From Tsuneonella amylolytica (GTDB lineage: Bacteria > Pseudomonadota > Alphaproteobacteria > Sphingomonadales > Sphingomonadaceae), in assembly GCF_003626915.1 (NCBI RefSeq), contig NZ_CP032570.1:2479001-2543000 (forward strand): 64,000 nucleotides of DNA, in the 5' to 3' direction. Positions 1-64,000 of the stretch are shown one piece after another. Every line of letters begins with the position of its first letter. Within the stretch, counting starts at the first letter, position 1. The notes under the pieces were generated by a model. It saw only the letters and a program-made list of their open reading frames with translations, was not told the origin of the DNA and made no database searches. The position numbers and the translations under genes are program-made.

Positions 1-864
1 CGCGCCGCCTTCGGCAGCTGCCGCTGGCTCGTCGATCACCTGCTTCCCCGCTTCGGGGTGGAAACCACCGTTATCGACAGCGCGGTCGACGGCGAATGGG
101 ACGCCGCGATCCGCCCGAACACCAAGGTTTTCTTCTTCGAGACACCGGCCAACCCGACACTCGACGTCGTCGACCTCGGCTACGTCTGCGACCTTGCGAA
201 GGCGCGCGGCATCGTCACCGTGGTCGACAACGCGTTCGCCTCGCCCGCGTTGCAGCGCCCGATGGAATACGGCGCCGACGTCGTCGCCTACAGCGCGACG
301 AAATTGATGGACGGGCAGGGCCGGGTGCTGGCCGGCGCGGTATGCGGTTCGCAGCAGTTCGTCGACGACGTCTTGCTGCCCTTCCAGCGCAACACCGGGC
401 CCAACCTGTCGCCGTTCAACGCGTGGGTCGTGCTGAAAGGGCTCGAGACCCTTGCCATGCGGGCGAAGGCACAAAGCGTCTCGGCGCTCGAGATCGGCAA
501 GCTGGTCGAGCCGCGCGTCGCCCGCATCCTCCACCCCGGCCTGCCGAGCCACCCGCGTCACGAACTCGCCGTGCGGCAAATGCCCGACGGTACCGGACCG
601 ATCTTCGCGTTCGAGGTACCCGGCGGACGCGAGCAGGCCTTTGCCGTGCTCGACGCGCTCCAGCTGGTCGACATATCGAACAACATCGGCGATTCGCGCA
701 GCCTGATGTGCCATCCGGCCAGCACGACCCACGCCGGCCTCAGTGCCGAAGCGCGCACCGAGATGGGCGTCACCGAAGGCTTGCTTCGGATAAACATCGG
801 GCTGGAGGACGTCGCCGACATTGCCGAAGATCTCGACCAGGCTCTGTCGGCAGCGGGGCTCTAG
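1..864 (+). CDS. metZ: O-succinylhomoserine sulfhydrylase-like PLP enzyme (5' truncated by window edge)
   Basis: The frame is open from base 1, so the N-terminus lies outside the window; the GTG at 58 is internal. The 287 visible residues are the C-terminal two thirds of a Cys/Met-metabolism PLP enzyme. The schiff-base lysine is in the motif YSATKLMDGQGR (codon 301-303), preceded by the VDNAFASP cofactor-binding stretch. Enzymes of this type replace the succinyl group of O-succinylhomoserine with sulfide in methionine synthesis, in the cytoplasm. The family also holds cystathionine gamma-synthase and gamma-lyase. The MetZ assignment rests on overall resemblance and is less certain than the family. 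Confidence 0.75.
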   Translation, partial: RAAFGSCRWLVDHLLPRFGVETTVIDSAVDGEWDAAIRPNTKVFFFETPANPTLDVVDLGYVCDLAKARGIVTVVDNAFASPALQRPMEYGADVVAYSATKLMDGQGRVLAGAVCGSQQFVDDVLLPFQRNTGPNLSPFNAWVVLKGLETLAMRAKAQSVSALEIGKLVEPRVARILHPGLPSHPRHELAVRQMPDGTGPIFAFEVPGGREQAFAVLDALQLVDISNNIGDSRSLMCHPASTTHAGLSAEARTEMGVTEGLLRINIGLEDVADIAEDLDQALSAAGL

Positions 865-1036
865 GGCGTTCCAACGACTGCCGTAAATCGGCTGTGGCGA
901 ACCACCGCGGCTAAATCCGCCGCACGGCCGCGCGACTCAGGCACGCAAACGGGCTCGCGCCACCCAGCGCGACTTCGAAACCATGGTCGGTACGAGCGGT
1001 CGGCAAGCGGATCGCCATGATACGCAGCGCATCGTT

Positions 1037-1042
1037 TATAAT
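1037..1042 (+). promoter_or_regulatory. Possible -10 box upstream of nitronate monooxygenase
   Basis: A perfect TATAAT stands in the otherwise gene-free 865-1143 interval. No convincing -35 hexamer lies 16-18 nt upstream. If it is used, the nitronate monooxygenase mRNA would have a leader of about 95 nt that contains the dyad at 1112-1127. The rest of the interval shows nothing recognisable. Confidence 0.35.
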
Positions 1043-1111
1043 GCTCGCAGGTCCCGGATCTGCGCCGGGTCCCCGCAATCCCGCTTGCCAGCCGCGCTGT
1101 AGCACGGCAGG

Positions 1112-1127
1112 TTGACGCAAACGTAAA
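1112..1127 (+). promoter_or_regulatory. 16-bp dyad, candidate operator (copy 1)
   Basis: The sequence TTGACGCAAACGTAAA is an imperfect dyad of form TTKACG-N4-CGTAAA. It ends 16 nt before the ATG of the nitronate monooxygenase gene. The only other copy I found is a perfect one at 44272-44287 in front of an SDR gene. Such dyads resemble operators of MerR-family LiuR-type regulators of acyl-CoA and branched-chain degradation; that identification is from memory of the motif and is inference. Confidence 0.4.
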
Positions 1128-1143
1128 GCGGGAGACGAAAGCG

Positions 1144-2124
1144 ATGGCCTTCAAGACGCGGATCACCGAGATGTTCGGGATCGAGACCCCGATCATGATG
1201 GGCGGGATGACGGGCGTCGGCTACGGCGAACTCGTCGCCGCGGTTGCGGAGGCCGGCGCGCTCGGTTTCATCACCGCGCACATGTTTCCCAGCGGGGCGG
1301 CCCTGAAAGAGGAGATCGAGAAGGTCCGCGGTCTCACCGACAAGCCGTTCGGCGTGAACCTGACTCTGCTGCCGTCGATCAACCCGATCCCCTACGACGA
1401 ATACCGCGAGGCGATCATCGAGAGCGGCCTCAAGATCGTGGAGACGGCCGGTCGCGCGCCGACCGATCACCTGCCCGCTTTCAAGGAAGCGGGCGTGAAG
1501 GTCATCCACAAATGCACCAGCGTGCGCCATTCCGAAAGCGCGGTGCGCAAAGGCGTCGACGTGATCAGCATCGACGGCTTCGAATGCGCGGGACACCCGG
1601 GCGAGGACGACGTCGGCCTTGTCGTGCTGCTGCCCGCCACCGTCGATGCGCTGCCCGACACGCCGATCGTCGCCAGTGGCGGCATGGCCGACGGGCGCAG
1701 CCTCGTCGCCGCGCTCGCGCTGGGGGCCGATGCGGTCAACATGGGCACACGCTTCTGCGCCACGCAGGAAGCGCGCCTTCATCCCAACGTGAAGCAGGCG
1801 ATCGTCGACAACACCGAACTCGACACGGTGCTGGTCGGGCGCAACCTGCGCAACACGGCCCGTGTGGCGCGCAACAAGGTGTCGGAGGAAGTCGCCACGA
1901 TCCAGCGCGACCCGTCGACGACGTTCGACGACGTGAAGCACCTCATGTCCGGCGCACGCGCGCGCGAAGCGGTGGACCAGTACGGCGACATTCACGGCGG
2001 CATCTGGTCGGCAGGGCAGAGCCAGGCGCTCGTCCATGACATCCCGACGTGCAAGGAACTCGTCGCCAACATCATGGCGCAGGCCGAAGCGGTGAAGGGG
2101 CGGCTGGACCGCGCGGCGGCCTAG
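1144..2124 (+). CDS. Nitronate monooxygenase family flavoprotein
   Basis: This 326-residue protein has the FMN-dependent (beta/alpha)8 fold of the nitronate monooxygenase (former 2-nitropropane dioxygenase) family, which oxidises alkyl nitronates to carbonyl compounds and nitrite. Visible signatures are PIMMGGMTGVGYGELVAAV at the N-terminus, the GFECAGHPG motif with its conserved His near residue 149, and the FMN-phosphate loop VASGGMADGRSL followed by GADAVNMGTRF. The ATG follows GGGAGACGAAAGCG, a good ribosome site. It is monocistronic between the MetZ gene and tRNA-Gln. Many relatives have no tested substrate, so the physiological substrate is unknown. A candidate operator lies just upstream. 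Confidence 0.85.
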   Translation: MAFKTRITEMFGIETPIMMGGMTGVGYGELVAAVAEAGALGFITAHMFPSGAALKEEIEKVRGLTDKPFGVNLTLLPSINPIPYDEYREAIIESGLKIVETAGRAPTDHLPAFKEAGVKVIHKCTSVRHSESAVRKGVDVISIDGFECAGHPGEDDVGLVVLLPATVDALPDTPIVASGGMADGRSLVAALALGADAVNMGTRFCATQEARLHPNVKQAIVDNTELDTVLVGRNLRNTARVARNKVSEEVATIQRDPSTTFDDVKHLMSGARAREAVDQYGDIHGGIWSAGQSQALVHDIPTCKELVANIMAQAEAVKGRLDRAAA

Positions 2125-2131
2125 AAAGGGC

Positions 2132-2206
2132 TGGCTGGGGCGGCAGGATTCGAACCTGCGAATGCCGGTACCAAAAACCGGTGCCTTACCACTTGGCGAC
2201 GCCCCA
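2132..2206 (-). tRNA. tRNA-Gln (anticodon TTG)
   Basis: Read on the minus strand, the gene begins TGGGGCG and ends CGCCCCAG-CCA, giving a 7-bp acceptor stem, a discriminator G and an encoded CCA tail. The T arm carries GGTTCGAATCC. The anticodon arm is CCGGT-TTTTGGT-ACCGG, which puts TTG at positions 34-36 and reads CAA glutamine codons. The length is 75 nt. It lies 7 nt after the nitronate monooxygenase stop on the opposite strand. Confidence 0.97.
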
Positions 2207-2343
2207 GCAGCGAGGCGCCCCTATAGCTGCGTTGTGGCTTAAGAAAAGACCCGGTTCGGATTCGCAGCCGCGAAGAGGCGAAGAAGGCTCGCTGGCGAGC
2301 GAATCCTGCCGCCCCAGCCAGTTTTTCCTGCCGACGCTCCCCT

Positions 2344-3237
2344 TCAGTCGTCGGCAGGCTCCAGCGACCGCCAGCGAACTTTCTCGAGCACCGACGGATC
2401 CTCGATGGCGTCGAAGTCGGCGGCGGAATGACGTTCGGCCATCTTGCCGGTGTTGACGATGCGGCCGCGGCGGACGGCGGGGCGGTCCTCAAGCAGGCGG
2501 ACCCAGCGCGCGACGTTCTCGTATTCGTGCATCGACAGGAACGTCGCCGCATCGTTGTAGGCATCCCCGCGTATCAGCGCGCCGAACCAGCCGTAGCTCG
2601 CCATGTCGGCGATCGAATACTCGTCGCCGCCGAGGTACTCGGTCTCGCCGAGGCGGATGTCCGCAACCGAAAGAATGCGCTTCGTTTCCATCGCGTAGCG
2701 GTCGATCGGGTATTCGAATTTCTCGGGCGCGTAGGCATAGAAGTGGCCGAAACCGCCGCCGATGAAGGGGGCGGTGCCCATCTGCCACATCAGCCAGCTC
2801 AGCACTTCGGCCCGCGCGAGGTTTTCGCGCGGCAGGAACGCGCCAAACTTTTCCGCCAGGTGGATGAGGATCGCGCCGCTTTCGAAGACGCGGAACGGTT
2901 CGGCGCCGCTGCGGTCCTCCAGCGCCGGGATCTTCGAATTGGGATTGAGCGCGACGAAGCCGCTGCCGAACTGGTCGAGCGCGCCGATGTCGATCTTCCA
3001 GGCATCGTACTCCGCACCGGAATGGCCCGCGGCGAGCAATTCCTCGAACAGGATCGTCACCTTCTGACCGTTGGGGGTGCCGAGCGAATAGAGTTGGAAG
3101 GGATGCTCGCCCACGGGCAGATCCTTCTCGTGCCGCGCGCCGGCGGTCGGCCGGTTTATTGCGGCGAAGCGTCCGCCGTTCTCCTTGTCGTGCGTCCAGA
3201 CCTTGGGCGGGGTATAGGCGGCATCGGCCATCGGCAT
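2344..3237 (-). CDS. yghU: YghU-type glutathione S-transferase / disulfide-bond oxidoreductase
   Basis: This 297-residue protein matches the nu-class GST family of E. coli YghU, including the characteristic N-terminal extension (TPPKVWTHDKENGGRFAAINRP) ahead of the thioredoxin-like domain. The domain follows with LYSLGTPNGQKVTILFEEL, then NPNSKIPAL and the glutathione-binding FESGAILIHLAEKFG, and an all-helical C-terminal domain. Members bind two glutathione molecules and reduce disulfides or organic peroxides in the cytoplasm. The length agrees with the family (about 288). It is divergent from the topoisomerase gene; the 80-nt gap 3238-3317 must hold both promoters. Confidence 0.9.
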   Translation of the reverse strand: MPMADAAYTPPKVWTHDKENGGRFAAINRPTAGARHEKDLPVGEHPFQLYSLGTPNGQKVTILFEELLAAGHSGAEYDAWKIDIGALDQFGSGFVALNPNSKIPALEDRSGAEPFRVFESGAILIHLAEKFGAFLPRENLARAEVLSWLMWQMGTAPFIGGGFGHFYAYAPEKFEYPIDRYAMETKRILSVADIRLGETEYLGGDEYSIADMASYGWFGALIRGDAYNDAATFLSMHEYENVARWVRLLEDRPAVRRGRIVNTGKMAERHSAADFDAIEDPSVLEKVRWRSLEPADD

Positions 3238-3317
3238 CGCATCCTTTTTAACGAGATAACGCCTGCCAAGGTGGCCGGGGGAGAACGGAACCGCAAGCGC
3301 GCATCGCCGTTCATCGA

Positions 3318-4331
3318 ATGATGGTCGCCAGCAAGCTCATCTATGTCGACGATAATATGCCGGGCATCACCCGCAAGAAGAGCGGGCGCGGCTGGTCCTA
3401 TTACGACGCCAAGGGCAAGCTGATAACCGATCCCGACGAGCGCGACAGATTGAACAGGGTGGCGTTGCCGCCGGCTTACACAGACGCTTGGTTCTGCCCG
3501 GGTGGCAACGGCCATATCCTCGCGACCGGCATCGATGCCAAGGGCCGCAAGCAGTATCGCTACCACCCCGAGTTCCGCACCGCGCGCGAGAGTGAGAAGT
3601 TCGACGGCTGCGTGAGTTTCGGCAGCCTGCTGCCGCTCGTGCGAAAGAGGGTGGAGGACGATCTCAAGGTGAAGTCGCTGACGCGAGAAAGGGCCATTGC
3701 CAGCGTCGTGAGATTGCTCGACCTCGGCGCGATCCGCATCGGAAACGATACGTACGCCAGGACGAACAAGAGTTTCGGTGCCACGACGCTGACGCAGAAG
3801 CATGCCGTCGTGAAGGGTCACACTTTGCGCTTCCGCTTCCGGGGCAAGCACGGAGTGGAACGCGACCTCGTCCTCAGCGACCGCAACCTCAGCCGCGTCG
3901 TGCGCGTTATGCAGGATTTACCGGGCCAGCGCCTGTTTCAGTACGAGACCGACGACGGGGAGCGACGCTCGATCGGATCGAGCGACGTCAACGAATACTT
4001 GTGCGAAACGATGGGTGAACACTTCACCGCCAAGAGCTTTCGCACGTGGCATGCCAGCGTCCTCGCATTGAAAGTACTGGCCGAGGCGGAGGGGCAGTTG
4101 ACGCTGAAGGCGCTGCTGCAGGAAGTCGCCGATCATCTCGGCAACACTCCGGCGGTCACCCGGCGCAGCTATGTTCACCCCGCGGTGATCGCGTTGGTCG
4201 ATGGCCAACAAAAGTGGCGCGACAGCCTCAAGATGCCGCGCGAAACGAAATGGCTGAGCCGGGAAGAGAGAGCTCTGATCGAACTGCTCGAAAGCGGACC
4301 CAAGGCTGCCAAGCTGCTCGCTGCCGCCTGA
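3318..4331 (+). CDS. DNA topoisomerase IB (poxvirus-like)
   Basis: This 337-residue protein belongs to the bacterial type IB topoisomerases, which relax supercoils through a 3'-phosphotyrosyl intermediate without ATP. The N-terminal domain has GRGWSYYDAKGK and RVALPPAYTDAW. The catalytic domain has RIGNDTYARTNKSFGATTL, the FRTWHASVLAL segment with the conserved Arg and His, and the nucleophilic tyrosine in RRSYVHPAV near residue 285. The length fits the family. Alphaproteobacteria often carry this enzyme as an accessory to TopA and gyrase. It stands alone, divergent from yghU and followed by 300 nt without a gene. Confidence 0.92.
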   Translation: MMVASKLIYVDDNMPGITRKKSGRGWSYYDAKGKLITDPDERDRLNRVALPPAYTDAWFCPGGNGHILATGIDAKGRKQYRYHPEFRTARESEKFDGCVSFGSLLPLVRKRVEDDLKVKSLTRERAIASVVRLLDLGAIRIGNDTYARTNKSFGATTLTQKHAVVKGHTLRFRFRGKHGVERDLVLSDRNLSRVVRVMQDLPGQRLFQYETDDGERRSIGSSDVNEYLCETMGEHFTAKSFRTWHASVLALKVLAEAEGQLTLKALLQEVADHLGNTPAVTRRSYVHPAVIALVDGQQKWRDSLKMPRETKWLSREERALIELLESGPKAAKLLAAA

Positions 4332-4635
4332 TCATCGGATGGTATCGCAAAGCGAAGTCGATGGATGATGCGCGACGGTTGGCGGTCGAGGACGGACCCG
4401 TAACGGCAAACCATGGCGAAACTGGCGGCCCTGATGCACATCTCAAGCAGCCGCTCGCGCAACAGACGCATGCAATGCATACTGTCCCGCCAGTCCGCTC
4501 GGCCACGCTGGCGAACTGAAGCAAGTCGAACGGTCCTGAGTCCGATTGCACTTCCCTCCGCCGCGCATACCGGCTCGTGTGTAGTTCGTGGCACAGTATG
4601 GTACTCGCCAAATTCGAGGAGCGTGGCCGAACCCT
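4332..4635. other. Gene-free interval
   Basis: About 300 nt between the topoisomerase stop and the chosen pncC start. Reading frames here do not resemble known proteins and no hairpin with a T tract is evident. The promoter of the pncC-nadE pair is presumably inside. A GTG at 4588 would extend pncC by 16 residues, but that extension does not look like family sequence. Confidence 0.5.
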
Positions 4636-5160
4636 ATGACCAGTCCATTCACCGCCGAAACGTTCGAATCCGCCATTCCGCATGCGACCGCGGCACGCGC
4701 GAAGGCTGTCGTCGATCGGGCGCACGATCGCGGAATGTCTCTTGCCAGTGCCGAAAGCTGCACCGGCGGCATGCTCGCAGCGCTACTGACCGATATTCGC
4801 GGACGAAGTCACGTCTTCGAATGCGGGTTCGTCAGCTATTCGGACCGGGCGAAGACCGATCTGCTCGGGGTGGACGCCGCGATACTGGCTACCGACGGCG
4901 CCGTCAGCAAGGCGGCCGCCATAGCCATGGCTACCGGCGCGCTCGATCGAAGCCGTGCGGATATTGCCGTGTCGATCACGGGATTTGCAGGGCCCGGCGC
5001 TCCCGATGACGAGGAGGGACTCGTTCATTTCGCCTGCGTGGTTCGAGATGGTCGATGCAACCACAGGGAGGAGCACTTCGGCCCGATCGGCCGGCCTGGG
5101 GTGCGCATCGCGGCGCTTGATGTGGCACTTGCGATGTTGGATGAGGTTCTATCCCTATGA
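4636..5160 (+). CDS. pncC: Nicotinamide-nucleotide amidohydrolase (CinA C-terminal domain, PncC)
   Basis: The protein of 174 residues is the stand-alone CinA-C/PncC amidase, which converts NMN to nicotinate mononucleotide and ammonia, recycling the NMN released by DNA ligase. The key motif is SLASAESCTGGMLAALLTD, whose Ser is the expected nucleophile; YSDRAKTDLLG and SITGFAGPGAP are the other conserved blocks. It lacks the N-terminal MoCF-like half of full CinA. I chose ATG 4636 over GTG 4588 because the family begins close to this point; GAGGA lies about 15 nt upstream. Its stop overlaps the nadE start (ATGA), so NMN deamidation and NAD synthesis are co-expressed. Confidence 0.88.
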   Translation: MTSPFTAETFESAIPHATAARAKAVVDRAHDRGMSLASAESCTGGMLAALLTDIRGRSHVFECGFVSYSDRAKTDLLGVDAAILATDGAVSKAAAIAMATGALDRSRADIAVSITGFAGPGAPDDEEGLVHFACVVRDGRCNHREEHFGPIGRPGVRIAALDVALAMLDEVLSL

Positions 5161-7214
5161 CCGAATCCCATCCGTTCTATTCGCTCCACACGCATGGCAT
5201 GGTCCGCGTGGCCGCCAGCACGCCGCAGGTCCGCACCGCCGATGTATCCTTCAATCGCGACGCAATCGTGGCGGAGGCGACGCGGGCGCACGAGGCGCAC
5301 GTCGACCTGCTCGTCTATCCCGAACTGTGCCTGTCGTCCTACGCGATCGACGATCTTCATCTGCAGCGCGCGATGCTCGATGCGGTCGAGCGGGCGGTCG
5401 GCGATGTCGTCCCCGCGAGCCGCGATCTCCGTCCGCTCCTGCTTATCGGTGCGCCGCTGCGCCACAACGGGCGCATCTACAACTGCGCGCTCGCGATCCA
5501 TCGCGGACGGCTGCTGGGTGTCGTGCCCAAGAGTTTCCTGCCGAACTACCGCGAGTTCTACGAGAAGCGCTGGTTCGCCAATGGCCGGCAGATACAGGGG
5601 ATGGCGATCGAGGTGGGCGGCGACACGGTCCCGTTCGGCACCGACCTCATCTTCGCGGCGGAGGAACTGCCGGGCTTCCGGGTGGGCGTTGAAATCTGTG
5701 AGGATTTCTGGGCGCCTATCCCGCCTTCGACCTACGCCGCGCTGGCCGGGGCGACGATCCTCGCCAACCTGTCGGCCAGCAACATCACCATCGGCAAGTC
5801 GGACGAGCGGCACCTTCTCTGCCGGGCGCAGTCGAGCCGGGCAGTCGCGGCCTACATCTACTCCGCTTCGGGCCACGGGGAGAGCACCACCGACCTCGCG
5901 TGGGACGGGCAGGGCATGGTGTACGAACTGGGCGACCTCATGGCGACCAGCGAACGTTTCGCGTTGCAGCCCGAACTCTGCATCGCAGACGTCGATTGCG
6001 ATCGCATCCTGTCCGATCGTATGCGGATGCAGACGTTCAACGATGCGGCCGAGGAAGCCGGCCGCCCCGAGGACGTATTCCGGATCGTTTCCTTCTCTCA
6101 CGAACCGACCTTCGCCGATGTCGGCCTCGTTCGCCCCGTCCGCCGGTTTCCCTTCGTGCCAAACCGGCCCGAGAAGCTCGACGAGGACTGCTTCGAGGCG
6201 TTCAACATTCAGGTCGACGGGCTCATGCGGCGCATCGAGTCGACGAAGTCCAGAAGCCTCGTCATCGGCATAAGCGGCGGGCTCGACAGCACCCATGCGC
6301 TGATTGTCGCGGCGAAGGCGTGCGACCGGCTCGGCCTCCCGCGGTCAACCATCCGGGGCTACACGATGCCCGGCTTCGCGACGTCCGAGGGGACCAAGTC
6401 GAACGCCTGGCGGCTGATGCAGGCGATCGGCATCACCGCCGACGAGATCGACATCAAGCCTGCCGCGACCCGTATGCTGGAAGATATCGGACACCCTTGG
6501 GCCGACGGCGAACCGGTCCACGACACGACGTTCGAAAACGTGCAGGCTGGCCTTCGCACCGACTACCTGTTCCGACTCGCCGGTCAGCATGGCGGCTTCG
6601 TGATCGGCACCGGCGATCTCAGCGAACTGGCGCTCGGCTGGTGCACGTACGGCGTGGGCGACCAGATGAGCCATTACGGGGTCAACTCCGGCGTGCCCAA
6701 GACGCTGATCCAGTATCTCATCCGCTGGACCGCACGCACGGACCAGTTCGATGCGGAGACCGACGCGGTGCTGGAGGATATCGTCGGCACCGAGATCAGT
6801 CCCGAGCTCGTTCCCCCCGGAGCCGACGGCGCGATGCAGAGCACCGAGAGCATCATCGGACCTTACGAACTCAACGACTTCTTCCTCCACCACACGATCC
6901 GGTGGGGACAGACACCGTCGAAGGTCGCGTTCCTGGCGTACCACGCCTGGCGCGATGCGAGCCGGGGCCGGTGGCCGCTGGCGTTTCCGGACGAAGCAAA
7001 GCACGAATACGATCTCGCGACGATCCGGCACTGGCTGGAGAATTTCCTCCGCCGGTTCTTCGGTTTCAGCCAGTTCAAGCGGAGCGCGCTGCCCAACGGG
7101 CCGAAGGTGAGTGCGGGCGGTGCGTTGAGCCCGCGCGGCGACTGGCGCGCACCGTCCGACGCGGTGGCCGATGTCTGGCTCGACGAACTGCGCGAAAATG
7201 TGCCGGCGGGTTGA
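5157..7214 (+). CDS. nadE: Glutamine-dependent NAD+ synthetase
   Basis: This 685-residue two-domain enzyme makes the last step of NAD synthesis: deamido-NAD, ATP and glutamine give NAD. The N-terminal nitrilase-type glutaminase shows the Glu-Lys-Cys triad in YPELCLSSYAID, VVPKSFLPNYREFYEKRWF and VGVEICEDFW. The C-terminal synthetase has the ATP pyrophosphatase P-loop GISGGLDSTHAL. The length matches the long (about 680 aa) glutaminase-fused class. The start overlaps the pncC stop by 4 nt. PncC product (NaMN) needs only NadD adenylation before NadE acts, so the pair forms most of an NMN-to-NAD recycling route. Confidence 0.96.
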   Translation: MTESHPFYSLHTHGMVRVAASTPQVRTADVSFNRDAIVAEATRAHEAHVDLLVYPELCLSSYAIDDLHLQRAMLDAVERAVGDVVPASRDLRPLLLIGAPLRHNGRIYNCALAIHRGRLLGVVPKSFLPNYREFYEKRWFANGRQIQGMAIEVGGDTVPFGTDLIFAAEELPGFRVGVEICEDFWAPIPPSTYAALAGATILANLSASNITIGKSDERHLLCRAQSSRAVAAYIYSASGHGESTTDLAWDGQGMVYELGDLMATSERFALQPELCIADVDCDRILSDRMRMQTFNDAAEEAGRPEDVFRIVSFSHEPTFADVGLVRPVRRFPFVPNRPEKLDEDCFEAFNIQVDGLMRRIESTKSRSLVIGISGGLDSTHALIVAAKACDRLGLPRSTIRGYTMPGFATSEGTKSNAWRLMQAIGITADEIDIKPAATRMLEDIGHPWADGEPVHDTTFENVQAGLRTDYLFRLAGQHGGFVIGTGDLSELALGWCTYGVGDQMSHYGVNSGVPKTLIQYLIRWTARTDQFDAETDAVLEDIVGTEISPELVPPGADGAMQSTESIIGPYELNDFFLHHTIRWGQTPSKVAFLAYHAWRDASRGRWPLAFPDEAKHEYDLATIRHWLENFLRRFFGFSQFKRSALPNGPKVSAGGALSPRGDWRAPSDAVADVWLDELRENVPAG

Positions 7215-7277
7215 GCCGTCCGGCACGAATCGCCGTATGTTCCGTTGAGTTGCCAATGAACACCGGACCCGCCTGAC

Positions 7278-8324
7278 ATGGCCACGCTCACGGCGATTGC
7301 GACCGCGGTGCCCGATCTCGACTTCGAGGCCGACTATCGCCGCTGGGCGGTGGGCAAGCTCGAATCCACGCGCGAGGCCAGGCTCTACGAGCGGATGGCC
7401 GACCGTTCGGGTATCGAGCATCGCTGGTCGGTACTCGCCGAAGAAGATGCGCGGCTGGGCGAGGGCGTGGGTTTCTACGGCGGGGATGCGCCCACCACTG
7501 CGGCCCGAATGGCGATCTATGCGCGTGAAGCGCCCGAACTGGCGCTGCGCGCCATCGCCGGCCTGCCCGAACTCGGCGACCCGACCCATATCGTGGTGGC
7601 GAGCTGCACAGGGTTCGTCGCGCCGGGCATCGATCAGATCATCGCCCGCCGACTCGGTCTCGGCGACGATGTCGAGCGGGTGCTCGTGGGCTTCATGGGC
7701 TGCTACGCAGCGGTGACCGCGCTCAGGACGGCGCGGCATATCGTTCGGTCCCAGCCCGGCGCACGCGTCCTCGTGGTGACGGTCGAGCTGTCGAGCCTGC
7801 ATCATCAGGACGAGGTCCAGCTCGAACCGTTGCTGATGGGCGCGCAGTTCGGCGACGGCGCTGCCGCCGCGATCGTTACCGATCGCGAACCCGGCCTCGC
7901 GCTCGGCGACGGCATCTCCGCCGCGCTCGAGGACAGCGACGAGCTGATCACCTGGCGGATCGGCGACACGGGTTTCCATATGCGCCTGTCGGGCGAGGTA
8001 CCCGGCCGCATCGCCGCGGCGCTCGCCCGCTCCGAAGTGCGCGCGCGCGTGACCGGCGGGGCGGACCCTGCCGAAATAGAGGCATGGGCGGTCCACGCGG
8101 GTGGCCGCTCGATCCTCGATGCGGTGGAAAAGGGACTGCACCTCGCCCCCGACGCACTCGACGATTCGCGCGAGGTTCTGCGCACGTGCGGGAACATGAG
8201 TTCCTCCACACTCATGTTCGCGCTGAAGCGGATCATGCGGCGCGAGCCGGCCAGCGGCGTCGCGCTCGCGTTCGGACCCGGCCTTGCGATGGAGGGGTTC
8301 CGCTTCGGCCACACCGGCGGGTGA
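7278..8324 (+). CDS. Type III polyketide synthase (chalcone synthase-like)
   Basis: This 348-residue thiolase-fold protein keeps the full type III PKS triad: Cys110 in VVASCTGFVAPG, His273 in WAVHAGGRSILDAV and Asn306 in RTCGNMSSSTLMF. The GFMGCYAAV and GDGAAAAIV motifs and the C-terminal GPGLAMEGF loop are also present. The family condenses malonyl-CoA onto an acyl starter to make pyrones, resorcinols or chromones. It heads a three-gene set with a methyltransferase 6 nt downstream and a flavoprotein after that, suggesting the polyketide is methylated and oxidised. Starter, chain length and product cannot be read from the sequence. Confidence 0.93.
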   Translation: MATLTAIATAVPDLDFEADYRRWAVGKLESTREARLYERMADRSGIEHRWSVLAEEDARLGEGVGFYGGDAPTTAARMAIYAREAPELALRAIAGLPELGDPTHIVVASCTGFVAPGIDQIIARRLGLGDDVERVLVGFMGCYAAVTALRTARHIVRSQPGARVLVVTVELSSLHHQDEVQLEPLLMGAQFGDGAAAAIVTDREPGLALGDGISAALEDSDELITWRIGDTGFHMRLSGEVPGRIAAALARSEVRARVTGGADPAEIEAWAVHAGGRSILDAVEKGLHLAPDALDDSREVLRTCGNMSSSTLMFALKRIMRREPASGVALAFGPGLAMEGFRFGHTGG

Positions 8325-8330
8325 GCGGGC

Positions 8331-9020
8331 GTGCTTGAACAGCGCGCCATGGCCGAAGAGCTGATGGACGACCCCGCGCTCGACGCGGGTACCTATACCG
8401 ACGTTCTCCGCGATCTGGCGCAGGTCAACACGTTGACGATGGCGCGGCGGCCGACGCTCGCCTTCCTCGAGCGAGCCATCGGATCGCGCACGTCGTTCGC
8501 CCTGCTCGATGTCGGTTTCGGCGATGGGGACATGCTGCGCGCCATCGCGCGCTGGGCCGGGCGCTGCGGCATCGTCGCCCGTTTGGTGGGCGTCGACCTC
8601 AATCCGCGCAGCGTTGCCGCGGCGCAAGCCGCCACGGCCCCGGGCAGCGGCATCGAGTACCGCGCCGGCGACTACGCCGACCTCGCTGGCGAGGGGTGGG
8701 ACTGCGTGGTCTCCAGCCTCGTCGCGCATCACATGACGCGGGCCCAGCTCGTCGCCTTCCTGCGATTCATGGACCGCGAGAGCGCGCACGGCTGGCTGGT
8801 CAACGATCTTCACCGCCACGGTTTTGCATATGCGGGCTGGCCGTTGCTTGCTGGGCTGATGCGCTGGCACCCCATCGTGCGGCATGACGGTCGGTTGTCG
8901 ATCGCGCGCTCCTATCGACCGGCGGAATGGGCGCCGATCCTTGGCGATGCGGGCATCGACGGCGCGCGGGTCTACCGGCAATTCCCCTTTCGCCTATGTG
9001 TCGAGAAGCTGCGACGATGA
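8331..9020 (+). CDS. SAM-dependent methyltransferase of the type III PKS cluster
   Basis: This 229-residue class I methyltransferase starts at a GTG six nt after the PKS stop. SAM motif I is ALLDVGFGDGDML near residues 61-73, the acidic loop LVGVDLNPRS follows, and WDCVVSSLVAHH corresponds to motif IV. No substrate-specific domain is recognised. Its placement between a type III PKS and an FAD oxidoreductase, with a 4-nt ATGA overlap to the latter, makes O- or C-methylation of the polyketide its likely role; that is inference. Confidence 0.85.
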   Translation: MLEQRAMAEELMDDPALDAGTYTDVLRDLAQVNTLTMARRPTLAFLERAIGSRTSFALLDVGFGDGDMLRAIARWAGRCGIVARLVGVDLNPRSVAAAQAATAPGSGIEYRAGDYADLAGEGWDCVVSSLVAHHMTRAQLVAFLRFMDRESAHGWLVNDLHRHGFAYAGWPLLAGLMRWHPIVRHDGRLSIARSYRPAEWAPILGDAGIDGARVYRQFPFRLCVEKLRR

Positions 9021-10081
9021 CGCCCATCGTTCTAGGTGCCGGGCCCGCGGGCAGCATGGCGGCGATCCACCTCGCTCGCCGGGGCACCGCACCGATCCTC
9101 ATCGACCGCGACGCGGCGGTCGTCGATGCGCTGTGCGGCGGCTTCCTCAGCTGGAAGACGGCCGAGCGGCTGCGCGCGGTGGGCATCGGGCCGGTCCAGC
9201 TGGGCGCGCATCCGGTCGATACGCTGGCGCTTATCGCCGGCCGGTCGGAAGCGACGGCGGATCTCCCGTCCCCCGGCTTCGGCCTGTCGCGGCACGCGCT
9301 CGATACCGCGCTGCGGCGCCGGGCCGTAGGGGAGGGGGCAAAGCTCGAGATCGATCGCGCCCGTTCGGTCGCCCATGGCGTGGTGGAAGGCGAGGCGCGC
9401 GAATGGCGCTCCGACGCGATATTCCTCGCCAGCGGCAAGCACGACGTTCGCGGGTCAACCCGGCCGCGCGAGGACGGCGATCCCGCGCTCGGCCTGCGCA
9501 TTCGTCTGCCCGCCCACGAACGGCTGCGAGCGCTGCTGAAGGGACGGATCGAACTGCACCTGTTCCGCGGCGGCTACGCCGGCATCGTCCTGCAGGAAGA
9601 CGGCAGCGCCAACGTGTGCATGGCGCTGCGCAAGTCGCTGCTGGCCGAAGCGGGCGGCGGACCGCGCGCGCTGTTCGGCCGCCTCGCCGATGCCAATCCG
9701 CATTTTGCCGAGCGCATGTCCTTCGCGCCGGACGATGCGCAGATCGATACGGTCGGTTCGGTGCCCTACGGCTGGATCGCGCACGATACCGATCCCGGCC
9801 TCTGGAGGCTGGGTGACCAGGCGGCGGTGATACCTTCGCTGGCCGGCGAGGGCATGGCGATCGCGATGGCGAGCGGCGAGGCCGCCGCTGCAGCCTTCCT
9901 CGCCGGCGAGGATGCGCGGACCTTCCAGCGCGACTTCGCTCATCGCGCGGCCCGGCCGGTGGGTACGGCCAAGCTGGTGTGGCGCGTCGCCGAAACGGGG
10001 CCGGGTGCGCGCGTCCTCGGCTGGGCCACGCGCGCGGTGCCCTCGCTTGCCCGCGCCGCGATGGCGCTGACGCGGATCTAG
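9017..10081 (+). CDS. FAD-dependent oxidoreductase of the type III PKS cluster
   Basis: The protein of 354 residues is a group A flavoprotein resembling geranylgeranyl reductases and aromatic hydroxylases. The dinucleotide fold is at the very N-terminus (VLGAGPAGSMAAIHLARRG), and the second FAD motif is RLGDQAAVIPSLAGEGMAIAMASG. ATG 9017 is chosen over an upstream start at 8927, because the extension would overlap the methyltransferase by about 90 nt and precede the FAD motif with unrelated sequence. The gene overlaps the methyltransferase (ATGA) and is convergent with ilvE, sharing 4 nt at the ends. It probably hydroxylates or reduces the cluster polyketide. Confidence 0.87.
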   Translation: MTPIVLGAGPAGSMAAIHLARRGTAPILIDRDAAVVDALCGGFLSWKTAERLRAVGIGPVQLGAHPVDTLALIAGRSEATADLPSPGFGLSRHALDTALRRRAVGEGAKLEIDRARSVAHGVVEGEAREWRSDAIFLASGKHDVRGSTRPREDGDPALGLRIRLPAHERLRALLKGRIELHLFRGGYAGIVLQEDGSANVCMALRKSLLAEAGGGPRALFGRLADANPHFAERMSFAPDDAQIDTVGSVPYGWIAHDTDPGLWRLGDQAAVIPSLAGEGMAIAMASGEAAAAAFLAGEDARTFQRDFAHRAARPVGTAKLVWRVAETGPGARVLGWATRAVPSLARAAMALTRI

Positions 10082-11154
10082 AGCTTCATCACCCAGCCGT
10101 GCGGATCGGGCGCTTGCCCGCGCTGGATCGCCACCAGCCGTTCGCGCAGCTTGCCGGTGAGCTGACCGGGGCCACCCGAACCGATCGTGAATTCTCCCTC
10201 GGGTCCCTCGACCCGGCCGACCGGTGTGACGACCGCGGCTGTACCGCAGGCCATTGTCTCGATCAGCTTCCCGCTCTGGGCATCGGCGCGCCATTGGTCG
10301 ATCGAATAGCGTTCCTCGCGGATCGTGAGGCCTTCGTCCCGAAGCAGGCGGATCAGACTGTCGCGAGTGATGCCAGGCAGGATCGTGCCGCCCAGCGGCG
10401 GGGTGACCACGCTTCCGTCGTCGAACACGAAGAACAGGTTCATGCCGCCCAGTTCCTCGATCCACTTGCGTTCGACCGCGTCGAGGAAGACGACCTGGTC
10501 GTGTCCCTTCTCGATCGCTTCGGCCTGGGGGACGAGGCTGGCGGCATAGTTGCCGCCGGTCTTGGCCGCGCCCGTACCGCCCGGCGCCGCGCGCACATAG
10601 TCGCGGCTGACCCAGATGCTGACCGCGGGAACGCCCGACTTGAAATAATTGCCCGCCGGGCTCGCGATCACGAGGAACTTGTATTGCCTGGCTGGCCGCA
10701 CGCCGAGGAACGCCTCGGACGCGAACATGAAGGGCCGCAGATACAGCGATCCGCCATCGACGGTGGGAAACCAGTCGGCGTCTTTCAGCACCAGCTCGCG
10801 GCAGGCGGCGACGAACAACTCTTCGGGCATGTGCGGCATCGCCAGTCGGTCGGCCGACCGGTTCATGCGCGCGGCGTTCTCCTCGGGCCGGAACAGCGCG
10901 AAGCTGCCGTCGGGATGGCGGTAGGCTTTCAGCCCTTCGAAGATTTCCTGCGCGTAATGGAGCACCGCGCAGGCCGGGTCGATCGACAGCGGCTCGCGCG
11001 GGCCGATGCGGGCGGAATGCCAGCCTTCGCCGGCGGTATAGTCGACCGTCACCATGTGATCGGTGAAGACGGTGCCGAAGCCCGGGTCGGCGATCGCCTG
11101 CGCGCGGGTTTCGCCGGGCACTGGGGCGGGGTGGGGCAGGTGTTCGAAGTCCAT
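10078..11154 (-). CDS. ilvE: Branched-chain amino acid aminotransferase
   Basis: This 358-residue protein is a fold-type IV PLP enzyme of the long (eukaryote-like) BCAT class. It transfers the amino group between glutamate and the 2-oxo acids of leucine, isoleucine and valine. The PLP lysine is K198 in GAAKTGGNYAASL. Other conserved blocks are HYAQEIFEGLKAYR, LYLRPFMF, GGMNLFFV and the phosphate loop GTAAVVTPVG. It is convergent with the PKS cluster and has no co-transcribed neighbour. Upstream on the same strand lie a hairpin (11229-11261) and an 18-codon ORF, which may form a separate short transcript or a leader. Confidence 0.95.
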   Translation of the reverse strand: MDFEHLPHPAPVPGETRAQAIADPGFGTVFTDHMVTVDYTAGEGWHSARIGPREPLSIDPACAVLHYAQEIFEGLKAYRHPDGSFALFRPEENAARMNRSADRLAMPHMPEELFVAACRELVLKDADWFPTVDGGSLYLRPFMFASEAFLGVRPARQYKFLVIASPAGNYFKSGVPAVSIWVSRDYVRAAPGGTGAAKTGGNYAASLVPQAEAIEKGHDQVVFLDAVERKWIEELGGMNLFFVFDDGSVVTPPLGGTILPGITRDSLIRLLRDEGLTIREERYSIDQWRADAQSGKLIETMACGTAAVVTPVGRVEGPEGEFTIGSGGPGQLTGKLRERLVAIQRGQAPDPHGWVMKL

Positions 11155-11217
11155 CCGCGGCGGTTAGGACCGCCGGCCCGCGTTCGCAAGCCGGGCAATC
11201 GCGAGCGTTGCAGGACG

Positions 11218-11261
11218 CGCAAAATGAGAAGGGCGGCTTGCGCCTTGCGCAAACCGCCCTT
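11218..11261 (-). terminator. GC-rich hairpin between the 18-codon ORF and ilvE
   Basis: On the minus strand the arms AAGGGCGG and CCGCCCTT form an 8-bp stem, extended by a further 5 pairs after one mismatch around a short loop. It is followed by CTCATTTTGC, a modest T tract. It would end transcripts carrying the small ORF before they reach ilvE, or act as an attenuator. Confidence 0.6.
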
Positions 11262-11315
11262 CGCATGGTCAGCGGCCGGTGCGGCCGCCCACGAAGCCTC
11301 TATCGGCGTTGGAGA

Positions 11316-11372
11316 CTACCGATAATGCTCCGCGAGAGTCGTCACCGACCTCCCTGCTGAACCATGAGACAT
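11316..11372 (-). CDS. 18-residue small ORF with extended Shine-Dalgarno
   Basis: The ORF encodes MSHGSAGRSVTTLAEHYR and is too short for ordinary ORF callers. Its ATG is preceded by AAAGGAGGTGATCCG, complementary over about 14 nt to the 3' end of 16S rRNA, with about 7 nt spacing. No other gene in the window has so strong a ribosome site. The peptide is hydrophilic with no membrane segment. It is not rich in Leu, Ile or Val as an ilv attenuator peptide would be. A hairpin follows it and a second hairpin lies beyond its 5' side. I do not recognise it; it could be a small protein or a riboregulator. Confidence 0.5.
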   Translation of the reverse strand: MSHGSAGRSVTTLAEHYR

Positions 11373-11379
11373 CGGATCA

Positions 11380-11456
11380 CCTCCTTTCGCGCTTAGAAAG
11401 CCAGACCGCCGTTTCACCGGGGCCGAGTGCCGCGTGGGTCGCTGGCCTCGAGGAGG
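11380..11456. repeat. Inverted CCTCCT/AGGAGG arms around the small ORF leader
   Basis: On the plus strand CCTCCT (11380-11385) and AGGAGG (11451-11456) are separated by 65 nt. In a minus-strand transcript the upstream CCUCCU could pair with the AGGAGG of the small ORF's ribosome site and hide it. In a plus-strand transcript the first arm would expose an anti-Shine-Dalgarno motif identical to the 16S rRNA tail. The pairing is only six bases and unproven. Confidence 0.35.
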
Positions 11457-11525
11457 AATGTGAGTTCTTCGCCGCTTCAACACAAGCCTTGAAAATAACT
11501 TTTTCACTGTCAGTATCGAGCCTTC

Positions 11526-11555
11526 CGGCCCGCCAGATTTGCGGGCCGTTTTGCT
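11526..11555 (+). terminator. Intrinsic terminator, plus-strand orientation, without an obvious upstream gene
   Basis: The perfect 8-bp stem CGGCCCGC / GCGGGCCG with loop CAGATTT is followed by TTTTGCT on the plus strand, while on the minus strand the tail is not T-rich. No plus-strand gene ends nearby (the closest ends at 10081). It therefore suggests an unannotated plus-strand RNA ending here, although it also sits right after the stop of the minus-strand lipoprotein gene. Confidence 0.55.
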
Positions 11556-12105
11556 ATCCGCGGCAGTCCTCAATCACGCGCGTGATCTCGGGCCAGCTGG
11601 GCAGGTAAAGCGCAGGCTGACCGGCGACCTCGACCGCGAAGCGTCCTTTCGAAAACGCGATGGCATCGAGAAGCGGATCGCTGGCCCCGAGGGTTGCGAC
11701 GAGCGAGGGCAGGTCGCCCCCCGGGGTCGCCGCTACCGCGCGGGTGGCCGTTTCCGTGCGGATGGTCATCGGAACCGGGCCGCTCGCGGCACCTGCGCGG
11801 GCCAAGGTCACCCGGCGCTGGCCGAGCTGGCAGGTGACCGCGAAACGCGCATCGGCACCGGGCTCTCCGAACAGTGCGCGCGTGGTGCCGCCGCCGGTGC
11901 GGTAGTACCAGTCGCCGGGCGTCTGCGGCGCGTCCATCCACGTATCGAAGGTCGGCACCGGTGTCGGCACGGCGACGGGCGGCGGCGTCGGGCGTGCCGC
12001 CGGCGGGGCCGGAGTGGGCTCCGGCGCGGGCGCGGTGCACGCCGCGGCGGCCATCGAGGCGAGCGCCACGAGGGGCCATTTGCAGTCGGTGGGGCGAAAA
12101 CGCAT
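11554..12105 (-). CDS. Uncharacterised lipoprotein
   Basis: The protein of 183 residues starts at ATG 12105 behind GGGAG. A lipoprotein signal ends in ASMAAAACTAP, with Cys the likely lipidated residue. A Pro/Ala/Thr-rich linker follows (about residues 22-45), then a compact domain containing DTWMDAPQTPGDWYYR and two cysteines far apart (TCQLGQRR and the C-terminal EDCRG) that could form a disulfide. No family is recognised. It is divergent from tlyA, with a 52-nt shared promoter gap. The longer frame up to 12267 is rejected because it lacks a signal peptide. Confidence 0.75.
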   Translation of the reverse strand: MRFRPTDCKWPLVALASMAAAACTAPAPEPTPAPPAARPTPPPVAVPTPVPTFDTWMDAPQTPGDWYYRTGGGTTRALFGEPGADARFAVTCQLGQRRVTLARAGAASGPVPMTIRTETATRAVAATPGGDLPSLVATLGASDPLLDAIAFSKGRFAVEVAGQPALYLPSWPEITRVIEDCRG

Positions 12106-12157
12106 GATATCTCCCGGTTCCACGAGGGTCCAACGCACGCTAGGCGACGAAAGGTCC

Positions 12158-12958
12158 ATGGGAAAGAAGCGCCTCGACCAGTTGCTCCACGAACGCGGCC
12201 TGGCGGAAAGCCGGAGCCGCGGGGCCGCGCTCGTCATGGCGGGCGTAGTGTTCTCGGGCACGCGCAAGCTGGAGAAGCCGGGACAGCAGATTGCCGAGGA
12301 TGCCGAGATCGACGTGCGCGGGCGCGATCATCCGTGGGTGAGCCGCGGGGGGATCAAGCTGGCGCATGCGATCGAGGCGTTCGGGCTCGATCCGGCAGGT
12401 GCGACGGCGATGGACATCGGCAGTTCCACCGGCGGCTTCACCGATGTCCTGCTGCAGGGGGGCGCGGCGGGCGTCTTCGCGGTCGATTCGGGCACCAACC
12501 AGCTCGCCTGGAAATTGCGGCAGGACCCGCGCGTGACCGTGCTCGAGCAGACGAGCGCCCGCATCCTCACCGCCGACCTGATCGACGCGCAGTGCGATTG
12601 GGTCGTGTGCGACGCGAGCTTCATCGGCCTTGCCAAGGTGCTCGAGGTGCCGCTCGCTCTCGCGGCGCCCGATTGCCGGCTGGTCGCGCTTATCAAGCCG
12701 CAGTTCGAGGTGGGGCGCGAGGAAGTGGGCAAGGGCGGCGTCGTGCGCGACCCCGCGCTTCATGCACGGACGTGCGACGACGTGCGCGCCTGGCTCGAGC
12801 AGAAGGGCTGGGCGGTCGACGGAATCGTGCGCAGTCCCATCACGGGACCGGAAGGCAATGTCGAGTTCCTGATCGTCGCGCGGCGCGGTACCGTTGCGCC
12901 CGCCTCGCTCGTCGGTCACACATCGGGCGACGATTCGGCTTCGATGGAGTCTCCATGA
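12158..12958 (+). CDS. tlyA: TlyA family rRNA 2'-O-methyltransferase
   Basis: This 266-residue protein has an N-terminal S4 RNA-binding domain (KKRLDQLLHERGLAESRSRGAAL starts it) and a C-terminal FtsJ-like methyltransferase domain. SAM motif I is DIGSSTGGFTDVLLQ, and the catalytic region contains CDASFIGL and LIKPQFEVG. TlyA enzymes methylate 2'-O of cytidines in 16S and/or 23S rRNA. The family was first described as hemolysins, and I see no evidence for that role. ATG 12158 follows GACGAAAGG. The stop overlaps tspO by 4 nt (ATGA). Confidence 0.93.
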   Translation: MGKKRLDQLLHERGLAESRSRGAALVMAGVVFSGTRKLEKPGQQIAEDAEIDVRGRDHPWVSRGGIKLAHAIEAFGLDPAGATAMDIGSSTGGFTDVLLQGGAAGVFAVDSGTNQLAWKLRQDPRVTVLEQTSARILTADLIDAQCDWVVCDASFIGLAKVLEVPLALAAPDCRLVALIKPQFEVGREEVGKGGVVRDPALHARTCDDVRAWLEQKGWAVDGIVRSPITGPEGNVEFLIVARRGTVAPASLVGHTSGDDSASMESP

Positions 12959-13506
12959 CCGCTCTCGCATCGCGTGGCCAGTTGCGCGCCAGTTTCATTC
13001 GCTGGGCGCTGTTCACCGTGCCGCTGGTCCTGCTGCTCGGGTTCCTGTCGGGCCAGTTCGGCGGCGATGCACGAAGTGCGTGGTTCCAGTCGCTCGACAA
13101 GCCCGCGATCTTCCCGCCACCGATGTGGTTCGGGATCGTCTGGTCGATCCTTTACGTGATGATGGGTCTCGCCCTCGCGATCGTCTGCGCCGCGTGGGGC
13201 GCGCGGGGGAGGACCACGGCGATCGTTGCTTTCGCCGCCCAGCTGCTCGTCAACCTCGCCTGGTCGCCTGTGTTCTTCGGCCTGCACGACATTCGCGCGG
13301 CGATGATCGTGATCGGTGTGCTCGACGTGCTGGTGATCGTCACCATCGTGCTGTTCTGGCGGGTGCGCCGGTCGGCGGCGCTGCTGCTGCTGCCGTATCT
13401 TGCGTGGATCCTGTTTGCGACCGCGCTGAACTGGCAGTTCCTAGAGCTCAACCCCGATGGCGGGACCGATGTCGAGAACGGCGCGCAGCAGCGTTACGAA
13501 TTCTGA
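12955..13506 (+). CDS. tspO: TspO/MBR family membrane protein
   Basis: This 183-residue protein has five predicted membrane helices and the TspO core: LDKPAIFPPPMWFGIVWSILYVMMG, then QLLVNLAWSPVFFGLHD and LPYLAWILFATALNW. TspO proteins bind porphyrins and cholesterol-like ligands and in Rhodobacter modulate tetrapyrrole and photosynthesis gene expression. It is longer than the usual 150-160 residues, with about 25 extra N-terminal residues before the first conserved block and a polar tail. It is translationally coupled to tlyA. Confidence 0.92.
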   Translation: MTALASRGQLRASFIRWALFTVPLVLLLGFLSGQFGGDARSAWFQSLDKPAIFPPPMWFGIVWSILYVMMGLALAIVCAAWGARGRTTAIVAFAAQLLVNLAWSPVFFGLHDIRAAMIVIGVLDVLVIVTIVLFWRVRRSAALLLLPYLAWILFATALNWQFLELNPDGGTDVENGAQQRYEF

Positions 13507-13543
13507 CTTGCAGGGGCCGCGGGCGCGCTCCACATAGCGTGCC

Positions 13544-13798
13544 ATGCAGAGCGAAAACCCCATCATCGCCGATCTCGTGAAATTGGCGAATGCCGCCGCC
13601 GGAACCGTCGCGGGCGTCACACGCGAAGCGCGCGAGGCGGGCCGCGAACGCGTGAAGGAAGCGCTGGGCGGGATGGACTTCGTCAGCCGCGAGGAATTCG
13701 ACGCAGTGAAGGACATGGCAGCCCGGGCGCGGTCCGAGGCCGATGCCTTGTCCGCCCGCGTGGCGATGCTCGAAGCGCGCCTCGCCGCGAAGGACTGA
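13544..13798 (+). CDS. ubiK: BMFP-domain accessory factor, UbiK family
   Basis: This 84-residue protein matches the BMFP/UbiK (YqiC) family: an amphipathic N-terminal part beginning QSENPIIADLVKLANAAAG and a C-terminal coiled coil rich in Ala, Arg and Glu (VSREEFDAVKDMAARARSE onward). UbiK helps ubiquinone assembly under aerobic conditions by binding UbiJ and lipids; some homologues are only known to trimerise. It stands 37 nt after tspO, in the same direction. Confidence 0.82.
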   Translation: MQSENPIIADLVKLANAAAGTVAGVTREAREAGRERVKEALGGMDFVSREEFDAVKDMAARARSEADALSARVAMLEARLAAKD

Positions 13799-13885
13799 TC
13801 GCGCTCGCAGCGCTGGCCTGATAAAAGGCAGTTCGCGGAACCCGTTTCCTTCCCGCCGCTTGATCGGTTGGAAGGATCGTTCGCG

Positions 13886-14182
13886 ATGTTCACCCAGCTC
13901 AATCCGCCGATGCCGCTTCACGTTCTCGACAAGGGGGACGGGCTGGCGTTTGGCGTCATCGACTACGGGCCGGAGCACAACCTGCTCTGGATCACCGCCA
14001 TCGACGCTACCGGGGAAATCTGGTGCGCGCCCAATCCGCAGGTGCGGATGCAGGCGAACTGGAGCCTGGGGCGCGGCAGAAGCCCGGCGGTCGCCGCCTC
14101 GAAGGACCGAATGGCAGCCAAAAATGCCGGTCTGACAGAGATCTGCGCCGATTGCTCCGACGTGATGGAGACGGCCACCTAG
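13886..14182 (+). CDS. Conserved-looking hypothetical protein
   Basis: This 98-residue cytoplasmic protein starts at ATG 13886 with GGAAGGATCG upstream. It has a compact N-terminal domain with DYGPEHNLLWITAID and GEIWCAPNPQVRMQANWSLGRG, and a C-terminal CADCSD pair. No family is recognised. It shares 4 nt with the convergent recF end. Codon use matches its neighbours and supports a real gene. Confidence 0.65.
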   Translation: MFTQLNPPMPLHVLDKGDGLAFGVIDYGPEHNLLWITAIDATGEIWCAPNPQVRMQANWSLGRGRSPAVAASKDRMAAKNAGLTEICADCSDVMETAT

Positions 14183-15252
14183 CCCTCCCTCGTTGCGGCT
14201 CCGTCGGCCACTCGCCACACGGCGGCGCGGCCCAGGATCGGTTCGAACGGAGCGGTCTCGGTGCCGGTGAACCACACTTGGGCGCTGCTCGCCGCTAGCC
14301 GGTCGTAGAGCGTTTCGCGGCGTACCGGATCGAGGTGAGCCGCCACCTCGTCGAGCAGCAGCACCGCCGGTCGGCCGCGCGAGGCAAGCCCCGCGTGCGC
14401 CAGCGTGATCGCGATCAGCAACGCCTTCTGCTCGCCGGTCGAGCACAGTGCCGCGGGCTGGTTCTTGCCTGCCATCGTGACCACTAGGTCGGCCCGGTGC
14501 GGCCCCTCCAGCGTCCGTCCGGCGGCGCGATCGCGCGAGCGGGCGGCGCGCAGGGCGTCGGCGTCGATCGAGCCACCGGGGGCCAGCGCCAGATCGGGAC
14601 GGGCGAAAGGCTCGGACGGCAAGTCCGCGAGTTCGCCGGACAATGCCTCCACCAGCCGGGATCGTCCCGCGGCGAGCATCGTGCCGGCTTCGGCCATCTG
14701 CGCCTCCACACCCTCGAGCCACAGCGGGTCGGACGCTTCCTCGGCAGCCAGCAGCCGGTTGCGTTCGCGCAAGGCAGCGTCGTACCGGGTCGCGCTGCGA
14801 GTGTGCCCGGCGTCGAGCGCGACCGCCATCCGGTCGAGCCAGCGGCGGCGGTCACCCGCGCTACCGGTGAACAGGCCGTCCATCGCCGGGGTGAGCCATG
14901 CCAGCGCCAGCCACTCGCCCAGGGCGACCGCGCTCGCCTCGGCCCCGTTTATGCGAACCTGCCGCCGGGCGGGCCGCGCGGGATCGGTGAGGGTGCCGAG
15001 CCGCACGGGCTCGCCGCCCTCCGCCGCGAGGGAGGCGCCGATGGTGAACCCGCCGGCGCCAGCGCTCGACGCCATCTCGCCGATCGGTGCGCGCCGGAGC
15101 CCGCGCCCGGGGGCGAACAGCGACAGTGCCTCGAGCACGTTGGTCTTGCCCGCGCCGTTGTCGCCGACGAGCAGGTTGAACGCCGCCGTGCCGCCCAACG
15201 TCGTGGCAGAATGATTGCGAAAGCTGGAAAGAGTGATGCGATCGAGGGCCAT
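14179..15252 (-). CDS. recF: DNA replication and repair protein RecF
   Basis: The protein of 357 residues is an SMC-like ABC ATPase that loads RecA at single-strand gaps with RecOR. Walker A is GDNGAGKTNVLEA (residues 30-42), the signature-like region is CSTGEQKALLIAITLAHAGL and Walker B is AVLLLDEVAAHLD. The length matches the family. In many bacteria recF lies by dnaN and gyrB; here it stands alone, as is common in alphaproteobacteria. Confidence 0.96.
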   Translation of the reverse strand: MALDRITLSSFRNHSATTLGGTAAFNLLVGDNGAGKTNVLEALSLFAPGRGLRRAPIGEMASSAGAGGFTIGASLAAEGGEPVRLGTLTDPARPARRQVRINGAEASAVALGEWLALAWLTPAMDGLFTGSAGDRRRWLDRMAVALDAGHTRSATRYDAALRERNRLLAAEEASDPLWLEGVEAQMAEAGTMLAAGRSRLVEALSGELADLPSEPFARPDLALAPGGSIDADALRAARSRDRAAGRTLEGPHRADLVVTMAGKNQPAALCSTGEQKALLIAITLAHAGLASRGRPAVLLLDEVAAHLDPVRRETLYDRLAASSAQVWFTGTETAPFEPILGRAAVWRVADGAATREG

Positions 15253-15408
15253 GAATTGGCTCGTTTCCTAGCCGCGCGTCGGCGGTTGCGACAGCCGCGA
15301 AATCGCCGGTCCCAATGGTTCGGAAAATTTCCCAACCTTGAGCGAAGCATTCATCGCACGTTTATCGTTGCGTATGTGGAAACCGCGGAAATCCGCCATT
15401 CTCGCGAA

Positions 15409-15424
15409 TTGGCACGGTGCTTGC
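15409..15424 (+). promoter_or_regulatory. Sigma-54 (RpoN) promoter
   Basis: TTGGCACGGTGCTTGC matches the -24/-12 consensus TGGCAC-N5-TTGC exactly, with GG and GC 12 nt apart. Transcription would start near 15435, giving a leader of about 48 nt to the micropeptide ATG at 15483. An AT-richer stretch upstream (about 15320-15375) is where an enhancer-binding activator would be expected. Phage-shock operons are classically sigma-54 dependent, which fits the downstream pspC. Confidence 0.8.
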
Positions 15425-15482
15425 GAAGTTTGTTGCATCGGAAGGATGGTCCTCCCGACACCGATTGAACAAGGAAATTACC

Positions 15483-15605
15483 ATGTCTCTTCACAACAAG
15501 CTCGCCGCCGGTTTCGCTTCGGTCGCCTTCAGCGTCTTCATGCTCGCCTTCGCCATCGCGCCGGTGATGCAGAGCTCGGCGATCGTCGCGGGAAACCTGG
15601 CATGA
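15483..15605 (+). CDS. 40-residue membrane micropeptide upstream of pspC
   Basis: The peptide begins MSLHNKLAAGFASV and carries one hydrophobic helix (about residues 9-36) ending near AIVAGNLA. It could be a single-pass inner-membrane protein or be cleaved as a signal peptide. AAGGAAATTACC precedes the ATG. It overlaps pspC by 4 nt (ATGA) and lies directly behind the sigma-54 promoter, so it is probably a phage-shock component. It is not clearly PspB, which is longer and has a coiled coil. I do not recognise a family. Confidence 0.65.
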   Translation: MSLHNKLAAGFASVAFSVFMLAFAIAPVMQSSAIVAGNLA

Positions 15606-15820
15606 GCAATCTCGACCGCCAGCGCCCTGCCGTTGCACCGTCACGGCAGGGCTTCCGCCTCGACAAGGGCAACGGCAAGGTCTTCGGCGTCTGCGCCGGA
15701 ATCGGCGACTATTTCGGCATAGAGCCGATGTGGGTCCGCATCGGCTTCGCCGCCGGTACGATCCTCGGTTTCGGGACCTTCGCCCTGGTCTACCTGGCGA
15801 TCGCGCTGATCGCCGACTGA
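15602..15820 (+). CDS. pspC: PspC domain protein
   Basis: This 72-residue protein is a minimal PspC domain: GFRLDKGNGKVFGVCAGIGDY, then FGIEPMWVRIGFA and one long hydrophobic segment GTILGFGTFALVYLAIALIAD. PspC is an inner-membrane sensor of envelope stress that in enterobacteria binds PspA with PspB. The C-terminal cytoplasmic leucine-zipper part of E. coli PspC is missing. It is coupled to a micropeptide gene and driven by a sigma-54 promoter; pspA and pspF are not in this window. Confidence 0.88.
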   Translation: MSNLDRQRPAVAPSRQGFRLDKGNGKVFGVCAGIGDYFGIEPMWVRIGFAAGTILGFGTFALVYLAIALIAD

Positions 15821-15850
15821 GGGAGCCCTTCCGGGGGCTCCCTCCACATT
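15821..15850. terminator. Hairpin between convergent pspC and SDR genes
   Basis: A perfect 8-bp stem, GGGAGCCC / GGGCTCCC with a six-base loop, begins right after the pspC stop. The tail CTCCACATTTC is only weakly T-rich on the plus strand, so termination efficiency is uncertain. It is probably shared by both converging transcripts. Confidence 0.6.
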
Positions 15851-16633
15851 TCACATCGCGCTGATGCCGCCGTCGAGCTTGAGTTCGGCCCCGGTCATGA
15901 AGCTGGACTCGTCGCTGGCGAGGAACAGCACGCCATCGGCGATTTCCCGCGGAACGCCGACCCGCTTCAGCGGAATCTGCCGCGCCAGTTTGCTCATCAC
16001 CACATCCTTCGGATGGCCCGAGCTTTTCGTAATGCCGTCGAGGATCGGCGTGTCGACGAACGTGGGGTGGACCGAATTGCAGCGGATGTTCCAGCCCATC
16101 TTGCCGCAGTAAAGCGCGACCGATTTGGACAGCATCCACACCGCCGCCTTGCTGGCGTTGTATCCCGGCATGGTGTCGCTGGCGATCAGGCCGGCGATCG
16201 AACTGATGTTGACGATGCTGCCGGGCTGGTGATCCTTCATCAGCGGCAGCGCCTTCTGGCAGCCGAGAAAAACCGAATCGACGTTGATCGCGAAGCCGCG
16301 CCGCCATTCTTCGAGCGTGCATGTTTCGATGTTGCCGCGCACGCCGACGCCTGCGTTGTTGACCAGGACGCTGAGACCGCCGAGCTCGTCGCGCGCCGTT
16401 TCTATGGCAACGTCCCAGTGGTCGGGGTTCGTGACGTCGTGCTGCATGGCGAAGGCCGTCCCCGCGCCGTGGGCGCGGTTGATCCGCGCCGCCGTTTCCT
16501 CCGCCCCCGCACCGTTGACGTCGGTGCAGAGTACACGCGCGCCTTCGCGCGCCAGCGTTTCGCAATGGGCCGCGCCCAGGCCCTGCGCCGCACCCGTCAC
16601 CAGGGCCAGCTTGCCCGCTACCCGTCCTGCCAT
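15851..16633 (-). CDS. Short-chain dehydrogenase/reductase
   Basis: This 260-residue classical SDR has the cofactor motif TGAAQGLG near residue 14, the NNAG motif, Ser in NISSIAG and the YxxxK catalytic pair in PGYNASKAAVWMLSK. The C-terminal GAELKLDGGISAM is typical of 3-alpha/20-beta-hydroxysteroid-type SDRs, but substrates cannot be assigned. An acidic residue after the second strand (CTDVNG) suggests NAD rather than NADP. It is last in the lemA-TPM-TPM-nudix-SDR run, and its start overlaps the nudix 3' end by 16 nt. Confidence 0.85.
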   Translation of the reverse strand: MAGRVAGKLALVTGAAQGLGAAHCETLAREGARVLCTDVNGAGAEETAARINRAHGAGTAFAMQHDVTNPDHWDVAIETARDELGGLSVLVNNAGVGVRGNIETCTLEEWRRGFAINVDSVFLGCQKALPLMKDHQPGSIVNISSIAGLIASDTMPGYNASKAAVWMLSKSVALYCGKMGWNIRCNSVHPTFVDTPILDGITKSSGHPKDVVMSKLARQIPLKRVGVPREIADGVLFLASDESSFMTGAELKLDGGISAM

Positions 16634-17163
16634 CCGTTTTCTCCCGCCAGCAGCAGACCCATTATTCGAACGTCGATGCCGAGGCCTGCTTTCCTGCGGT
16701 CTTCGACGAAACCGGCCAGCCCGGCAAGGGGGACGCGCCGGACGGTGATGTCCTCGCCTGCCACCCCGCCGCCGGGGCCGACACGGCGGAGCCCGGTCGC
16801 ACGCACCAGCGTGAAGCTCTCGCTGACCATTCCGGGCGAGGAATAGAATTCGCCGCCATCGATTAGGCGGTCGGCGCGCCAGCCGGTTTCCTCTTCCAGC
16901 TCGCGGCCCGCGGCGGCGAGCGGATCCTCGCCCTCGCTGTCGTCGTGATCGCCGATGAGGCCGGCGGGCAGTTCGAGGCACACTTTGCCGAGCGGCACGC
17001 GGTATTGTTCCACCAGCAGGACGTGACCGTCTTCGATCGCCAGGATCACCGCCGCCCGGATGTTGCGCGCCCGGGCGACGTATTCCCACCGTCCGCGCTT
17101 TTTCGCGACGACGAACCGGCCTTGCCAGACGATCTCCTCGGGCTCGTCCCGGTCGGCGGTCAT
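16618..17163 (-). CDS. Nudix hydrolase, ADP-ribose pyrophosphatase-like
   Basis: This 181-residue protein has a Nudix box starting at PAGLIGDHDDSEGEDP and ending RELEEETGWRAD, with a short insertion between the Gly and the REXXEE core. The VEQYRVP strand and the SPGMVSESF loop are typical of ADP-ribose / GDP-mannose pyrophosphatases. It probably hydrolyses a nucleoside diphosphate linked to a sugar. It overlaps the upstream TPM gene by 4 nt (ATGA) and the downstream SDR by 16 nt, so the genes are an operon. Confidence 0.85.
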   Translation of the reverse strand: MTADRDEPEEIVWQGRFVVAKKRGRWEYVARARNIRAAVILAIEDGHVLLVEQYRVPLGKVCLELPAGLIGDHDDSEGEDPLAAAGRELEEETGWRADRLIDGGEFYSSPGMVSESFTLVRATGLRRVGPGGGVAGEDITVRRVPLAGLAGFVEDRRKAGLGIDVRIMGLLLAGENGWQDG

Positions 17164-17840
17164 ACCTCGATCAGCCGGTCGGGCAGTTCGTTGACGTCGT
17201 TCTCGTGGCGCACCGCGTGTTCGGCGAGCACTGTACCGACATCGGCGATCCCGGCGGTCAGCCCCTCGGCGATGCGCCCTTCGCGGATGTGGACGAGCAT
17301 GTCGGCCATCGCATCGCCCCAGACGTCGGCGGAAACCTTTTCGGCAATCGCTTCGTCGGCGACGATCTCGGCGCGGCGCTCGCGCATGGACAGGTAGATC
17401 AGAACACCGGTGCGACCATGCGTGCGGCGTTCTGCCCCGACCTTGAAGTGCCGGACCGCCGCGTCGCGCACGCGGGCTTTCTTGACCGGCGGGGGGACGA
17501 GGGCGAACCGCAGGGGCTGCCACATCTGGACCAGCCAGACCGCGGCAAGCTTGGCCACGACCACCAGTAGCGCGAGGCCGAGGAGACCCCTTTCGGTCCA
17601 CTCGCTGTTCCAGTCGCCCAGCAGCCAGTCGACCCTTGCCAGGAAGAAGTTTGGGAAGGCGGTCAGCAGGGCGAGGGCGGTCGTCGCCGCGACGATCGCC
17701 CAGCCGAGCTGGATGTCGCTGTAGCCGTCCGACCGTTCGGCAAGCACCGTCACGATCTCGCCCGCGGTATGCTCCTCCGCCGCGGCCACCGCGGCCGAGA
17801 CCGCGTCGTGCTCGGCATCGCTGAGGTATCCCATCGTCAT
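17160..17840 (-). CDS. TPM-domain membrane protein
   Basis: This 226-residue protein has an N-terminal half of a TPM domain (LSDAEHDAVSAAVAAAEEHTAGEIVTVLAERSDGYSD), two hydrophobic segments (about residues 45-65 and 85-105), and a C-terminal part with RTGVLIYLSMRERRAEIVADEAI. The YLSMRERRAEI motif is typical of stand-alone TPM proteins in alphaproteobacteria. It lies between a second TPM gene (7 nt upstream) and a Nudix gene. The start is ATG 17840 or 17834. TPM proteins are linked to envelope maintenance and photosystem II repair in other organisms; no activity is assigned here. Confidence 0.8.
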   Translation of the reverse strand: MTMGYLSDAEHDAVSAAVAAAEEHTAGEIVTVLAERSDGYSDIQLGWAIVAATTALALLTAFPNFFLARVDWLLGDWNSEWTERGLLGLALLVVVAKLAAVWLVQMWQPLRFALVPPPVKKARVRDAAVRHFKVGAERRTHGRTGVLIYLSMRERRAEIVADEAIAEKVSADVWGDAMADMLVHIREGRIAEGLTAGIADVGTVLAEHAVRHENDVNELPDRLIEV

Positions 17841-17847
17841 CGGTCGC

Positions 17848-18669
17848 TCACCATCCACCGCTCGCACCGCCGCCGCCAAAGCTGCCGCCGCCGCCCGAAA
17901 AGCCACCCCCACCCCCGCCGAAGCCGCCGCCGCCGCCCCAGCCGCCGCCGCGCGAACCGCCGCCGAGGATGGACTTGCCCGCTTCCCACACCACGATGTC
18001 GCCGATGGTGCTGCCGGTCAGCGTGCCGTTGTGCCGCCGCCCGCGTTTGCCCCCGCGCATCAGCGGCAAAATGAAGAAGAACAATATGAAGGCGATCCAG
18101 ATAATCATGCCGAACGGAATGCCGTCGCTTTCCGCCGGGGCGGTCGCTTCCTGCGCGACGCGAGCCGCCTCTTCCGCCGGCAATTCGAGTTGCTTAATGA
18201 TCTCGTCGGCGCCGGCGACGATGCCGCCGGGCAGGTCGCCTTCCTTGAACCTGGGCAGGATGGTGTTCTGGACGATGAGGGTCGAATATCCGTCGGTCAG
18301 GTAAGGTTCGAGGCCATAGCCGACCTCGATCCGCACCTTTCGGTCGTTGGGCGCCACGAGGAGGATCACCCCGTCGTTCCGTTCCTCGTCGCCGAGGCTC
18401 CAGTAGCGACCGAGCCGGTAGCCGTAGTCGGCAATGTCGTAGCCTTCGAGGCTCGGAATGGTCGCGACCACGAACTGGCGCTGTGTGCGCCGGTTGAACT
18501 GGTCGAGCTTGTCCGACAGCGCCGCTTCCGTTGCGGGGTCGAGTACGTCGGCATTGTCGAGGACCGACGCCGTGCCCCGCTCGGGAAACGTCTGCGCGAA
18601 CACGGGCGACGCGAACAGCGCCGCCCCGAGCATCGCCAGCGAGGCGAGGAAGTGCGCCACCGCGCGCAT
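17848..18669 (-). CDS. TPM-domain protein with Gly-rich C-terminus (YgcG family)
   Basis: The protein of 273 residues has a signal peptide (cleavage near SPVFAQ), a periplasmic TPM domain (GTASVLDNADVLDPATEAAL and VATIPSLEGYDIADYGYRLG, with RNDGVILLVA and VEVGYGLEPYLTD-like blocks), one C-terminal membrane helix (about residues 188-208) and a tail of Gly-rich repeats with Ser and Phe. This architecture is the YgcG family, which commonly follows lemA. It probably faces the periplasm in a membrane complex with LemA. Confidence 0.88.
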   Translation of the reverse strand: MRAVAHFLASLAMLGAALFASPVFAQTFPERGTASVLDNADVLDPATEAALSDKLDQFNRRTQRQFVVATIPSLEGYDIADYGYRLGRYWSLGDEERNDGVILLVAPNDRKVRIEVGYGLEPYLTDGYSTLIVQNTILPRFKEGDLPGGIVAGADEIIKQLELPAEEAARVAQEATAPAESDGIPFGMIIWIAFILFFFILPLMRGGKRGRRHNGTLTGSTIGDIVVWEAGKSILGGGSRGGGWGGGGGFGGGGGGFSGGGGSFGGGGASGGW

Positions 18670-18676
18670 GATGGGC

Positions 18677-19300
18677 TCAGCGGGCCGCCGTGGCGGACCC
18701 GTTGGGCGTCATGTCGAGGGTTGGGGCGACTTCGGCGCCGGGCGTAACGGACTTGTAGGGGACCAGCGGCTCGCTGCCGTAGATCACGTTGGCGCCGATC
18801 GCGCTCGGGAAGGTGCGGATCTCGGTGTTGTAGTCCTGCACCGCGGCATTGTAGTCGCGGATCGAGATGCGGACCTTGTTCTCGATCCCCTCGAGCTGGC
18901 CCTGCAGCATCTGGTAGTTCGTGATCGACTTCAGGTCCGGATAGGCTTCGAAGTTCGCGAGCAGTCTGCCGAGCCCGGCGCCGAGCTGGTTCTGCGCGGC
19001 CTGATATTCGGCCATCTTGGTTTCGTCCGTCAGGTCGTTCGCGTTGATCTGGACGCTGGTCGCCTTCGCGCGCGCTTCGATCACGTCGGTCAGGATGCCG
19101 CGTTCCTGTTCGGCGGCGCCCTTGGCAACCTCGGCGAGGTTGGGGACGAGGTTGGCGCGTTCCTGGAACGTCGCCTCCACGTCGGCCCAGCGCGCCTTGG
19201 CGGCTTCTTCCTTGGTCGGGATCGAGTTGATCCCGCAGCCTGAGAGCCCGGCGGCGGCGAGCGCCACGATTCCGGCGCGGCGAATGGCGGTGAAGGTCAT
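18677..19300 (-). CDS. lemA: LemA family protein
   Basis: This 207-residue protein has a lipoprotein-type signal ending in AAGLSGCGINSIP and a LemA helical bundle: VEATFQERANLVPNLAEVAKG, NQLGAGLGRLLANFEAYPDLKS and RDYNAAVQDYNTEIRTFPS. The start at ATG 19300 gives a proper signal sequence; the longer frame to 19384 does not. It is the first gene of a lemA-TPM-TPM-nudix-SDR operon with 7-nt gaps between the first three genes, and is divergent from mscL. The role of LemA proteins is poorly defined; envelope association is inferred. Confidence 0.9.
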   Translation of the reverse strand: MTFTAIRRAGIVALAAAGLSGCGINSIPTKEEAAKARWADVEATFQERANLVPNLAEVAKGAAEQERGILTDVIEARAKATSVQINANDLTDETKMAEYQAAQNQLGAGLGRLLANFEAYPDLKSITNYQMLQGQLEGIENKVRISIRDYNAAVQDYNTEIRTFPSAIGANVIYGSEPLVPYKSVTPGAEVAPTLDMTPNGSATAAR

Positions 19301-19430
19301 TGCGGCAAACCCCTTTGTCACAAGAACGCCGGACGGTGCCGGCCTGTATTGCAGCCCTAGCACACCGGCTTGCGCTTGCAACACGGACGCGTATCACAGA
19401 CGATGTCGAAGATTGGATAGCGGGGGGCGA

Positions 19431-19907
19431 ATGCTACAGGAATTTCGCAAGTTCATCGCGAGGGGCAATGTTCTCGATCTCGCGGTCGGGGTGATCATCG
19501 GAGCGGCCTTTGGGAAGATCACGACATCGCTGACCGAAAGCATATTGATGCCCCTGATCGGCTGGATTTTCGGCGACGTGGATTTCTCCCGCTTCTTTAT
19601 CCGGCTCGGGGAAATCCCGGCGGATTATAGCGGCGATCCCGGCAACTATGCGCAGTTGAAGGAAGCCGGTGTGGCGATGATCGGCTACGGCGATTTCATC
19701 ACCCAGCTGATCAACTTCCTGATTATCGCGTTCGCCTTGTTCCTCATCGTGCGCAGCGCGAACAAGGTGATCGAGGATATCGAGGCCAAGCAGAAGGCGG
19801 CCGACGATACTTCGCAAGTGCCGGACGTACCGACCAACCCGGAACTCGACGTCTTGAAGGAAATCCTGGCCGAGATGCGCAAGGACGATCCAGCCACTTC
19901 ACATTAA
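19431..19907 (+). CDS. mscL: Large-conductance mechanosensitive channel
   Basis: This 158-residue inner-membrane channel releases solutes on hypo-osmotic shock. The N-terminal amphipathic helix and TM1 are in FRKFIARGNVLDLAVGVIIG-AAFGKI, TM2 is FLIIAFALFLIVRS, and the C-terminal bundle ends ELDVLKEILAEMRK. It is about 20 residues longer than E. coli MscL because of a larger periplasmic loop (IRLGEIPADYSGDPGNYAQLKEAG). GGGGGGCGA precedes the ATG. It is directly upstream of ssrA. Confidence 0.96.
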   Translation: MLQEFRKFIARGNVLDLAVGVIIGAAFGKITTSLTESILMPLIGWIFGDVDFSRFFIRLGEIPADYSGDPGNYAQLKEAGVAMIGYGDFITQLINFLIIAFALFLIVRSANKVIEDIEAKQKAADDTSQVPDVPTNPELDVLKEILAEMRKDDPATSH

Positions 19908-19934
19908 GCCGCCATCCCCTATATCGGATCGTGC

Positions 19935-20245
19935 CGGCTTCGGCCGGCTATGGCGATAAATTGCGGTGTGCAATAGATACAGCGGACCCGGGGGCAGTAC
20001 CCGGCGGCTCCACCAAATCCTCGATTGTCGCGGGGATCATGGGGCCGAACCAGGATCGACGTGTATTGAAAAGCACTGTTTTTGCTCGGGCTGAGTAACC
20101 CGCAAATAGGCTCACAACACACAAGTGCCAACGACAACGAAGCACTTGCTCTCGCTGCGTAACCTGACGGCCTAACGGCCTGATCTTACAAAGCGTTGAG
20201 CACGGTTCGGACCGAACCGGGTAACAGAATCGGAAACCGGGGGCC
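19935..20245 (+). ncRNA. ssrA: Two-piece (permuted) tmRNA
   Basis: The gene has the alphaproteobacterial permuted order. The acceptor piece comes first and ends CGGCGGCTCC-ACCA at 20015, with the atypical T-arm region GGGGGCAGTACCC. A 25-nt spacer (20016-20040) follows, then the coding piece, whose 5' end GGGGCCG at 20041 pairs over 7 bp with CGGCTCC of the acceptor piece. The tag reading frame at 20127-20162 encodes ANDNEALALAA then TAA. A hairpin CGGTTCGGACCGAACCG and further GC stems follow. Outer ends are estimates. tmRNA rescues stalled ribosomes and tags the peptide for proteolysis. Confidence 0.93.
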
Positions 20246-20246
20246 C

Positions 20247-20285
20247 GGGGCGGGCCTAGCAACAGAACCGCCCCACCTTATTCTC
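20247..20285 (+). terminator. Probable terminator of ssrA
   Basis: GGGGCGG (20247-20253) and CCGCCCC (20268-20274) form a 7-bp stem with a 14-nt loop, followed by ACCTTATTCTC. It sits where the ssrA precursor should end and before the convergent small membrane gene. The T tract is weak, and the stem might belong to the last pseudoknot instead. Confidence 0.5.
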
Positions 20286-20312
20286 ATCGACGGGTCGGGA
20301 CGGGGCGCCAAG

Positions 20313-20555
20313 CTAAGTCGCGACGATGTCTGCCTCGCGTCTTTCCTTCTCGTAGCGCAGGCAGTCGAAAATCTTGGCCCCGGCCAGGAACACCGATCCT
20401 GTCGCCGTGAGGAACAGTATCTTGCCGCCGAAGCCCGGGAATTGGTCGAGGTAATGCATGCCGCGCTCGCATGCGCCCAGCGCCAGCGCGAAGATCACGA
20501 GGCACGCCTCGAACCGGGTCTTGATGACGAACAGGCGGCCTAGTTTCTTGAGCAT
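20313..20555 (-). CDS. Small inner-membrane protein of unknown function
   Basis: This 80-residue protein has two hydrophobic segments (VIKTRFEACLVIFALALGA and KILFLTATGSVFLAGAKIFD) separated by a short polar loop (CERGMHYLDQFPGFGG) and a charged C-terminal tail. I recognise no family, but the even codon use and clean start suggest a real gene. Two TTAA half-sites (GTTAAGG and GTTAACC) lie in the 80 nt upstream; they do not form a full TTAA-N7-TTAA CtrA box. Confidence 0.7.
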   Translation of the reverse strand: MLKKLGRLFVIKTRFEACLVIFALALGACERGMHYLDQFPGFGGKILFLTATGSVFLAGAKIFDCLRYEKERREADIVAT

Positions 20556-20677
20556 GAGTCCCGGCAGATTTCCTTAACGAGGCGAGGAGCAAAACCCGTG
20601 CCATCGGCGGGTTCGCGCGCCTCGCGACGGTTAACGCATCCGGGAGTGTAAACGAGGCCGACGATGTGTCGAGCGCG

Positions 20678-21934
20678 TTAACCGAGTTCGTGCAGGCCCA
20701 GCGCTTCGAGGAGCGCGCGGCGCGCACCCACGACTGTCTGGACGAGCGACGCGCGCCCGAGATCGGCGGGATCGATCTGTTCGGGCCAGGTCTCGGCGAT
20801 CGTCTTCTCGATCGCATCCGCCTTCGCGGCGTCCAGCAGGAAGCGCGGATCGATCGTCGCGAGGTCGGCGACGACGCGCAGCCGCAGACAGGCCGGGCCT
20901 CCGCCATTCGCCATCGACTGGCGGACGTCCACCGGCAGGACCCGACGGATCGGGCCGTTGCCGGCGAGCATGGCCTCGCACCAGGACCAGACGGCGGCGC
21001 TGGCGCGGCATTCGGACGGCACGATCAGCGCCTGTCCGCCGTCGGGCAGGGTCACCAGCTGCGCGTTGAAGAGATAGGTCCGGATCGCCTCCTCGAGCGA
21101 GACGGCGGCGGACGGCACCTCGACCACCTCGAGCGCAGGGAAAGCCGCCCGCATCGCCTCGTAAGCCGCCGCCTGATCGGCGAATGCCTCGGCATGGGTG
21201 AACAGCACCCGCTCGTTGGCGACCGCCACGACGTCGTTATGGAACGCTCCGGCGGCGATGGCGGCAGGGTTCTGCTCGACGAAGACGGTGCGCGCCGGTT
21301 CGAGGCCGTGCAGGCGGGCGACCGCGCGGCTGGCCTGTTCGTGCTGGCGGGCCGGGAAGGCGCCGCCGGTGCGGCCGTAGACGAACACCTCGACCCCTTG
21401 GGCATCGTGAGATTCGCACAGGCGCATGTGGTTGGCGGCGCCCTCGTCGCCGAAACTCGGGGGGACCGGATCGTGCAGCGCGAAATGTGCCCGGTCCGCG
21501 AACGCGAGCGCAAGCTGGCGGGCCGTGTCGCGCCACTCCTGCGCCCGGTGCGGCATCGTTACGAGATTGGCCGGCGTGATGTGGCACCGGCCATCGGTAG
21601 TGTCGGGCGCAGGGCTGACGGTCGCCGCATTCGCAGTCCACATCGCGCTCGCCGACCACGCCGCCGCGGTCAGCGCGGGATCGGAATTCCCGCCGCTCGC
21701 GCCCATGCGCCGCAAGTAATCGCCGTTGGGCCGGGGCAGGGGAACGAGGAAACCCTGCGCCAGACCGAGCGCCATGTTGTGGCGCATCTTGGCGAGACCC
21801 TGGAGGGCCGCGGCACGGGGGTAGCTCGTCTCGCCGGCGTTCTTGGTCGCGGCGAGGTTGCCGAGGCTGAGCCCGGCGTAATTGTGGCTCGGCCCGACGA
21901 TCCCGTCGAAATTGATCTCGACAAGGCCGCTCAC
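20678..21934 (-). CDS. astB: N-succinylarginine dihydrolase
   Basis: This 418-residue enzyme of the arginine succinyltransferase pathway cleaves N2-succinylarginine to N2-succinylornithine, CO2 and two ammonia. It begins [21 protein letters not shown] and has SLGNLAATKN, NAATVSPAPDTTDGR, FHNDVVAVANERVLF (with the conserved His), VPSECRAS and QSMANGGGPACLRLRV with the expected catalytic Cys. The start is GTG 21934, overlapping the astA stop as GTGA; no ATG fits. It is last in an M20-astA-astB operon. Confidence 0.95.
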   Translation of the reverse strand: MSGLVEINFDGIVGPSHNYAGLSLGNLAATKNAGETSYPRAAALQGLAKMRHNMALGLAQGFLVPLPRPNGDYLRRMGASGGNSDPALTAAAWSASAMWTANAATVSPAPDTTDGRCHITPANLVTMPHRAQEWRDTARQLALAFADRAHFALHDPVPPSFGDEGAANHMRLCESHDAQGVEVFVYGRTGGAFPARQHEQASRAVARLHGLEPARTVFVEQNPAAIAAGAFHNDVVAVANERVLFTHAEAFADQAAAYEAMRAAFPALEVVEVPSAAVSLEEAIRTYLFNAQLVTLPDGGQALIVPSECRASAAVWSWCEAMLAGNGPIRRVLPVDVRQSMANGGGPACLRLRVVADLATIDPRFLLDAAKADAIEKTIAETWPEQIDPADLGRASLVQTVVGARRALLEALGLHELG

Positions 21935-22947
21935 CGCGCCACGCTCCAGACCTCGTCGCCGTCCCCGACACCGAGCGCGGCCGCGGCCTTGCGATCGATC
22001 GCCACGGTGCCGTCCGGCCCGAAGTCGCGCATGCCGTAGGCTGCGCGGAAGTCGCCGAGAGTACCGGTCGCGATGATCGCGCGCTCGCCGATATCGAGGT
22101 TGGCGTCGGTCACCCGGCCCGGCCGCGCGTCGCGGATCGACTTCACGTCGTCGGTCCGCGCGGTCATCGTCGGGCCGCCGTCGAAAATGTCGACGTAGCC
22201 GTCGAACCGGAATCCCTCGTTCTCCAGCATCCGCATGGCCGCACGCCCCGTGGGGTGGGGCATGCCGATCACGTCGCGCGCATCGTCGTCGAGCATCGCG
22301 ACATAGACCGGGTGCTTGGGCATCAGGTCGGCAATGAACTGGTTGCCGTTGATCGCGTTGAAATAGTCCGCTTCCTGGAAAGTCATGCCGAAGAAACGCC
22401 CGGCGACACCGTCCCAGAACGGCGATCCGCCGCGCTCGTCGATGATGCCGCGCAGTTCGGCCAAGATCCGGTCGGCGAAGCGCTGGCGATGCATGCGGAT
22501 GAACAGGTAGCGGCTGCGCGCGAGCAGCAGGCCGAGCCCGCCCGCGCGCTCGTTGGGGTGCAGGAACAGCCCGCCGACCTCGCACGACCCCTCGAGGTCG
22601 GTGACGAGGCTGAGGAGGTCCGCGCGCACCGTGCGTTGCAGTTCCTGCGATTGCTGGGTGAGGGTATTCTTGCGGTAGGAATAGAATGGCCAGCGCTGGC
22701 CCACCTGCGTCATCAGCTGGCAGGTACCGCGCACGTCGCCGGTCTCGCTATTCTCGAGCACCAGGACGAACTGTTCGTCGGCGAGCGCGTCGTCGGTGCG
22801 GGCGAAGGCAGCCTCCGCCCGTTCGAGCTTCCCGCCGAGGGAGGCGCGGTCGGCGGGCAGGTTGGTGAAGCCGCCGCCGGTAAGCTTGGCCATCTCGTAC
22901 AGCGGTTCCAGGTCGTCGACGCGGGCGGCGCGAAGGCGGAAGGTCAA
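21931..22947 (-). CDS. astA: Arginine N-succinyltransferase
   Basis: This 338-residue acyltransferase (E. coli protein 344) moves succinyl from succinyl-CoA to the alpha-amino group of arginine, the first step of the AST pathway. Family blocks are [69 protein letters not shown] and [12 protein letters not shown]. The start is TTG 22947 (TTGA overlap with the upstream hydrolase stop), preceded by CGGGAGAAACCG. Longer upstream frames do not resemble the family. Confidence 0.95.
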
Positions 22948-24146
22948 ACGGTTTCTCCCGAAGCGATGCGAGCGAGGACGAGCGCCGACAGCGCGGCCCG
23001 CTCGGCCAGGCTGGGCACGATCATGAATTCGTCGGGCGAATGGATGGCACCGCCGCGCACGCCCATCGTGTCGACCACCGGCACGCCGCAGGCCGCGATG
23101 TTGTTGCCGTCGCATACGCCGCCGGTCGATTTCCAGCCGATCTCCTGGCCGAGTTCCGCTCCGCAAGAGCGCACGAGATCGAACAGGCGCTGGGCGCGTT
23201 CGTCGACCGGCTTGGGCGGGCGGGTAATGCCCCCGTGGAGGTGGATGCCGACTTCGTGCTGCGCCTCGATGCTGCGCAGCAAAGCGTTCAGATCGCTTGC
23301 GAACGTCTCCGCGGCCTCGACCGATTTCGGACGTATGTTGAAACGCAGGACCGCGTGGTCTGGCACCACGTTGTTGGCCGATCCGCCGTCGATCTTCGCC
23401 GGGTTCACCGACAGCGCATCATGCGTCATCGCCTTCAGGCGGACGGCAAGGTCGGCGGCGGCCACGATCGCGTTGCGCCCGTCCTCGGGATTGCGGCCCG
23501 CATGGGCGGACTTTCCGGTCACGATCACCGAATAGTTGCCGCTGCCGCCACGCGCATGAGCGAGCGTGCCGTCGGGCAGGGCGCTCGGCTCGTAGGTGAG
23601 GGCGGCGTACTTGCCCCGGGCCAGCTCCGCGATGAGGGCCGACGACGACAGGGACCCCGTTTCCTCGTCGGAATTGATCATCACGTCGTAGCCCAGCGAC
23701 TGGCCCGCGCGGGTCGCTTCCAGCGCCTTCAGGGCATGGAGGATGACCGCGATGCCGCCCTTCATGTCGGCGAGCCCGGGGCCGTTCAGCGTCTCGTCGT
23801 CGAGCCACTGCTGGTCCTGGAACGGGTGATCGGCCGGGAACACGGTGTCCATGTGGCCGGTCAGGATCACGCGACGCTCCGCATCCGGGCGCACGCGCAG
23901 CACGAGGTGCTGGCCGTGTGCCTTCTCAACTTCGCTCCCATCCGGGGCGACCGCGGTGACCGGCGCGGGGTCGACCATCTCGATCTCGCCGGGGAGGGCG
24001 GAGAAGGCATCGGCCAGCATTGCCGCCTGCCGGGCCAGTCCGTCCAGATTGGCAGTGCCGGTGTTGACCGCGCTCCATGCGCAGGCATCGGCGAGCATCG
24101 CGTCGCCGTCGATGGCGTCGGTGAACAGGGCGGGAGAAGGTTTCAT
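22944..24146 (-). CDS. M20 family metallohydrolase in the ast operon
   Basis: The 400-residue protein is an M20 dizinc hydrolase of the carboxypeptidase G2 / ArgE type. Metal and catalytic residues are visible in [10 protein letters not shown] (His and Asp), GLADMKGG (Asp), NSDEETGS (catalytic Glu pair) and the dimerisation-domain [14 protein letters not shown]; the last His is near AIHSPDEF. It is coupled to astA (TTGA). Carboxypeptidase G2-type enzymes split N-acyl-glutamates, so it may take the place of AstE (succinylglutamate desuccinylase); this is inference. ATG 24146 is preferred to TTG 24152. Confidence 0.85.
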
Positions 24147-24305
24147 CGGCAACGGTCCCTAGCGAGCCGCCGCCCGGCGTCCAACCCCCCGGTTGCAAAG
24201 TGCGGAGGGCTTGGCCATAGGCGCGGCTCGTTTCCTCCCCGGACGACCGACCAGACCCGCGCGCCGTTCCACCGCGAACGCGCGCCCGAAGAGTGCGAGG
24301 GACGA

Positions 24306-26381
24306 ATGATCGACAAGTGCGGTTTGCAGGTGGACGCGGCGCTCGCGGCGTTCGTCGAGGAAGAAGTGCTGGCCCCTCTCGGCGGCGATCCGGACGCGTT
24401 CTGGCAAGGTTTCGCCGACCTTCTCGCCGAGTACGCCCCCCGCAACCGCGCGCTGCTGGAAAGGCGCGAGGAACTGCAGGCGCAGATCGACGACTGGCAT
24501 CGCGAGCGGCGCGGACAGCCGCACGATGCGGCGACCTATCGCGCGTTCCTGGAGGAGATCGGCTACCTCGTACCCGAGCCGGGCGAATTCGAGATCGGCA
24601 CCCGCAACGTCGATCCCGAGATCGCGACGATGGCGGGTCCGCAACTGGTGGTGCCGGTCCTCAACGCGCGCTTCCTGCTGAACGCGGCGAACGCGCGGTG
24701 GGGCAGCCTGTACGACGCGTTCTACGGCACCGACGCGCTGGACGCACCGCCCGCGAGGCCGGGCGGCTACGACAAGGCGCGGGGCCAGGCGGTGATCGAC
24801 CGGGTGCGCGCGTTCCTCGACGAGACATTTCCGCTCGAGGGCGGGCGCAGCTGGCGGACGATCTCCGGCCAGCAGGACGTAATGCTGGCCGACCCTTCGC
24901 AGGCGGCGGGCACCACCGCACGCGGGCTCATGTTCGTCCACAACGGCTTGCACGTCGAGGTCGTGTTCGATCGCGACACGCCGGTCGGCCGCGAGGATGC
25001 CGCGGGCATCTCCGACGTGGTGCTCGAAAGCGCGCTGACCACGATCGTCGATCTGGAGGATTCGGTCGCGGCGGTCGATGCGGCGGACAAGCTTGCCGCC
25101 TACCGCAACTGGCTCGGCGTGATCCGCGGGGACCTCAGCGAGACGTTCAAGAAGGGCGGCAAGAGCATGACCCGCCGCCTCGCCGACGACGTGCAGGTGG
25201 GCGACCGGACGTTGCCCGGCCGCAGCCTGCTGTTCGTGCGCAATGTCGGGCACCTGATGACCAACCCGGCGATCCTGCTGCCCGACGGCAGCGAGGTGCC
25301 GGAGGGGATCATGGACGCGGTGATCACCAGCGCCATCGGTGCGCACGACGTGCGGGGCCTCGGCAAGTGGCGCAACAGCCGTGCGGGAAGCATCTACATC
25401 GTGAAGCCCAAGCAGCACGGGCCGGAGGAATGCGCGTTCACCGACGACCTGTTCGATGCGGTCGAGGACCTGCTCGGGCTCGAGCGGCACACGATCAAGG
25501 TCGGCGTGATGGACGAGGAGCGGCGCACCAGCGCCAACCTCGCCGCGTGCATCCACGCGGTGCGGAACCGGATCGTGTTCATCAACACCGGTTTCCTCGA
25601 CCGGACCGGCGACGAGATCCACACCTCGATGCAGGCCGGCCCCATGGTCCGCAAGGCGGAGATGAAGGCGAGCGACTGGCTCGTCGCCTACGAGGCGCGC
25701 AACGTCGCGATCGGCCTCGCGCACGGCCTTTCGGGCAAGGCGCAGATCGGAAAGGGCATGTGGGCCGCGCCCGACATGATGGCCGACATGATGGACCAGA
25801 AGATCGGCCACCTGAAGGCGGGCGCGAACACGGCCTGGGTACCCAGCCCCACCGCCGCGACGCTCCACGCGCTGCATTACCACACGATGGATGTGTTCGC
25901 GCGCCAGAAGGACCTGCCCGAGGCGCCGGGCCTCGACGCGCTGCTGACCATTCCGGTCGCCCGCGGCACCAACTGGTCGCAGGACGAGGTGCGCGAGGAA
26001 CTCGACAACAATGCGCAAGGCTTGCTCGGCTACGTCGTGCGCTGGGTCGATGCGGGCGTCGGCTGTTCCAAGGTGCCCGATATCCACGACGTCGGGCTGA
26101 TGGAGGACCGCGCGACCCTCCGGATTTCGAGCCAGCACATGGCCAACTGGCTGCTCCACGGGGTCTGCACGCGCGAACAGGTGATGGAGTCGCTGCGCCG
26201 CATGGCGGCCAAGGTGGACGAACAGAACGCCGGCGATCCGGGTTACGTCCCGCTCGTCGGGAACGAGGACGGCCCGGCCTTTCGCGCTGCGATGGATCTC
26301 GTGTTCAGGGGCGTGGAGCAGCCGTCGGGTTATACCGAACCGTTGCTGCACCACTGGCGGCAGGTCGCCAAGGCTAGTTGA
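24306..26381 (+). CDS. glcB: Malate synthase G
   Basis: This 691-residue enzyme condenses glyoxylate with acetyl-CoA to malate in the glyoxylate and glycolate routes. The length is that of the G isoform, with the inserted N-terminal domain ([22 protein letters not shown] is a marker). Active-site blocks are [61 protein letters not shown] and [12 protein letters not shown] 24306 follows GAGGGACGA. It is divergent from the ast operon with a 159-nt gap. Confidence 0.97.
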
Positions 26382-27204
26382 GTAGGCGGGCCACCGCGAC
26401 GAATTCGGCCACGCTCAATGTCTCGGCCCGGCGCTGCGGATCGATCCCGAGCATGTCCAGCGCATCCAGCGCGCCGGGCACGCCTTTCAGGCTCTGGCGG
26501 AGCATCTTGCGACGCTGGCCGAAGGCGGCTTCGGTTACTCGTTCGAGAATACGGACCGAAACCCCCGCCGGCATCGCTGCAGGTTCGACGTGGACGATCG
26601 CGCTCATCACCTTGGGCGGCGGTGTAAAGGCGCTGCGGTGAACCTTCATCGCGAGAGCGGCGGCACTGCGCCACTGCGCGAGGACGGCGAGCCTGCCATA
26701 GGCGCCGGTGTCGGGAGCCGCGACGACCCGCTGGGCGACCTCCTGCTGGAACATCAGTGTCAGGCTGGTCCAAAAGGGGGGCCAAGGTTCTCCGCCCAGC
26801 CAGCGCACGAACAGCGCGGTACCGACGTTGTAGGGCAGATTCGCGACGACGGCGTAGGGCTCGCCCATCAGCGCGTCGTGGTCGAGCGTCATCGCATCGC
26901 CTTCGATCACTCGCAGACGGCCCGGGAAGGACGCTTCCAGTTCCGCGAGGGCGGGGAGGCAGCGCTTGTCCATCTCGATCGCCGTCACCCGAGCGCCCGC
27001 CCGCAGCAATGCCCGGGTAAGGCCGCCGGGGCCGGGCCCGATCTCGAGCACAGCCTTGCCCGCCAGATCTCCGGGGATGGCGGCGATGCGGTCGAGCAAT
27101 TGCTCGTCGAACAGGAAGTTCTGGCCGAGCGCCTTGCTGGCAGACAGGCCATGGCGCGCTACGACTTCGCGCAGCGGTGGAAGGGAGGGCGCCGGTTCAG
27201 CCAC
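26374..27204 (-). CDS. rsmA: 16S rRNA adenine dimethyltransferase
   Basis: The 276-residue KsgA/RsmA enzyme dimethylates two adjacent adenosines in the 3' helix of 16S rRNA. Visible are [23 protein letters not shown] motif [17 protein letters not shown], the acidic EMDKRC, the NLPYNV catalytic motif (family NLPY) and [12 protein letters not shown]. The start is GTG 27204, which overlaps the pdxA end by 8 nt. It is the last gene of lptD-surA-pdxA-rsmA, the classical order. The 3' end overlaps convergent glcB by 8 nt. Confidence 0.95.
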
Positions 27205-28216
27205 GGGCCGCCCGCCGGACCGCGCAGTCGCCCGCCATCCGGATCGCCGCGATCGTCGCACCGGCGCTCGCGCGGCCGGTCCCCGCGATGCCGAAGGCGG
27301 TGCCGTGATCGGGGCTGGTACGGATGATCGGCAGGCCGAGCGTGACGTTCACCCCGCTGTCGAAATCGAGCGCCTTCAGCGGGATCAGTGCCTGGTCGTG
27401 ATACATGCACAGGGCGACATCGTAGTCGCCGCGCATGTGGGGCGCGAACATGGCATCGGCCGGATGCGGACCGGTGGCGTCGATCCCGTCGGCTCGCAGC
27501 GCCTCGATCGCCGGGCGGATGGTGCGGGCTTCCTCGTCGCCCATGCGGCCATCCTCGCCCGCGTGGGGGTTGAGCGCGGCGATGGCGATGCGCGGGTGCC
27601 GGATGCCGAAGTCGCGGGCCAGCGCTTCGGCGGCAATCCGCGCGCGGCGGCGGATGAGGTCGACGGAAACCATGTCCGGAACCTTCGCCAGCGCAACATG
27701 GACGGTAAGCGGGATGGTCCGCAGCTGCGGTCCGGCCAGCATCATCACCGCGTCCTGCGCTGCGATGCCGCAGGCCTGCGCGACGAACTCGGTCTGGCCG
27801 GGATGATGGAAGCCGACCGCGGCCAGCCGGGCCTTGGCGATGGGCCCGGTGACGAGTGCGCTGGCTTCGCCCGAGACCGCGAGCGCCGTCGCCGCTTCGA
27901 GGCTGGCCAGGGCGAGCGCGGCGCCGTCCTCGTCCGGTTCGCCGGGGCGCCAGGCGCCGTCGAGGCTGCCGAGCACCGGCAGCGCGCGCGGAAAGACCTC
28001 GGCCACTTCGGCCAGCGATGCGATCGGCTGGATGGGCAGGGCGAGCCCGCGCGATGCCGCCGCGCCCGACAGCAGGCGAACTCCGCCGACCACGGCGAAA
28101 GGCGCCAGCCCTGCGCGTGCAGCCTGCGACCAAGCCTCGGCAACCAGTTCGGGCCCGACGCCCGCCGGATCGCCGAGCGATACGGCGATGGGCGCGCCGG
28201 GACGTGCGGGGGTCAG
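27197..28216 (-). CDS. pdxA: 4-hydroxythreonine-4-phosphate dehydrogenase, probable CTG start
   Basis: This 339-residue enzyme of pyridoxal phosphate synthesis is recognised by [13 protein letters not shown] at the N-terminus, [21 protein letters not shown] (metal His), [33 protein letters not shown] and [14 protein letters not shown]. No ATG, GTG or TTG lies between the surA stop and the first conserved block in this frame. The best start is CTG 28216, which overlaps the surA stop as CTGA and gives an N-terminus of normal length (about 18 residues before GDPAG). Translation probably depends on coupling to surA. Confidence 0.93.
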
Positions 28217-29577
28217 TTGTATTCGATCACCGCGTCGTTGCGCAGGTCGCGCAGATAGCGCTGGGCGCGCTTGCCGATGCGCTCGTCCTCGAGCTGGTTC
28301 ATCAGTTCGTCGAAGTTCGGGCCGGTGGCGACCTGCGGATCGTCGCGACCGCACAGCATGAGGACGCTGACGCCCTCCTCGATGCCGCCGAAGGGCGCGG
28401 TCGTCTGGCCGATCTGCAGGTCCGCAACGAGCGACTGGATGCCCTCGGGCAGCGAACGCAGCACGATGCCGTCGCTGCTGGCGACCCGTGCACCCATCGT
28501 CTCGCCGACCTGCTCGGCGCTGGCGCAGCCGCGCATGGAGCGCACGCCGTCGATGAACTTCGCGAGTTCCGTCTGCGCCTCGCGCTCGGAAATGCCCTTG
28601 GGGAATTCGTACGAGATCTGCTTCAGGCTCAGCACCGCATCGCGCGGGTCGGCGGTCAGCACGGCCTTCTTGTCGATGAGGTAGAGGATGGAATAGCCGC
28701 CCGAGTTCTCGATCGGGCCGACGAGCTGGCCGGGCTGCATCTGCCGTGCCGCGACGGCCAGTTCGCTCGGCAGCATTTCCAGCCGCACGAAGCCGAGATC
28801 GCCGCCCGCTGCCGCGGTCGAGCTTTCGGAGAACTGGCGGGCGTAGCCGAGGAAGCTGCCGCCCTGCTTCAGCTGCTCGATGATGCGCGCCATGTTGGCG
28901 AGCACCTGTTCGCGAGTGTCGGGGGTGGCCGACAGCCAGATTTCGCCGAGACGGAATTCCTCGGTGCCGCGGCTCGCCTCGAGGCGGGCCATCATCTCGT
29001 TGACCTCCTCGCTCGAGACGTTGACGAACGGCGCCACGTTGCGGCGCAGCAGGCGCTGCCACGACATTTCGCCCAGGATTTGCCGCTTGAGCGACGTCGG
29101 CGAGGAGCCGATGCCGGTGAGGTAGGTGTCCATCGCAGCCACGTTCTGGCCGAAGTTCTGTGCCGCCACGCGGGCGTAGGTCTGGTCGACCTCGGCCGCC
29201 GGAACCTCGATCTCCTGCGCCCTGGCTTCCTGAATCTGCAGCGTCTCGTCGATGAGGTTGCGCAGCACCTGCACGCGCAGGCGCGCCTTTTCCTCGTCCG
29301 AGATCTGGCCCTTGGATGCCGCCACCAGCAACGCGATGCGCTGGTCGACGTCGGTCCCGGTCACGATCTGGCCGTTCACCACCGCGGTCGGCTTGCGCAC
29401 GTTGGGATCGCCGGGCCCGAGGATCGCGGCGTTGGCGGGCAGGTCGAGCTGCGTACTGCCGACCTCGGCCCCGGCGCCGACGGACGCCGCGTCCTGCGCG
29501 GAAGCCGCGATCGGCGCGGTCGCGAGAGCGAGGGTGGCGATGCTGCCGAGAAGTCTGGAAGCGAAAGTATCGATCAC
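28213..29577 (-). CDS. surA: Periplasmic peptidyl-prolyl isomerase/chaperone SurA
   Basis: This 454-residue protein has a signal peptide (cleavage near PIAASAQ), a SurA N-terminal chaperone domain (VNGQIVTGTDVDQRIALLVA through RNLIDETLQIQEAR), and a parvulin domain with SESSTAAAGGDLGFVRLEMLP and GPIENSGGYSILYLIDKK. A second, degenerate parvulin-like region precedes the C-terminus. SurA escorts outer-membrane proteins such as LptD across the periplasm, which fits its place directly after lptD. Confidence 0.93.
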   Translation of the reverse strand: MIDTFASRLLGSIATLALATAPIAASAQDAASVGAGAEVGSTQLDLPANAAILGPGDPNVRKPTAVVNGQIVTGTDVDQRIALLVAASKGQISDEEKARLRVQVLRNLIDETLQIQEARAQEIEVPAAEVDQTYARVAAQNFGQNVAAMDTYLTGIGSSPTSLKRQILGEMSWQRLLRRNVAPFVNVSSEEVNEMMARLEASRGTEEFRLGEIWLSATPDTREQVLANMARIIEQLKQGGSFLGYARQFSESSTAAAGGDLGFVRLEMLPSELAVAARQMQPGQLVGPIENSGGYSILYLIDKKAVLTADPRDAVLSLKQISYEFPKGISEREAQTELAKFIDGVRSMRGCASAEQVGETMGARVASSDGIVLRSLPEGIQSLVADLQIGQTTAPFGGIEEGVSVLMLCGRDDPQVATGPNFDELMNQLEDERIGKRAQRYLRDLRNDAVIEYN

Positions 29578-29698
29578 GCGTGGGTCCGTTTTGCGATGGT
29601 GCGCGCAGGCACCGGCCGATTTCCGCCGGTTGGGACCGGACGGCTTAACCGTAGCTGAGTGTTCGCGCAGCGTTAGCGCCTCGCGTGCGAAGTGCCAA

Positions 29699-32053
29699 CT
29701 ACCTGAAACCGAGGTTCCTGAGGGCGAAGTAGAACTGGAAGGTGTTGCCCTTGCGCGCGTCGCCCTGGTCCAGATAGTCGCGCCGCCACGTCGCCCCCAG
29801 TTCGAGGCAGTCGTCCTGGTAGGCGACGCCGAGCCGGGTGCGGACCGGCTGGAAGCCGTCCGACGTCAGCCGCGGATCTTCTTCCCGGTCGGTCAGGTTG
29901 AACACGCCCGAGCCGAAGACCGACCAGTATTGCGCGAATGCGAAGCGGCCCGCCAGGCGCAGTTCCTCGCGGTCGCGCAAGTCCTCGATCAGCGGCGAGA
30001 TGTCGCGGTTGAGGCGCAAGTATCCGGCCTCGATATACGTCCGCTGCGATCCCACCGTGGCGTCGATCTCGTTGCGGCGCACGGCGAGGCTGTCCTTGTC
30101 GAGCCGGAAACGGTGGGTCAGCTTGATGAAGTCGCGATAGCGCACGTCGGTGCGGCCGACGAAGTCGCTGACCCGTTCGCTGAGACCGGTGCCGTCGGGC
30201 AGAATGCTTTCGCGATTGTTGAGACGGTAGGACTGGCCGATGGTCGTATCGATGCGCCAGTTGGGGAAGGTGAGCTGCCAGTCCACGCCGTAGGTGATGC
30301 GCGGCCGGTCCTCGATCCGATCGTACCCGGGAAAGCGGTTGAGTGCGAAGAGGTTGGTGTCTTCCAGATCGACGGCGCGGGCGTCTTCGTTGGGAACGGC
30401 GAGGTTCTTGATCGGCGGGCTGAGGACGAGCTGCACCCGCGGTGTGAGAACCTGCGTGCCGCCGAAGGCCGGGCCGACGAAGGGCCACTCGATGTCCGCC
30501 GCAGCTAGCGCCACGCCGCGCGTTTCCCAACCCGGATTGCCGCGATAAATCGCGGTGGAGGTGAGGAAGTTGTCGTCGGAATGATAGATGTCGCCGCGCA
30601 CCAGCGCGGTCAGCGTCAGCAGCTGGCCGAGGCCGGTGACGCGCCGCAAATCCCACTTCGCCCCTGCGAACGCACGCTGCGTATCCTGCCCGTCGGGCCG
30701 GTGCAGCGCGAGTGTGTTGGCCTGTATCTCCACCTTGCCGCCCGCCAGGAACGGCGTGTCGAACCGGCGGCGGTAATCGATCAGCGGCAACGCCACCGGA
30801 ACCTGACCCTGGGGGACCCCCAACCGCAGGGTCTGGGTCGAGAAACCCGATATGCCGAGATAGGAATCGGCGTCGATTCGCTCGACCTCGATCATCGAGC
30901 GCAGGCGGTCGTCGCGGCTGATGTCGTACCGGCGCAGGAAGGTCCGGTCGGACGCGCGGCGGATCGAGTAGTTGGCGCTCCAGTTGGGGGTGAGCTGAAA
31001 CCGGCCGTTGGTGAAGATGTACCCGCGCAGCGCGTCGTTCCCGCTGGCGGTCCCGCCGAACGGGTCGAGCCGGCGGCTGTAGGTGAGGTAGCCCGTTGCC
31101 TGATAGGCGCCGTACCGCGTCAGGTGGCGATACTGCCCGCTCACCATCGGCGGCGCGCCGGTGAACAGGTAGGCGCCCAGCGTCAGGTCCTGGTTTTCGG
31201 CGAAGTTGAAGTAGTAGCTGCCCGAGATCTCCAGCCCGTTGTTGCGCGAGTACTGGAGGTCGGGAACGAGGAAGCCCGAAACAGGCCGTCCGTCCGTGCG
31301 GATGGCGAGGCCGGGCAGGGGAATCAGCCGCGCGCCGAACAGTTCGAGGTAGGCCCCCGAAAAGCGCACCCGCTTGTCGTCAGGCGAATAGACCACCCGG
31401 TCGGCGGTGATTCGCCAGCTCGGTTCCTTGGGACAGCCTTCGGTGTCGACCACTTCGCACCCGGTATAGGCGGCGCGCACGAGATCGAGCGTACCGTCGG
31501 CCATGCGCGAACCGCTCGCCGCGGCGAGACGCCCGCCTTCGCGCAGCGCGAGAAGCAGATCCTCCATCGCGCCGGCTTCGAACTGGTCGGTCAGCTCGAT
31601 GCGGCTGGTGAAGAGCTGGTTGCCGTCCTCGTCCACGAAGCGGACATCGCCGGTGCCGACGATCTGCCCCGTCTCGCGGTTCCACGTCACGTTGTCCGCG
31701 CGGACCGATTTCTCGTTGTTGCGCAGCACCACGTTACCGCTGGCCGTGACGGTGTTCGAATTGTCGTTGTATTCGAGGGCGTCGGCCTCGAAGTTGATCT
31801 GGCGCTCGCTGCCCGAAGGCGGCGGCGCGCCGGTTTCGCTGATCGGCGGGATCGGCGTCGACAGCTCGGGCGGGGTCCCTTGCGGATTCTCGGTCGTGCC
31901 CATGCCGGCGGCAGGGCCAAGCGGACCTTCGGCATCCTGTGCGCGGACCGGGGAAGCCGTAGCGAGCGCAAGCGCGAGCGCGGCCCCGCTCGCAGCCCAA
32001 ACGGGCAGGCGGCGTGCCAAAGCCTGCTGCGGTCCTCTGATCGCGGGGAGCAT
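29699..32053 (-). CDS. lptD: LPS-assembly protein LptD
   Basis: The protein of about 784 residues is the outer-membrane beta-barrel that inserts lipopolysaccharide with LptE. A signal peptide (cleavage near ASPVRAQ) is followed by an OstA-like periplasmic domain (LEYNDNSNTVTASGNVVLRN, VTWNRETGQIVGTGDVRFVDE), then the barrel with alternating strands. The N-terminal cysteines are in GCEVVDTEGCPKEPSW; a C-terminal Cys (YQDDCLELGATWRR) could complete the disulfide. ATG 32095, with a better GGAG site, would add 14 residues before the signal; I keep 32053 but the choice is open. It is first in the lptD-surA-pdxA-rsmA operon. Confidence 0.93.
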   Translation of the reverse strand: MLPAIRGPQQALARRLPVWAASGAALALALATASPVRAQDAEGPLGPAAGMGTTENPQGTPPELSTPIPPISETGAPPPSGSERQINFEADALEYNDNSNTVTASGNVVLRNNEKSVRADNVTWNRETGQIVGTGDVRFVDEDGNQLFTSRIELTDQFEAGAMEDLLLALREGGRLAAASGSRMADGTLDLVRAAYTGCEVVDTEGCPKEPSWRITADRVVYSPDDKRVRFSGAYLELFGARLIPLPGLAIRTDGRPVSGFLVPDLQYSRNNGLEISGSYYFNFAENQDLTLGAYLFTGAPPMVSGQYRHLTRYGAYQATGYLTYSRRLDPFGGTASGNDALRGYIFTNGRFQLTPNWSANYSIRRASDRTFLRRYDISRDDRLRSMIEVERIDADSYLGISGFSTQTLRLGVPQGQVPVALPLIDYRRRFDTPFLAGGKVEIQANTLALHRPDGQDTQRAFAGAKWDLRRVTGLGQLLTLTALVRGDIYHSDDNFLTSTAIYRGNPGWETRGVALAAADIEWPFVGPAFGGTQVLTPRVQLVLSPPIKNLAVPNEDARAVDLEDTNLFALNRFPGYDRIEDRPRITYGVDWQLTFPNWRIDTTIGQSYRLNNRESILPDGTGLSERVSDFVGRTDVRYRDFIKLTHRFRLDKDSLAVRRNEIDATVGSQRTYIEAGYLRLNRDISPLIEDLRDREELRLAGRFAFAQYWSVFGSGVFNLTDREEDPRLTSDGFQPVRTRLGVAYQDDCLELGATWRRDYLDQGDARKGNTFQFYFALRNLGFR

Positions 32054-32165
32054 CGCTTGCCTATCGCAGCACTGCCGCCTAATCGCAATCGCCATCCTGA
32101 CACTCCAGCGCACGCAAATGCGCTTTTGCCGCGACCGTCGCGGCCAGACCGAATCCGGAGAGCCC

Positions 32166-33635
32166 ATGCAGATCGAATTCGCCGCCACCCGTCCCGACAC
32201 CACCCCGATCCTCGCCCGCATCGTCGCGCAGGACGACCTGCCTGGCGATCTTCCCGCGACGGTCGCCGAAGGGGCAAAGGCCGCGCGCTTCAAGGGGCGG
32301 CCGGGGCAGGTGTTCGACGGGTTCGCCGAACACGAGGGCTCGGTGGTGCGCGTGGCGCTCGCCGGGGCGGGCAAGCCAGGCGACGAGGCACGGATCGCCA
32401 ACCTCGAGAAGGCGGGCGGCGCGCTGTCGGCCAAGTACGCCGCTTCGGGTGCGGACAGCATCGCGGTGGACCTTGCCGGCTTCACCGCGGAGGAAGCCGC
32501 CGCAGTCCTGATGGGGTTGCGCCTGCGCACGTGGCGGCACGATCGCTACCGCACCAAGATGAAGGACGAGCAGAAGGTCACCCTGCAGAGGGTCGTCGCG
32601 GTCGGCGCGCCCGACGGCACCGAGGCGGCCTGGGCCGATGCGAGCGCGCTCGCCGACGGGATCGAGCTCACCCGCGAGCTCGTGACCGAACCGGCGAACG
32701 TGATCTATCCCGGCAGCTTCGTCGACCGCGTCCGCCCGCTCTACGAAGCGGCGGGGCTCGAAGTGACCGTTCTGGGCGACGCCGAGATGGAAGAACTCGG
32801 CATGGGCGCGCTGCTCGGCGTGGGCTTGGGCTCGGAGCGCGAATCGCGGCTGCTGGCGGTGAAATGGAACGGCGGCGAGGCGGGCGCACGGCCGATGGCC
32901 TTCGTGGGCAAGGGCGTTACGTTCGACACCGGCGGCATATCCATCAAGCCGGGACCCGGCATGGAAGACATGAAATGGGACATGGGCGGCGCCGGTGCGG
33001 TCGCGGGCGCGATGCTGGCGCTGGCGAAGCGCAAGGCGAAGGCCAACGTCGTGGGCGTCATGGGCCTCGTCGAGAATATGCCCGACGGCAAGGCGATGCG
33101 CCCCGGCGACGTGATCACCAGCATGAGCGGGCAGACGATCGAGGTGCTCAACACCGATGCCGAAGGGCGGCTGGTGCTGTGCGACGCGCTCCACTGGGTG
33201 CAGGAGGAACACGATCCGGTGGCCGTCGTCGACTTCGCGACGCTGACGGGGGCGATCATCGTTTCGCTGGGGCACGAGCACGCCGGGCTGTTCTCGAACG
33301 ACGACACGCTGGCCGACGCGCTGACCGCCGCGGGCCGGGAATGCGGCGACAAGCTATGGCGGATGCCGCTGGCCCCGGCCTACGACAAGATGATCGATTC
33401 GCCGATCGCCGACATGAAGAACATCGGCGGGCGCGATGCGGGCTCGATCACCGCGGCGCAGTTCCTCCAGCGCTTCATCGGCAAGGACGCATCGGGCAAG
33501 GATCGGCCCTGGGCGCACTGCGACATCGCGGGCACCGTGTGGTCCGCCAAGCCCGGGGCGACCCACGAGAAGGGCGCGACCGGCTTCGGCGTGCGCCTGA
33601 TCGACCGCTACGTCCGCGACGTGCTCGAGAGCTGA
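32166..33635 (+). CDS. pepA: Leucyl aminopeptidase (M17)
   Basis: This 489-residue cytosolic aminopeptidase has the M17 signature NTDAEGRLVLCDAL. Metal ligands are in VGKGVTFDTGGISIKPG and DMKWDMGGAGAVAGAM, and the catalytic Lys is in GKGVTFDTGG. The N-terminal macro-like domain is more variable. It cleaves N-terminal residues from peptides. It is divergent from lptD and heads pepA-DUF2256-holC; the pepA-holC pairing is conserved widely in proteobacteria. Confidence 0.96.
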   Translation: MQIEFAATRPDTTPILARIVAQDDLPGDLPATVAEGAKAARFKGRPGQVFDGFAEHEGSVVRVALAGAGKPGDEARIANLEKAGGALSAKYAASGADSIAVDLAGFTAEEAAAVLMGLRLRTWRHDRYRTKMKDEQKVTLQRVVAVGAPDGTEAAWADASALADGIELTRELVTEPANVIYPGSFVDRVRPLYEAAGLEVTVLGDAEMEELGMGALLGVGLGSERESRLLAVKWNGGEAGARPMAFVGKGVTFDTGGISIKPGPGMEDMKWDMGGAGAVAGAMLALAKRKAKANVVGVMGLVENMPDGKAMRPGDVITSMSGQTIEVLNTDAEGRLVLCDALHWVQEEHDPVAVVDFATLTGAIIVSLGHEHAGLFSNDDTLADALTAAGRECGDKLWRMPLAPAYDKMIDSPIADMKNIGGRDAGSITAAQFLQRFIGKDASGKDRPWAHCDIAGTVWSAKPGATHEKGATGFGVRLIDRYVRDVLES

Positions 33636-33677
33636 TGCGCTCGGCGCCCCAAGCAGCGAAGCGATAGGGCGCGAGCG

Positions 33678-33866
33678 GTGCCCAGGATGCGCAAGAAGGC
33701 CGACCTGCCGAGCAAGAACTGCGCGGCGTGCGGCCTTCCCTTCGCCTGGCGCAAGAAGTGGGAACGGGACTGGGACAACGTGAAGTACTGTTCCGACCGC
33801 TGCCGCAAGGCGAAGGCCGCCGCTTCGCCCTCGAGTAGCGAAGCGGCTGGCCCCGAAACATCATGA
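33678..33866 (+). CDS. DUF2256 small zinc-ribbon-like protein
   Basis: The 62-residue protein carries the DUF2256 pattern: [35 protein letters not shown]. Four cysteines (C-x2-C ... C-x3-C) are placed to bind zinc, with a very basic surface. The start is GTG 33678 (ATG 33687 is an alternative). It sits between pepA and holC and overlaps holC by 4 nt (ATGA). Function is unknown. Confidence 0.85.
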
Positions 33867-34285
33867 AGCTCGATTTCTGGCAACTGTCGCGCGATCCGGT
33901 CGAGGCGGTGGTAGCCCGCATCGCGCCGCGCGTGCTGGATGGCGGCGACCGGCTGCTGGTGGTGGACGGCGATGCCGAGCGCCGCGCCGCGATCTCGCGC
34001 GCGCTGTGGGCGGAAGGCGGCTTCCTCGCCAACGGCGAAGACCATGCCGCGCGCCAGCCGATCCTCCTGTCCGGCGAATGCACGGCCGCGAACGGCGCGC
34101 GGACTGCGGTGTTCGCCGACGGCACCTGGCGCGAGGAGGGGGCGGGCTTCGAACGCACTTTCCTGCTGTTCACGGCCGCTCAGGTCGCTGCTGCGCGCAC
34201 CGTCTGGCGGCAGTTCGACGGACGGGACGACGTGACCCGCAGCTATTTCGAACAGGACGGCGGCAAGTGGGTGAAGCGCGCCTGA
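33863..34285 (+). CDS. holC: DNA polymerase III chi subunit
   Basis: This 140-residue protein begins [21 protein letters not shown] and has [22 protein letters not shown], matching HolC, which links the clamp loader to SSB. The C-terminal half has [20 protein letters not shown] and ends near [12 protein letters not shown], both family blocks. It is coupled to the DUF2256 gene and downstream of pepA, as in other proteobacteria. Confidence 0.9.
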
Positions 34286-34367
34286 GACGGCTCGCGCTTG
34301 CGCGCCGGGCGGGGCGGGGCTAGGGGCGCGCGCAAATCCCCCACCATTGCAACCCGAGGACAATCCC

Positions 34368-34790
34368 ATGGCGGTTACCCGCACCTTTTCGATCATCAAG
34401 CCCGATGCCACCCGCCGCAACCTGACCGGTGCGGTCACCAAGATGCTGGAAGACGCCGGCCTGCGCGTCGTTGCGTCGAAGCGCATCCAGATGACCCGCG
34501 AACAGGCCGAAGGCTTCTACGCCGTGCACAAGGAACGCCCCTTCTTCGGCGAACTGTGCGAATTCATGACCAGCGGCCCGGTGGTCGTGCAGGTTCTCGA
34601 AGGCGAAGATGCCGTGAAGCGCAACCGCGACGTGATGGGCGCCACCAACCCGGCCGACGCCGACGAGGGCACCATCCGCAAGACCTTCGCCGAAGGCATC
34701 GAGGCGAACTCGGTCCACGGATCGGACTCCGAAGAGAACGCCAAGATCGAGATCGACTACTTCTTCCAGCCCGACGAAATCGTCGGCTGA
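34368..34790 (+). CDS. ndk: Nucleoside diphosphate kinase
   Basis: This 140-residue enzyme equalises nucleoside triphosphate pools by a phosphohistidine ping-pong. N-terminal [38 protein letters not shown] and the active-site His in [12 protein letters not shown] are all present. ATG 34368 follows GAGGACAATCCC. It stands 82 nt after holC with its own likely promoter, and 90 nt before the tandem NTF2-like genes. Confidence 0.97.
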
Positions 34791-34880
34791 GCCGGCGCGA
34801 AGCGGCGCTTCGCGATGCTGGCAGAAATGTTGAGCCGATAGGACTCGAAACCGCCCCCGACCCCGTGGTATGCACCTTGC

Positions 34881-35321
34881 ATGCTCTGGGGAAGGGGTCG
34901 CAAGTGCAAGGCACTCGCCGAGCGGTTCGCCGCTGCCGCGAACGCGCGCGACATCGATGCCATGCGCGGCCTTGTTACCCCCGATTTCACCTACATCGAC
35001 AGCTGGCGTGAAGGCGTCGAGGGGCGCGAGATATTCCTCGCCGCGGCGCAGGCGCTGTTCGCCGCCGATCCCGACTTCCGGATCGAGATCGAATCAATCA
35101 GTTTCAGCGATCCTTACGTCCTGATGCGCGGCTGGGCGAGCAGCGGGATCGCCGAATACGGCCGCCGCCGCGCAGTCTGGCGGGCGCGCTGCGAAGACGG
35201 GCTGCTGGGCGAATGGCAATCGTGGGCCGAAGGCGGGCCCCCGGCAATGAGCCGCGCCTATTCACCCGCCAAGGTCGTCGATCTGTCGGCCCGGGCATCG
35301 GAAAAGCCAGCCGCCCCGTGA
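34881..35321 (+). CDS. NTF2-like (SnoaL-type) protein 1
   Basis: This 146-residue protein has an NTF2-like cone fold pattern: an N-terminal helix LAERFAAAANARDIDAMRGLV followed by TPDFTYIDSWREGVEGREIFLAAAQALFA, then beta-strands ending near WAEGG. The family includes enzymes (ketosteroid isomerase-like) and binding proteins; no catalytic pair can be assigned. It overlaps the next gene by 4 nt (GTGA), and that gene is a paralogue of the same fold. Confidence 0.7.
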   Translation: MLWGRGRKCKALAERFAAAANARDIDAMRGLVTPDFTYIDSWREGVEGREIFLAAAQALFAADPDFRIEIESISFSDPYVLMRGWASSGIAEYGRRRAVWRARCEDGLLGEWQSWAEGGPPAMSRAYSPAKVVDLSARASEKPAAP

Positions 35322-35737
35322 TCGCGCGCCTGCTGGCCGAGAAGGGCTTGTTGCCGCTCGGCCGCCGGCGCCGTCGCCTCGCCTTCGCCCGCAGGTATGT
35401 CGCGGCGTTCAACGACCGGGACTGGGTGCAGGTCGAACGCATGCTGGCGCCGGAATTCCGCCACATCGACACTGTCGGCGACGTCGTCGAAGGGCCGGCA
35501 CGCTATATCGAGGCGAGCCGGCGACTGGCCGAAATCGCGCCGGACGTCTCGATCGTCGTCGACGACATGGCCGTCGGGCGCGACCAGCTCTACTTGCGGG
35601 GCAGACTGGTGTCCGCCATCGCAAAGCTCGACGAGGCGACCGTATGGCAGGCCGAATTCGCGGGCGAACGATTGCGGACGCTGCGCCTCACCCGGCCGCA
35701 CAACACAGTGCCGCTTTCGCGTCTGCTTGCCGACTAG
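35318..35737 (+). CDS. NTF2-like (SnoaL-type) protein 2
   Basis: The protein of 139 residues starts at GTG 35318 inside the previous stop (GTGA). After a basic N-terminus (IARLLAEKGLLPLGRRRRR) it repeats the pattern of its neighbour: LAFARRYVAAFNDRDWVQVERML, APEFRHIDTVGDVVEGPARYIEA. The shared H/Y-ID-x4-V-E-G block supports a tandem duplication. The upstream in-frame extension to 35213 lies entirely inside gene 1 and is rejected. Function is unknown. Confidence 0.7.
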   Translation: MIARLLAEKGLLPLGRRRRRLAFARRYVAAFNDRDWVQVERMLAPEFRHIDTVGDVVEGPARYIEASRRLAEIAPDVSIVVDDMAVGRDQLYLRGRLVSAIAKLDEATVWQAEFAGERLRTLRLTRPHNTVPLSRLLAD

Positions 35738-35774
35738 CGTGGACCCCTCGAGCCGGTGTCCGCCGGCTACGGCC

Positions 35775-36959
35775 TCAGGTCTCCGCGAACCGTCGCAACA
35801 TCGCCGCGTGGTTGCGGTGGTCGGCGTCCCGGTCGAGCGAGCGTTCGCGTTCCATGCCCGCCAGCGCGGCCGGGCTCAGGCGCAGGCCGAGGGCGGTGTA
35901 GGTCGCTGCGATGGCCTTGCGCCAGTCGGCATTGAGCGCCTCGAACCCGGTCACCGCGACCGGTCCCTCGAACGCCCGCAGCGCTTCCGCCATCCGCTCG
36001 TCGCGCAGGGCGATCTTGCGATGCCATTCGGCCTCGATCGCGGCGAGGTCGGCATGGTCCGACTGGAACGCCGACTGGCTGGAGACGAGCGACACGCTGC
36101 TCGCCCAGACGCCGCTTTCGTCGCGGTCCGACGCGGCAACGCGCGCACCGGGCAACTGCGCGAGGAGGTCCGGCAGATCTTCGGTGAATTGCGGGCACTT
36201 CAGCACGCGCGGCCGGTCGGTATTGCCGCGTGTCGCCGCATCGGTGCGCAGGATGCGCGCGAATTCGCGGTAGACCGGCACCGCGCCTTGCGCCTCGCTC
36301 CACGCGACGTAGCCGGGAATCCGCCACTGCGCCTCGAACGCGCAAGGGTTGAGCGCGGCGGAAAGCCAGCCGATCTCTTCGTCCGCCCGTGTCGCGCCGA
36401 AGGGATGCAGCGTGTCGAGCCAGGGGTTGATCCGGCGCGCGACCATCAGCGCCGCCGTTCCCTTCAAAGGGCGCAGGTCGGGCGAGCGCGGGACCGGATC
36501 GAAGCTGTCGCAGAAGCGGGTGCCCGCATGCGCCGGATCGGCTGCAAGCAGGCGGTGGAGCCGGGTGGTGCCGCTGCGCATCTGGCCGACCACCACGATG
36601 GGCGGCGCGATCTCGGTGCGCGCAAGTTCGGGCCGCGTGCGCCAGAGCCGGCCGAGCGCATGGCGCTTGCGGATCGCGGCGGTGAGCTGGCCGTAGGCGA
36701 GGGTATGGCCGAGCGGGTTGAGCGCCGCTTCCTCGCGCAGCGACCGGCACAACCGGTCGAGCCGATCGCGGAAATCGGCCACGTCCTCCGCACTGCGCTC
36801 GCCGCTTTCGTCTTCGGGTGCGAAGCCCCGGCTGCCGATACGCCAGAGATAGTCGGGGTCGAGCGGCGGCTTCTCGTCGATGCCGAGACGCCAGATGGCG
36901 GCGATCGCTTTGCGCGCGAGACGGGCGGTCCGCGAGACCGCGAGCGGGTGGGAGCGCAT
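35775..36959 (-). CDS. Sulfotransferase family protein
   Basis: This 394-residue protein resembles the PAPS-dependent sulfotransferase 3 group found in many sphingomonads. The 5'-phosphosulfate loop is PPIVVVGQMRSGTTRLHRLLA near residue 120; RFCDSFDPVP and PRVLKCPQFTEDL (the 3'-phosphate-binding region) follow. The substrate is unknown, and several members of this group may act on other nucleotides. It overlaps the purN stop by 1 nt (TGATG), so it is read from the purN promoter. Confidence 0.8.
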   Translation of the reverse strand: MRSHPLAVSRTARLARKAIAAIWRLGIDEKPPLDPDYLWRIGSRGFAPEDESGERSAEDVADFRDRLDRLCRSLREEAALNPLGHTLAYGQLTAAIRKRHALGRLWRTRPELARTEIAPPIVVVGQMRSGTTRLHRLLAADPAHAGTRFCDSFDPVPRSPDLRPLKGTAALMVARRINPWLDTLHPFGATRADEEIGWLSAALNPCAFEAQWRIPGYVAWSEAQGAVPVYREFARILRTDAATRGNTDRPRVLKCPQFTEDLPDLLAQLPGARVAASDRDESGVWASSVSLVSSQSAFQSDHADLAAIEAEWHRKIALRDERMAEALRAFEGPVAVTGFEALNADWRKAIAATYTALGLRLSPAALAGMERERSLDRDADHRNHAAMLRRFAET

Positions 36960-37915
36960 CAGAACGGGTCGGCCGCGTCCATCAGCGCGGTTAGTTTCTT
37001 CGGCGCGACCGCGCGCCAGCTGCGCGCGATGCGTCCCTCGACCGCGTCCCAGTCGGTATCCCCCAGGTCCAGCCGGGCGGCGATCCAGTCGTCACCGAAA
37101 TAGGCGGGGCGGAAATATCGTTCGGGGTCGTTCTCGATCAGCTGCGCCTGTTCGTCCGGCCCGCCAATCTTGGTCAGCAGCGCGATGCGCCCGTCGCCAT
37201 GACGATCGACCGAGACCCAGGCGAACTTCTTGCCATTCTCGATGCCGAAGCACGGCATCCCGTGGCTCGTCGTTTCTTCCGCGCGGGGCATCGCCATCGC
37301 GCGCTCGCGCACCTTGTCCACCAGCCAGTCGGCATCGAACGGGCGCGAGACGTATGCGGCGAGGACGCGCGGGTAGAGCTGGTGCTCGGCGATGCGTACC
37401 CGCTCGGCGAGGCTCGCTTCGGTATCGCCCGGCATCACCGCGACCCGCGCCTGGCCCAGGACCTCGCCCGCGTCGAGTTCATCGGTGACGAGATGCACGC
37501 TGCATCCGGCATGGCTGTCGCCCGCCTCGATCGCGGCGCGATGGGTATGAAGGCCCCGGTATTTCGGCAGGAGCGAGGGGTGGATGTTGAGCATCCGGCC
37601 CTCCCACGCGCGGACGATGTCGGATCCCAGCACCCGCATATATCCCGCCAGCGCGACGTACTGCGCGCCCGCCTCGCGGATCGCGGCATCCATCGCGGCA
37701 TCGTGCGCGGGCCGGTCCATGCCCCGGTGCGACAGCGCGAAGGTCGCCGTCCCCTCGGCCCCGGCGAGCGCGAGCCCGGCGGCGCCCGGATCGTTGCTGG
37801 CCACCAGCACGATCTCGAACGGGGCGTCGGGCTGACGGCTGGCATAGAGCAGGGCGGCCATGTTGGTGCCGCTGCCCGATATCAGCACGGCGACCCGCGC
37901 CTTCCTCACCGTCAT
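36959..37915 (-). CDS. purN: PurN formyltransferase fused to a MmcQ/YjbR-like domain
   Basis: The N-terminal ~195 residues are glycinamide ribonucleotide transformylase (purine step 3): VAVLISGSGTNMAALLYA, the catalytic Asn and His in NIHPSLLPKYRGLHTHRAAIEAG and the Asp in HLVTDELDAGEVLGQ. PurN normally ends near residue 200. Here about 110 extra residues follow, starting PRAEETTSHGMPCFGIENGK and containing FAWVSVDRHGDGRIALLTK and RYFRPAYFGDDWIAARLD, a pattern of the MmcQ/YjbR domain. The reading frame is continuous, so this looks like a genuine fusion. It is upstream of the sulfotransferase gene. Confidence 0.9.
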   Translation of the reverse strand: MTVRKARVAVLISGSGTNMAALLYASRQPDAPFEIVLVASNDPGAAGLALAGAEGTATFALSHRGMDRPAHDAAMDAAIREAGAQYVALAGYMRVLGSDIVRAWEGRMLNIHPSLLPKYRGLHTHRAAIEAGDSHAGCSVHLVTDELDAGEVLGQARVAVMPGDTEASLAERVRIAEHQLYPRVLAAYVSRPFDADWLVDKVRERAMAMPRAEETTSHGMPCFGIENGKKFAWVSVDRHGDGRIALLTKIGGPDEQAQLIENDPERYFRPAYFGDDWIAARLDLGDTDWDAVEGRIARSWRAVAPKKLTALMDAADPF

Positions 37916-37970
37916 CGTTCGAAACCCTTCGCGCGGAACCGATTGTTCCGGTAACGGCTTGTGGCAGCAC

Positions 37971-39026
37971 ATGGGACCCCCGCTCAAGCCCCGCCCGGAA
38001 GATATTCCGTATCTCCGCAGACTCGGGTGGACGATCGCGATCGCCGCCGCGCTGCTCGTCGTCTGGCGCGCATCCGACCTCCTGCTGCTCGCGTTCGGCT
38101 CGGTAATCGGGGCGGTGGTGTTCCGCAGTGCCGCGGGGCTCTTCCGCCGGTTCGGCATCCGCAATCACGGCGCGTCACTGGTGCTCGGGGTGCTGATGTC
38201 GCTCGGCATCCTGGGCGTTCTCGTCTACCTCATCGTGGTCCAGTTCGGGACCGACATCGCGCAGATGATTGACAACCTGCCGCAGATCATCGCGTCCATC
38301 GAAGCGACCATGAGCACGACCCCGGTGGGCGAGGCGATCGTCCGCGCGGTGGAGGCGGCCGTCGCCGGCAGCGCGATCGCCGACCGGCTCGGCACGCTGG
38401 CGGCGGGCACGGCCGAAGTGCTGCTGAACTTCCTCATCGTCATCATCGGCGCGCTGTTCCTCGCGGGCAATCCCGGCCCCTACAAGCGCGCGGTCGTGCT
38501 GCTCACCCCGCCCGCGGGGCGCCCGATGATGGAGCGCGCGATCGGGAAGATGAGCATCGCGCTGCGCCTGTGGCTGAAGTCCAAGCTCATCTCGATGACC
38601 GCGATGGCGGTGCTGATCGGGGGTTCGCTGTGGCTGGCGGGGCTGGAGAACTGGGCGGCGCTGGGGCTGCTCGGCGGCCTCAGCGAGTTCATCCCCTACG
38701 TCGGCCCGGCGGTCGCCATGCTGCCCGCCATCGGCCTCGCCGCGGCGCAGGGCGGGGACGTTCTCACCTATACGTTGATCGCCTTCGTCGCGGTGCGGGT
38801 GATCGAAGCGTGGCTGATCACGCCGTTCGTCAACAAACAGGTGGTCGACATTCCGCCCGCGCTGACGCTGTTCACGATCCTGGGAGCAGGCGCGGTGTTC
38901 GGCATCTACGGAGTGTTCTTCGCCGGGGCGCTGCTCGTGGTGGCGTTCGTGGGCGTGCGCGAGATCTATTTGCGCGACACGTTGGGGGAGGACATCGACG
39001 CGATCCCGGAGGATGCCGCGACCTGA
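37971..39026 (+). CDS. AI-2E family transporter (PerM-like permease)
   Basis: This 351-residue membrane protein has the AI-2E/UPF0118 layout: an N-terminal helix pair (LGWTIAIAAALLVVWRASDLLLL), a periplasmic coiled region (MIDNLPQIIASIEATMST), and a C-terminal block with LGLLGGLSEFIPYVGPAVAMLPA and PFVNKQVVDIPPALTLF. Substrates differ among members (autoinducer-2, Na+/H+ exchange), so none is assigned. It is divergent from purN (55-nt gap) and convergent with purM. Confidence 0.88.
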   Translation: MGPPLKPRPEDIPYLRRLGWTIAIAAALLVVWRASDLLLLAFGSVIGAVVFRSAAGLFRRFGIRNHGASLVLGVLMSLGILGVLVYLIVVQFGTDIAQMIDNLPQIIASIEATMSTTPVGEAIVRAVEAAVAGSAIADRLGTLAAGTAEVLLNFLIVIIGALFLAGNPGPYKRAVVLLTPPAGRPMMERAIGKMSIALRLWLKSKLISMTAMAVLIGGSLWLAGLENWAALGLLGGLSEFIPYVGPAVAMLPAIGLAAAQGGDVLTYTLIAFVAVRVIEAWLITPFVNKQVVDIPPALTLFTILGAGAVFGIYGVFFAGALLVVAFVGVREIYLRDTLGEDIDAIPEDAAT

Positions 39027-39035
39027 TCCGGCCGC

Positions 39036-40157
39036 TCAAGCGGTGTGAACGGCCTCCCAAGCCTCGCGCGCCGACCATGTTTCGGCCGACCCGCGAACGG
39101 TGCACCCGCGTGGCCCCTCGATAACCTCGCCGATGCGGATCACGCTTTCGCCGTTGGCTTCGAGATCGGCCGCGACCTCGCGCGCCATGTCGGGCGCGAC
39201 GGCGAGGACCATCCCGATCCCGCAGTTGAAGGTGCGGGCCATTTCGCCCGGCTCGATATGGCCCTGCGCCTGCAGGAACGCCATCAGGCGCGGTTGCTCC
39301 CACGCGTCGGCGTCGATCACCGCGTGCGCGCCTTCGGGAAGCACGCGTGGAACGTTCTCGAGCAGGCCGCCGCCGGTGATGTGGGCGAGCGCGTCGATTT
39401 TCCCTGCGCGCACCAGCGGCAGCAAGCTCTTCACGTAGATCTTCGTCGGCGCGATCAGTGCGTCGATCAGCAGGACTTCGGGGTCGAACAGGGCGGGGCG
39501 GTCGAGCCGCCAGCCCATGTCCTCCGCGAGCCGGCGGACGAGCGAGTAGCCGTTCGAGTGGACCCCCGAACTCGCCATCCCGAGAAGGACGTGCCCGGGC
39601 CCGACCCGGTCGCCGGTCAGCTGCTCGCCTCGCTCGACCGCGCCGACGCAGAACCCGGCCAGATCGTAGTCGCCGGCCGCATACATCCCGGGCATCTCGG
39701 CGGTCTCCCCGCCGATGAGCGCGCAGCCTGCCTGCCGGCATCCCTCGGCGATGCCCGCGACGACGCGCGTCGCGACGCCGTTCTCGAGCTTGCCGGTGGC
39801 GAAATAGTCGAGGAAGAACAACGGCTCCGCGCCCTGGACGATAAGGTCGTTCACGCACATCGCAACGAGGTCAATGCCGACGGTGTCATGCCGGTTCGCC
39901 TCGATGGCGAGCTTGAGCTTGGTGCCCACTCCGTCGTTCGCGGCGACCAGCAACGGATCGCTGTAACCGGCCGCCCGCGGATCGAAGAACCCGCCGAAAC
40001 CACCAAGCTCGCTCGTCGCGCCGGGGCGGGCAGTGCTCTTCGCGAGCGGCCCGATGGCGCGGACGAGAGCATTGCCCGCGTCGATCGACACCCCGGCCGA
40101 TTCGTAGGTATAGGATTTGGGCGCATTGGATTTGGGCGGGGGACCGTTCGATGCCAT
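39036..40157 (-). CDS. purM: Phosphoribosylformylglycinamidine cyclo-ligase (AIR synthetase)
   Basis: This 373-residue ATP-dependent enzyme closes the imidazole ring in purine synthesis step 5. Conserved parts include [70 protein letters not shown] and [13 protein letters not shown]. purN lies 1.1 kb away on the same strand but is separated by the plus-strand permease. It is divergent from the DUF2066-like gene (69-nt gap). Confidence 0.96.
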
Positions 40158-40226
40158 GCGCCCGCACTGACGCATTCGCGCTTGGATTTCCATGCCCGTT
40201 TGGGCAAAAGGCCGCCAGTTTTCCCC

Positions 40227-41525
40227 ATGACCGCCACCGTCACCCTCCTCCGCGACCCGCGCCGCGCCCTCCTGATCGGAACCGTCGGGCTCGCGTCCGC
40301 AGCGATCCTGGCGCTCGCCGGACAGGCGCTGGTGGCGCAGGTGGCGGGCGACCGGGGCATCGCGGCGGTGGCCTCCTCCGGCGACATCGTGATCGGGGGG
40401 GTCGAAGTCGACGTGACCGGCAAGAGTGCCGAGGATGCGCGCGACGAGGGCTGGCGCGAGGCGATGAAGCTTGCATGGAAGAAGGCCGGCGGTCCGGCCA
40501 TTCCCGACGGCCAGCTCTACGGCCTCGTATCCTCGGTCGTCATCGAGCACGAGGAACTGGGGCCCAACCGCTACATCGCGCGGCTCGGCGTGGTGTTCGA
40601 CCGCGCGCGTGCCGGCGGCCTGCTGGGGCGGGGCGGCACGGTCACCAATTCGGCGCCGATGCTGCTCGTGCCGGTGCTGATGACCGGCGGGGCCAATACC
40701 GTCTACCAAGTCCGCAACCCATGGCAGCGCGCCTGGGCCGAATACCAGCCCGGCGCGAGCAGGGTCGACTATGTCCGCCCGTCGGGCGCGGGCGGCGATT
40801 CGCTGCTCATCACCTACGGCCAGACTGGCCGCCGCAGCCGCACATGGTGGCGCAACGTGCTCGACCAGTTCGGGGCGAGCGACGTCCTCGTAGCGATCGC
40901 GCATCTCGACTATGAGTACCCGGGCGGCCCGGTGAAGGGGCGCTTCACCGCGCGCTACGGGCCCGACGACGAGTATCTCGGCACCTTCACCATGACCGCG
41001 CCCAGCCAGGCCACGCTCCCCGCCATGCTGGACAAGGCGGTGCTGCGGTTCAATTCGATGTACGAGGCCGCGCTGGCCGACGGCCGCCTGAAGCCCGACG
41101 CCACGCTGAACCTCGGCGCGCCGCAGATCGACCCGGCGATCCAGCAACTGATCGAGATGGGCCGCGCGGCCGAGGCGCAGGAGCGCGCCGACCGCGCCGC
41201 TGCCGCCGCCGCGCGCGCAGCGCGCGATGCGCCCGCGCCGACCGCCGTGCCGTCCTCCGACACGGCGCCCAACGCCCCGGCCGCGAACATGGGAAGCTAC
41301 ATCGTCCAGTTCGCGACGCCCGATGCGGGCGCGTTCGATGCCTCGCTCGCCGCCGTGCGCGCCGCGCCGGGGGTGCGCGCGGCCGCCGCGACCAGCACCG
41401 CCATCGGCGGCACTTCGCTGATGAGCGTGGTCTACAGCGGGACGGCCGCCGACCTCGCGGCCGCGCTGCGCTCGCGCGGGTTCACCGTGCGCCAGTCGGG
41501 CAACGCGATCTCGATCAGCCGCTGA
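40227..41525 (+). CDS. DUF2066-like exported protein
   Basis: This 432-residue protein has a signal peptide or N-terminal anchor (about residues 12-38, [16 protein letters not shown]), then a DUF2066 region: [42 protein letters not shown]-like and [12 protein letters not shown]. The C-terminal 100 residues form an Ala-rich helix and then a second small alpha/beta domain ([16 protein letters not shown]...). It overlaps hdaA as TGATG, and the DUF2066-hdaA pairing recurs in related genomes by my recollection. Function is unknown. Confidence 0.8.
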
Positions 41526-42139
41526 TGGCCGGGCAGATCGCCCTGCCGCTGCCGATGCGGCGGGCGGACGATCCGTCGCGCATCGTCGTCGGCAATGCCA
41601 ACCGCGCCGCGGTCGACGCCCTGGCCGACCCTTCGCAGTGGCCCTTCGCGACCGCGATCCTCGCGGGCCCGCCCCGCAGCGGCAAGACCCTGCTCGCGCG
41701 GTGGGCTGGGCGAACGGATGGGGTAGAGGTCGTCGACGGCGCCGATGCGGCCGACGAGACCGCTTTGTTCCACCGCTGGAATCGCGCGCAGGAAAGCGGC
41801 ACCGCGCTCCTCCTCGTCACCGATCGCGACCCGTGGGATATCGCGCTTCCCGACCTGCGCAGCCGGCTGGGCGCAGCGCTCCACCTCGCCATCGGCGTGC
41901 CCGACGACGACATGGTGGCCGCCCTGATAGAAGCGCATGCCGATGCCCGCGGCCTTGTCTTGGGCGAAGGCGCGCTTACCTATCTCGTGCCGCGGCTCGA
42001 ACGCAGTTTTGCCGGGATCGAGGCGGTCGTCACCGCGATCGACCGGCTGACGCTGGAGCGCAAGGCGCCGCCGACGCTGTCGGTCTGGCGCGATGCGCTC
42101 GACGCGGTGCAGGGGGCCGAGCAGCCCCGCTTGCTTTGA
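41525..42139 (+). CDS. hdaA: HdaA, DnaA-related regulatory inactivator
   Basis: The protein of 204 residues is an AAA+ DnaA-like protein without the DnaA DNA-binding domain. Its N-terminus [11 protein letters not shown] contains a beta-clamp-binding motif (Q-x-x-LPL), as expected for Hda, which with the clamp stimulates ATP hydrolysis by DnaA after initiation. The P-loop [16 protein letters not shown] is present. The Walker B-like region ([11 protein letters not shown]) is weak. It is coupled to the DUF2066 gene and lies beside purM and the permease. Confidence 0.88.
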
Positions 42140-42167
42140 CGGCCGGTTGGTGGGAGATTCGCGGACA

Positions 42168-42887
42168 ATGTTCGATGCGCTGACATCCTACCTGGATTCG
42201 ATCCGCGCGCGCGATCCCGCGCCGCATTCCCGGTGGGAGATTCTGCTCTATCCCGGCGTCCTCGCGCTCGGCCTGCACCGGGTCGCGCACTGGCTGTACG
42301 AGGCGAAGCTCTATTTCCTCGCCCGGCTGGTCAACCATTTCAGCCGCTTCCTGACCGCGATCGACATCCACCCCGGCGCAAGCATCGGGAAGAACTTCTT
42401 CATCGACCACGGCTTCACCGTGATCGGCGAGACCGCGGAGATCGGCGACAACGTCACGATCTACCAGTGCGTCACGCTGGGCGGCACGAACCCTGCGAAC
42501 GGCATCCCGGGCAAGCGGCACCCGACCATCGGCGACAACGCGATCATCGGCTCGGGCGCGCAGGTGATCGGGCCGATCGTGGTCGGCAACCGCGCGCGGA
42601 TCGGCGCCAACGCGGTCGTGACCGACGACGTGCCCGAAGGCGCGACGATGATCGGCCTGAAGGCGCGCAGCACGCTCGTCCCGGCGGAGGAGTGGATGCG
42701 CGAATTCCTTCCTTACGGCACCCCGTGCGAGGACCCGTGCGCCCCCAGCCGCGACGGGGTGGAGAAACTGGAGAGCGAACTGGCCGCCCTGCGCGCCGAG
42801 ATCGCGGAGATGAAGGCGGCGCTCGCCGCGTCCGCGCCCACGCCAGCACGCCAGCCCGCCAAGCGCAGCGGAACCAAGCGCGGATGA
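42168..42887 (+). CDS. cysE: Serine O-acetyltransferase (EpsC/CysE-like)
   Basis: This 239-residue left-handed beta-helix enzyme makes O-acetylserine for cysteine. Markers are IHPGASIGKNFFIDHGFTVIGE with catalytic His, IYQCVTLGGTNP and GKRHPTIGDNAIIGSGAQVIG. It is the compact EpsC-type form lacking the long N-terminal domain of E. coli CysE. The last 70 residues (a Glu/Ala coiled coil and a basic tail) are an extension beyond the core. It overlaps the DUF2794 gene by 4 nt. Confidence 0.92.
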   Translation: MFDALTSYLDSIRARDPAPHSRWEILLYPGVLALGLHRVAHWLYEAKLYFLARLVNHFSRFLTAIDIHPGASIGKNFFIDHGFTVIGETAEIGDNVTIYQCVTLGGTNPANGIPGKRHPTIGDNAIIGSGAQVIGPIVVGNRARIGANAVVTDDVPEGATMIGLKARSTLVPAEEWMREFLPYGTPCEDPCAPSRDGVEKLESELAALRAEIAEMKAALAASAPTPARQPAKRSGTKRG

Positions 42888-43234
42888 GCGCCGGCAGCCG
42901 CGGTGCGGTCGTCCTCTTTCCCGGTCGCCGCCCCAACCAGGTGGGGTTCGAACGCGAGGAACTGATGCGCATCCTCGACCTCTACGGCCGGATGGTCGCG
43001 GCGGGCGAATGGCGCGACTACGCGATGGACTTTACGAAGGATTTCGCCGCCTTCGCCGCCTTCCGCCGCACAGCCGAACGCCCGCAGGCGCGGATCGAAA
43101 AACGGCCTGCCCTGCGCAACCGGCAGGGCATGTGGACCCTGTTCGGCGAACACGGCCAGATCTTGAAACGCGGCCACGAACTCCCCGGCGTCCTCGCCCC
43201 GATGGAACGCCGTCTCGTGAAGGCGGTCGACTAG
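42884..43234 (+). CDS. DUF2794 protein
   Basis: This 116-residue cytoplasmic protein matches the alphaproteobacteria-specific DUF2794 family: FEREELMRILDLYGRMVAAGEWRDYAMDF, FAAFRRTAERPQARIEKRPAL and GMWTLFGEHGQILKRGHEL. No function is known. It is coupled to cysE (ATGA) and ends just before a strong terminator. Confidence 0.88.
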   Translation: MSAGSRGAVVLFPGRRPNQVGFEREELMRILDLYGRMVAAGEWRDYAMDFTKDFAAFAAFRRTAERPQARIEKRPALRNRQGMWTLFGEHGQILKRGHELPGVLAPMERRLVKAVD

Positions 43235-43246
43235 CAGTCCCGCAAC

Positions 43247-43281
43247 GAAAAACCCCGCGCACTCGCGTGCACGGGGTTTCT
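43247..43281. terminator. Bidirectional intrinsic terminator
   Basis: A stem of AAACCCCG-type arms, GAAAAACCCCGCGCAC and GTGCACGGGGTTTCTC, forms about 12 pairs around a TCGC loop, with T-rich ends on both strands. It separates the cysE-DUF2794 operon from the convergent SDR gene and is the strongest terminator in the window. Confidence 0.85.
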
Positions 43282-43309
43282 CGTAACTCTCAAGCTATAA
43301 AGGCGGGCC

Positions 43310-44242
43310 TCAGCCCCGGGTCGAGCTCGGCGCGGCGTCGCCCATGACGGCCTGCATGGCCTTCAGGATCGCGCCCGACTGTTCGCCGCCGTTGTTCGGG
43401 GCGTGGAGGCCTGTCTGGGCGCTGATCTTGTCCCAATTGGCCGCGAAGCCTTCGACGGTGCGCTCGTCTTCCGGCAGCCACACGGCGTCGTTCATCATGA
43501 CCCACGCCGAATGGAAGCCGCCCGCACCCGCGCCCACGATGGCGTTGGTCGGCGCGTCCTCGGATACGAGGAAGAGCGCGGCGGGGACCACGTTCTCGGG
43601 GCCGAACATCTTGAACGCCTGTTCGGGGAACAGGTCCTCGGTCATGCGCGTGCCCGCGACGGGGGCCAGCGTGTTGACCTTGATGTTGTACTTCGCGCCC
43701 TCGAGCTGGAGGGTCTTGGTGAGGCCGGCGAGGCCGAGCTTGGCCGCGCCGTAGTTCGCCTGGCCGAAGTTGCCGAACAGGCCGGTGGAAGACGCGGTCA
43801 TCAGGATGCGGCCATAGGCCTGCTCGCGCATGGTTTCCCACGCCGCCTTGGTGACGAACGCGCTGCCGGTGAGGTGCACCTTCAGCACGAACTCGAAATC
43901 GTCCGGCGTCATCTTGGCGAATGTCTTGTCGCGCAGCACGCCGGCGTTGTTAATGAGGACGTGGACGCCGCCCCACTTCTGCTTGGCGTCCGCGACCATC
44001 TTTTCCATCTGCTCGAAGTCGGTGACCGAGCCGCCGTTCGACACAGCCTCGCCGCCGGCCTTCTCGATTTCCTCGACGACCTGGAGGGCGCTGTCGGAAT
44101 GGCCGGTACCGTCGCGCGCGCCGCCGAGGTCGTTGACCACGACCTTTGCGCCGCGGCGGGCGAGTTCGAGCGCGTATTCGCGGCCCAGGCCGCCGCCTGC
44201 GCCGGTGACGATGGCGACCTTGTCCTTGAACGAAACGGTCAT
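43310..44242 (-). CDS. MFE-2-like short-chain dehydrogenase
   Basis: This 310-residue SDR resembles the (3R)-hydroxyacyl-CoA dehydrogenase domain of peroxisomal multifunctional enzyme 2. Typical marks are [51 protein letters not shown] and the catalytic YGAAKLGL with [10 protein letters not shown]. The C-terminal 60 residues extend past the normal SDR core, as in MFE-2. It likely oxidises a 3-hydroxyacyl-CoA. A perfect 16-bp palindrome 30 nt upstream may regulate it. Confidence 0.85.
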
Positions 44243-44271
44243 GCGAAATGCTCCTGCTGGCTGGGGCGCGG

Positions 44272-44287
44272 TTTACGCGCGCGTAAA
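44272..44287. promoter_or_regulatory. 16-bp perfect palindrome, candidate operator (copy 2)
   Basis: TTTACGCGCGCGTAAA is a perfect palindrome ending 29 nt before the MFE-2-like SDR ATG (minus strand). Its frame TTTACG-N4-CGTAAA matches the dyad at 1112-1127 with the same spacing. A fatty-acid-type SDR and a nitronate monooxygenase sharing an operator suggests a common regulator outside the window. The 29-nt distance places it where it could block or position RNA polymerase. Confidence 0.5.
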
Positions 44288-44358
44288 GTGTGCGGCGGCA
44301 GTGGCACCATCGCGCGGCCGTTGCAACAGGCGGCGGGGCAGCCCGCCATTCCGTAAGG

Positions 44359-45027
44359 TCAGAGCGTTTCGAGCACAGGAACCAGCTGGTCGAGCGAATC
44401 GACGACGGCGTCCGCCCCCATCGCGAGCGGGGCGAGGTCGTGGTAGCCGTAGGTGACGGCGACAACCGGCACACCCGCCGCGCGCCCGGCCTTCATGTCG
44501 TAGGAACTGTCGCCCACGAATGCGAGCCGCCCGCCGCCCAGCCGATCCCGTGCGGCCCAGATGAGGTCGGGCGCGGGCTTGGCCCTCCCCTTGCCGAGGC
44601 TGTCGCCGCCGAGGACGAGGTCGATCCGGTCGTGCATTCCGAGCTTGTCCAGCACGCCATTGGCAAACTCGAAGAACTTGTTCGTCACCACCGCCAGCCT
44701 GACCCCGCGACCGCGCAGTTCGTCCAGCACTTCCAGGGCGTGGGGGTAGGGGCGGGTGTAGTCGGCGTAATGCTCGCCGTAATAACGCAGCATCGCCTTG
44801 TAGAGCTCGCGAAAGCGGCCTTCCTCGACGCCGCCCTGCGCGTCGAGAGCGCGGCGCAGCATGATCTTGGCGCCGCCGCCGATGAGGTCGGTCGCGCTTT
44901 CGATCGGGACCACCGCGAACCCGCCCAGCGTGAGCGCGTGGTTGACCGCGGTGCCGAGGTCGCGGTGCGTTTCGAGGAGGGTGCCGTCGAGGTCGAAGGC
45001 GACGATGTCGAAGGGAAAATCGGCCAT
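44359..45027 (-). CDS. gph: Phosphoglycolate phosphatase
   Basis: This 222-residue HAD phosphatase removes 2-phosphoglycolate formed by DNA repair and oxygenation. Motif I is VAFDLDGTLLET (nucleophile Asp and acid Asp), motif II VVTNKFFEFAN, motif III the Lys in GKGRAKPAPDL, and motif IV AFVGDSSYDMKAG. The cap between motifs I and II is the usual size. Other HAD substrates cannot be excluded. It is divergent from glmU (60-nt gap). Confidence 0.88.
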   Translation of the reverse strand: MADFPFDIVAFDLDGTLLETHRDLGTAVNHALTLGGFAVVPIESATDLIGGGAKIMLRRALDAQGGVEEGRFRELYKAMLRYYGEHYADYTRPYPHALEVLDELRGRGVRLAVVTNKFFEFANGVLDKLGMHDRIDLVLGGDSLGKGRAKPAPDLIWAARDRLGGGRLAFVGDSSYDMKAGRAAGVPVVAVTYGYHDLAPLAMGADAVVDSLDQLVPVLETL

Positions 45028-45087
45028 TGCGCAACGAGGTAGCGCGGATTCTTCCCACGGCAACCATTCGGTGGCATTGGCGCGGGC

Positions 45088-46449
45088 ATGAGCACTCGCG
45101 AATTCGCCGCCGTCATCCTCGCCGCGGGCAAGGGCACCCGCATGAAGTCGGACCTGCACAAGGTCCTCCATCCCATCGGCGGGCGCGCGATGCTGCATCA
45201 CCTGATGGCGAGCGTCGACGAACTCGGCCCGTCGCGGACGGTCGTGGTCGTGGGCAGCGGGCGCGAGCAGATCGAGGGCGCGGTGAGCGGGCGGGCGGCG
45301 ACCGCGCTGCAGGAACCGCAGCTCGGCACCGGTCATGCGGTGCAGCAGGCTGAGGCCGATCTCGCGGATTTTTCGGGCGACGTCCTCATCCTCTACGGCG
45401 ACGTGCCCTTCGTGCGGCCGGCCACCATGCGCCGGATGCTCGACCGCCTGCACGAAGACGACGCGCCCGCCGTGGTCGTCTTGGGGTTCGAGCCCGACGA
45501 CACGCTGCAGTACGGCCGCGTGATAGCGGGCGCGGACGGCACGATCGAGAAGATGGTCGAGCACAAGGATGCCAATGAGGCGGAGCGCGCGTGCCGCCTG
45601 TGCAATTCTGGCCTGATGGCCGCGCGCGGAGCCGACCTGTTCGACCTGCTGGCGCGTGTGGGCAACGATAACGCGGCCGGCGAATACTACCTCGTCGACG
45701 CGGTCAACGTGGCACGGGCCGACGGCCGCAAGAGCGCGGTCGTGGTCACCGACCATGCGGCCGAGGTCGCCGGGATCAACAGCCGCGGCGAACTGGCCGA
45801 GGCCGAAGCGCAATGGCAGGCCTTCCGCCGCGAGGAAGCGATGGCCGAAGGCGTCTCGCTGCGCGCGCCGGAGACGGTCTTCTTCAGCTACGACACGAAG
45901 CTGGGGCGCGACGTGACGGTGGACCAGAACGTGGTCTTCGGTCCCGGCGTGACCGTGGCCGACGGCGCGCATATCCGGGCTTTCTCCCACCTCGAGGGTG
46001 CGAGCGTCGGCGAAGGCTGCGAAGTCGGTCCGTTCGCCCGCCTGCGCCCCGGTGCGGTGATGGAGAAGGGGGCCAGGGTCGGCAACTTCGTCGAGATGAA
46101 GAAGGCGGTGCTCGGCGAAGGGGCCAAGGCGAACCACCTCACGTACCTCGGCGATGCGGAGGTCGGCGCGGGCGCGAACATCGGTGCGGGCACGATCACC
46201 TGCAACTACGACGGGTACTTCAAGCACAGGACGGTGATCGGCCCGCGTGCCTTCATCGGGTCGAACAGCGCGCTGATCGCCCCGGTGCGGATCGGGGCCG
46301 ACGCCATCGTGGCGGCGGGCAGCGCGGTCAGCCGCGACGTCGGCGACGGCGAACTGCGGATGGTCCGCGCCGATCAGCTGGTGAAGCCGGGCTGGGCCGA
46401 TCGCTTCCACGACGCGATGAAGAAGAAGAAGGCGGCCGGGAAGGGGTGA
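45088..46449 (+). CDS. glmU: Bifunctional UDP-GlcNAc pyrophosphorylase / GlcN-1-P acetyltransferase
   Basis: The 453-residue enzyme makes UDP-N-acetylglucosamine. The N-terminal nucleotidyltransferase has VILAAGKGTRMKSDLHKVLHPI, QLGTGHAVQQAE and YGDVPFVRP. The C-terminal left-handed beta-helix carries the acetyltransferase residues in EMKKAVLGEGAKANHLTYLGDAEVG and NYDGYFKHRTVIG. The length is normal. It overlaps the next gene by 4 nt (GTGA). Confidence 0.97.
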   Translation: MSTREFAAVILAAGKGTRMKSDLHKVLHPIGGRAMLHHLMASVDELGPSRTVVVVGSGREQIEGAVSGRAATALQEPQLGTGHAVQQAEADLADFSGDVLILYGDVPFVRPATMRRMLDRLHEDDAPAVVVLGFEPDDTLQYGRVIAGADGTIEKMVEHKDANEAERACRLCNSGLMAARGADLFDLLARVGNDNAAGEYYLVDAVNVARADGRKSAVVVTDHAAEVAGINSRGELAEAEAQWQAFRREEAMAEGVSLRAPETVFFSYDTKLGRDVTVDQNVVFGPGVTVADGAHIRAFSHLEGASVGEGCEVGPFARLRPGAVMEKGARVGNFVEMKKAVLGEGAKANHLTYLGDAEVGAGANIGAGTITCNYDGYFKHRTVIGPRAFIGSNSALIAPVRIGADAIVAAGSAVSRDVGDGELRMVRADQLVKPGWADRFHDAMKKKKAAGKG

Positions 46450-47054
46450 TCGGGCGCGTCGCCCTTTGCGTGACGGCAGCCTGCGCGCTCGCGGCGTGCG
46501 GCGTTGCTGGGCAGCCGGAACCGGGCGGCGAACTGGCCGATGCGCCCGCAACGGCGGCGGCGGCCTCGGCGCCGGCGACCACGGCGACAGAGACGGCGAA
46601 CGGCACTGGCTGCCGCGCAGGCGAAACGGCGATCTTCCAGTGCCGCACCGGGACCGGCGAGACGATCGCCGTGTGCTCTGCCGGCGGCGGGACTGCGCGC
46701 TACGCCTTTGGGCGCGCGTCGCCCGAGATCGAACTGACGGGAGGCCGCTGGGCGCGGATCGGCTATTCGGGCGGCGGCGAATTGCAGATCGCCTTTGACA
46801 ACGGCCCGGTGCGCTACGTCGTGTTCAGCCGGACCGTGCGCACCAACTTCGCCGCCGGGGAGCCCAACGACCCCGCGATGAGCGACGGCGTCGTCGTGCT
46901 GCGGGACGGGCGATTTGACGGGATGCAAACCTGCACCGGCGGCAGCGCTGCGGACTATTCGGACAGGACGGAGGCCGCCCTGCAGACGCTGCCGCAGTCG
47001 GACGACCTGTTCACCGACGAGACCTACCGGGCCGATCGGCCGGCACCGCGTTGA
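46446..47054 (+). CDS. Uncharacterised lipoprotein coupled to glmU
   Basis: The protein of 202 residues begins at GTG 46446 in the glmU stop (GTGA). The lipobox ALAACGV puts the lipidated Cys near residue 18; an Ala/Thr-rich linker follows. The folded part has GETIAVCSAGGGTARYAFG and a C-terminal CTGG with possible disulfides. No family is recognised. It is also coupled to the next gene by TTGA, so glmU, lipoprotein and HNH genes are one transcript. Confidence 0.75.
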   Translation: MIGRVALCVTAACALAACGVAGQPEPGGELADAPATAAAASAPATTATETANGTGCRAGETAIFQCRTGTGETIAVCSAGGGTARYAFGRASPEIELTGGRWARIGYSGGGELQIAFDNGPVRYVVFSRTVRTNFAAGEPNDPAMSDGVVVLRDGRFDGMQTCTGGSAADYSDRTEAALQTLPQSDDLFTDETYRADRPAPR

Positions 47055-47332
47055 GCGATGCGGCGGTGGTGTGCTGGCTGTGCCACCGCCCGTTGGGGCG
47101 CAAGGTCCAGCAGCATCACACGGTCCCCAAGGCCAAGCGCGGGCGCGACACGGTGCCCGTCCACCCCATCTGCCACCGCGCGATCCATGCGAACTTCACC
47201 AACGCGGTCCTCGCCCGCATCGGCGACGACCGCGCCGCGCTGCTTGCGAACGAGGCTCTGGCGAAGTTCGTGGCCTGGGTCGCCGACAAGCCGCCCGATT
47301 TCCATGCGCCCACCCGGCGGCCGCGCGGTTAG
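47051..47332 (+). CDS. HNH-type zinc-finger protein
   Basis: This 93-residue protein has an HNH-like pattern: CWLCHRPLG, QQHHTVPKAKRGRDTV, then VHPICHRAIHANFTN. The Cys pair and the later Cys-His could bind zinc, and the HH pair fits the catalytic strand of HNH nucleases. The start is TTG 47051 overlapping the lipoprotein stop (TTGA). Similar small proteins are common and probably not restriction enzymes; nuclease activity is untested. Confidence 0.75.
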   Translation: MSDAAVVCWLCHRPLGRKVQQHHTVPKAKRGRDTVPVHPICHRAIHANFTNAVLARIGDDRAALLANEALAKFVAWVADKPPDFHAPTRRPRG

Positions 47333-47387
47333 GGGAACCGAACGGCGCGCGGACCATCTCTCCGGCAAGGTTTGAGGAGACAGGTGC

Positions 47388-47981
47388 GTGACACGAACGA
47401 AGATGGCTCTCGCCGGCGCGGCGACCGCGCTGATCGGCGGGGCAGCGGCCTATTACCTCCACGAACGCAATACCGAGCGCCCCGACTACGACACGCTGCG
47501 CGAGGAAGGGCGGTTCTCGCTCCGCGCCTATCCCGAACTCACGACCGCCAGCGTCGTGCTGACCGGCACCCGCGACAAGGCGCTGCGGCGCGGTTTCCAG
47601 CGGCTTGCCGACTACATCTTCGCCAGGGACCGCGCCGGCGAAGAGATCGCGATGACCGCGCCGGTGCTGCAGGAAGAGGGCGGGTCGCCCGAGACCTGGC
47701 GGGTCCGCTTCGTCATGCCGAAGGACCGCGCCGCCGATGGGCTGCCGACCCCGGCGACCGGCGTGGCGATCGACACGATCCCGGCGCGCCGGGTGACGGC
47801 GGTGCGCTTTGCCGGCAGCGGCAAGTCGGCGGATTTGCGCCGCAACGAGGATGCGCTGCGCCGCTGGATGGAAAAGGAAGGCCTGCAGCCGGTCGGCCGC
47901 TTCGAATACGCGTTCTACAATTCGCCGTTCGTCCCGCCCTTCCTGCGGCGGAACGAGGTCATAGTCCCGGTCGCAGGCTGA
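47388..47981 (+). CDS. SOUL family heme-binding-like protein
   Basis: This 197-residue protein has an N-terminal membrane anchor or signal (LAGAATALIGGAAAYYL) and a SOUL/HBP domain: RPDYDTLREEGRFSLRAYPELTTASV, GFQRLADYIFARDRAGEEIAMTAPVLQ and FEYAFYNSPFVPPFLRRNEVIVPV. Such proteins bind heme or related porphyrins in animals and plants; the bacterial role is unclear. GTG 47388 follows GAGGAGACAG, with ATG 47403 as the alternative. Confidence 0.85.
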   Translation: MTRTKMALAGAATALIGGAAAYYLHERNTERPDYDTLREEGRFSLRAYPELTTASVVLTGTRDKALRRGFQRLADYIFARDRAGEEIAMTAPVLQEEGGSPETWRVRFVMPKDRAADGLPTPATGVAIDTIPARRVTAVRFAGSGKSADLRRNEDALRRWMEKEGLQPVGRFEYAFYNSPFVPPFLRRNEVIVPVAG

Positions 47982-47993
47982 GGGGCGTTCCGG

Positions 47994-48233
47994 TCAGGCG
48001 AGCTCGCGCGCCTTCGTGCGGGCGGCCTTGCGATCGACCTGGTCTTCCCAGCTCTTGAACTCGCTGCGGCTGAGCAGGTAGCGCCAGCGCGCCTCGTCGA
48101 ACGTGATCAGCTTGTCGCGCACCGCATGGACCACGTCGGCCTTGCGCTGTTCGCTCCAGTGGATGTCGTGATCCTTGGGCAGGCCGGCGCGCTTGATCGC
48201 TTCCGAAACCGTGCTGTTGTATGGGTAAGCCAT
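47994..48233 (-). CDS. DUF1153 (SciP-family) protein
   Basis: This 79-residue protein carries the DUF1153 helical DNA-binding pattern WSEQRKADVVHAVRDKLITFDEARWRYLL followed by SEFKSWEDQVDR. The family holds SciP, which binds CtrA and DNA and blocks CtrA activation in Caulobacter. Here the N-terminus (MAYPYNSTVSEAIKRAGLPK) and several core positions differ from Caulobacter SciP, so it may be a paralogue rather than SciP itself. It has its own upstream region with a CtrA-like half-site. Confidence 0.8.
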   Translation of the reverse strand: MAYPYNSTVSEAIKRAGLPKDHDIHWSEQRKADVVHAVRDKLITFDEARWRYLLSRSEFKSWEDQVDRKAARTKARELA

Positions 48234-48308
48234 TGGGTTTGCTCCTGAACCGGTGCCCCCTGTACAAGTGCAAATTCGGCCCGGAAAGTTAATTCGGGCT
48301 TGTCGGGA

Positions 48309-48316
48309 ATGGTTAA
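48309..48316 (-). promoter_or_regulatory. CtrA half-site (TTAACCAT) upstream of the DUF1153 gene
   Basis: Read on the minus strand, CTTAACCAT lies about 76 nt before the DUF1153 start codon. TTAACCAT is a known CtrA half-site form in Caulobacter. A second TTAA (near 48290) is not at the 7-nt spacing of a full box. A SciP-family gene with a CtrA site would make a feedback loop; this is inference from one 8-bp match. Confidence 0.35.
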
Positions 48317-48363
48317 GGCGAGGTTGTGCATCCGGGCCGTTGCGGTTGCGCGACGAACCGAGT

Positions 48364-48744
48364 TCAGAGGCGGGGCAGCACCAGCCGGGTCGCACATAGC
48401 GCGCCGACCGCAGCACCGATGTCGACTATCCAGTCCATCAGATCGCAGTCGCGATTGAGGGCTGGGATCGCCTGAAACAGCTCGATCGCCGCGCCGAAAC
48501 CGGCAAGCCATGCGAGCAGGGTCACCAGCCGCCGTTCGCGCCAGCCGGCGGCGGCGAGTACTGCCAGGGTGGCGAAGGCCATCATGTGCTGGATGCGGTC
48601 GCCCGGTTGCAGGGGGAGGGCGGGGGGCTTGGGCAGCAGAGCCATCACGAGGGCGAACGCCGCTGCCACGAAAAACGCGCGCCGCAGCCACAGCTGCGTG
48701 CGCGCGTCATCGAGCCATCTGCGGATGGCCGAACCCTCCGTCAG
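48364..48744 (-). CDS. VanZ-like membrane protein, probable CTG start
   Basis: The C-terminal 101 residues have the VanZ-like pattern [51 protein letters not shown], with three to four membrane helices. The GTG at 48669 would cut the first helix ([16 protein letters not shown]). The frame stays open upstream to CTG 48744, which overlaps the atpC stop as CTGA with GAGG 8 nt before it, giving 126 residues and a complete first helix. The start is therefore uncertain. It follows the atp operon. Confidence 0.75.
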
Positions 48745-49007
48745 GCCGCGTCCTCACCGGCATGCTCGGCGAGCACGGTCAGGCCCGCATCGCCGACTTC
48801 GGCGAAACCGCCGCGAACCTCGATGCTCTCCGGCTGGGCGCCCTGGGTCGCATAAATCTGGATCGCTCCGTCGCGGACGGTCGACATGAAAGGCGCGTGG
48901 CCCTCCAGCACGCCGAAGTCGCCTTCGGTACCGGGGACGACCACCATGTAGACGTCCTCGGACCGGACCAGCTTCGCCGGGGTGACGAGTTCGAAGTGAA
49001 GCGCCAT
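48741..49007 (-). CDS. atpC: ATP synthase F1 epsilon subunit, short form
   Basis: This 88-residue protein is the beta-sandwich domain of epsilon ([57 protein letters not shown]). The C-terminal helical hairpin that inhibits ATP hydrolysis in E. coli (139 residues) is absent; other alphaproteobacteria also have short forms. It is the last F1 gene, 4 nt after atpD. Confidence 0.93.
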
Positions 49008-49011
49008 CGCC

Positions 49012-50496
<1,485 letters not shown>

Positions 50497-50504
50497 CTAG
50501 TGGC

Positions 50505-50870
50505 TCAGGAATCTACGTGGTGGGAATTGTGCTCGGCACAGATCGTGGCGGCGTCGACGAGTTTCCACTCGCCGTTCTCGGCCATCAGCGAAGCCTTGTG
50601 GCGCAGGTTCTCGTCTTCGCCGACCCCGAATTCGCAATCGACGGTGTCCGAACCCATGCCGGCGCGCTTGCAGACAGAGGTTGCGACCTTTTCCGCATCG
50701 GGGCAGGTCTTGGCGAAGACTTGCGCGAACAGACCCTCGTTCGGCGGGGGCAGCGCCGGCTCGGCGGGCGCTGCAGCGACGGTCGGGGTGGGTGCCGGCT
50801 CGGGTTCGCCCTGGCCACAAGCGGCGAGGGCGAGGGTCGCCAGCGAAAGGACGACGGCAAGCTTCTTCAC
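50505..50870 (-). CDS. Lipoprotein inserted between atpG and atpD
   Basis: The protein of 121 residues starts at GTG 50870 within the atpG stop (GTGA). It has a lipoprotein signal ([19 protein letters not shown], Cys18 lipidated), a Pro/Ala-rich linker, then a small domain with four cysteines ([28 protein letters not shown]) that could form two disulfides. It is not an ATP synthase subunit. The translational coupling to atpG and the 20-nt gap to atpD mean it is made with F1. Function is unknown. Confidence 0.8.
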
Positions 50871-51745
50871 AGCGCTTCGGCCCCTGCGATGATCTCGATG
50901 AGTTCGGTGGTGATCGCGGCCTGGCGACTGCGGTTGTACTGGATTGTCAGCTTGTTGATCAGCTCGCCCGCGTTGCGCGTGGCGTTGTCCATCGCGGTCA
51001 TCGAGGCGCCCTGTTCCGAGGCGGCGTTCTCCAGCAGCGCGCCGAAGACCTGCGTCTTCAGGTAGCGCGGTAGCAGTTCGGCAAGGATTTCCTCTTCGTC
51101 CGGCTCGTACTCCACTGCGGCGGTGTTCGCCGTATCGACCGCGGTCTTGGCGGGCGCGGGGACGGGGATGATCTGCAGGCGCGTGGGTTCCTGCGTCAGC
51201 GCCGACTTGAACTTCGAGAAGAACAGGTGCGCGACGTCGAACTTGTCGGCCTCGTACATGTCCATCAGCTCAGCGACGATCTGCTCGGCCTGCGCGTAGC
51301 CCGGATCGCGGACGTCGGTGGTGTCGAACATCTGCGCGATGTTGCTGGGGTGCGCGCGGCGGATCGGCGCGCGGCCCTTTCGGCCCACGAGATAGAACGA
51401 GACGTCCTTGCCCTCGGCCTTCAGCTCGCGCGCCTTCAGCAGCGCGGCGCGCACGATGTTCGAGTTGAAGGCGCCGGCCAGCCCCTTGTCGCTGTTGGCG
51501 ACGACGAGGAGGTGGCGCTGGTCCCGGCCGGTGCCGGCCAGGAGCTTGGGCGCGCTGTCCCCGGTCACCTTGGTGGCGAGGCTTGCCATGACCGCACCCA
51601 GCCGTGTCGCATAGGGGCGCGCGGCCTCGGCCGCGGCCTGCGCCTTGCGCAGTTTCGCGGCCGCGACCATCTGCTTGGCCTTGGTGATCTTCTGGGTCGA
51701 CTTGACCGAGTTGATCCGGCCCTTGAGTTCCTTCAGCGAGGCCAT
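50867..51745 (-). CDS. atpG: ATP synthase F1 gamma subunit
   Basis: This 292-residue rotor subunit begins [24 protein letters not shown] and ends [22 protein letters not shown], the conserved coiled-coil halves. The central Rossmann-like part has [20 protein letters not shown]. The length is normal. It is 30 nt after atpA and coupled (GTGA) to the inserted lipoprotein gene. Confidence 0.97.
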
Positions 51746-51775
51746 TTCGGCTCCCTAACTAGTCTCTTCGGGGGC

Positions 51776-53341
<1,566 letters not shown>

Positions 53342-53896
53342 TTAGGCCTTCATGGCCTGGGCGAGGGAGTTGAGGCGGGTGCGGATCGATCCGTCGATCC
53401 GCTTCGATCCGACGGTGACCACGAGCCCGCCGAGCAGGTCCGGGTCCACCTTCGTGGACAGTTTGACGGTGCGACCCTCGCGCGCGGTCAGCTTCTGGCG
53501 AAGCTGTTCGACCTGCGAGTCGGTCAGCGCGTGGGCGCTGGTGACCTGGGCGGTTACCTCGCCCCGCTGGGCGGCGGCGATGGTGTGGAAGGCGCGGGCG
53601 ACGTCGCCCATCTTGGACAGGCGGCCGTTGGCGGCCAGCGTGCCGAGGAACTTCTTCGTCAGGTCCGACAGGCCGAGCTGGGCGGCGACCGCCTCGATCG
53701 CCTTGCCCTGCGCCTCGCGCCCGACGAGCGGGTTGGTCGCAAGGTCGCGCAGATCGGCCGATTCGGCGAGCGCGCGTTCGAGTGTGTCGAGGTCCGATTC
53801 GACGGCCGTGACGGTCCCCGCCTCGGCGGCGAGCTCGAACAGCGCCGAGGCGTAACGCCCTGCAAGGCTAGCCTGAATACCGGCGGAAATATCCAC
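53342..53896 (-). CDS. atpH: ATP synthase F1 delta subunit
   Basis: This 184-residue stator subunit connects F1 to F0. The N-terminal six-helix domain has [19 protein letters not shown], and the C-terminal domain has [24 protein letters not shown], the delta signature. It is the first gene of the F1 operon, which is read leftward to atpC. Its promoter should be in the 53897-54009 gap. Confidence 0.95.
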
Positions 53897-54009
53897 GCGC
53901 GATGGTCCTCTTGGATCCGGAAAGAACGGTTTTGTCGCCGAGCCGCTGGGTGGGCAGCCGCAAGGCTCCCCGGCAAGGCTGGCGCGCCCCTATCACCGCC
54001 CTTGCCGCG

Positions 54010-54105
54010 ATGCAACCGGACCCGGCGCCTTACCGCCAGGCGGACGCCGAAATGCGCGCAATGGCTCGACTTATGGCGGAACGCGGCGTTAAGGGGCGGG
54101 CATGA
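54010..54105 (+). CDS. Possible 31-residue ORF coupled to the mutase gene
   Basis: The frame starts ATG 54010 ([18 protein letters not shown]) and ends in the ATGA overlap with the methylmalonyl-CoA mutase start. The peptide is a single amphipathic, Ala/Arg/Met-rich helix. The overlap and short length fit a leader that couples translation, but chance is possible. The frame is open back to 53902. Confidence 0.35.
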
Positions 54106-56252
54106 CCGAGCCCAAAACGAACGCCGACTGGCAGGCCCTCGCCCAGAAGGAAACGAAGGGCGCGGACCTTTCCTGGCAGACGCCCGAAGGCTTCGCGATC
54201 CAGCCGCTCTACACCGCCGATGACGTGCCCGCCGACGGGCCGGGCCTCCCCGGTTTCGCGCCGTTCACGCGCGGGGTGAAGGCTTCGATGTACGCGGGCC
54301 GCCCGTGGACCATCCGCCAGTACGCGGGTTTCTCGACTGCCGAGGAATCGAACGCGTTCTACCGCCGCAACCTGGCGATGGGGCAGAAGGGGTTGTCGGT
54401 CGCCTTCGACCTTGCGACCCACCGCGGCTACGACAGCGACCACCCGCGCGTGGTCGGCGACGTCGGCAAGGCAGGGGTTGCGATCGACACCGTTGCCGAC
54501 ATGGAGATCCTGTTCGACCAGATCCCGCTCGAGACGATGAGCGTGTCGATGACGATGAACGGCGCGGTGATCCCGGTGCTGGCGTTCTATATCGTGGCGG
54601 CAGAGCGGCAGGGCGTGGCGCAGGACCAGCTGTCGGGGACCATCCAGAACGACATCCTCAAGGAGTTCATGGTCCGCAACACGTATATCTACCCGCCCGA
54701 ACCTTCGATGCGGATCGTGAGTGACATCATCGCCTACACCTCGGCGAACATGCCGAAGTTCAACAGCATCTCGATTTCCGGCTACCACATGCACGAAGCC
54801 GGGGCGACCGCGGTACAGGAACTGGCCTTCACCATCGCCGATGGCAAGGAATACGCGACCCGCGCAATGGCCGCCGGGCTCGACATCGACGCCTTCGCCG
54901 GGCGCCTCTCGTTCTTCTTCGGCATCGGCATGAACTTCTTCATGGAAGTCGCCAAGCTGCGCGCCGCGCGCACGCTGTGGTGGCGCACGATGGACGGGCT
55001 GGGCGCGAAGTCCGAACGCTCGAAGATGCTCCGCACCCACTGCCAGACCAGCGGCGTGAGCTTGCAGGAGCAGGACCCCTACAACAACGTCATCCGCACC
55101 ACGATCGAGGCGCTGGCATCGGTGCTCGGCGGCACGCAGTCCTTGCATACCAACGCACTCGACGAGGCGATCGCGCTGCCGACCGACTTTTCCGCCCGAA
55201 TCGCGCGCAACACCCAGCTGGTGCTGCAGGAGGAGACGGGCATCACGAACGTCGTCGATCCGCTCGGCGGGTCGTACTACGTCGAGGCGCTCACGGCCAA
55301 GCTGGTCGAGGAAGCCGAGGCGCTGATCGCCGAGGTCGACGCGGCAGGCGGGATGACCGCCTATGTCGCCAGCGGCAAGCCCAAGGCCGCGATCGAGAGC
55401 GCGGCGGCCGCCAAGCAGGCCAGCGTCGACCGGGGCGAGACGGTGATCGTCGGGGTGAACAAGTACCGCAAGGCCGAAGAAGACCCGATCGATACGCTCG
55501 ACATCGACAACCACGCGGTCCGCGATAGCCAGATCGCCCGCCTGAAGCGCGTGCGCTCGACACGCGACGAGGCGGCCTGCCGTGCGGCGCTGAAAGCGCT
55601 GACCGCAGGCTGCATCGAGGGCGGCAACCTCCTCGCGCTCGCGGTCGATGCCGCGCGCCACGACGCCACGCTCGGCGAGATCTCCGCTGCGATGGAGGAG
55701 GCGTTCGGCCGCTACGGCACCAACCCGACGCCGGTGAAGGGCATCTATTCCGCCGCCTACGAAGGCGACAGCCGCTACGCGCAGGTGGTCGATGGGGTGA
55801 AGGCCGTCGAGCGCCGCCTCGGCCGCACGCCCAAGGTGCTCGTCGCCAAGATGGGACAGGACGGCCACGATCGCGGCGCCAACGTGATCGCCAGCGCCTT
55901 CGCCGACATGGGCTTCGACGTGGTCAGCGGTCCGCTGTTCCAGACCCCGGCGGAAACCCGCGACATGGCGCTCGAACACGAAGTGGACGCCATCGGCGCG
56001 AGCAGCCTTGCCGCCGGACACAAGACGCTGATCCCCGAACTGATCGGGCTGCTGCGCGAAGCGGGGCGGCCGGACATCAAGGTCGTCGCCGGCGGCGTTA
56101 TCCCGGCCTCCGACTACGATTTCCTGCGCGAGGCGGGGGTACAGGGCATCTACGGCCCGGGCAGCAACGTCGTCGAATGCGCGGCGGATATGCTGCGCCT
56201 GCTGGGGCATAACATGCCGCCTGCCGGGGAAGAGCTGGAGGCGGCGGAGTAG
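54102..56252 (+). CDS. scpA: Methylmalonyl-CoA mutase
   Basis: The 716-residue B12 enzyme interconverts methylmalonyl-CoA and succinyl-CoA, the last step of propionyl-CoA use. The barrel domain has [37 protein letters not shown], and [20 protein letters not shown]. The cobalamin domain has [13 protein letters not shown] with His589 as the cobalt ligand. It begins an operon with bioB and propionyl-CoA carboxylase. AAGGGGCGGGC precedes the ATG. Confidence 0.96.
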
Positions 56253-56485
56253 TGCCGACCGTCCTGCGGATTGGGGCGTTCCGGTTCTATTTCTACAGCC
56301 ACGAACCGAACGAGCCGCCGCATGTCCACGTCGATCGCGGCGATGCGACGATCAAGGTCTGGCTCGACAGTTGCGAAGTGGCGAAAAGCCGGGGCTTCCG
56401 GGCACACGAGATAGGTGACATTGTGAATCAGGTAACATTGCATCGCGAGATGCTGACGGAGGCGTGGCATGAATATTTCGGCTAA
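56252..56485 (+). CDS. DUF4160 protein
   Basis: This 77-residue protein has the DUF4160 pattern RIGAFRFYFYSHEPNEPPHVHVDRGDATIKVWLD with the HVHV motif. The start is GTG 56252, overlapping the mutase stop by one base. It overlaps the DUF2442 gene by 17 nt. DUF4160-DUF2442 pairs occur widely and have been suggested as toxin-antitoxin-like modules; no activity is shown. It is lower in GC than the flanking genes. Confidence 0.82.
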   Translation: MPTVLRIGAFRFYFYSHEPNEPPHVHVDRGDATIKVWLDSCEVAKSRGFRAHEIGDIVNQVTLHREMLTEAWHEYFG

Positions 56486-56729
56486 GGTAACCGATGAACG
56501 CGTCCTCGACGTGCGCTTCGACGATGCCAGCCTGATCGTCGACCTGATGGACGGACGGACGATTTCGGTCCCGTTGGCATGGTATCCCCGCCTGCTTCGT
56601 GCATCGGCGAAAGAACGCGCGACGTGGGAGAAGGCCGGTGCCGGCTACGGAATTCATTGGCCGGGCATTGACGAGGACCTGAGCACCGAAGGCCTGCTGC
56701 GCGGCGCTCCGGCCCCGAGGGCGGCATGA
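56469..56729 (+). CDS. DUF2442 protein
   Basis: The 86-residue protein matches DUF2442: [41 protein letters not shown] and [14 protein letters not shown]. It is the usual partner of DUF4160. It overlaps bioB by 4 nt (ATGA), so the pair is fully embedded in the propionyl-CoA operon. Confidence 0.85.
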
Positions 56730-57748
56730 ACCCCGAACCGACCAGCGTCCGCACCGACTGGACGCGCGAGGAAATCGCCGCGCTGTTCGACCTGCCGTTC
56801 ACCGAGCTGCTGTTCCAGGCGGCGAGCGTCCACCGCGCAAACCATCCGCCCGCCGAGGTCCAGCTGTGCACGCTGCTCTCCATCAAGACCGGCGGCTGCC
56901 CGGAGGACTGCGGCTATTGCTCGCAGTCGGTGAAGGCGGATAGCGGGGTCGAGGCATCGAAGCTGATGGACGTGCGCAGCGTCTTGCAATCCGCCGCGCA
57001 GGCCAAGGACAACGGCAGCCAGCGGTTCTGCATGGGCGCCGCCTGGCGCAACCCCAAGGACCGCGACATGCCCGCGATCGTCGAGATCGTGAAGGGCGTC
57101 TCCGCGATGGGGCTGGAAACCTGCATGACGCTCGGCATGCTGACGCCGAAGCAGGCCGACATGCTCGCCGAGGCGGGGCTCGACTACTACAACCACAACA
57201 TCGACAGCAGCCCCGAATACTACGAGCGCGTGATCACCACGCGCACGATGGGCGAGCGGCTCGACACGCTGGGACACGTGCGCGCGGCGGGGATCAACGT
57301 GTGTTCGGGCGGGATCGTCGGCATGGGCGAAACGCGCAGCGACCGGGTCGGCTTCGTTCACACGCTCGCCACTCTGCCGCAGCATCCCGAAAGCGTGCCG
57401 GTCAACGCGCTGGTTCCGGTCAAGGGCACGGTGCTGGGCGACATGCTGGCCGACACCCCGCTCGCCAAGATCGACGACATCGAGTTCGTCCGCACCGTGG
57501 CGGCGGCGCGGATCACGATGCCGCTGTCGATGGTACGCCTCTCGGCCGGGCGCGAGAGCATGAGTGAGGCGACCCAGGCGCTGTGCTTCCTCGCCGGCGC
57601 GAACTCGATCTTCACCGGCGACAAGCTGCTGACCGCGCCGAACGCCGGCGACGACAGCGACGCCGCGCTGTTCGCCAAGCTGGGGCTGACGGCGCTGAAG
57701 GGTGAAGAGCCGCTGCGGGCGTGCCACGTGGCGGAAGCGGCGGAGTGA
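56726..57748 (+). CDS. bioB: Biotin synthase
   Basis: This 340-residue radical SAM enzyme inserts sulfur into dethiobiotin. The [4Fe-4S] motif CPEDCGYC is in [19 protein letters not shown]; the [2Fe-2S] ligands include CMGAAWR, CMTLGML and the conserved Arg in [15 protein letters not shown]. Only bioB of the biotin genes is here, and its place between methylmalonyl-CoA mutase and biotin-dependent propionyl-CoA carboxylase suggests it was recruited to supply the cofactor with demand. Confidence 0.96.
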
Positions 57749-57993
57749 GTTTCGCTGATCGTCCGACTGTTTCTCTGACGGGGAAGCTTGGTTGCCTTGT
57801 CTATATTCTTGCGGCCACTCCGATCGCAATGTTTTCGCTTGGCACCGTCCTCCTCGGACGGTGCGATCCCGATGGGGGATGTTATTCATACCCCATCTTC
57901 TTCCTCATATTCCCAGGCTTCATGCTCCTACTCGCCGTCGGCGGGTTCGTGCTGCTGAGGTGGGTAACTCGGACAACTCATGATGTTCTCTAA
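57745..57993 (+). CDS. Small two-helix membrane protein
   Basis: This 82-residue protein starts at GTG 57745 in the bioB stop (GTGA). It has two hydrophobic segments ([20 protein letters not shown] and [21 protein letters not shown]) around a loop with two Cys ([13 protein letters not shown]). It overlaps the carboxylase gene by 14 nt. No family is recognised. Its AT-richer codons differ from the neighbours, like the DUF4160/2442 pair. Confidence 0.65.
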
Positions 57994-60034
57994 AATACTC
58001 ATCGCCAACCGGGGCGAGATTGCGTGCCGGGTCATCAAGACCGCGCGCCGGATGGGTATCGCGACCGTCGCGGTCTATTCGGATGCCGATGCGCGCGCGC
58101 CGTTCGTGCGGATGGCGGACGAGGCGGTGCACATCGGCTCGGCGCCGGCGGGGGAGAGCTATCTCGTCGCCGACAAGATCATCGCCGCCTGCAAGCAAAC
58201 CGGGGCTGAGGCCGTGCATCCGGGCTACGGCTTCCTGTCCGAGCGCACCAGCTTCGCCGAGGCGCTGGCGAAGGAGGGGATCGCCTTCATCGGTCCGCCG
58301 ATGAATGCGATCGCCGCGATGGGGGACAAGATCGAGTCGAAGAAGCTGGCGAAGGAAGCGGGCGTGAATGTCGTCCCCGGCTTCGTCGGCGAGATCGAGG
58401 ATACCGAGCACGCGGTGCGCATCTCGAACGAGATCGGCTACCCGGTGATGATGAAGGCCAGCGCGGGCGGCGGCGGCAAGGGGATGCGCCTCGCCTACAC
58501 CGAAACCGACGTGCGCGAGGGCTTCGAAAGCGTGAAGCGCGAAGGCCTGAACAGCTTCGGCGACGACCGCGTCTTCATCGAGAAATTCATTCTCAATCCG
58601 CGCCACATCGAGATCCAGATCCTCGGCGACCAGCACGGCAACATCCTCTACCTCAACGAGCGCGAGTGCAGCATCCAGCGCCGCCACCAGAAGGTCGTCG
58701 AGGAAGCGCCGTCGCCCTTCGTCACGCCGCAGATGCGCAAGGCGATGGGCGAGCAGTGCGTCGCGCTGGCCCGCGCGGTGGGGTATTACAGCGCCGGCAC
58801 GGTCGAACTGATCGTCAGCGGCGCGGACCCGACGGGGGAGAGCTTCTACTTCCTCGAAATGAACACGCGCCTGCAGGTCGAACACCCGGTGACCGAAGCC
58901 ATCACCGGCATCGACCTCGTCGAACAGATGATCCGCGTGGCGGCGGGCGAGAAGCTGGCTTTCACGCAAGCCGACATCGGCATCGACGGCTGGGCGATCG
59001 AGAACCGCGTCTATGCCGAAGACCCCTATCGCGGGTTCCTGCCGAGCACCGGGCGGCTCACCCGCTACCAGCCGCCGGTCGAGGGCTGGACCGATGACGG
59101 CGACGCCAACGGCCGCCGCGGCGTGGACGGCGTGCGCGTCGACGACGGCGTGTACGAAGGCGGCGAGGTCTCCATGTTCTACGACCCGATGATCGCCAAG
59201 CTGGTGACCTGGGGCGCGACCCGCGACGAGGCCGCCGATCTGCAGGTCGCCGCGCTCGACGCGTTCGAGATCGAGGGGCTGGGCCACAACGTCGATTTCC
59301 TCTCCGCCATCATGCAGCACCCGCGCTTCCGCAGCGGCGAACTCACCACCGGCTTCATTGCCGAGGAATACCCGGAAGGCTTCCAGGGCGCCGAGACGGA
59401 CACGCGCACCGTCGGCGTGCTCGCCGCAGTGGCGGGCGCGATCGCGACTGCCGACGCCGACCGCGCGCGCCGGATCGACGGCCAGCTCGGCGACGAGAGA
59501 GCCGCGCCCGGCGACTGGTCGGTCCGCGTTGGCAAGGAGGACCATGTTGTCGCTTTGGAGGAGGACGCGATCACCGTCGACGGCCACCCCGTCGCGATCG
59601 CGATGGAATACACCCCCGGCGATCGCTTCGTTTCGGTCGAGCTCTACGAAACCAACGACGACGATGAGGCGGAGCCGCTCGAGACCTACGGCATTCAGCT
59701 CAGCCCGAACCGCACCGGCTACCGGATGACCACGCGCGGCGCGAAGCACGATGTCCGCATCCTGCCCGCCCACGTCGGCGGGTACGCGCAGCACATGATC
59801 GAAAAGGTGCCGCCGGACCTCAGCAAATTCCTCATCTGCCCGATGCCGGGCCTGCTGGTTGCGCTGCATGTGTCGGAGGGCGAGGAGGTCCAGCCCGGCC
59901 AGCCGCTCGCCACGGTGGAGGCGATGAAGATGGAAAACATCCTGCGCGCCGAGAAGTCGGGCACGGTCAAGACCATCAACGCGGCGCAGGGCGATAGCCT
60001 GGCGGTGGACGAGGTTATCCTCGAACTCGAGTAG
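57980..60034 (+). CDS. pccA: Propionyl/acetyl-CoA carboxylase biotin-containing alpha subunit
   Basis: This 684-residue protein joins biotin carboxylase and biotin carrier. The N-terminus has [20 protein letters not shown], the ATP-grasp part KASAGGGGKGMRLAYTE and RDCS-like ERECSIQRRHQKVVEEAPS, then EMNTRLQVEHPVTE. The biotinyl Lys is K650 in EAMKMEN. A BT-type linking domain lies between. With methylmalonyl-CoA mutase upstream, propionyl-CoA is the likely substrate. The beta subunit is not in the window. Confidence 0.94.
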   Translation: MMFSKILIANRGEIACRVIKTARRMGIATVAVYSDADARAPFVRMADEAVHIGSAPAGESYLVADKIIAACKQTGAEAVHPGYGFLSERTSFAEALAKEGIAFIGPPMNAIAAMGDKIESKKLAKEAGVNVVPGFVGEIEDTEHAVRISNEIGYPVMMKASAGGGGKGMRLAYTETDVREGFESVKREGLNSFGDDRVFIEKFILNPRHIEIQILGDQHGNILYLNERECSIQRRHQKVVEEAPSPFVTPQMRKAMGEQCVALARAVGYYSAGTVELIVSGADPTGESFYFLEMNTRLQVEHPVTEAITGIDLVEQMIRVAAGEKLAFTQADIGIDGWAIENRVYAEDPYRGFLPSTGRLTRYQPPVEGWTDDGDANGRRGVDGVRVDDGVYEGGEVSMFYDPMIAKLVTWGATRDEAADLQVAALDAFEIEGLGHNVDFLSAIMQHPRFRSGELTTGFIAEEYPEGFQGAETDTRTVGVLAAVAGAIATADADRARRIDGQLGDERAAPGDWSVRVGKEDHVVALEEDAITVDGHPVAIAMEYTPGDRFVSVELYETNDDDEAEPLETYGIQLSPNRTGYRMTTRGAKHDVRILPAHVGGYAQHMIEKVPPDLSKFLICPMPGLLVALHVSEGEEVQPGQPLATVEAMKMENILRAEKSGTVKTINAAQGDSLAVDEVILELE

Positions 60035-60055
60035 CTTGCGCCCTATATCGGACAG

Positions 60056-60502
60056 ATGGCGACGATCTTCACCATCGGGTACGAGCAGGCGACGCAGGCC
60101 GCGCTGGTCGCGGCGCTGGCGGGGGCCGGGGTCGAGGTGCTGGCCGACATCCGTTACCTGCCGCTGTCGCGGCGGCCGGGGTTTTCGAAGTCGGGCCTGA
60201 AGGCCGCGGTCGAGGAAGCGGGCATCGCCTACCGCCACTTCCGCCACCTCGGCACACCCGCCGAAGGGCGCGCGGCGGCACGGCGCGGGGACCACGGCGA
60301 GCTCGCGCGCATCTATGCCGGGCAACTCGAACTGCCCGAGGCGCTGGCGCAGATGGCGGAAATCCGCGACCTCGCGGAAACGAAGCGGGTCGCGCTGCTA
60401 TGCTACGAACGCGCCGCAGCCGAGTGCCATCGGTCGCTGTTGTTCGACGCGCTGTTCGCCGATTTCAAGCGAGTCGACCTCGAACCGGAACTCGTCGTCT
60501 AG
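60056..60502 (+). CDS. DUF488 family protein
   Basis: The 148-residue protein has the DUF488 pattern: FTIGYEQATQAALVAALAGAGVEVLADIRYLPLSRRPGFSKSGL onward, then HLGTPAEGR and the C-terminal LLCYERAAAECHRSLL with Cys and His. It starts 21 nt after pccA, so is probably in the same transcript. Function is unknown. It is convergent with aroB (12-nt gap). Confidence 0.88.
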   Translation: MATIFTIGYEQATQAALVAALAGAGVEVLADIRYLPLSRRPGFSKSGLKAAVEEAGIAYRHFRHLGTPAEGRAAARRGDHGELARIYAGQLELPEALAQMAEIRDLAETKRVALLCYERAAAECHRSLLFDALFADFKRVDLEPELVV

Positions 60503-60514
60503 CCGGGCCGGCGC

Positions 60515-61624
60515 TCAATGCGCGCGCAGTTCCTCGTCGAGGAACGCGGCGATATCGGCAAGGTCGACGTTCTTCGCGAGAAACGCATCGCCGATCCCTC
60601 GCAGCAGTACGAAGGGCAGGGTCCCTGCATCCATCTTCTTGTCGTGCAGCATATGGTCCGCCAGCCGCCGCCCGTCGCAATCGAGACCCAGCGCCGCGAT
60701 CTCGGACGGCAATCCCGCCGCATCGACCGCGCGGGTCACCGCCGCCGCATCGTCGATCCCGACGAGGCCGATCCGTTCCGAATAGCGGGCGGCCAGCACC
60801 ATCCCCAGCGCCACCGCCTCGCCATGCAGCAGGCGGTCCGAGAACCCGGTTTCCGCCTCCAGCGCATGACCGAAAGTATGCCCGAGATTGAGCAGCGCCC
60901 GCCGACCCGTCGTCTCGCGTTCGTCCTCGGCCACGATCGCGGCTTTCATCGCGACGCAGTGGGCGACTGCGCGTTCGAGCGGGTTTTCGCGCAAGGCGAG
61001 CGCATCGCTGCCGAATTCGGCGAGCCAGGTGCAGAATTCGGCATCCCCCAGCACGCCGTATTTCAGCACTTCGGCGTACCCGGCACGCAATTCGCGCGCC
61101 GGCAGGGTCTCGAGCGTGGCAAGATCGGCCAGCACCAGCGACGGTTGATGAAACGCCCCGACGAGGTTCTTGCCCGCCGCCGTATTGATCGCGGTCTTGC
61201 CCCCGACCGAGCTGTCGACCTGTGCCAGAAGTGTGGTCGGCAGCTGGACGAAACCGCACCCCCGCTTGAGGATGGCGCAGGCAAAGCCGGTGAGATCGCC
61301 GACGACCCCTCCGCCCAGTGCCAGCACATGGTCGCCGCGCTCGACACCATGCGCGAGCAGCCAGTCGACGAGCGATGCAAGTCCCTCCCAGCTCTTGGAG
61401 TTTTCCCCCGGCGCGACTTCATACACCGCGGCCGTCCGGCCGGTCGCGGCAAGCCCCGCCTCCAGCCGTCGGCCGTGCATCGCCCACGCATTCGCGTCCG
61501 CCACGACCGGCACATGCTCCTTGCGCAGGAACGGCGCGGCGAGATCGCCCGCCTGCTCCAGCAGACCGCGCGCCACGTGCACGTCGTATCCGCGTCCCGA
61601 CAGGGCAACCGGGATCACAGCCAT
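60515..61624 (-). CDS. aroB: 3-Dehydroquinate synthase
   Basis: The 369-residue NAD- and metal-dependent enzyme closes the shikimate ring. Conserved are VADANAWAMHGRRLE, APGENSKSW, ALGGGVVGDLTGFACAILKRG, PTTLLAQVDSSVGGKTAIN, and the metal ligands in NLGHTFGHALEAETGF with HGEAVALGM. It overlaps aroK by 10 nt; aroK is upstream in the same operon. Confidence 0.97.
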   Translation of the reverse strand: MAVIPVALSGRGYDVHVARGLLEQAGDLAAPFLRKEHVPVVADANAWAMHGRRLEAGLAATGRTAAVYEVAPGENSKSWEGLASLVDWLLAHGVERGDHVLALGGGVVGDLTGFACAILKRGCGFVQLPTTLLAQVDSSVGGKTAINTAAGKNLVGAFHQPSLVLADLATLETLPARELRAGYAEVLKYGVLGDAEFCTWLAEFGSDALALRENPLERAVAHCVAMKAAIVAEDERETTGRRALLNLGHTFGHALEAETGFSDRLLHGEAVALGMVLAARYSERIGLVGIDDAAAVTRAVDAAGLPSEIAALGLDCDGRRLADHMLHDKKMDAGTLPFVLLRGIGDAFLAKNVDLADIAAFLDEELRAH

Positions 61625-62196
61625 CGGTCGATCGCCTCCACGATGCGCAGCGCCGTATCGAGATGCGGACCCTCGTCGCTCGTTACCCGTATCGGCGCCT
61701 CGGCGTATAACGGCTCCCGCTCAGTCTTGAGACGGCCGAGAATTTCGGCCGGGTGCCCGGTATTGAGCAGCGGGCGATGGGACTTGCGGGAAGTGCGCGC
61801 GACGAGGGTATCGAGATGCGCGTCGAGCCAGACGGCAACCCCCTGTTCGAGGATCAGCGCCCGCGTTTCCGGATCGACGAAAGCCCCGCCGCCGGTTGCG
61901 ATCACACCGCGGCGTTCCTCCATCAGGCGCGCGATCACGCGCCGTTCTCCGTCGCGGAAATACGCCTCGCCGAAGCGTTCGAAGATCTCGCCGATGGACA
62001 TCGCCGCCGCTTGCTCGATCTCGGCATCCGCGTCGACGAAGTCGCTCTTCAGGAGGGCGGCGAGTTTCTTGCCGACCGTGGACTTGCCGACACCCATCAG
62101 GCCGACCAGCACCACCGGCCGGTCGAGCCGGCGGGCGAGGGCGGCGATCTCGGTATCGCTTGGCCCCGGATGTCCTGCGGATGCGGCGGAGTGCAT
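61615..62196 (-). CDS. aroK: Shikimate kinase
   Basis: This 193-residue kinase phosphorylates shikimate at C3. Walker A is GLMGVGKSTVGKKLA, substrate binding is by DADAEIEQ, ERRVIA and GGGAFVDPETR, and the lid has SRKSHRPLLNTG. ATG 62196 puts about 30 residues before Walker A, longer than E. coli AroK, with an acidic N-terminal helix. It is divergent from a small membrane-protein gene (80-nt gap). Confidence 0.96.
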   Translation of the reverse strand: MHSAASAGHPGPSDTEIAALARRLDRPVVLVGLMGVGKSTVGKKLAALLKSDFVDADAEIEQAAAMSIGEIFERFGEAYFRDGERRVIARLMEERRGVIATGGGAFVDPETRALILEQGVAVWLDAHLDTLVARTSRKSHRPLLNTGHPAEILGRLKTEREPLYAEAPIRVTSDEGPHLDTALRIVEAIDRWL

Positions 62197-62276
62197 TGCC
62201 GCTCGGCCTATAGATGGGCTAGGGCGCGTGCAACCATGCATACGGGCACGCAATTCGGTCGGGAAGGGTCGCGCTG

Positions 62277-62417
62277 ATGGCGCTGGAGAAACGGCGGATC
62301 GGCTGGATCGCGGGCACAATCGTCGTCGCGCTGCTCGCCTATGCCTGGGTCGACGGCGGGGAGGAGCCGCTGCGCCCGATCGTCGAGCCCGTACCCGTTC
62401 CGGAGCACGTGCGATGA
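62277..62417 (+). CDS. 46-residue single-pass membrane protein
   Basis: This small ORF begins MALEKRRIGWIAGTIVVALL, with a positively charged start and one membrane helix (about residues 8-26), then a Pro/Glu-rich tail ending PVPVPEHVR. GGGAAGGGTCGCGCTG precedes its ATG. It overlaps the next gene by 4 nt (ATGA), so both are translated together. No family is recognised. It resembles small proteins that partner exported proteins. Confidence 0.65.
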   Translation: MALEKRRIGWIAGTIVVALLAYAWVDGGEEPLRPIVEPVPVPEHVR

Positions 62418-64000
62418 AATTGTTGCATCTGGCCGCGGGCGCCGCCGCGCTGGCTCTCGTATCGGGGCTGGCCGTGGCGCAGAGCGCGCCCGAATCGATC
62501 CTGCCGCCGGGTTACGACAACCCCGCACCGGCACCGGCGCCCGCACCCACGCCCGCGCCGCGGCCGACCCCCGCACCGCGGCCCGCCAGCCCGGCACAGG
62601 ACCAGGCTCCGGCGACCACCTCGAGCCCTGTCGTCCAGCCGATCCCGCGCTCCGGTTCCGCCTCGTCGGCGCCCGCCGCGTCCGCAGCCTCGACGGCTCT
62701 GGGACGCGACCTGCCGACGCTGGCCGAGCTGGAGCGAATGTCGACCGACGAGCTCGACGAACTGCTCGGCCTGAAGCCCAAGGTCGACATTCCGCCCGCC
62801 GCGCGCCGCTCGCTCGCCGAAGTGGGCATACTTTCGCCGGCCGAGGGCGGGCTGCCGACACGATCGCTCGCCAATCAGCCGGCGTCCCTCGTCCGCGCGG
62901 CGCTGAGCGGCACGACCCGGCCGCTCGTCTCGCGCTGGGGCCACATCCTGCTGCGCCGCGCGCTCGCCAGCCGGCTCGCCGCCCCGCAAGGCATGGACCC
63001 AGCCGAGTTCGCCGCGCTGCGCGTCGCCGCGCTCAATGCGATGGGCGAATTCGTCGCGGCGCGCGCGGTGGCGCAGGACGTCGATACCGCGAACTGGAAC
63101 CCGCGGCTGACCGCGGCTGCGCTCGACGCGTATATCGGCACGGCCGATCTCACCGGCGCCTGCCCGGCGGTACGGCTGCAGGGCAACGTGCGCGAGGACG
63201 GCAACTGGCGCCTGTTCCAGGGCATCTGCAATGCCTATTCGGGCGAAGGCGCGCGGGCCAAGGCCGATCTCAACCGAGTGCGCAGCCGGGGCCAGGCAGC
63301 CAGCATCGATGCGCTGCTGGCGCAGCGTTTCGCGGGCGCCGCGGGGCGGGGCCGCAATGCCGTGACCATCGAATGGAACGGGGTGGAGGAACTCACGCCG
63401 CTGCGCTTCGCGCTGGCGAACGCGGTGGGCGAACCGGTGCCGGAAGGTTTGCTCGAGAACGCGAGCCCTTATTACAGCCGGGTGATGGCGACGGCCCCGA
63501 TGCTCGGGCTGCCGCAACGCATCGCGGCGGCTGAACGGGCAGGGCGCGAGGGCATCCTGTCGTCCTCCGCGATGATCGACCTTTATTCCCAGCTTCATGC
63601 CGAACAGGTTGTCGAAGGACCGGCCGCCACCACCGCCGACCGCTTGCGCCAGGCCTACGTTGGCGCGGACGCCGCCGCACGGCTGGCTGCGATCCGCGAC
63701 GTTTGGAACGGGACGGGCGACACGGCCGGGGCGAACGGCGGCGGCGCGGCGGGGGCCATCGATTACGCTCGGCTGGTCCTCACCGCCTACGCCTCGGCGC
63801 GGCTCGAACCGAGTGATGATTATGCCGACGACGCACCAAACCTCATCGCCGCGATGCTCGCCGCCGGGCTCGAGCGCGATGCGCTGCGCTGGGGCGAGGT
63901 GGTTCCGCAAGGGGGGCAGGCCTGGGCGCAGCTGGTCTTCGCCGCGCCCGGACGCCGCGATGCGGTGTCGGACGGGGCCATCGACGATTTCGTCGGCGAC
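62414..64000 (+). CDS. Large exported protein, truncated by window end
   Basis: The frame runs 529 codons from ATG 62414 to the window edge without a stop. A signal peptide ends near LAVAQSAPES. A Pro/Ala-rich linker (about residues 34-100) leads to a mostly helical domain with repeated SLAEVGIL, LRVAALNAMGEFVAARAV and RVMATAPMLGLPQ segments, suggesting helical repeats. It is translated with the small membrane protein upstream. No family is recognised; the missing C-terminus may carry it. Confidence 0.8.
   Translation, partial: MKLLHLAAGAAALALVSGLAVAQSAPESILPPGYDNPAPAPAPAPTPAPRPTPAPRPASPAQDQAPATTSSPVVQPIPRSGSASSAPAASAASTALGRDLPTLAELERMSTDELDELLGLKPKVDIPPAARRSLAEVGILSPAEGGLPTRSLANQPASLVRAALSGTTRPLVSRWGHILLRRALASRLAAPQGMDPAEFAALRVAALNAMGEFVAARAVAQDVDTANWNPRLTAAALDAYIGTADLTGACPAVRLQGNVREDGNWRLFQGICNAYSGEGARAKADLNRVRSRGQAASIDALLAQRFAGAAGRGRNAVTIEWNGVEELTPLRFALANAVGEPVPEGLLENASPYYSRVMATAPMLGLPQRIAAAERAGREGILSSSAMIDLYSQLHAEQVVEGPAATTADRLRQAYVGADAAARLAAIRDVWNGTGDTAGANGGGAAGAIDYARLVLTAYASARLEPSDDYADDAPNLIAAMLAAGLERDALRWGEVVPQGGQAWAQLVFAAPGRRDAVSDGAIDDFVGD

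Follow-up and report, generated by a model that had tools for sequence, protein, structure and literature searches.

A one-helix micropeptide and a short PspC behind a sigma-54 element: a probable second unit of the PspF regulon in Tsuneonella amylolytica

In the phage shock response of Escherichia coli and Yersinia, stress at the inner membrane leads PspA to release the activator PspF. The response in E. coli includes pspG, a separate transcript under PspF and sigma-54, whose product, a small inner-membrane protein, is described as an effector (PMC2763126, PMC9239133). In Yersinia, the C-terminal domain of PspC is reported to bind PspA, and PspB together with PspC is reported to be enough against secretins (PMC5596341). 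Furthermore, pspC occurs in neighbourhoods that are free of pspA, where its described partners include Toastrack, LiaI-LiaF-TM and HAAS (PMC11237479). The E. coli protein YohP, compared here by its description, is a small membrane protein with one helix and a link to the psp response, but it is not presented as a PspF target in the available portion of that account (PMC12719787).

The locus considered here lies in a 64,000-nucleotide stretch of the Tsuneonella amylolytica genome (the window; positions 2479001-2543000 of a single-contig genome of 2.79 Mb), and comprises a sigma-54 element, a micropeptide gene and a gene for a short PspC, which we call PspC2 (Table 1). Like pspG, it would form a second PspF- and sigma-54-dependent transcript apart from pspA. 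It differs from pspG in that loci of the present kind combine tandem peptide copies with a PspC paralogue; moreover, PspG has two predicted helices in the available accounts, whereas the peptide has one and does not match the PspG family. The pspA-free neighbourhoods likewise contain a PspC without an adjoining PspA, but a micropeptide leader is not among the partners named in the accessible part of that survey (PMC11237479), and YohP resembles the peptide in its size and single helix.

Table 1. Features of the peptide-pspC2 locus, in window coordinates
Feature	Position	Strand	Remarks
Candidate PspF enhancer (UAS)	15311-15343	+	two half-palindromes of the CCAA...GG type, 20 bp apart; putative role for PspF
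Sigma-54 -24/-12 element TTGGCACGGTGCTTGC	15409-15424	+	exact consensus match
40-aa micropeptide ORF	15483-15605	+	preceded by AACAAGG; predicted one-helix membrane peptide, N-in/C-out, with hydrophobic C-terminus and Ala as last residue
ATGA stop-start overlap of peptide and PspC2	15602-15605	+	predicted translational coupling
72-aa PspC ORF (PspC2)	15602-15820	+	PspC domain only, without the C-terminal region
Strong hairpin directly 3' of the PspC2 gene	15819-15844	+	possible transcript end; no T-run

PspC occurs twice in the genome, and the other copy belongs to a complete pspA-pspB-pspC operon with pspF in divergent orientation (L003), whose PspB scores 86.1 bits against the PspB profile. 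A PspF-like activator, which the earlier note on this DNA had proposed to look for elsewhere, is therefore present, and the absence of pspA and pspB described there is true of the operon and not of the genome. This main operon has the same promoter type, the same upstream element and a one-helix first peptide, and the present locus differs from it in having neither pspA nor pspB and in encoding a PspC without its C-terminal half. The suggestion of a distinct envelope-stress module is consequently right only at the local level, and an independent module is ruled out by the full pspF//pspABC operon with its promoter of the same type. Apart from the psp operon, the genome also encodes a second PspA/IM30 homologue (genome positions 1581102-1581761; L004, L246; 139.5 bits). 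Downstream of pspC, the main operon encodes more small proteins, which have a single hydrophobic stretch and show recurring blocks of the ERI.TD kind (L003:4690-5911, minus strand).

From the letters alone, the locus had first been read as an exact sigma-54 promoter lying 60 nt before a 40-residue membrane peptide that is joined by ATGA to a PspC. The element is borne out at its place (TTGGCACGGTGCTTGC), as are both reading frames and their overlap, and the spacing is corrected to 58 nt when counted from the GC of the -12 element to the ATG of the peptide. The pattern TTGGCACG-N4-TTGC has two copies in the 2.79-Mb genome, one before the peptide-pspC2 genes and one before the main psp operon, and the reversed control pattern has none. 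When TGGCACG-N4-TTGC is allowed up to two mismatches, the window holds 27 matches against 29 expected, a result of no significance. Consensus scans of the locus for a terminator and for a sigma-70 promoter found none, and the hairpin downstream of pspC2 has a predicted stability of -23.1 kcal/mol (z -4.4) that was equalled by none of 200 shuffles. A plasmid origin of the locus was rejected, as positions 15380-15820 have no match in the plasmid collection. Elsewhere in the window, a second TGGCACG-N4-TTGC site, preceded by an A, is found at 20589-20603 on the minus strand, 33 nt ahead of the ATG of an 80-aa frame (20313-20555, minus strand) that has the appearance of a membrane-bound protein and no Pfam match.

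PspC2 matches the PspC domain family (Pfam PF04024, 57.2 bits against a cut-off of 25) and stays below the cut-off of the full-length PspC model TIGR02978 (51.5 bits against 104), with a match that covers only profile positions 7-59 of 121. The other PspC of the genome passes the latter model at 133.1 bits. These profile scores agree with the earlier reading of a PspC shortened to its core, in which the PspC domain is kept and the C-terminal half is missing. The structure model of PspC2 is weak (pLDDT 67). As PspC2 is without the region corresponding to the PspA-binding C-terminus, it would be expected to have a role in the membrane that is free of feedback on PspF.

Relatives were drawn from 149 genomes of the family, which, judging from the named hosts, probably corresponds to the Sphingomonadaceae of GTDB; in the scan of the genome collection these include Tsuneonella, Pelagerythrobacter, Erythrobacter, Porphyrobacter, Altererythrobacter, Croceibacterium, Novosphingobium and Sphingomonas. 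The 72-residue PspC is matched in 139 of the 149 genomes, and at least two PspC matches are present in 102 (counted by hand). Seventy loci, the best-matching one from each of as many genomes, comprise 61 with a short PspC (<95 aa) and 9 with a long one (125-132 aa). All 61 short-PspC loci have a sigma-54-like site (9-12 of 12 positions) followed by one (38 loci), two (20 loci) or three (3 loci) peptides. The ATG of the first peptide stands 69-81 nt from the first T of the site in 60 of these loci and at 38 nt in the remaining one, where the start chosen makes the frame too long. A 4-nt overlap between the last peptide and pspC is present in 54. In a second set of named loci (L134-L166), which shares some identical genomes with the first, a peptide precedes 29 of 33 short PspCs. 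The exceptions are three Novosphingobium loci (L161, L162, L164) and one MAG (L165), in which the site lies 64-73 nt ahead of pspC itself and recF adjoins. The recF gene adjoins 91 of the 103 loci tested, or 91 of the 94 with a short PspC, and the 12 loci without it consist of the 9 long-PspC loci and three short-PspC loci. The search in relatives that the earlier note had proposed thus recovered the peptide upstream of pspC in both sets, and the want of conservation that it had held to count against its reading was not encountered.

Conservation of this kind bears directly on whether the 40-aa ORF is a chance frame upstream of pspC, which is almost certainly not the case. The frame is short and belongs to no database family, and comparison of the own peptide with two same-genus relatives is little informative (pN/pS 0.69 and 0.63, with pS >0.5 and near saturation). 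However, a similar peptide with the same helix and C-terminal residues is found at the same place in all 61 loci, and seven relative pairs, picked on the likeness of pspC2 and not of the peptide, give a pooled pN/pS of 0.40 for the peptide, compared with 0.24 for pspC2. Together, the conservation and the pooled ratio for the peptide rule out a chance ORF. A lower pN/pS of 0.16 for the peptide in 29 pairs is biased, because these were selected for similar peptides and the own peptide is in none of them.

The own peptide has no match in Pfam or NCBIfam, the PspG and PspB profiles included, and its structure model contains a helix from residue 3 to 25 (pLDDT 80); the structure models as a whole yielded only helices. 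The 61 short-PspC loci contain 87 one-helix peptides, and the aligned consensus of 40 peptides is MxxxxxxxxRxxAAxxSxAxSAxxxAxAIxPAxxxxxxxGxxA. Lysine and arginine account for 95 of 968 residues on the N-terminal side of the helix versus 1 of 1151 on the C-terminal side, which by the positive-inside rule predicts that the N-terminus faces inward and the C-terminus outward. The C-terminal residue is Ala, Val or Ile in 87 of 87 peptides. Twenty-six upstream copies that do not overlap pspC end likewise, in Ala (21) or Val (5), using the codons GCC, GCT and GTC, and the C-terminus is therefore not a by-product of the ATGA overlap.

The lengths of these peptides (27-48 aa), their single hydrophobic helix and their tandem copies also invite comparison with depolarising, growth-arresting small membrane proteins of the YohP or type I toxin kind, with PspC2 as the guard. 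E. coli YohP is described as lowering the membrane potential and raising PspA and PspC (PMC12719787). Nevertheless, we consider a toxin-like peptide quite improbable: at E 0.01, Pfam and NCBIfam assign none of 40 related peptides to a toxin family, their sole match (PhrC_PhrF, E 0.0054) being at chance level, and the peptides have good ribosome sites and are coupled to a gene of protective type. Among the literature matches listed, a scope that leaves most of the subscription literature outside, there is no description of the micropeptide. The peptides make up a family that neither Pfam nor NCBIfam contains, of a sort that gene callers could miss.

Evidence on the control of the locus comes from the two half-palindromes of the upstream element, which stand at -97 and -77 when counted from the first T of the -24 element. 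When the pspC2 and pspA promoter sets are aligned on the site, both have CC at -97/-96 and -77/-76, A at -94, and G at -87 and -67, and most main pspA operons of relatives carry the bases of the present locus at these offsets. For a matrix made from 21 pspA operons, the best match lies at an offset of 0 to +2 in 46 of the 61 regions upstream of pspC2 and elsewhere in up to 15, and the reverse test, from pspC2 to pspA, places 15 of 21 within 2 bases. Scores above the 99th percentile of shuffled best scores are reached by only 14 of the 61 pspC2 regions and 10 of the 21 pspA regions. At the own pspC2 locus, a matrix built from the pspA operons of other genomes, with the own genome excluded, scores 13.0 at the expected place, and the next best score is 0.9. 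In the own pspA operon the element stands 11 bp (one helical turn) nearer to the site and scores 22.4, with the next best again at 0.9. Twelve other sigma-54-like genomic sites, used as controls, have scores between -16 and -40 at the expected place, although one of them (L209) reaches 9.0 eleven bases off. At the exact offset, some true loci do no better than these controls, with minima of -24 and -21.

PspF (E <=1e-80) is present in 139 of the 149 family genomes; the ten genomes without PspF and the ten without PspC overlap in nine, and all 61 genomes with an examined short-PspC locus have PspF. The own genome has one rpoN, and its five strong matches to sigma-54 activators include PspF. It could thus be argued that another activator, such as NtrC, drives the promoter and that the unit lies outside the Psp response, the more so as a family-wide search pattern also caught three promoters of glnK-amtB-like type. 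This is very improbable, given the pspA-type upstream element at the expected place and the co-occurrence with PspF across genomes. The sigma-54 control proposed earlier is supported at the level of sequence by the exact site and by the sites in all 61 loci of relatives, and PspF may bind the upstream element. Since both psp promoters carry the same two-part element, the peptide-pspC2 genes probably belong to the PspF regulon as a second unit and do not form a separate system.

The search pattern combined the element and the site (25 positions, at most 3 mismatches), was derived from the same kind of loci, and matches 90 of the 149 genomes, against one match for the reversed control; it misses the own pspA promoter because of the shift of the element there. 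Twenty-seven pattern loci away from known psp places were inspected, of which 9 have a peptide and a short PspC, 2 a peptide and a pspA-type gene, 5 peptides only, and 3 a peptide at a locus cut by a contig end. Three more are the glnK-amtB-like promoters, caught at 2-3 mismatches and recognised by eye, and 5 are unclear, so that the pattern is not purely one of PspF. With L183, L184 and L185, the five make eight peptide-only loci in six genomes, each encoding at most four peptides, 27-45 residues long, and the PspC model found nothing in the stretches fetched around them. The peptide model matches L183-L185 clearly (E <=1e-8), L216, L218 and L219 weakly (0.002-0.008), and L217 and L237 not at all at 0.01; L216-L219 and L237 are thus alike in design more than in sequence.

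The main pspA operons follow the same plan. In all 21 examined (the own one and 20 from selected relatives), a sigma-54-like site is followed by a one-helix peptide before pspA, and the last residue of this peptide is Ala in the 20 relatives and Ser in the own genome. The pspC-leader and pspA-leader profiles do not match each other in hhalign (probability 1.8%), and the pspC-leader model matches leaders of pspA-type genes in five genomes (G074, G077, G145, G044, G076; E 1e-4 to 8e-3), so the two kinds of leader may have a common origin. In 15 of the 21 operons the leader ends in a GTGA or ATGA that also contains a start codon in the pspA frame, which would give PspA an N-terminal extension of 45-87 residues. 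Such an extension is seen at L003:6610-7578 (minus strand), where PspA is seemingly lengthened from the overlap with the leader. Similar apparent extensions occur at L079-L084, L086-L091, L096 and L097, and a block like SRIDxEIERLRRSPTPTQ is present in most of the whole set.

This arrangement raises the alternative that the peptide is chiefly a regulatory leader, whose translation or membrane insertion sets the output of the downstream Psp genes or carries the ribosome to the membrane. The peptide is the first gene after the site, its stop commonly overlaps pspC, and the overlaps with N-extended pspA frames in the main operons are of the same sort. Additional support comes from the sister family of the order, where PspF is present in 29 of 29 genomes and a sigma-54-like site precedes pspA in all 20 loci examined. 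There, 13 of the 20 (L248-L251, L254, L255, L257, L258, L260, L262, L263, L265, L267) have another kind of leader frame at the same place before pspA, of 52-56 aa and not a membrane helix, which starts at +84 to +110 after the site with a ribosome-like site and often has basic C-terminal residues. One such frame has no Pfam match above the cut-off. A 37-aa frame is found in two of the 20, and in four some frame exceeds the hydropathy limit, at +159 to +185 with a GTG or TTG start. A small first frame before pspA may therefore be older than the family, with the one-helix form as the family's own variant, and the sister-family frames favour a leader role and lower the case for an effector. Even so, a chiefly regulatory leader is rather unlikely in view of the eight peptide-only loci, the tandem copies, as many as four in a row and each with a ribosome site of its own, and the end residues that are conserved in the 26 copies without pspC overlap as well.

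Beyond the family, the peptide model has weak matches in 11 of 380 genomes of a class sample (E 0.002-0.009), nine of which fall inside frames of >100 aa, and three matches in an order sample (E 4e-4 to 5e-3), one of them (L191) in a 71-aa frame before which no sigma-54-like site was found. Absence by this model alone is weak evidence, since the model misses the real members G042 and G122.

On balance, we consider it somewhat probable that the peptides are inner-membrane effectors induced by PspF, beside a PspC that has no PspA-binding tail. The effector reading draws on the peptide-only loci and on the tandem copies with their own ribosome sites. Membrane stress would free PspF from PspA, and PspF at the candidate enhancer would drive the sigma-54 polymerase at the -24/-12 element. 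From the resulting short message, the peptide would enter the inner membrane with its N-terminus in and its C-terminus out, and PspC2 would be translated by coupling at the ATGA. PspC2, which keeps the membrane core of PspC, would then act in the membrane with no feedback on PspF. The peptide would serve as a membrane effector beside PspC2, and in some relatives without it, and not just as a leader, either as a partner of PspC2 or by changing the packing or leakiness of the bilayer.

A broader proposal, about which we are slightly more doubtful than confident, is that the phage-shock regulon of the Sphingomonadaceae gained one-helix micropeptides as new induced inner-membrane effectors at the head of its PspF-dependent transcripts, with a hydrophobic-Ala/Val C-terminal end that may be read on the periplasmic side of the membrane by a protease or a partner. 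The transcripts in question are the pspA operon, the short-pspC operon that usually lies beside recF, and the peptide-only arrays. One family offers a natural series, from PspC2 without peptides through PspC2 with one to four of them to peptides without PspC2, seemingly controlled by a single activator and with the PspA-binding part of PspC missing, so that the effector roles of PspC and of the peptides could be separated by simple deletions. The same design of switch and peptide also heads the main phage shock genes in relatives, and would amount to an apparently undescribed peptide arm of the response.

Two further arrangements emerged from the combined pattern. At L228 and L229, both of one genus, the pattern stands with 2 mismatches before a secreted-looking protein of 84-85 aa and a 47-aa one-helix peptide. 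At L238 it stands with 3 mismatches before a 171-aa protein, the N-terminal part of which is peptide-like (E 0.0035) and is followed by a longer domain.
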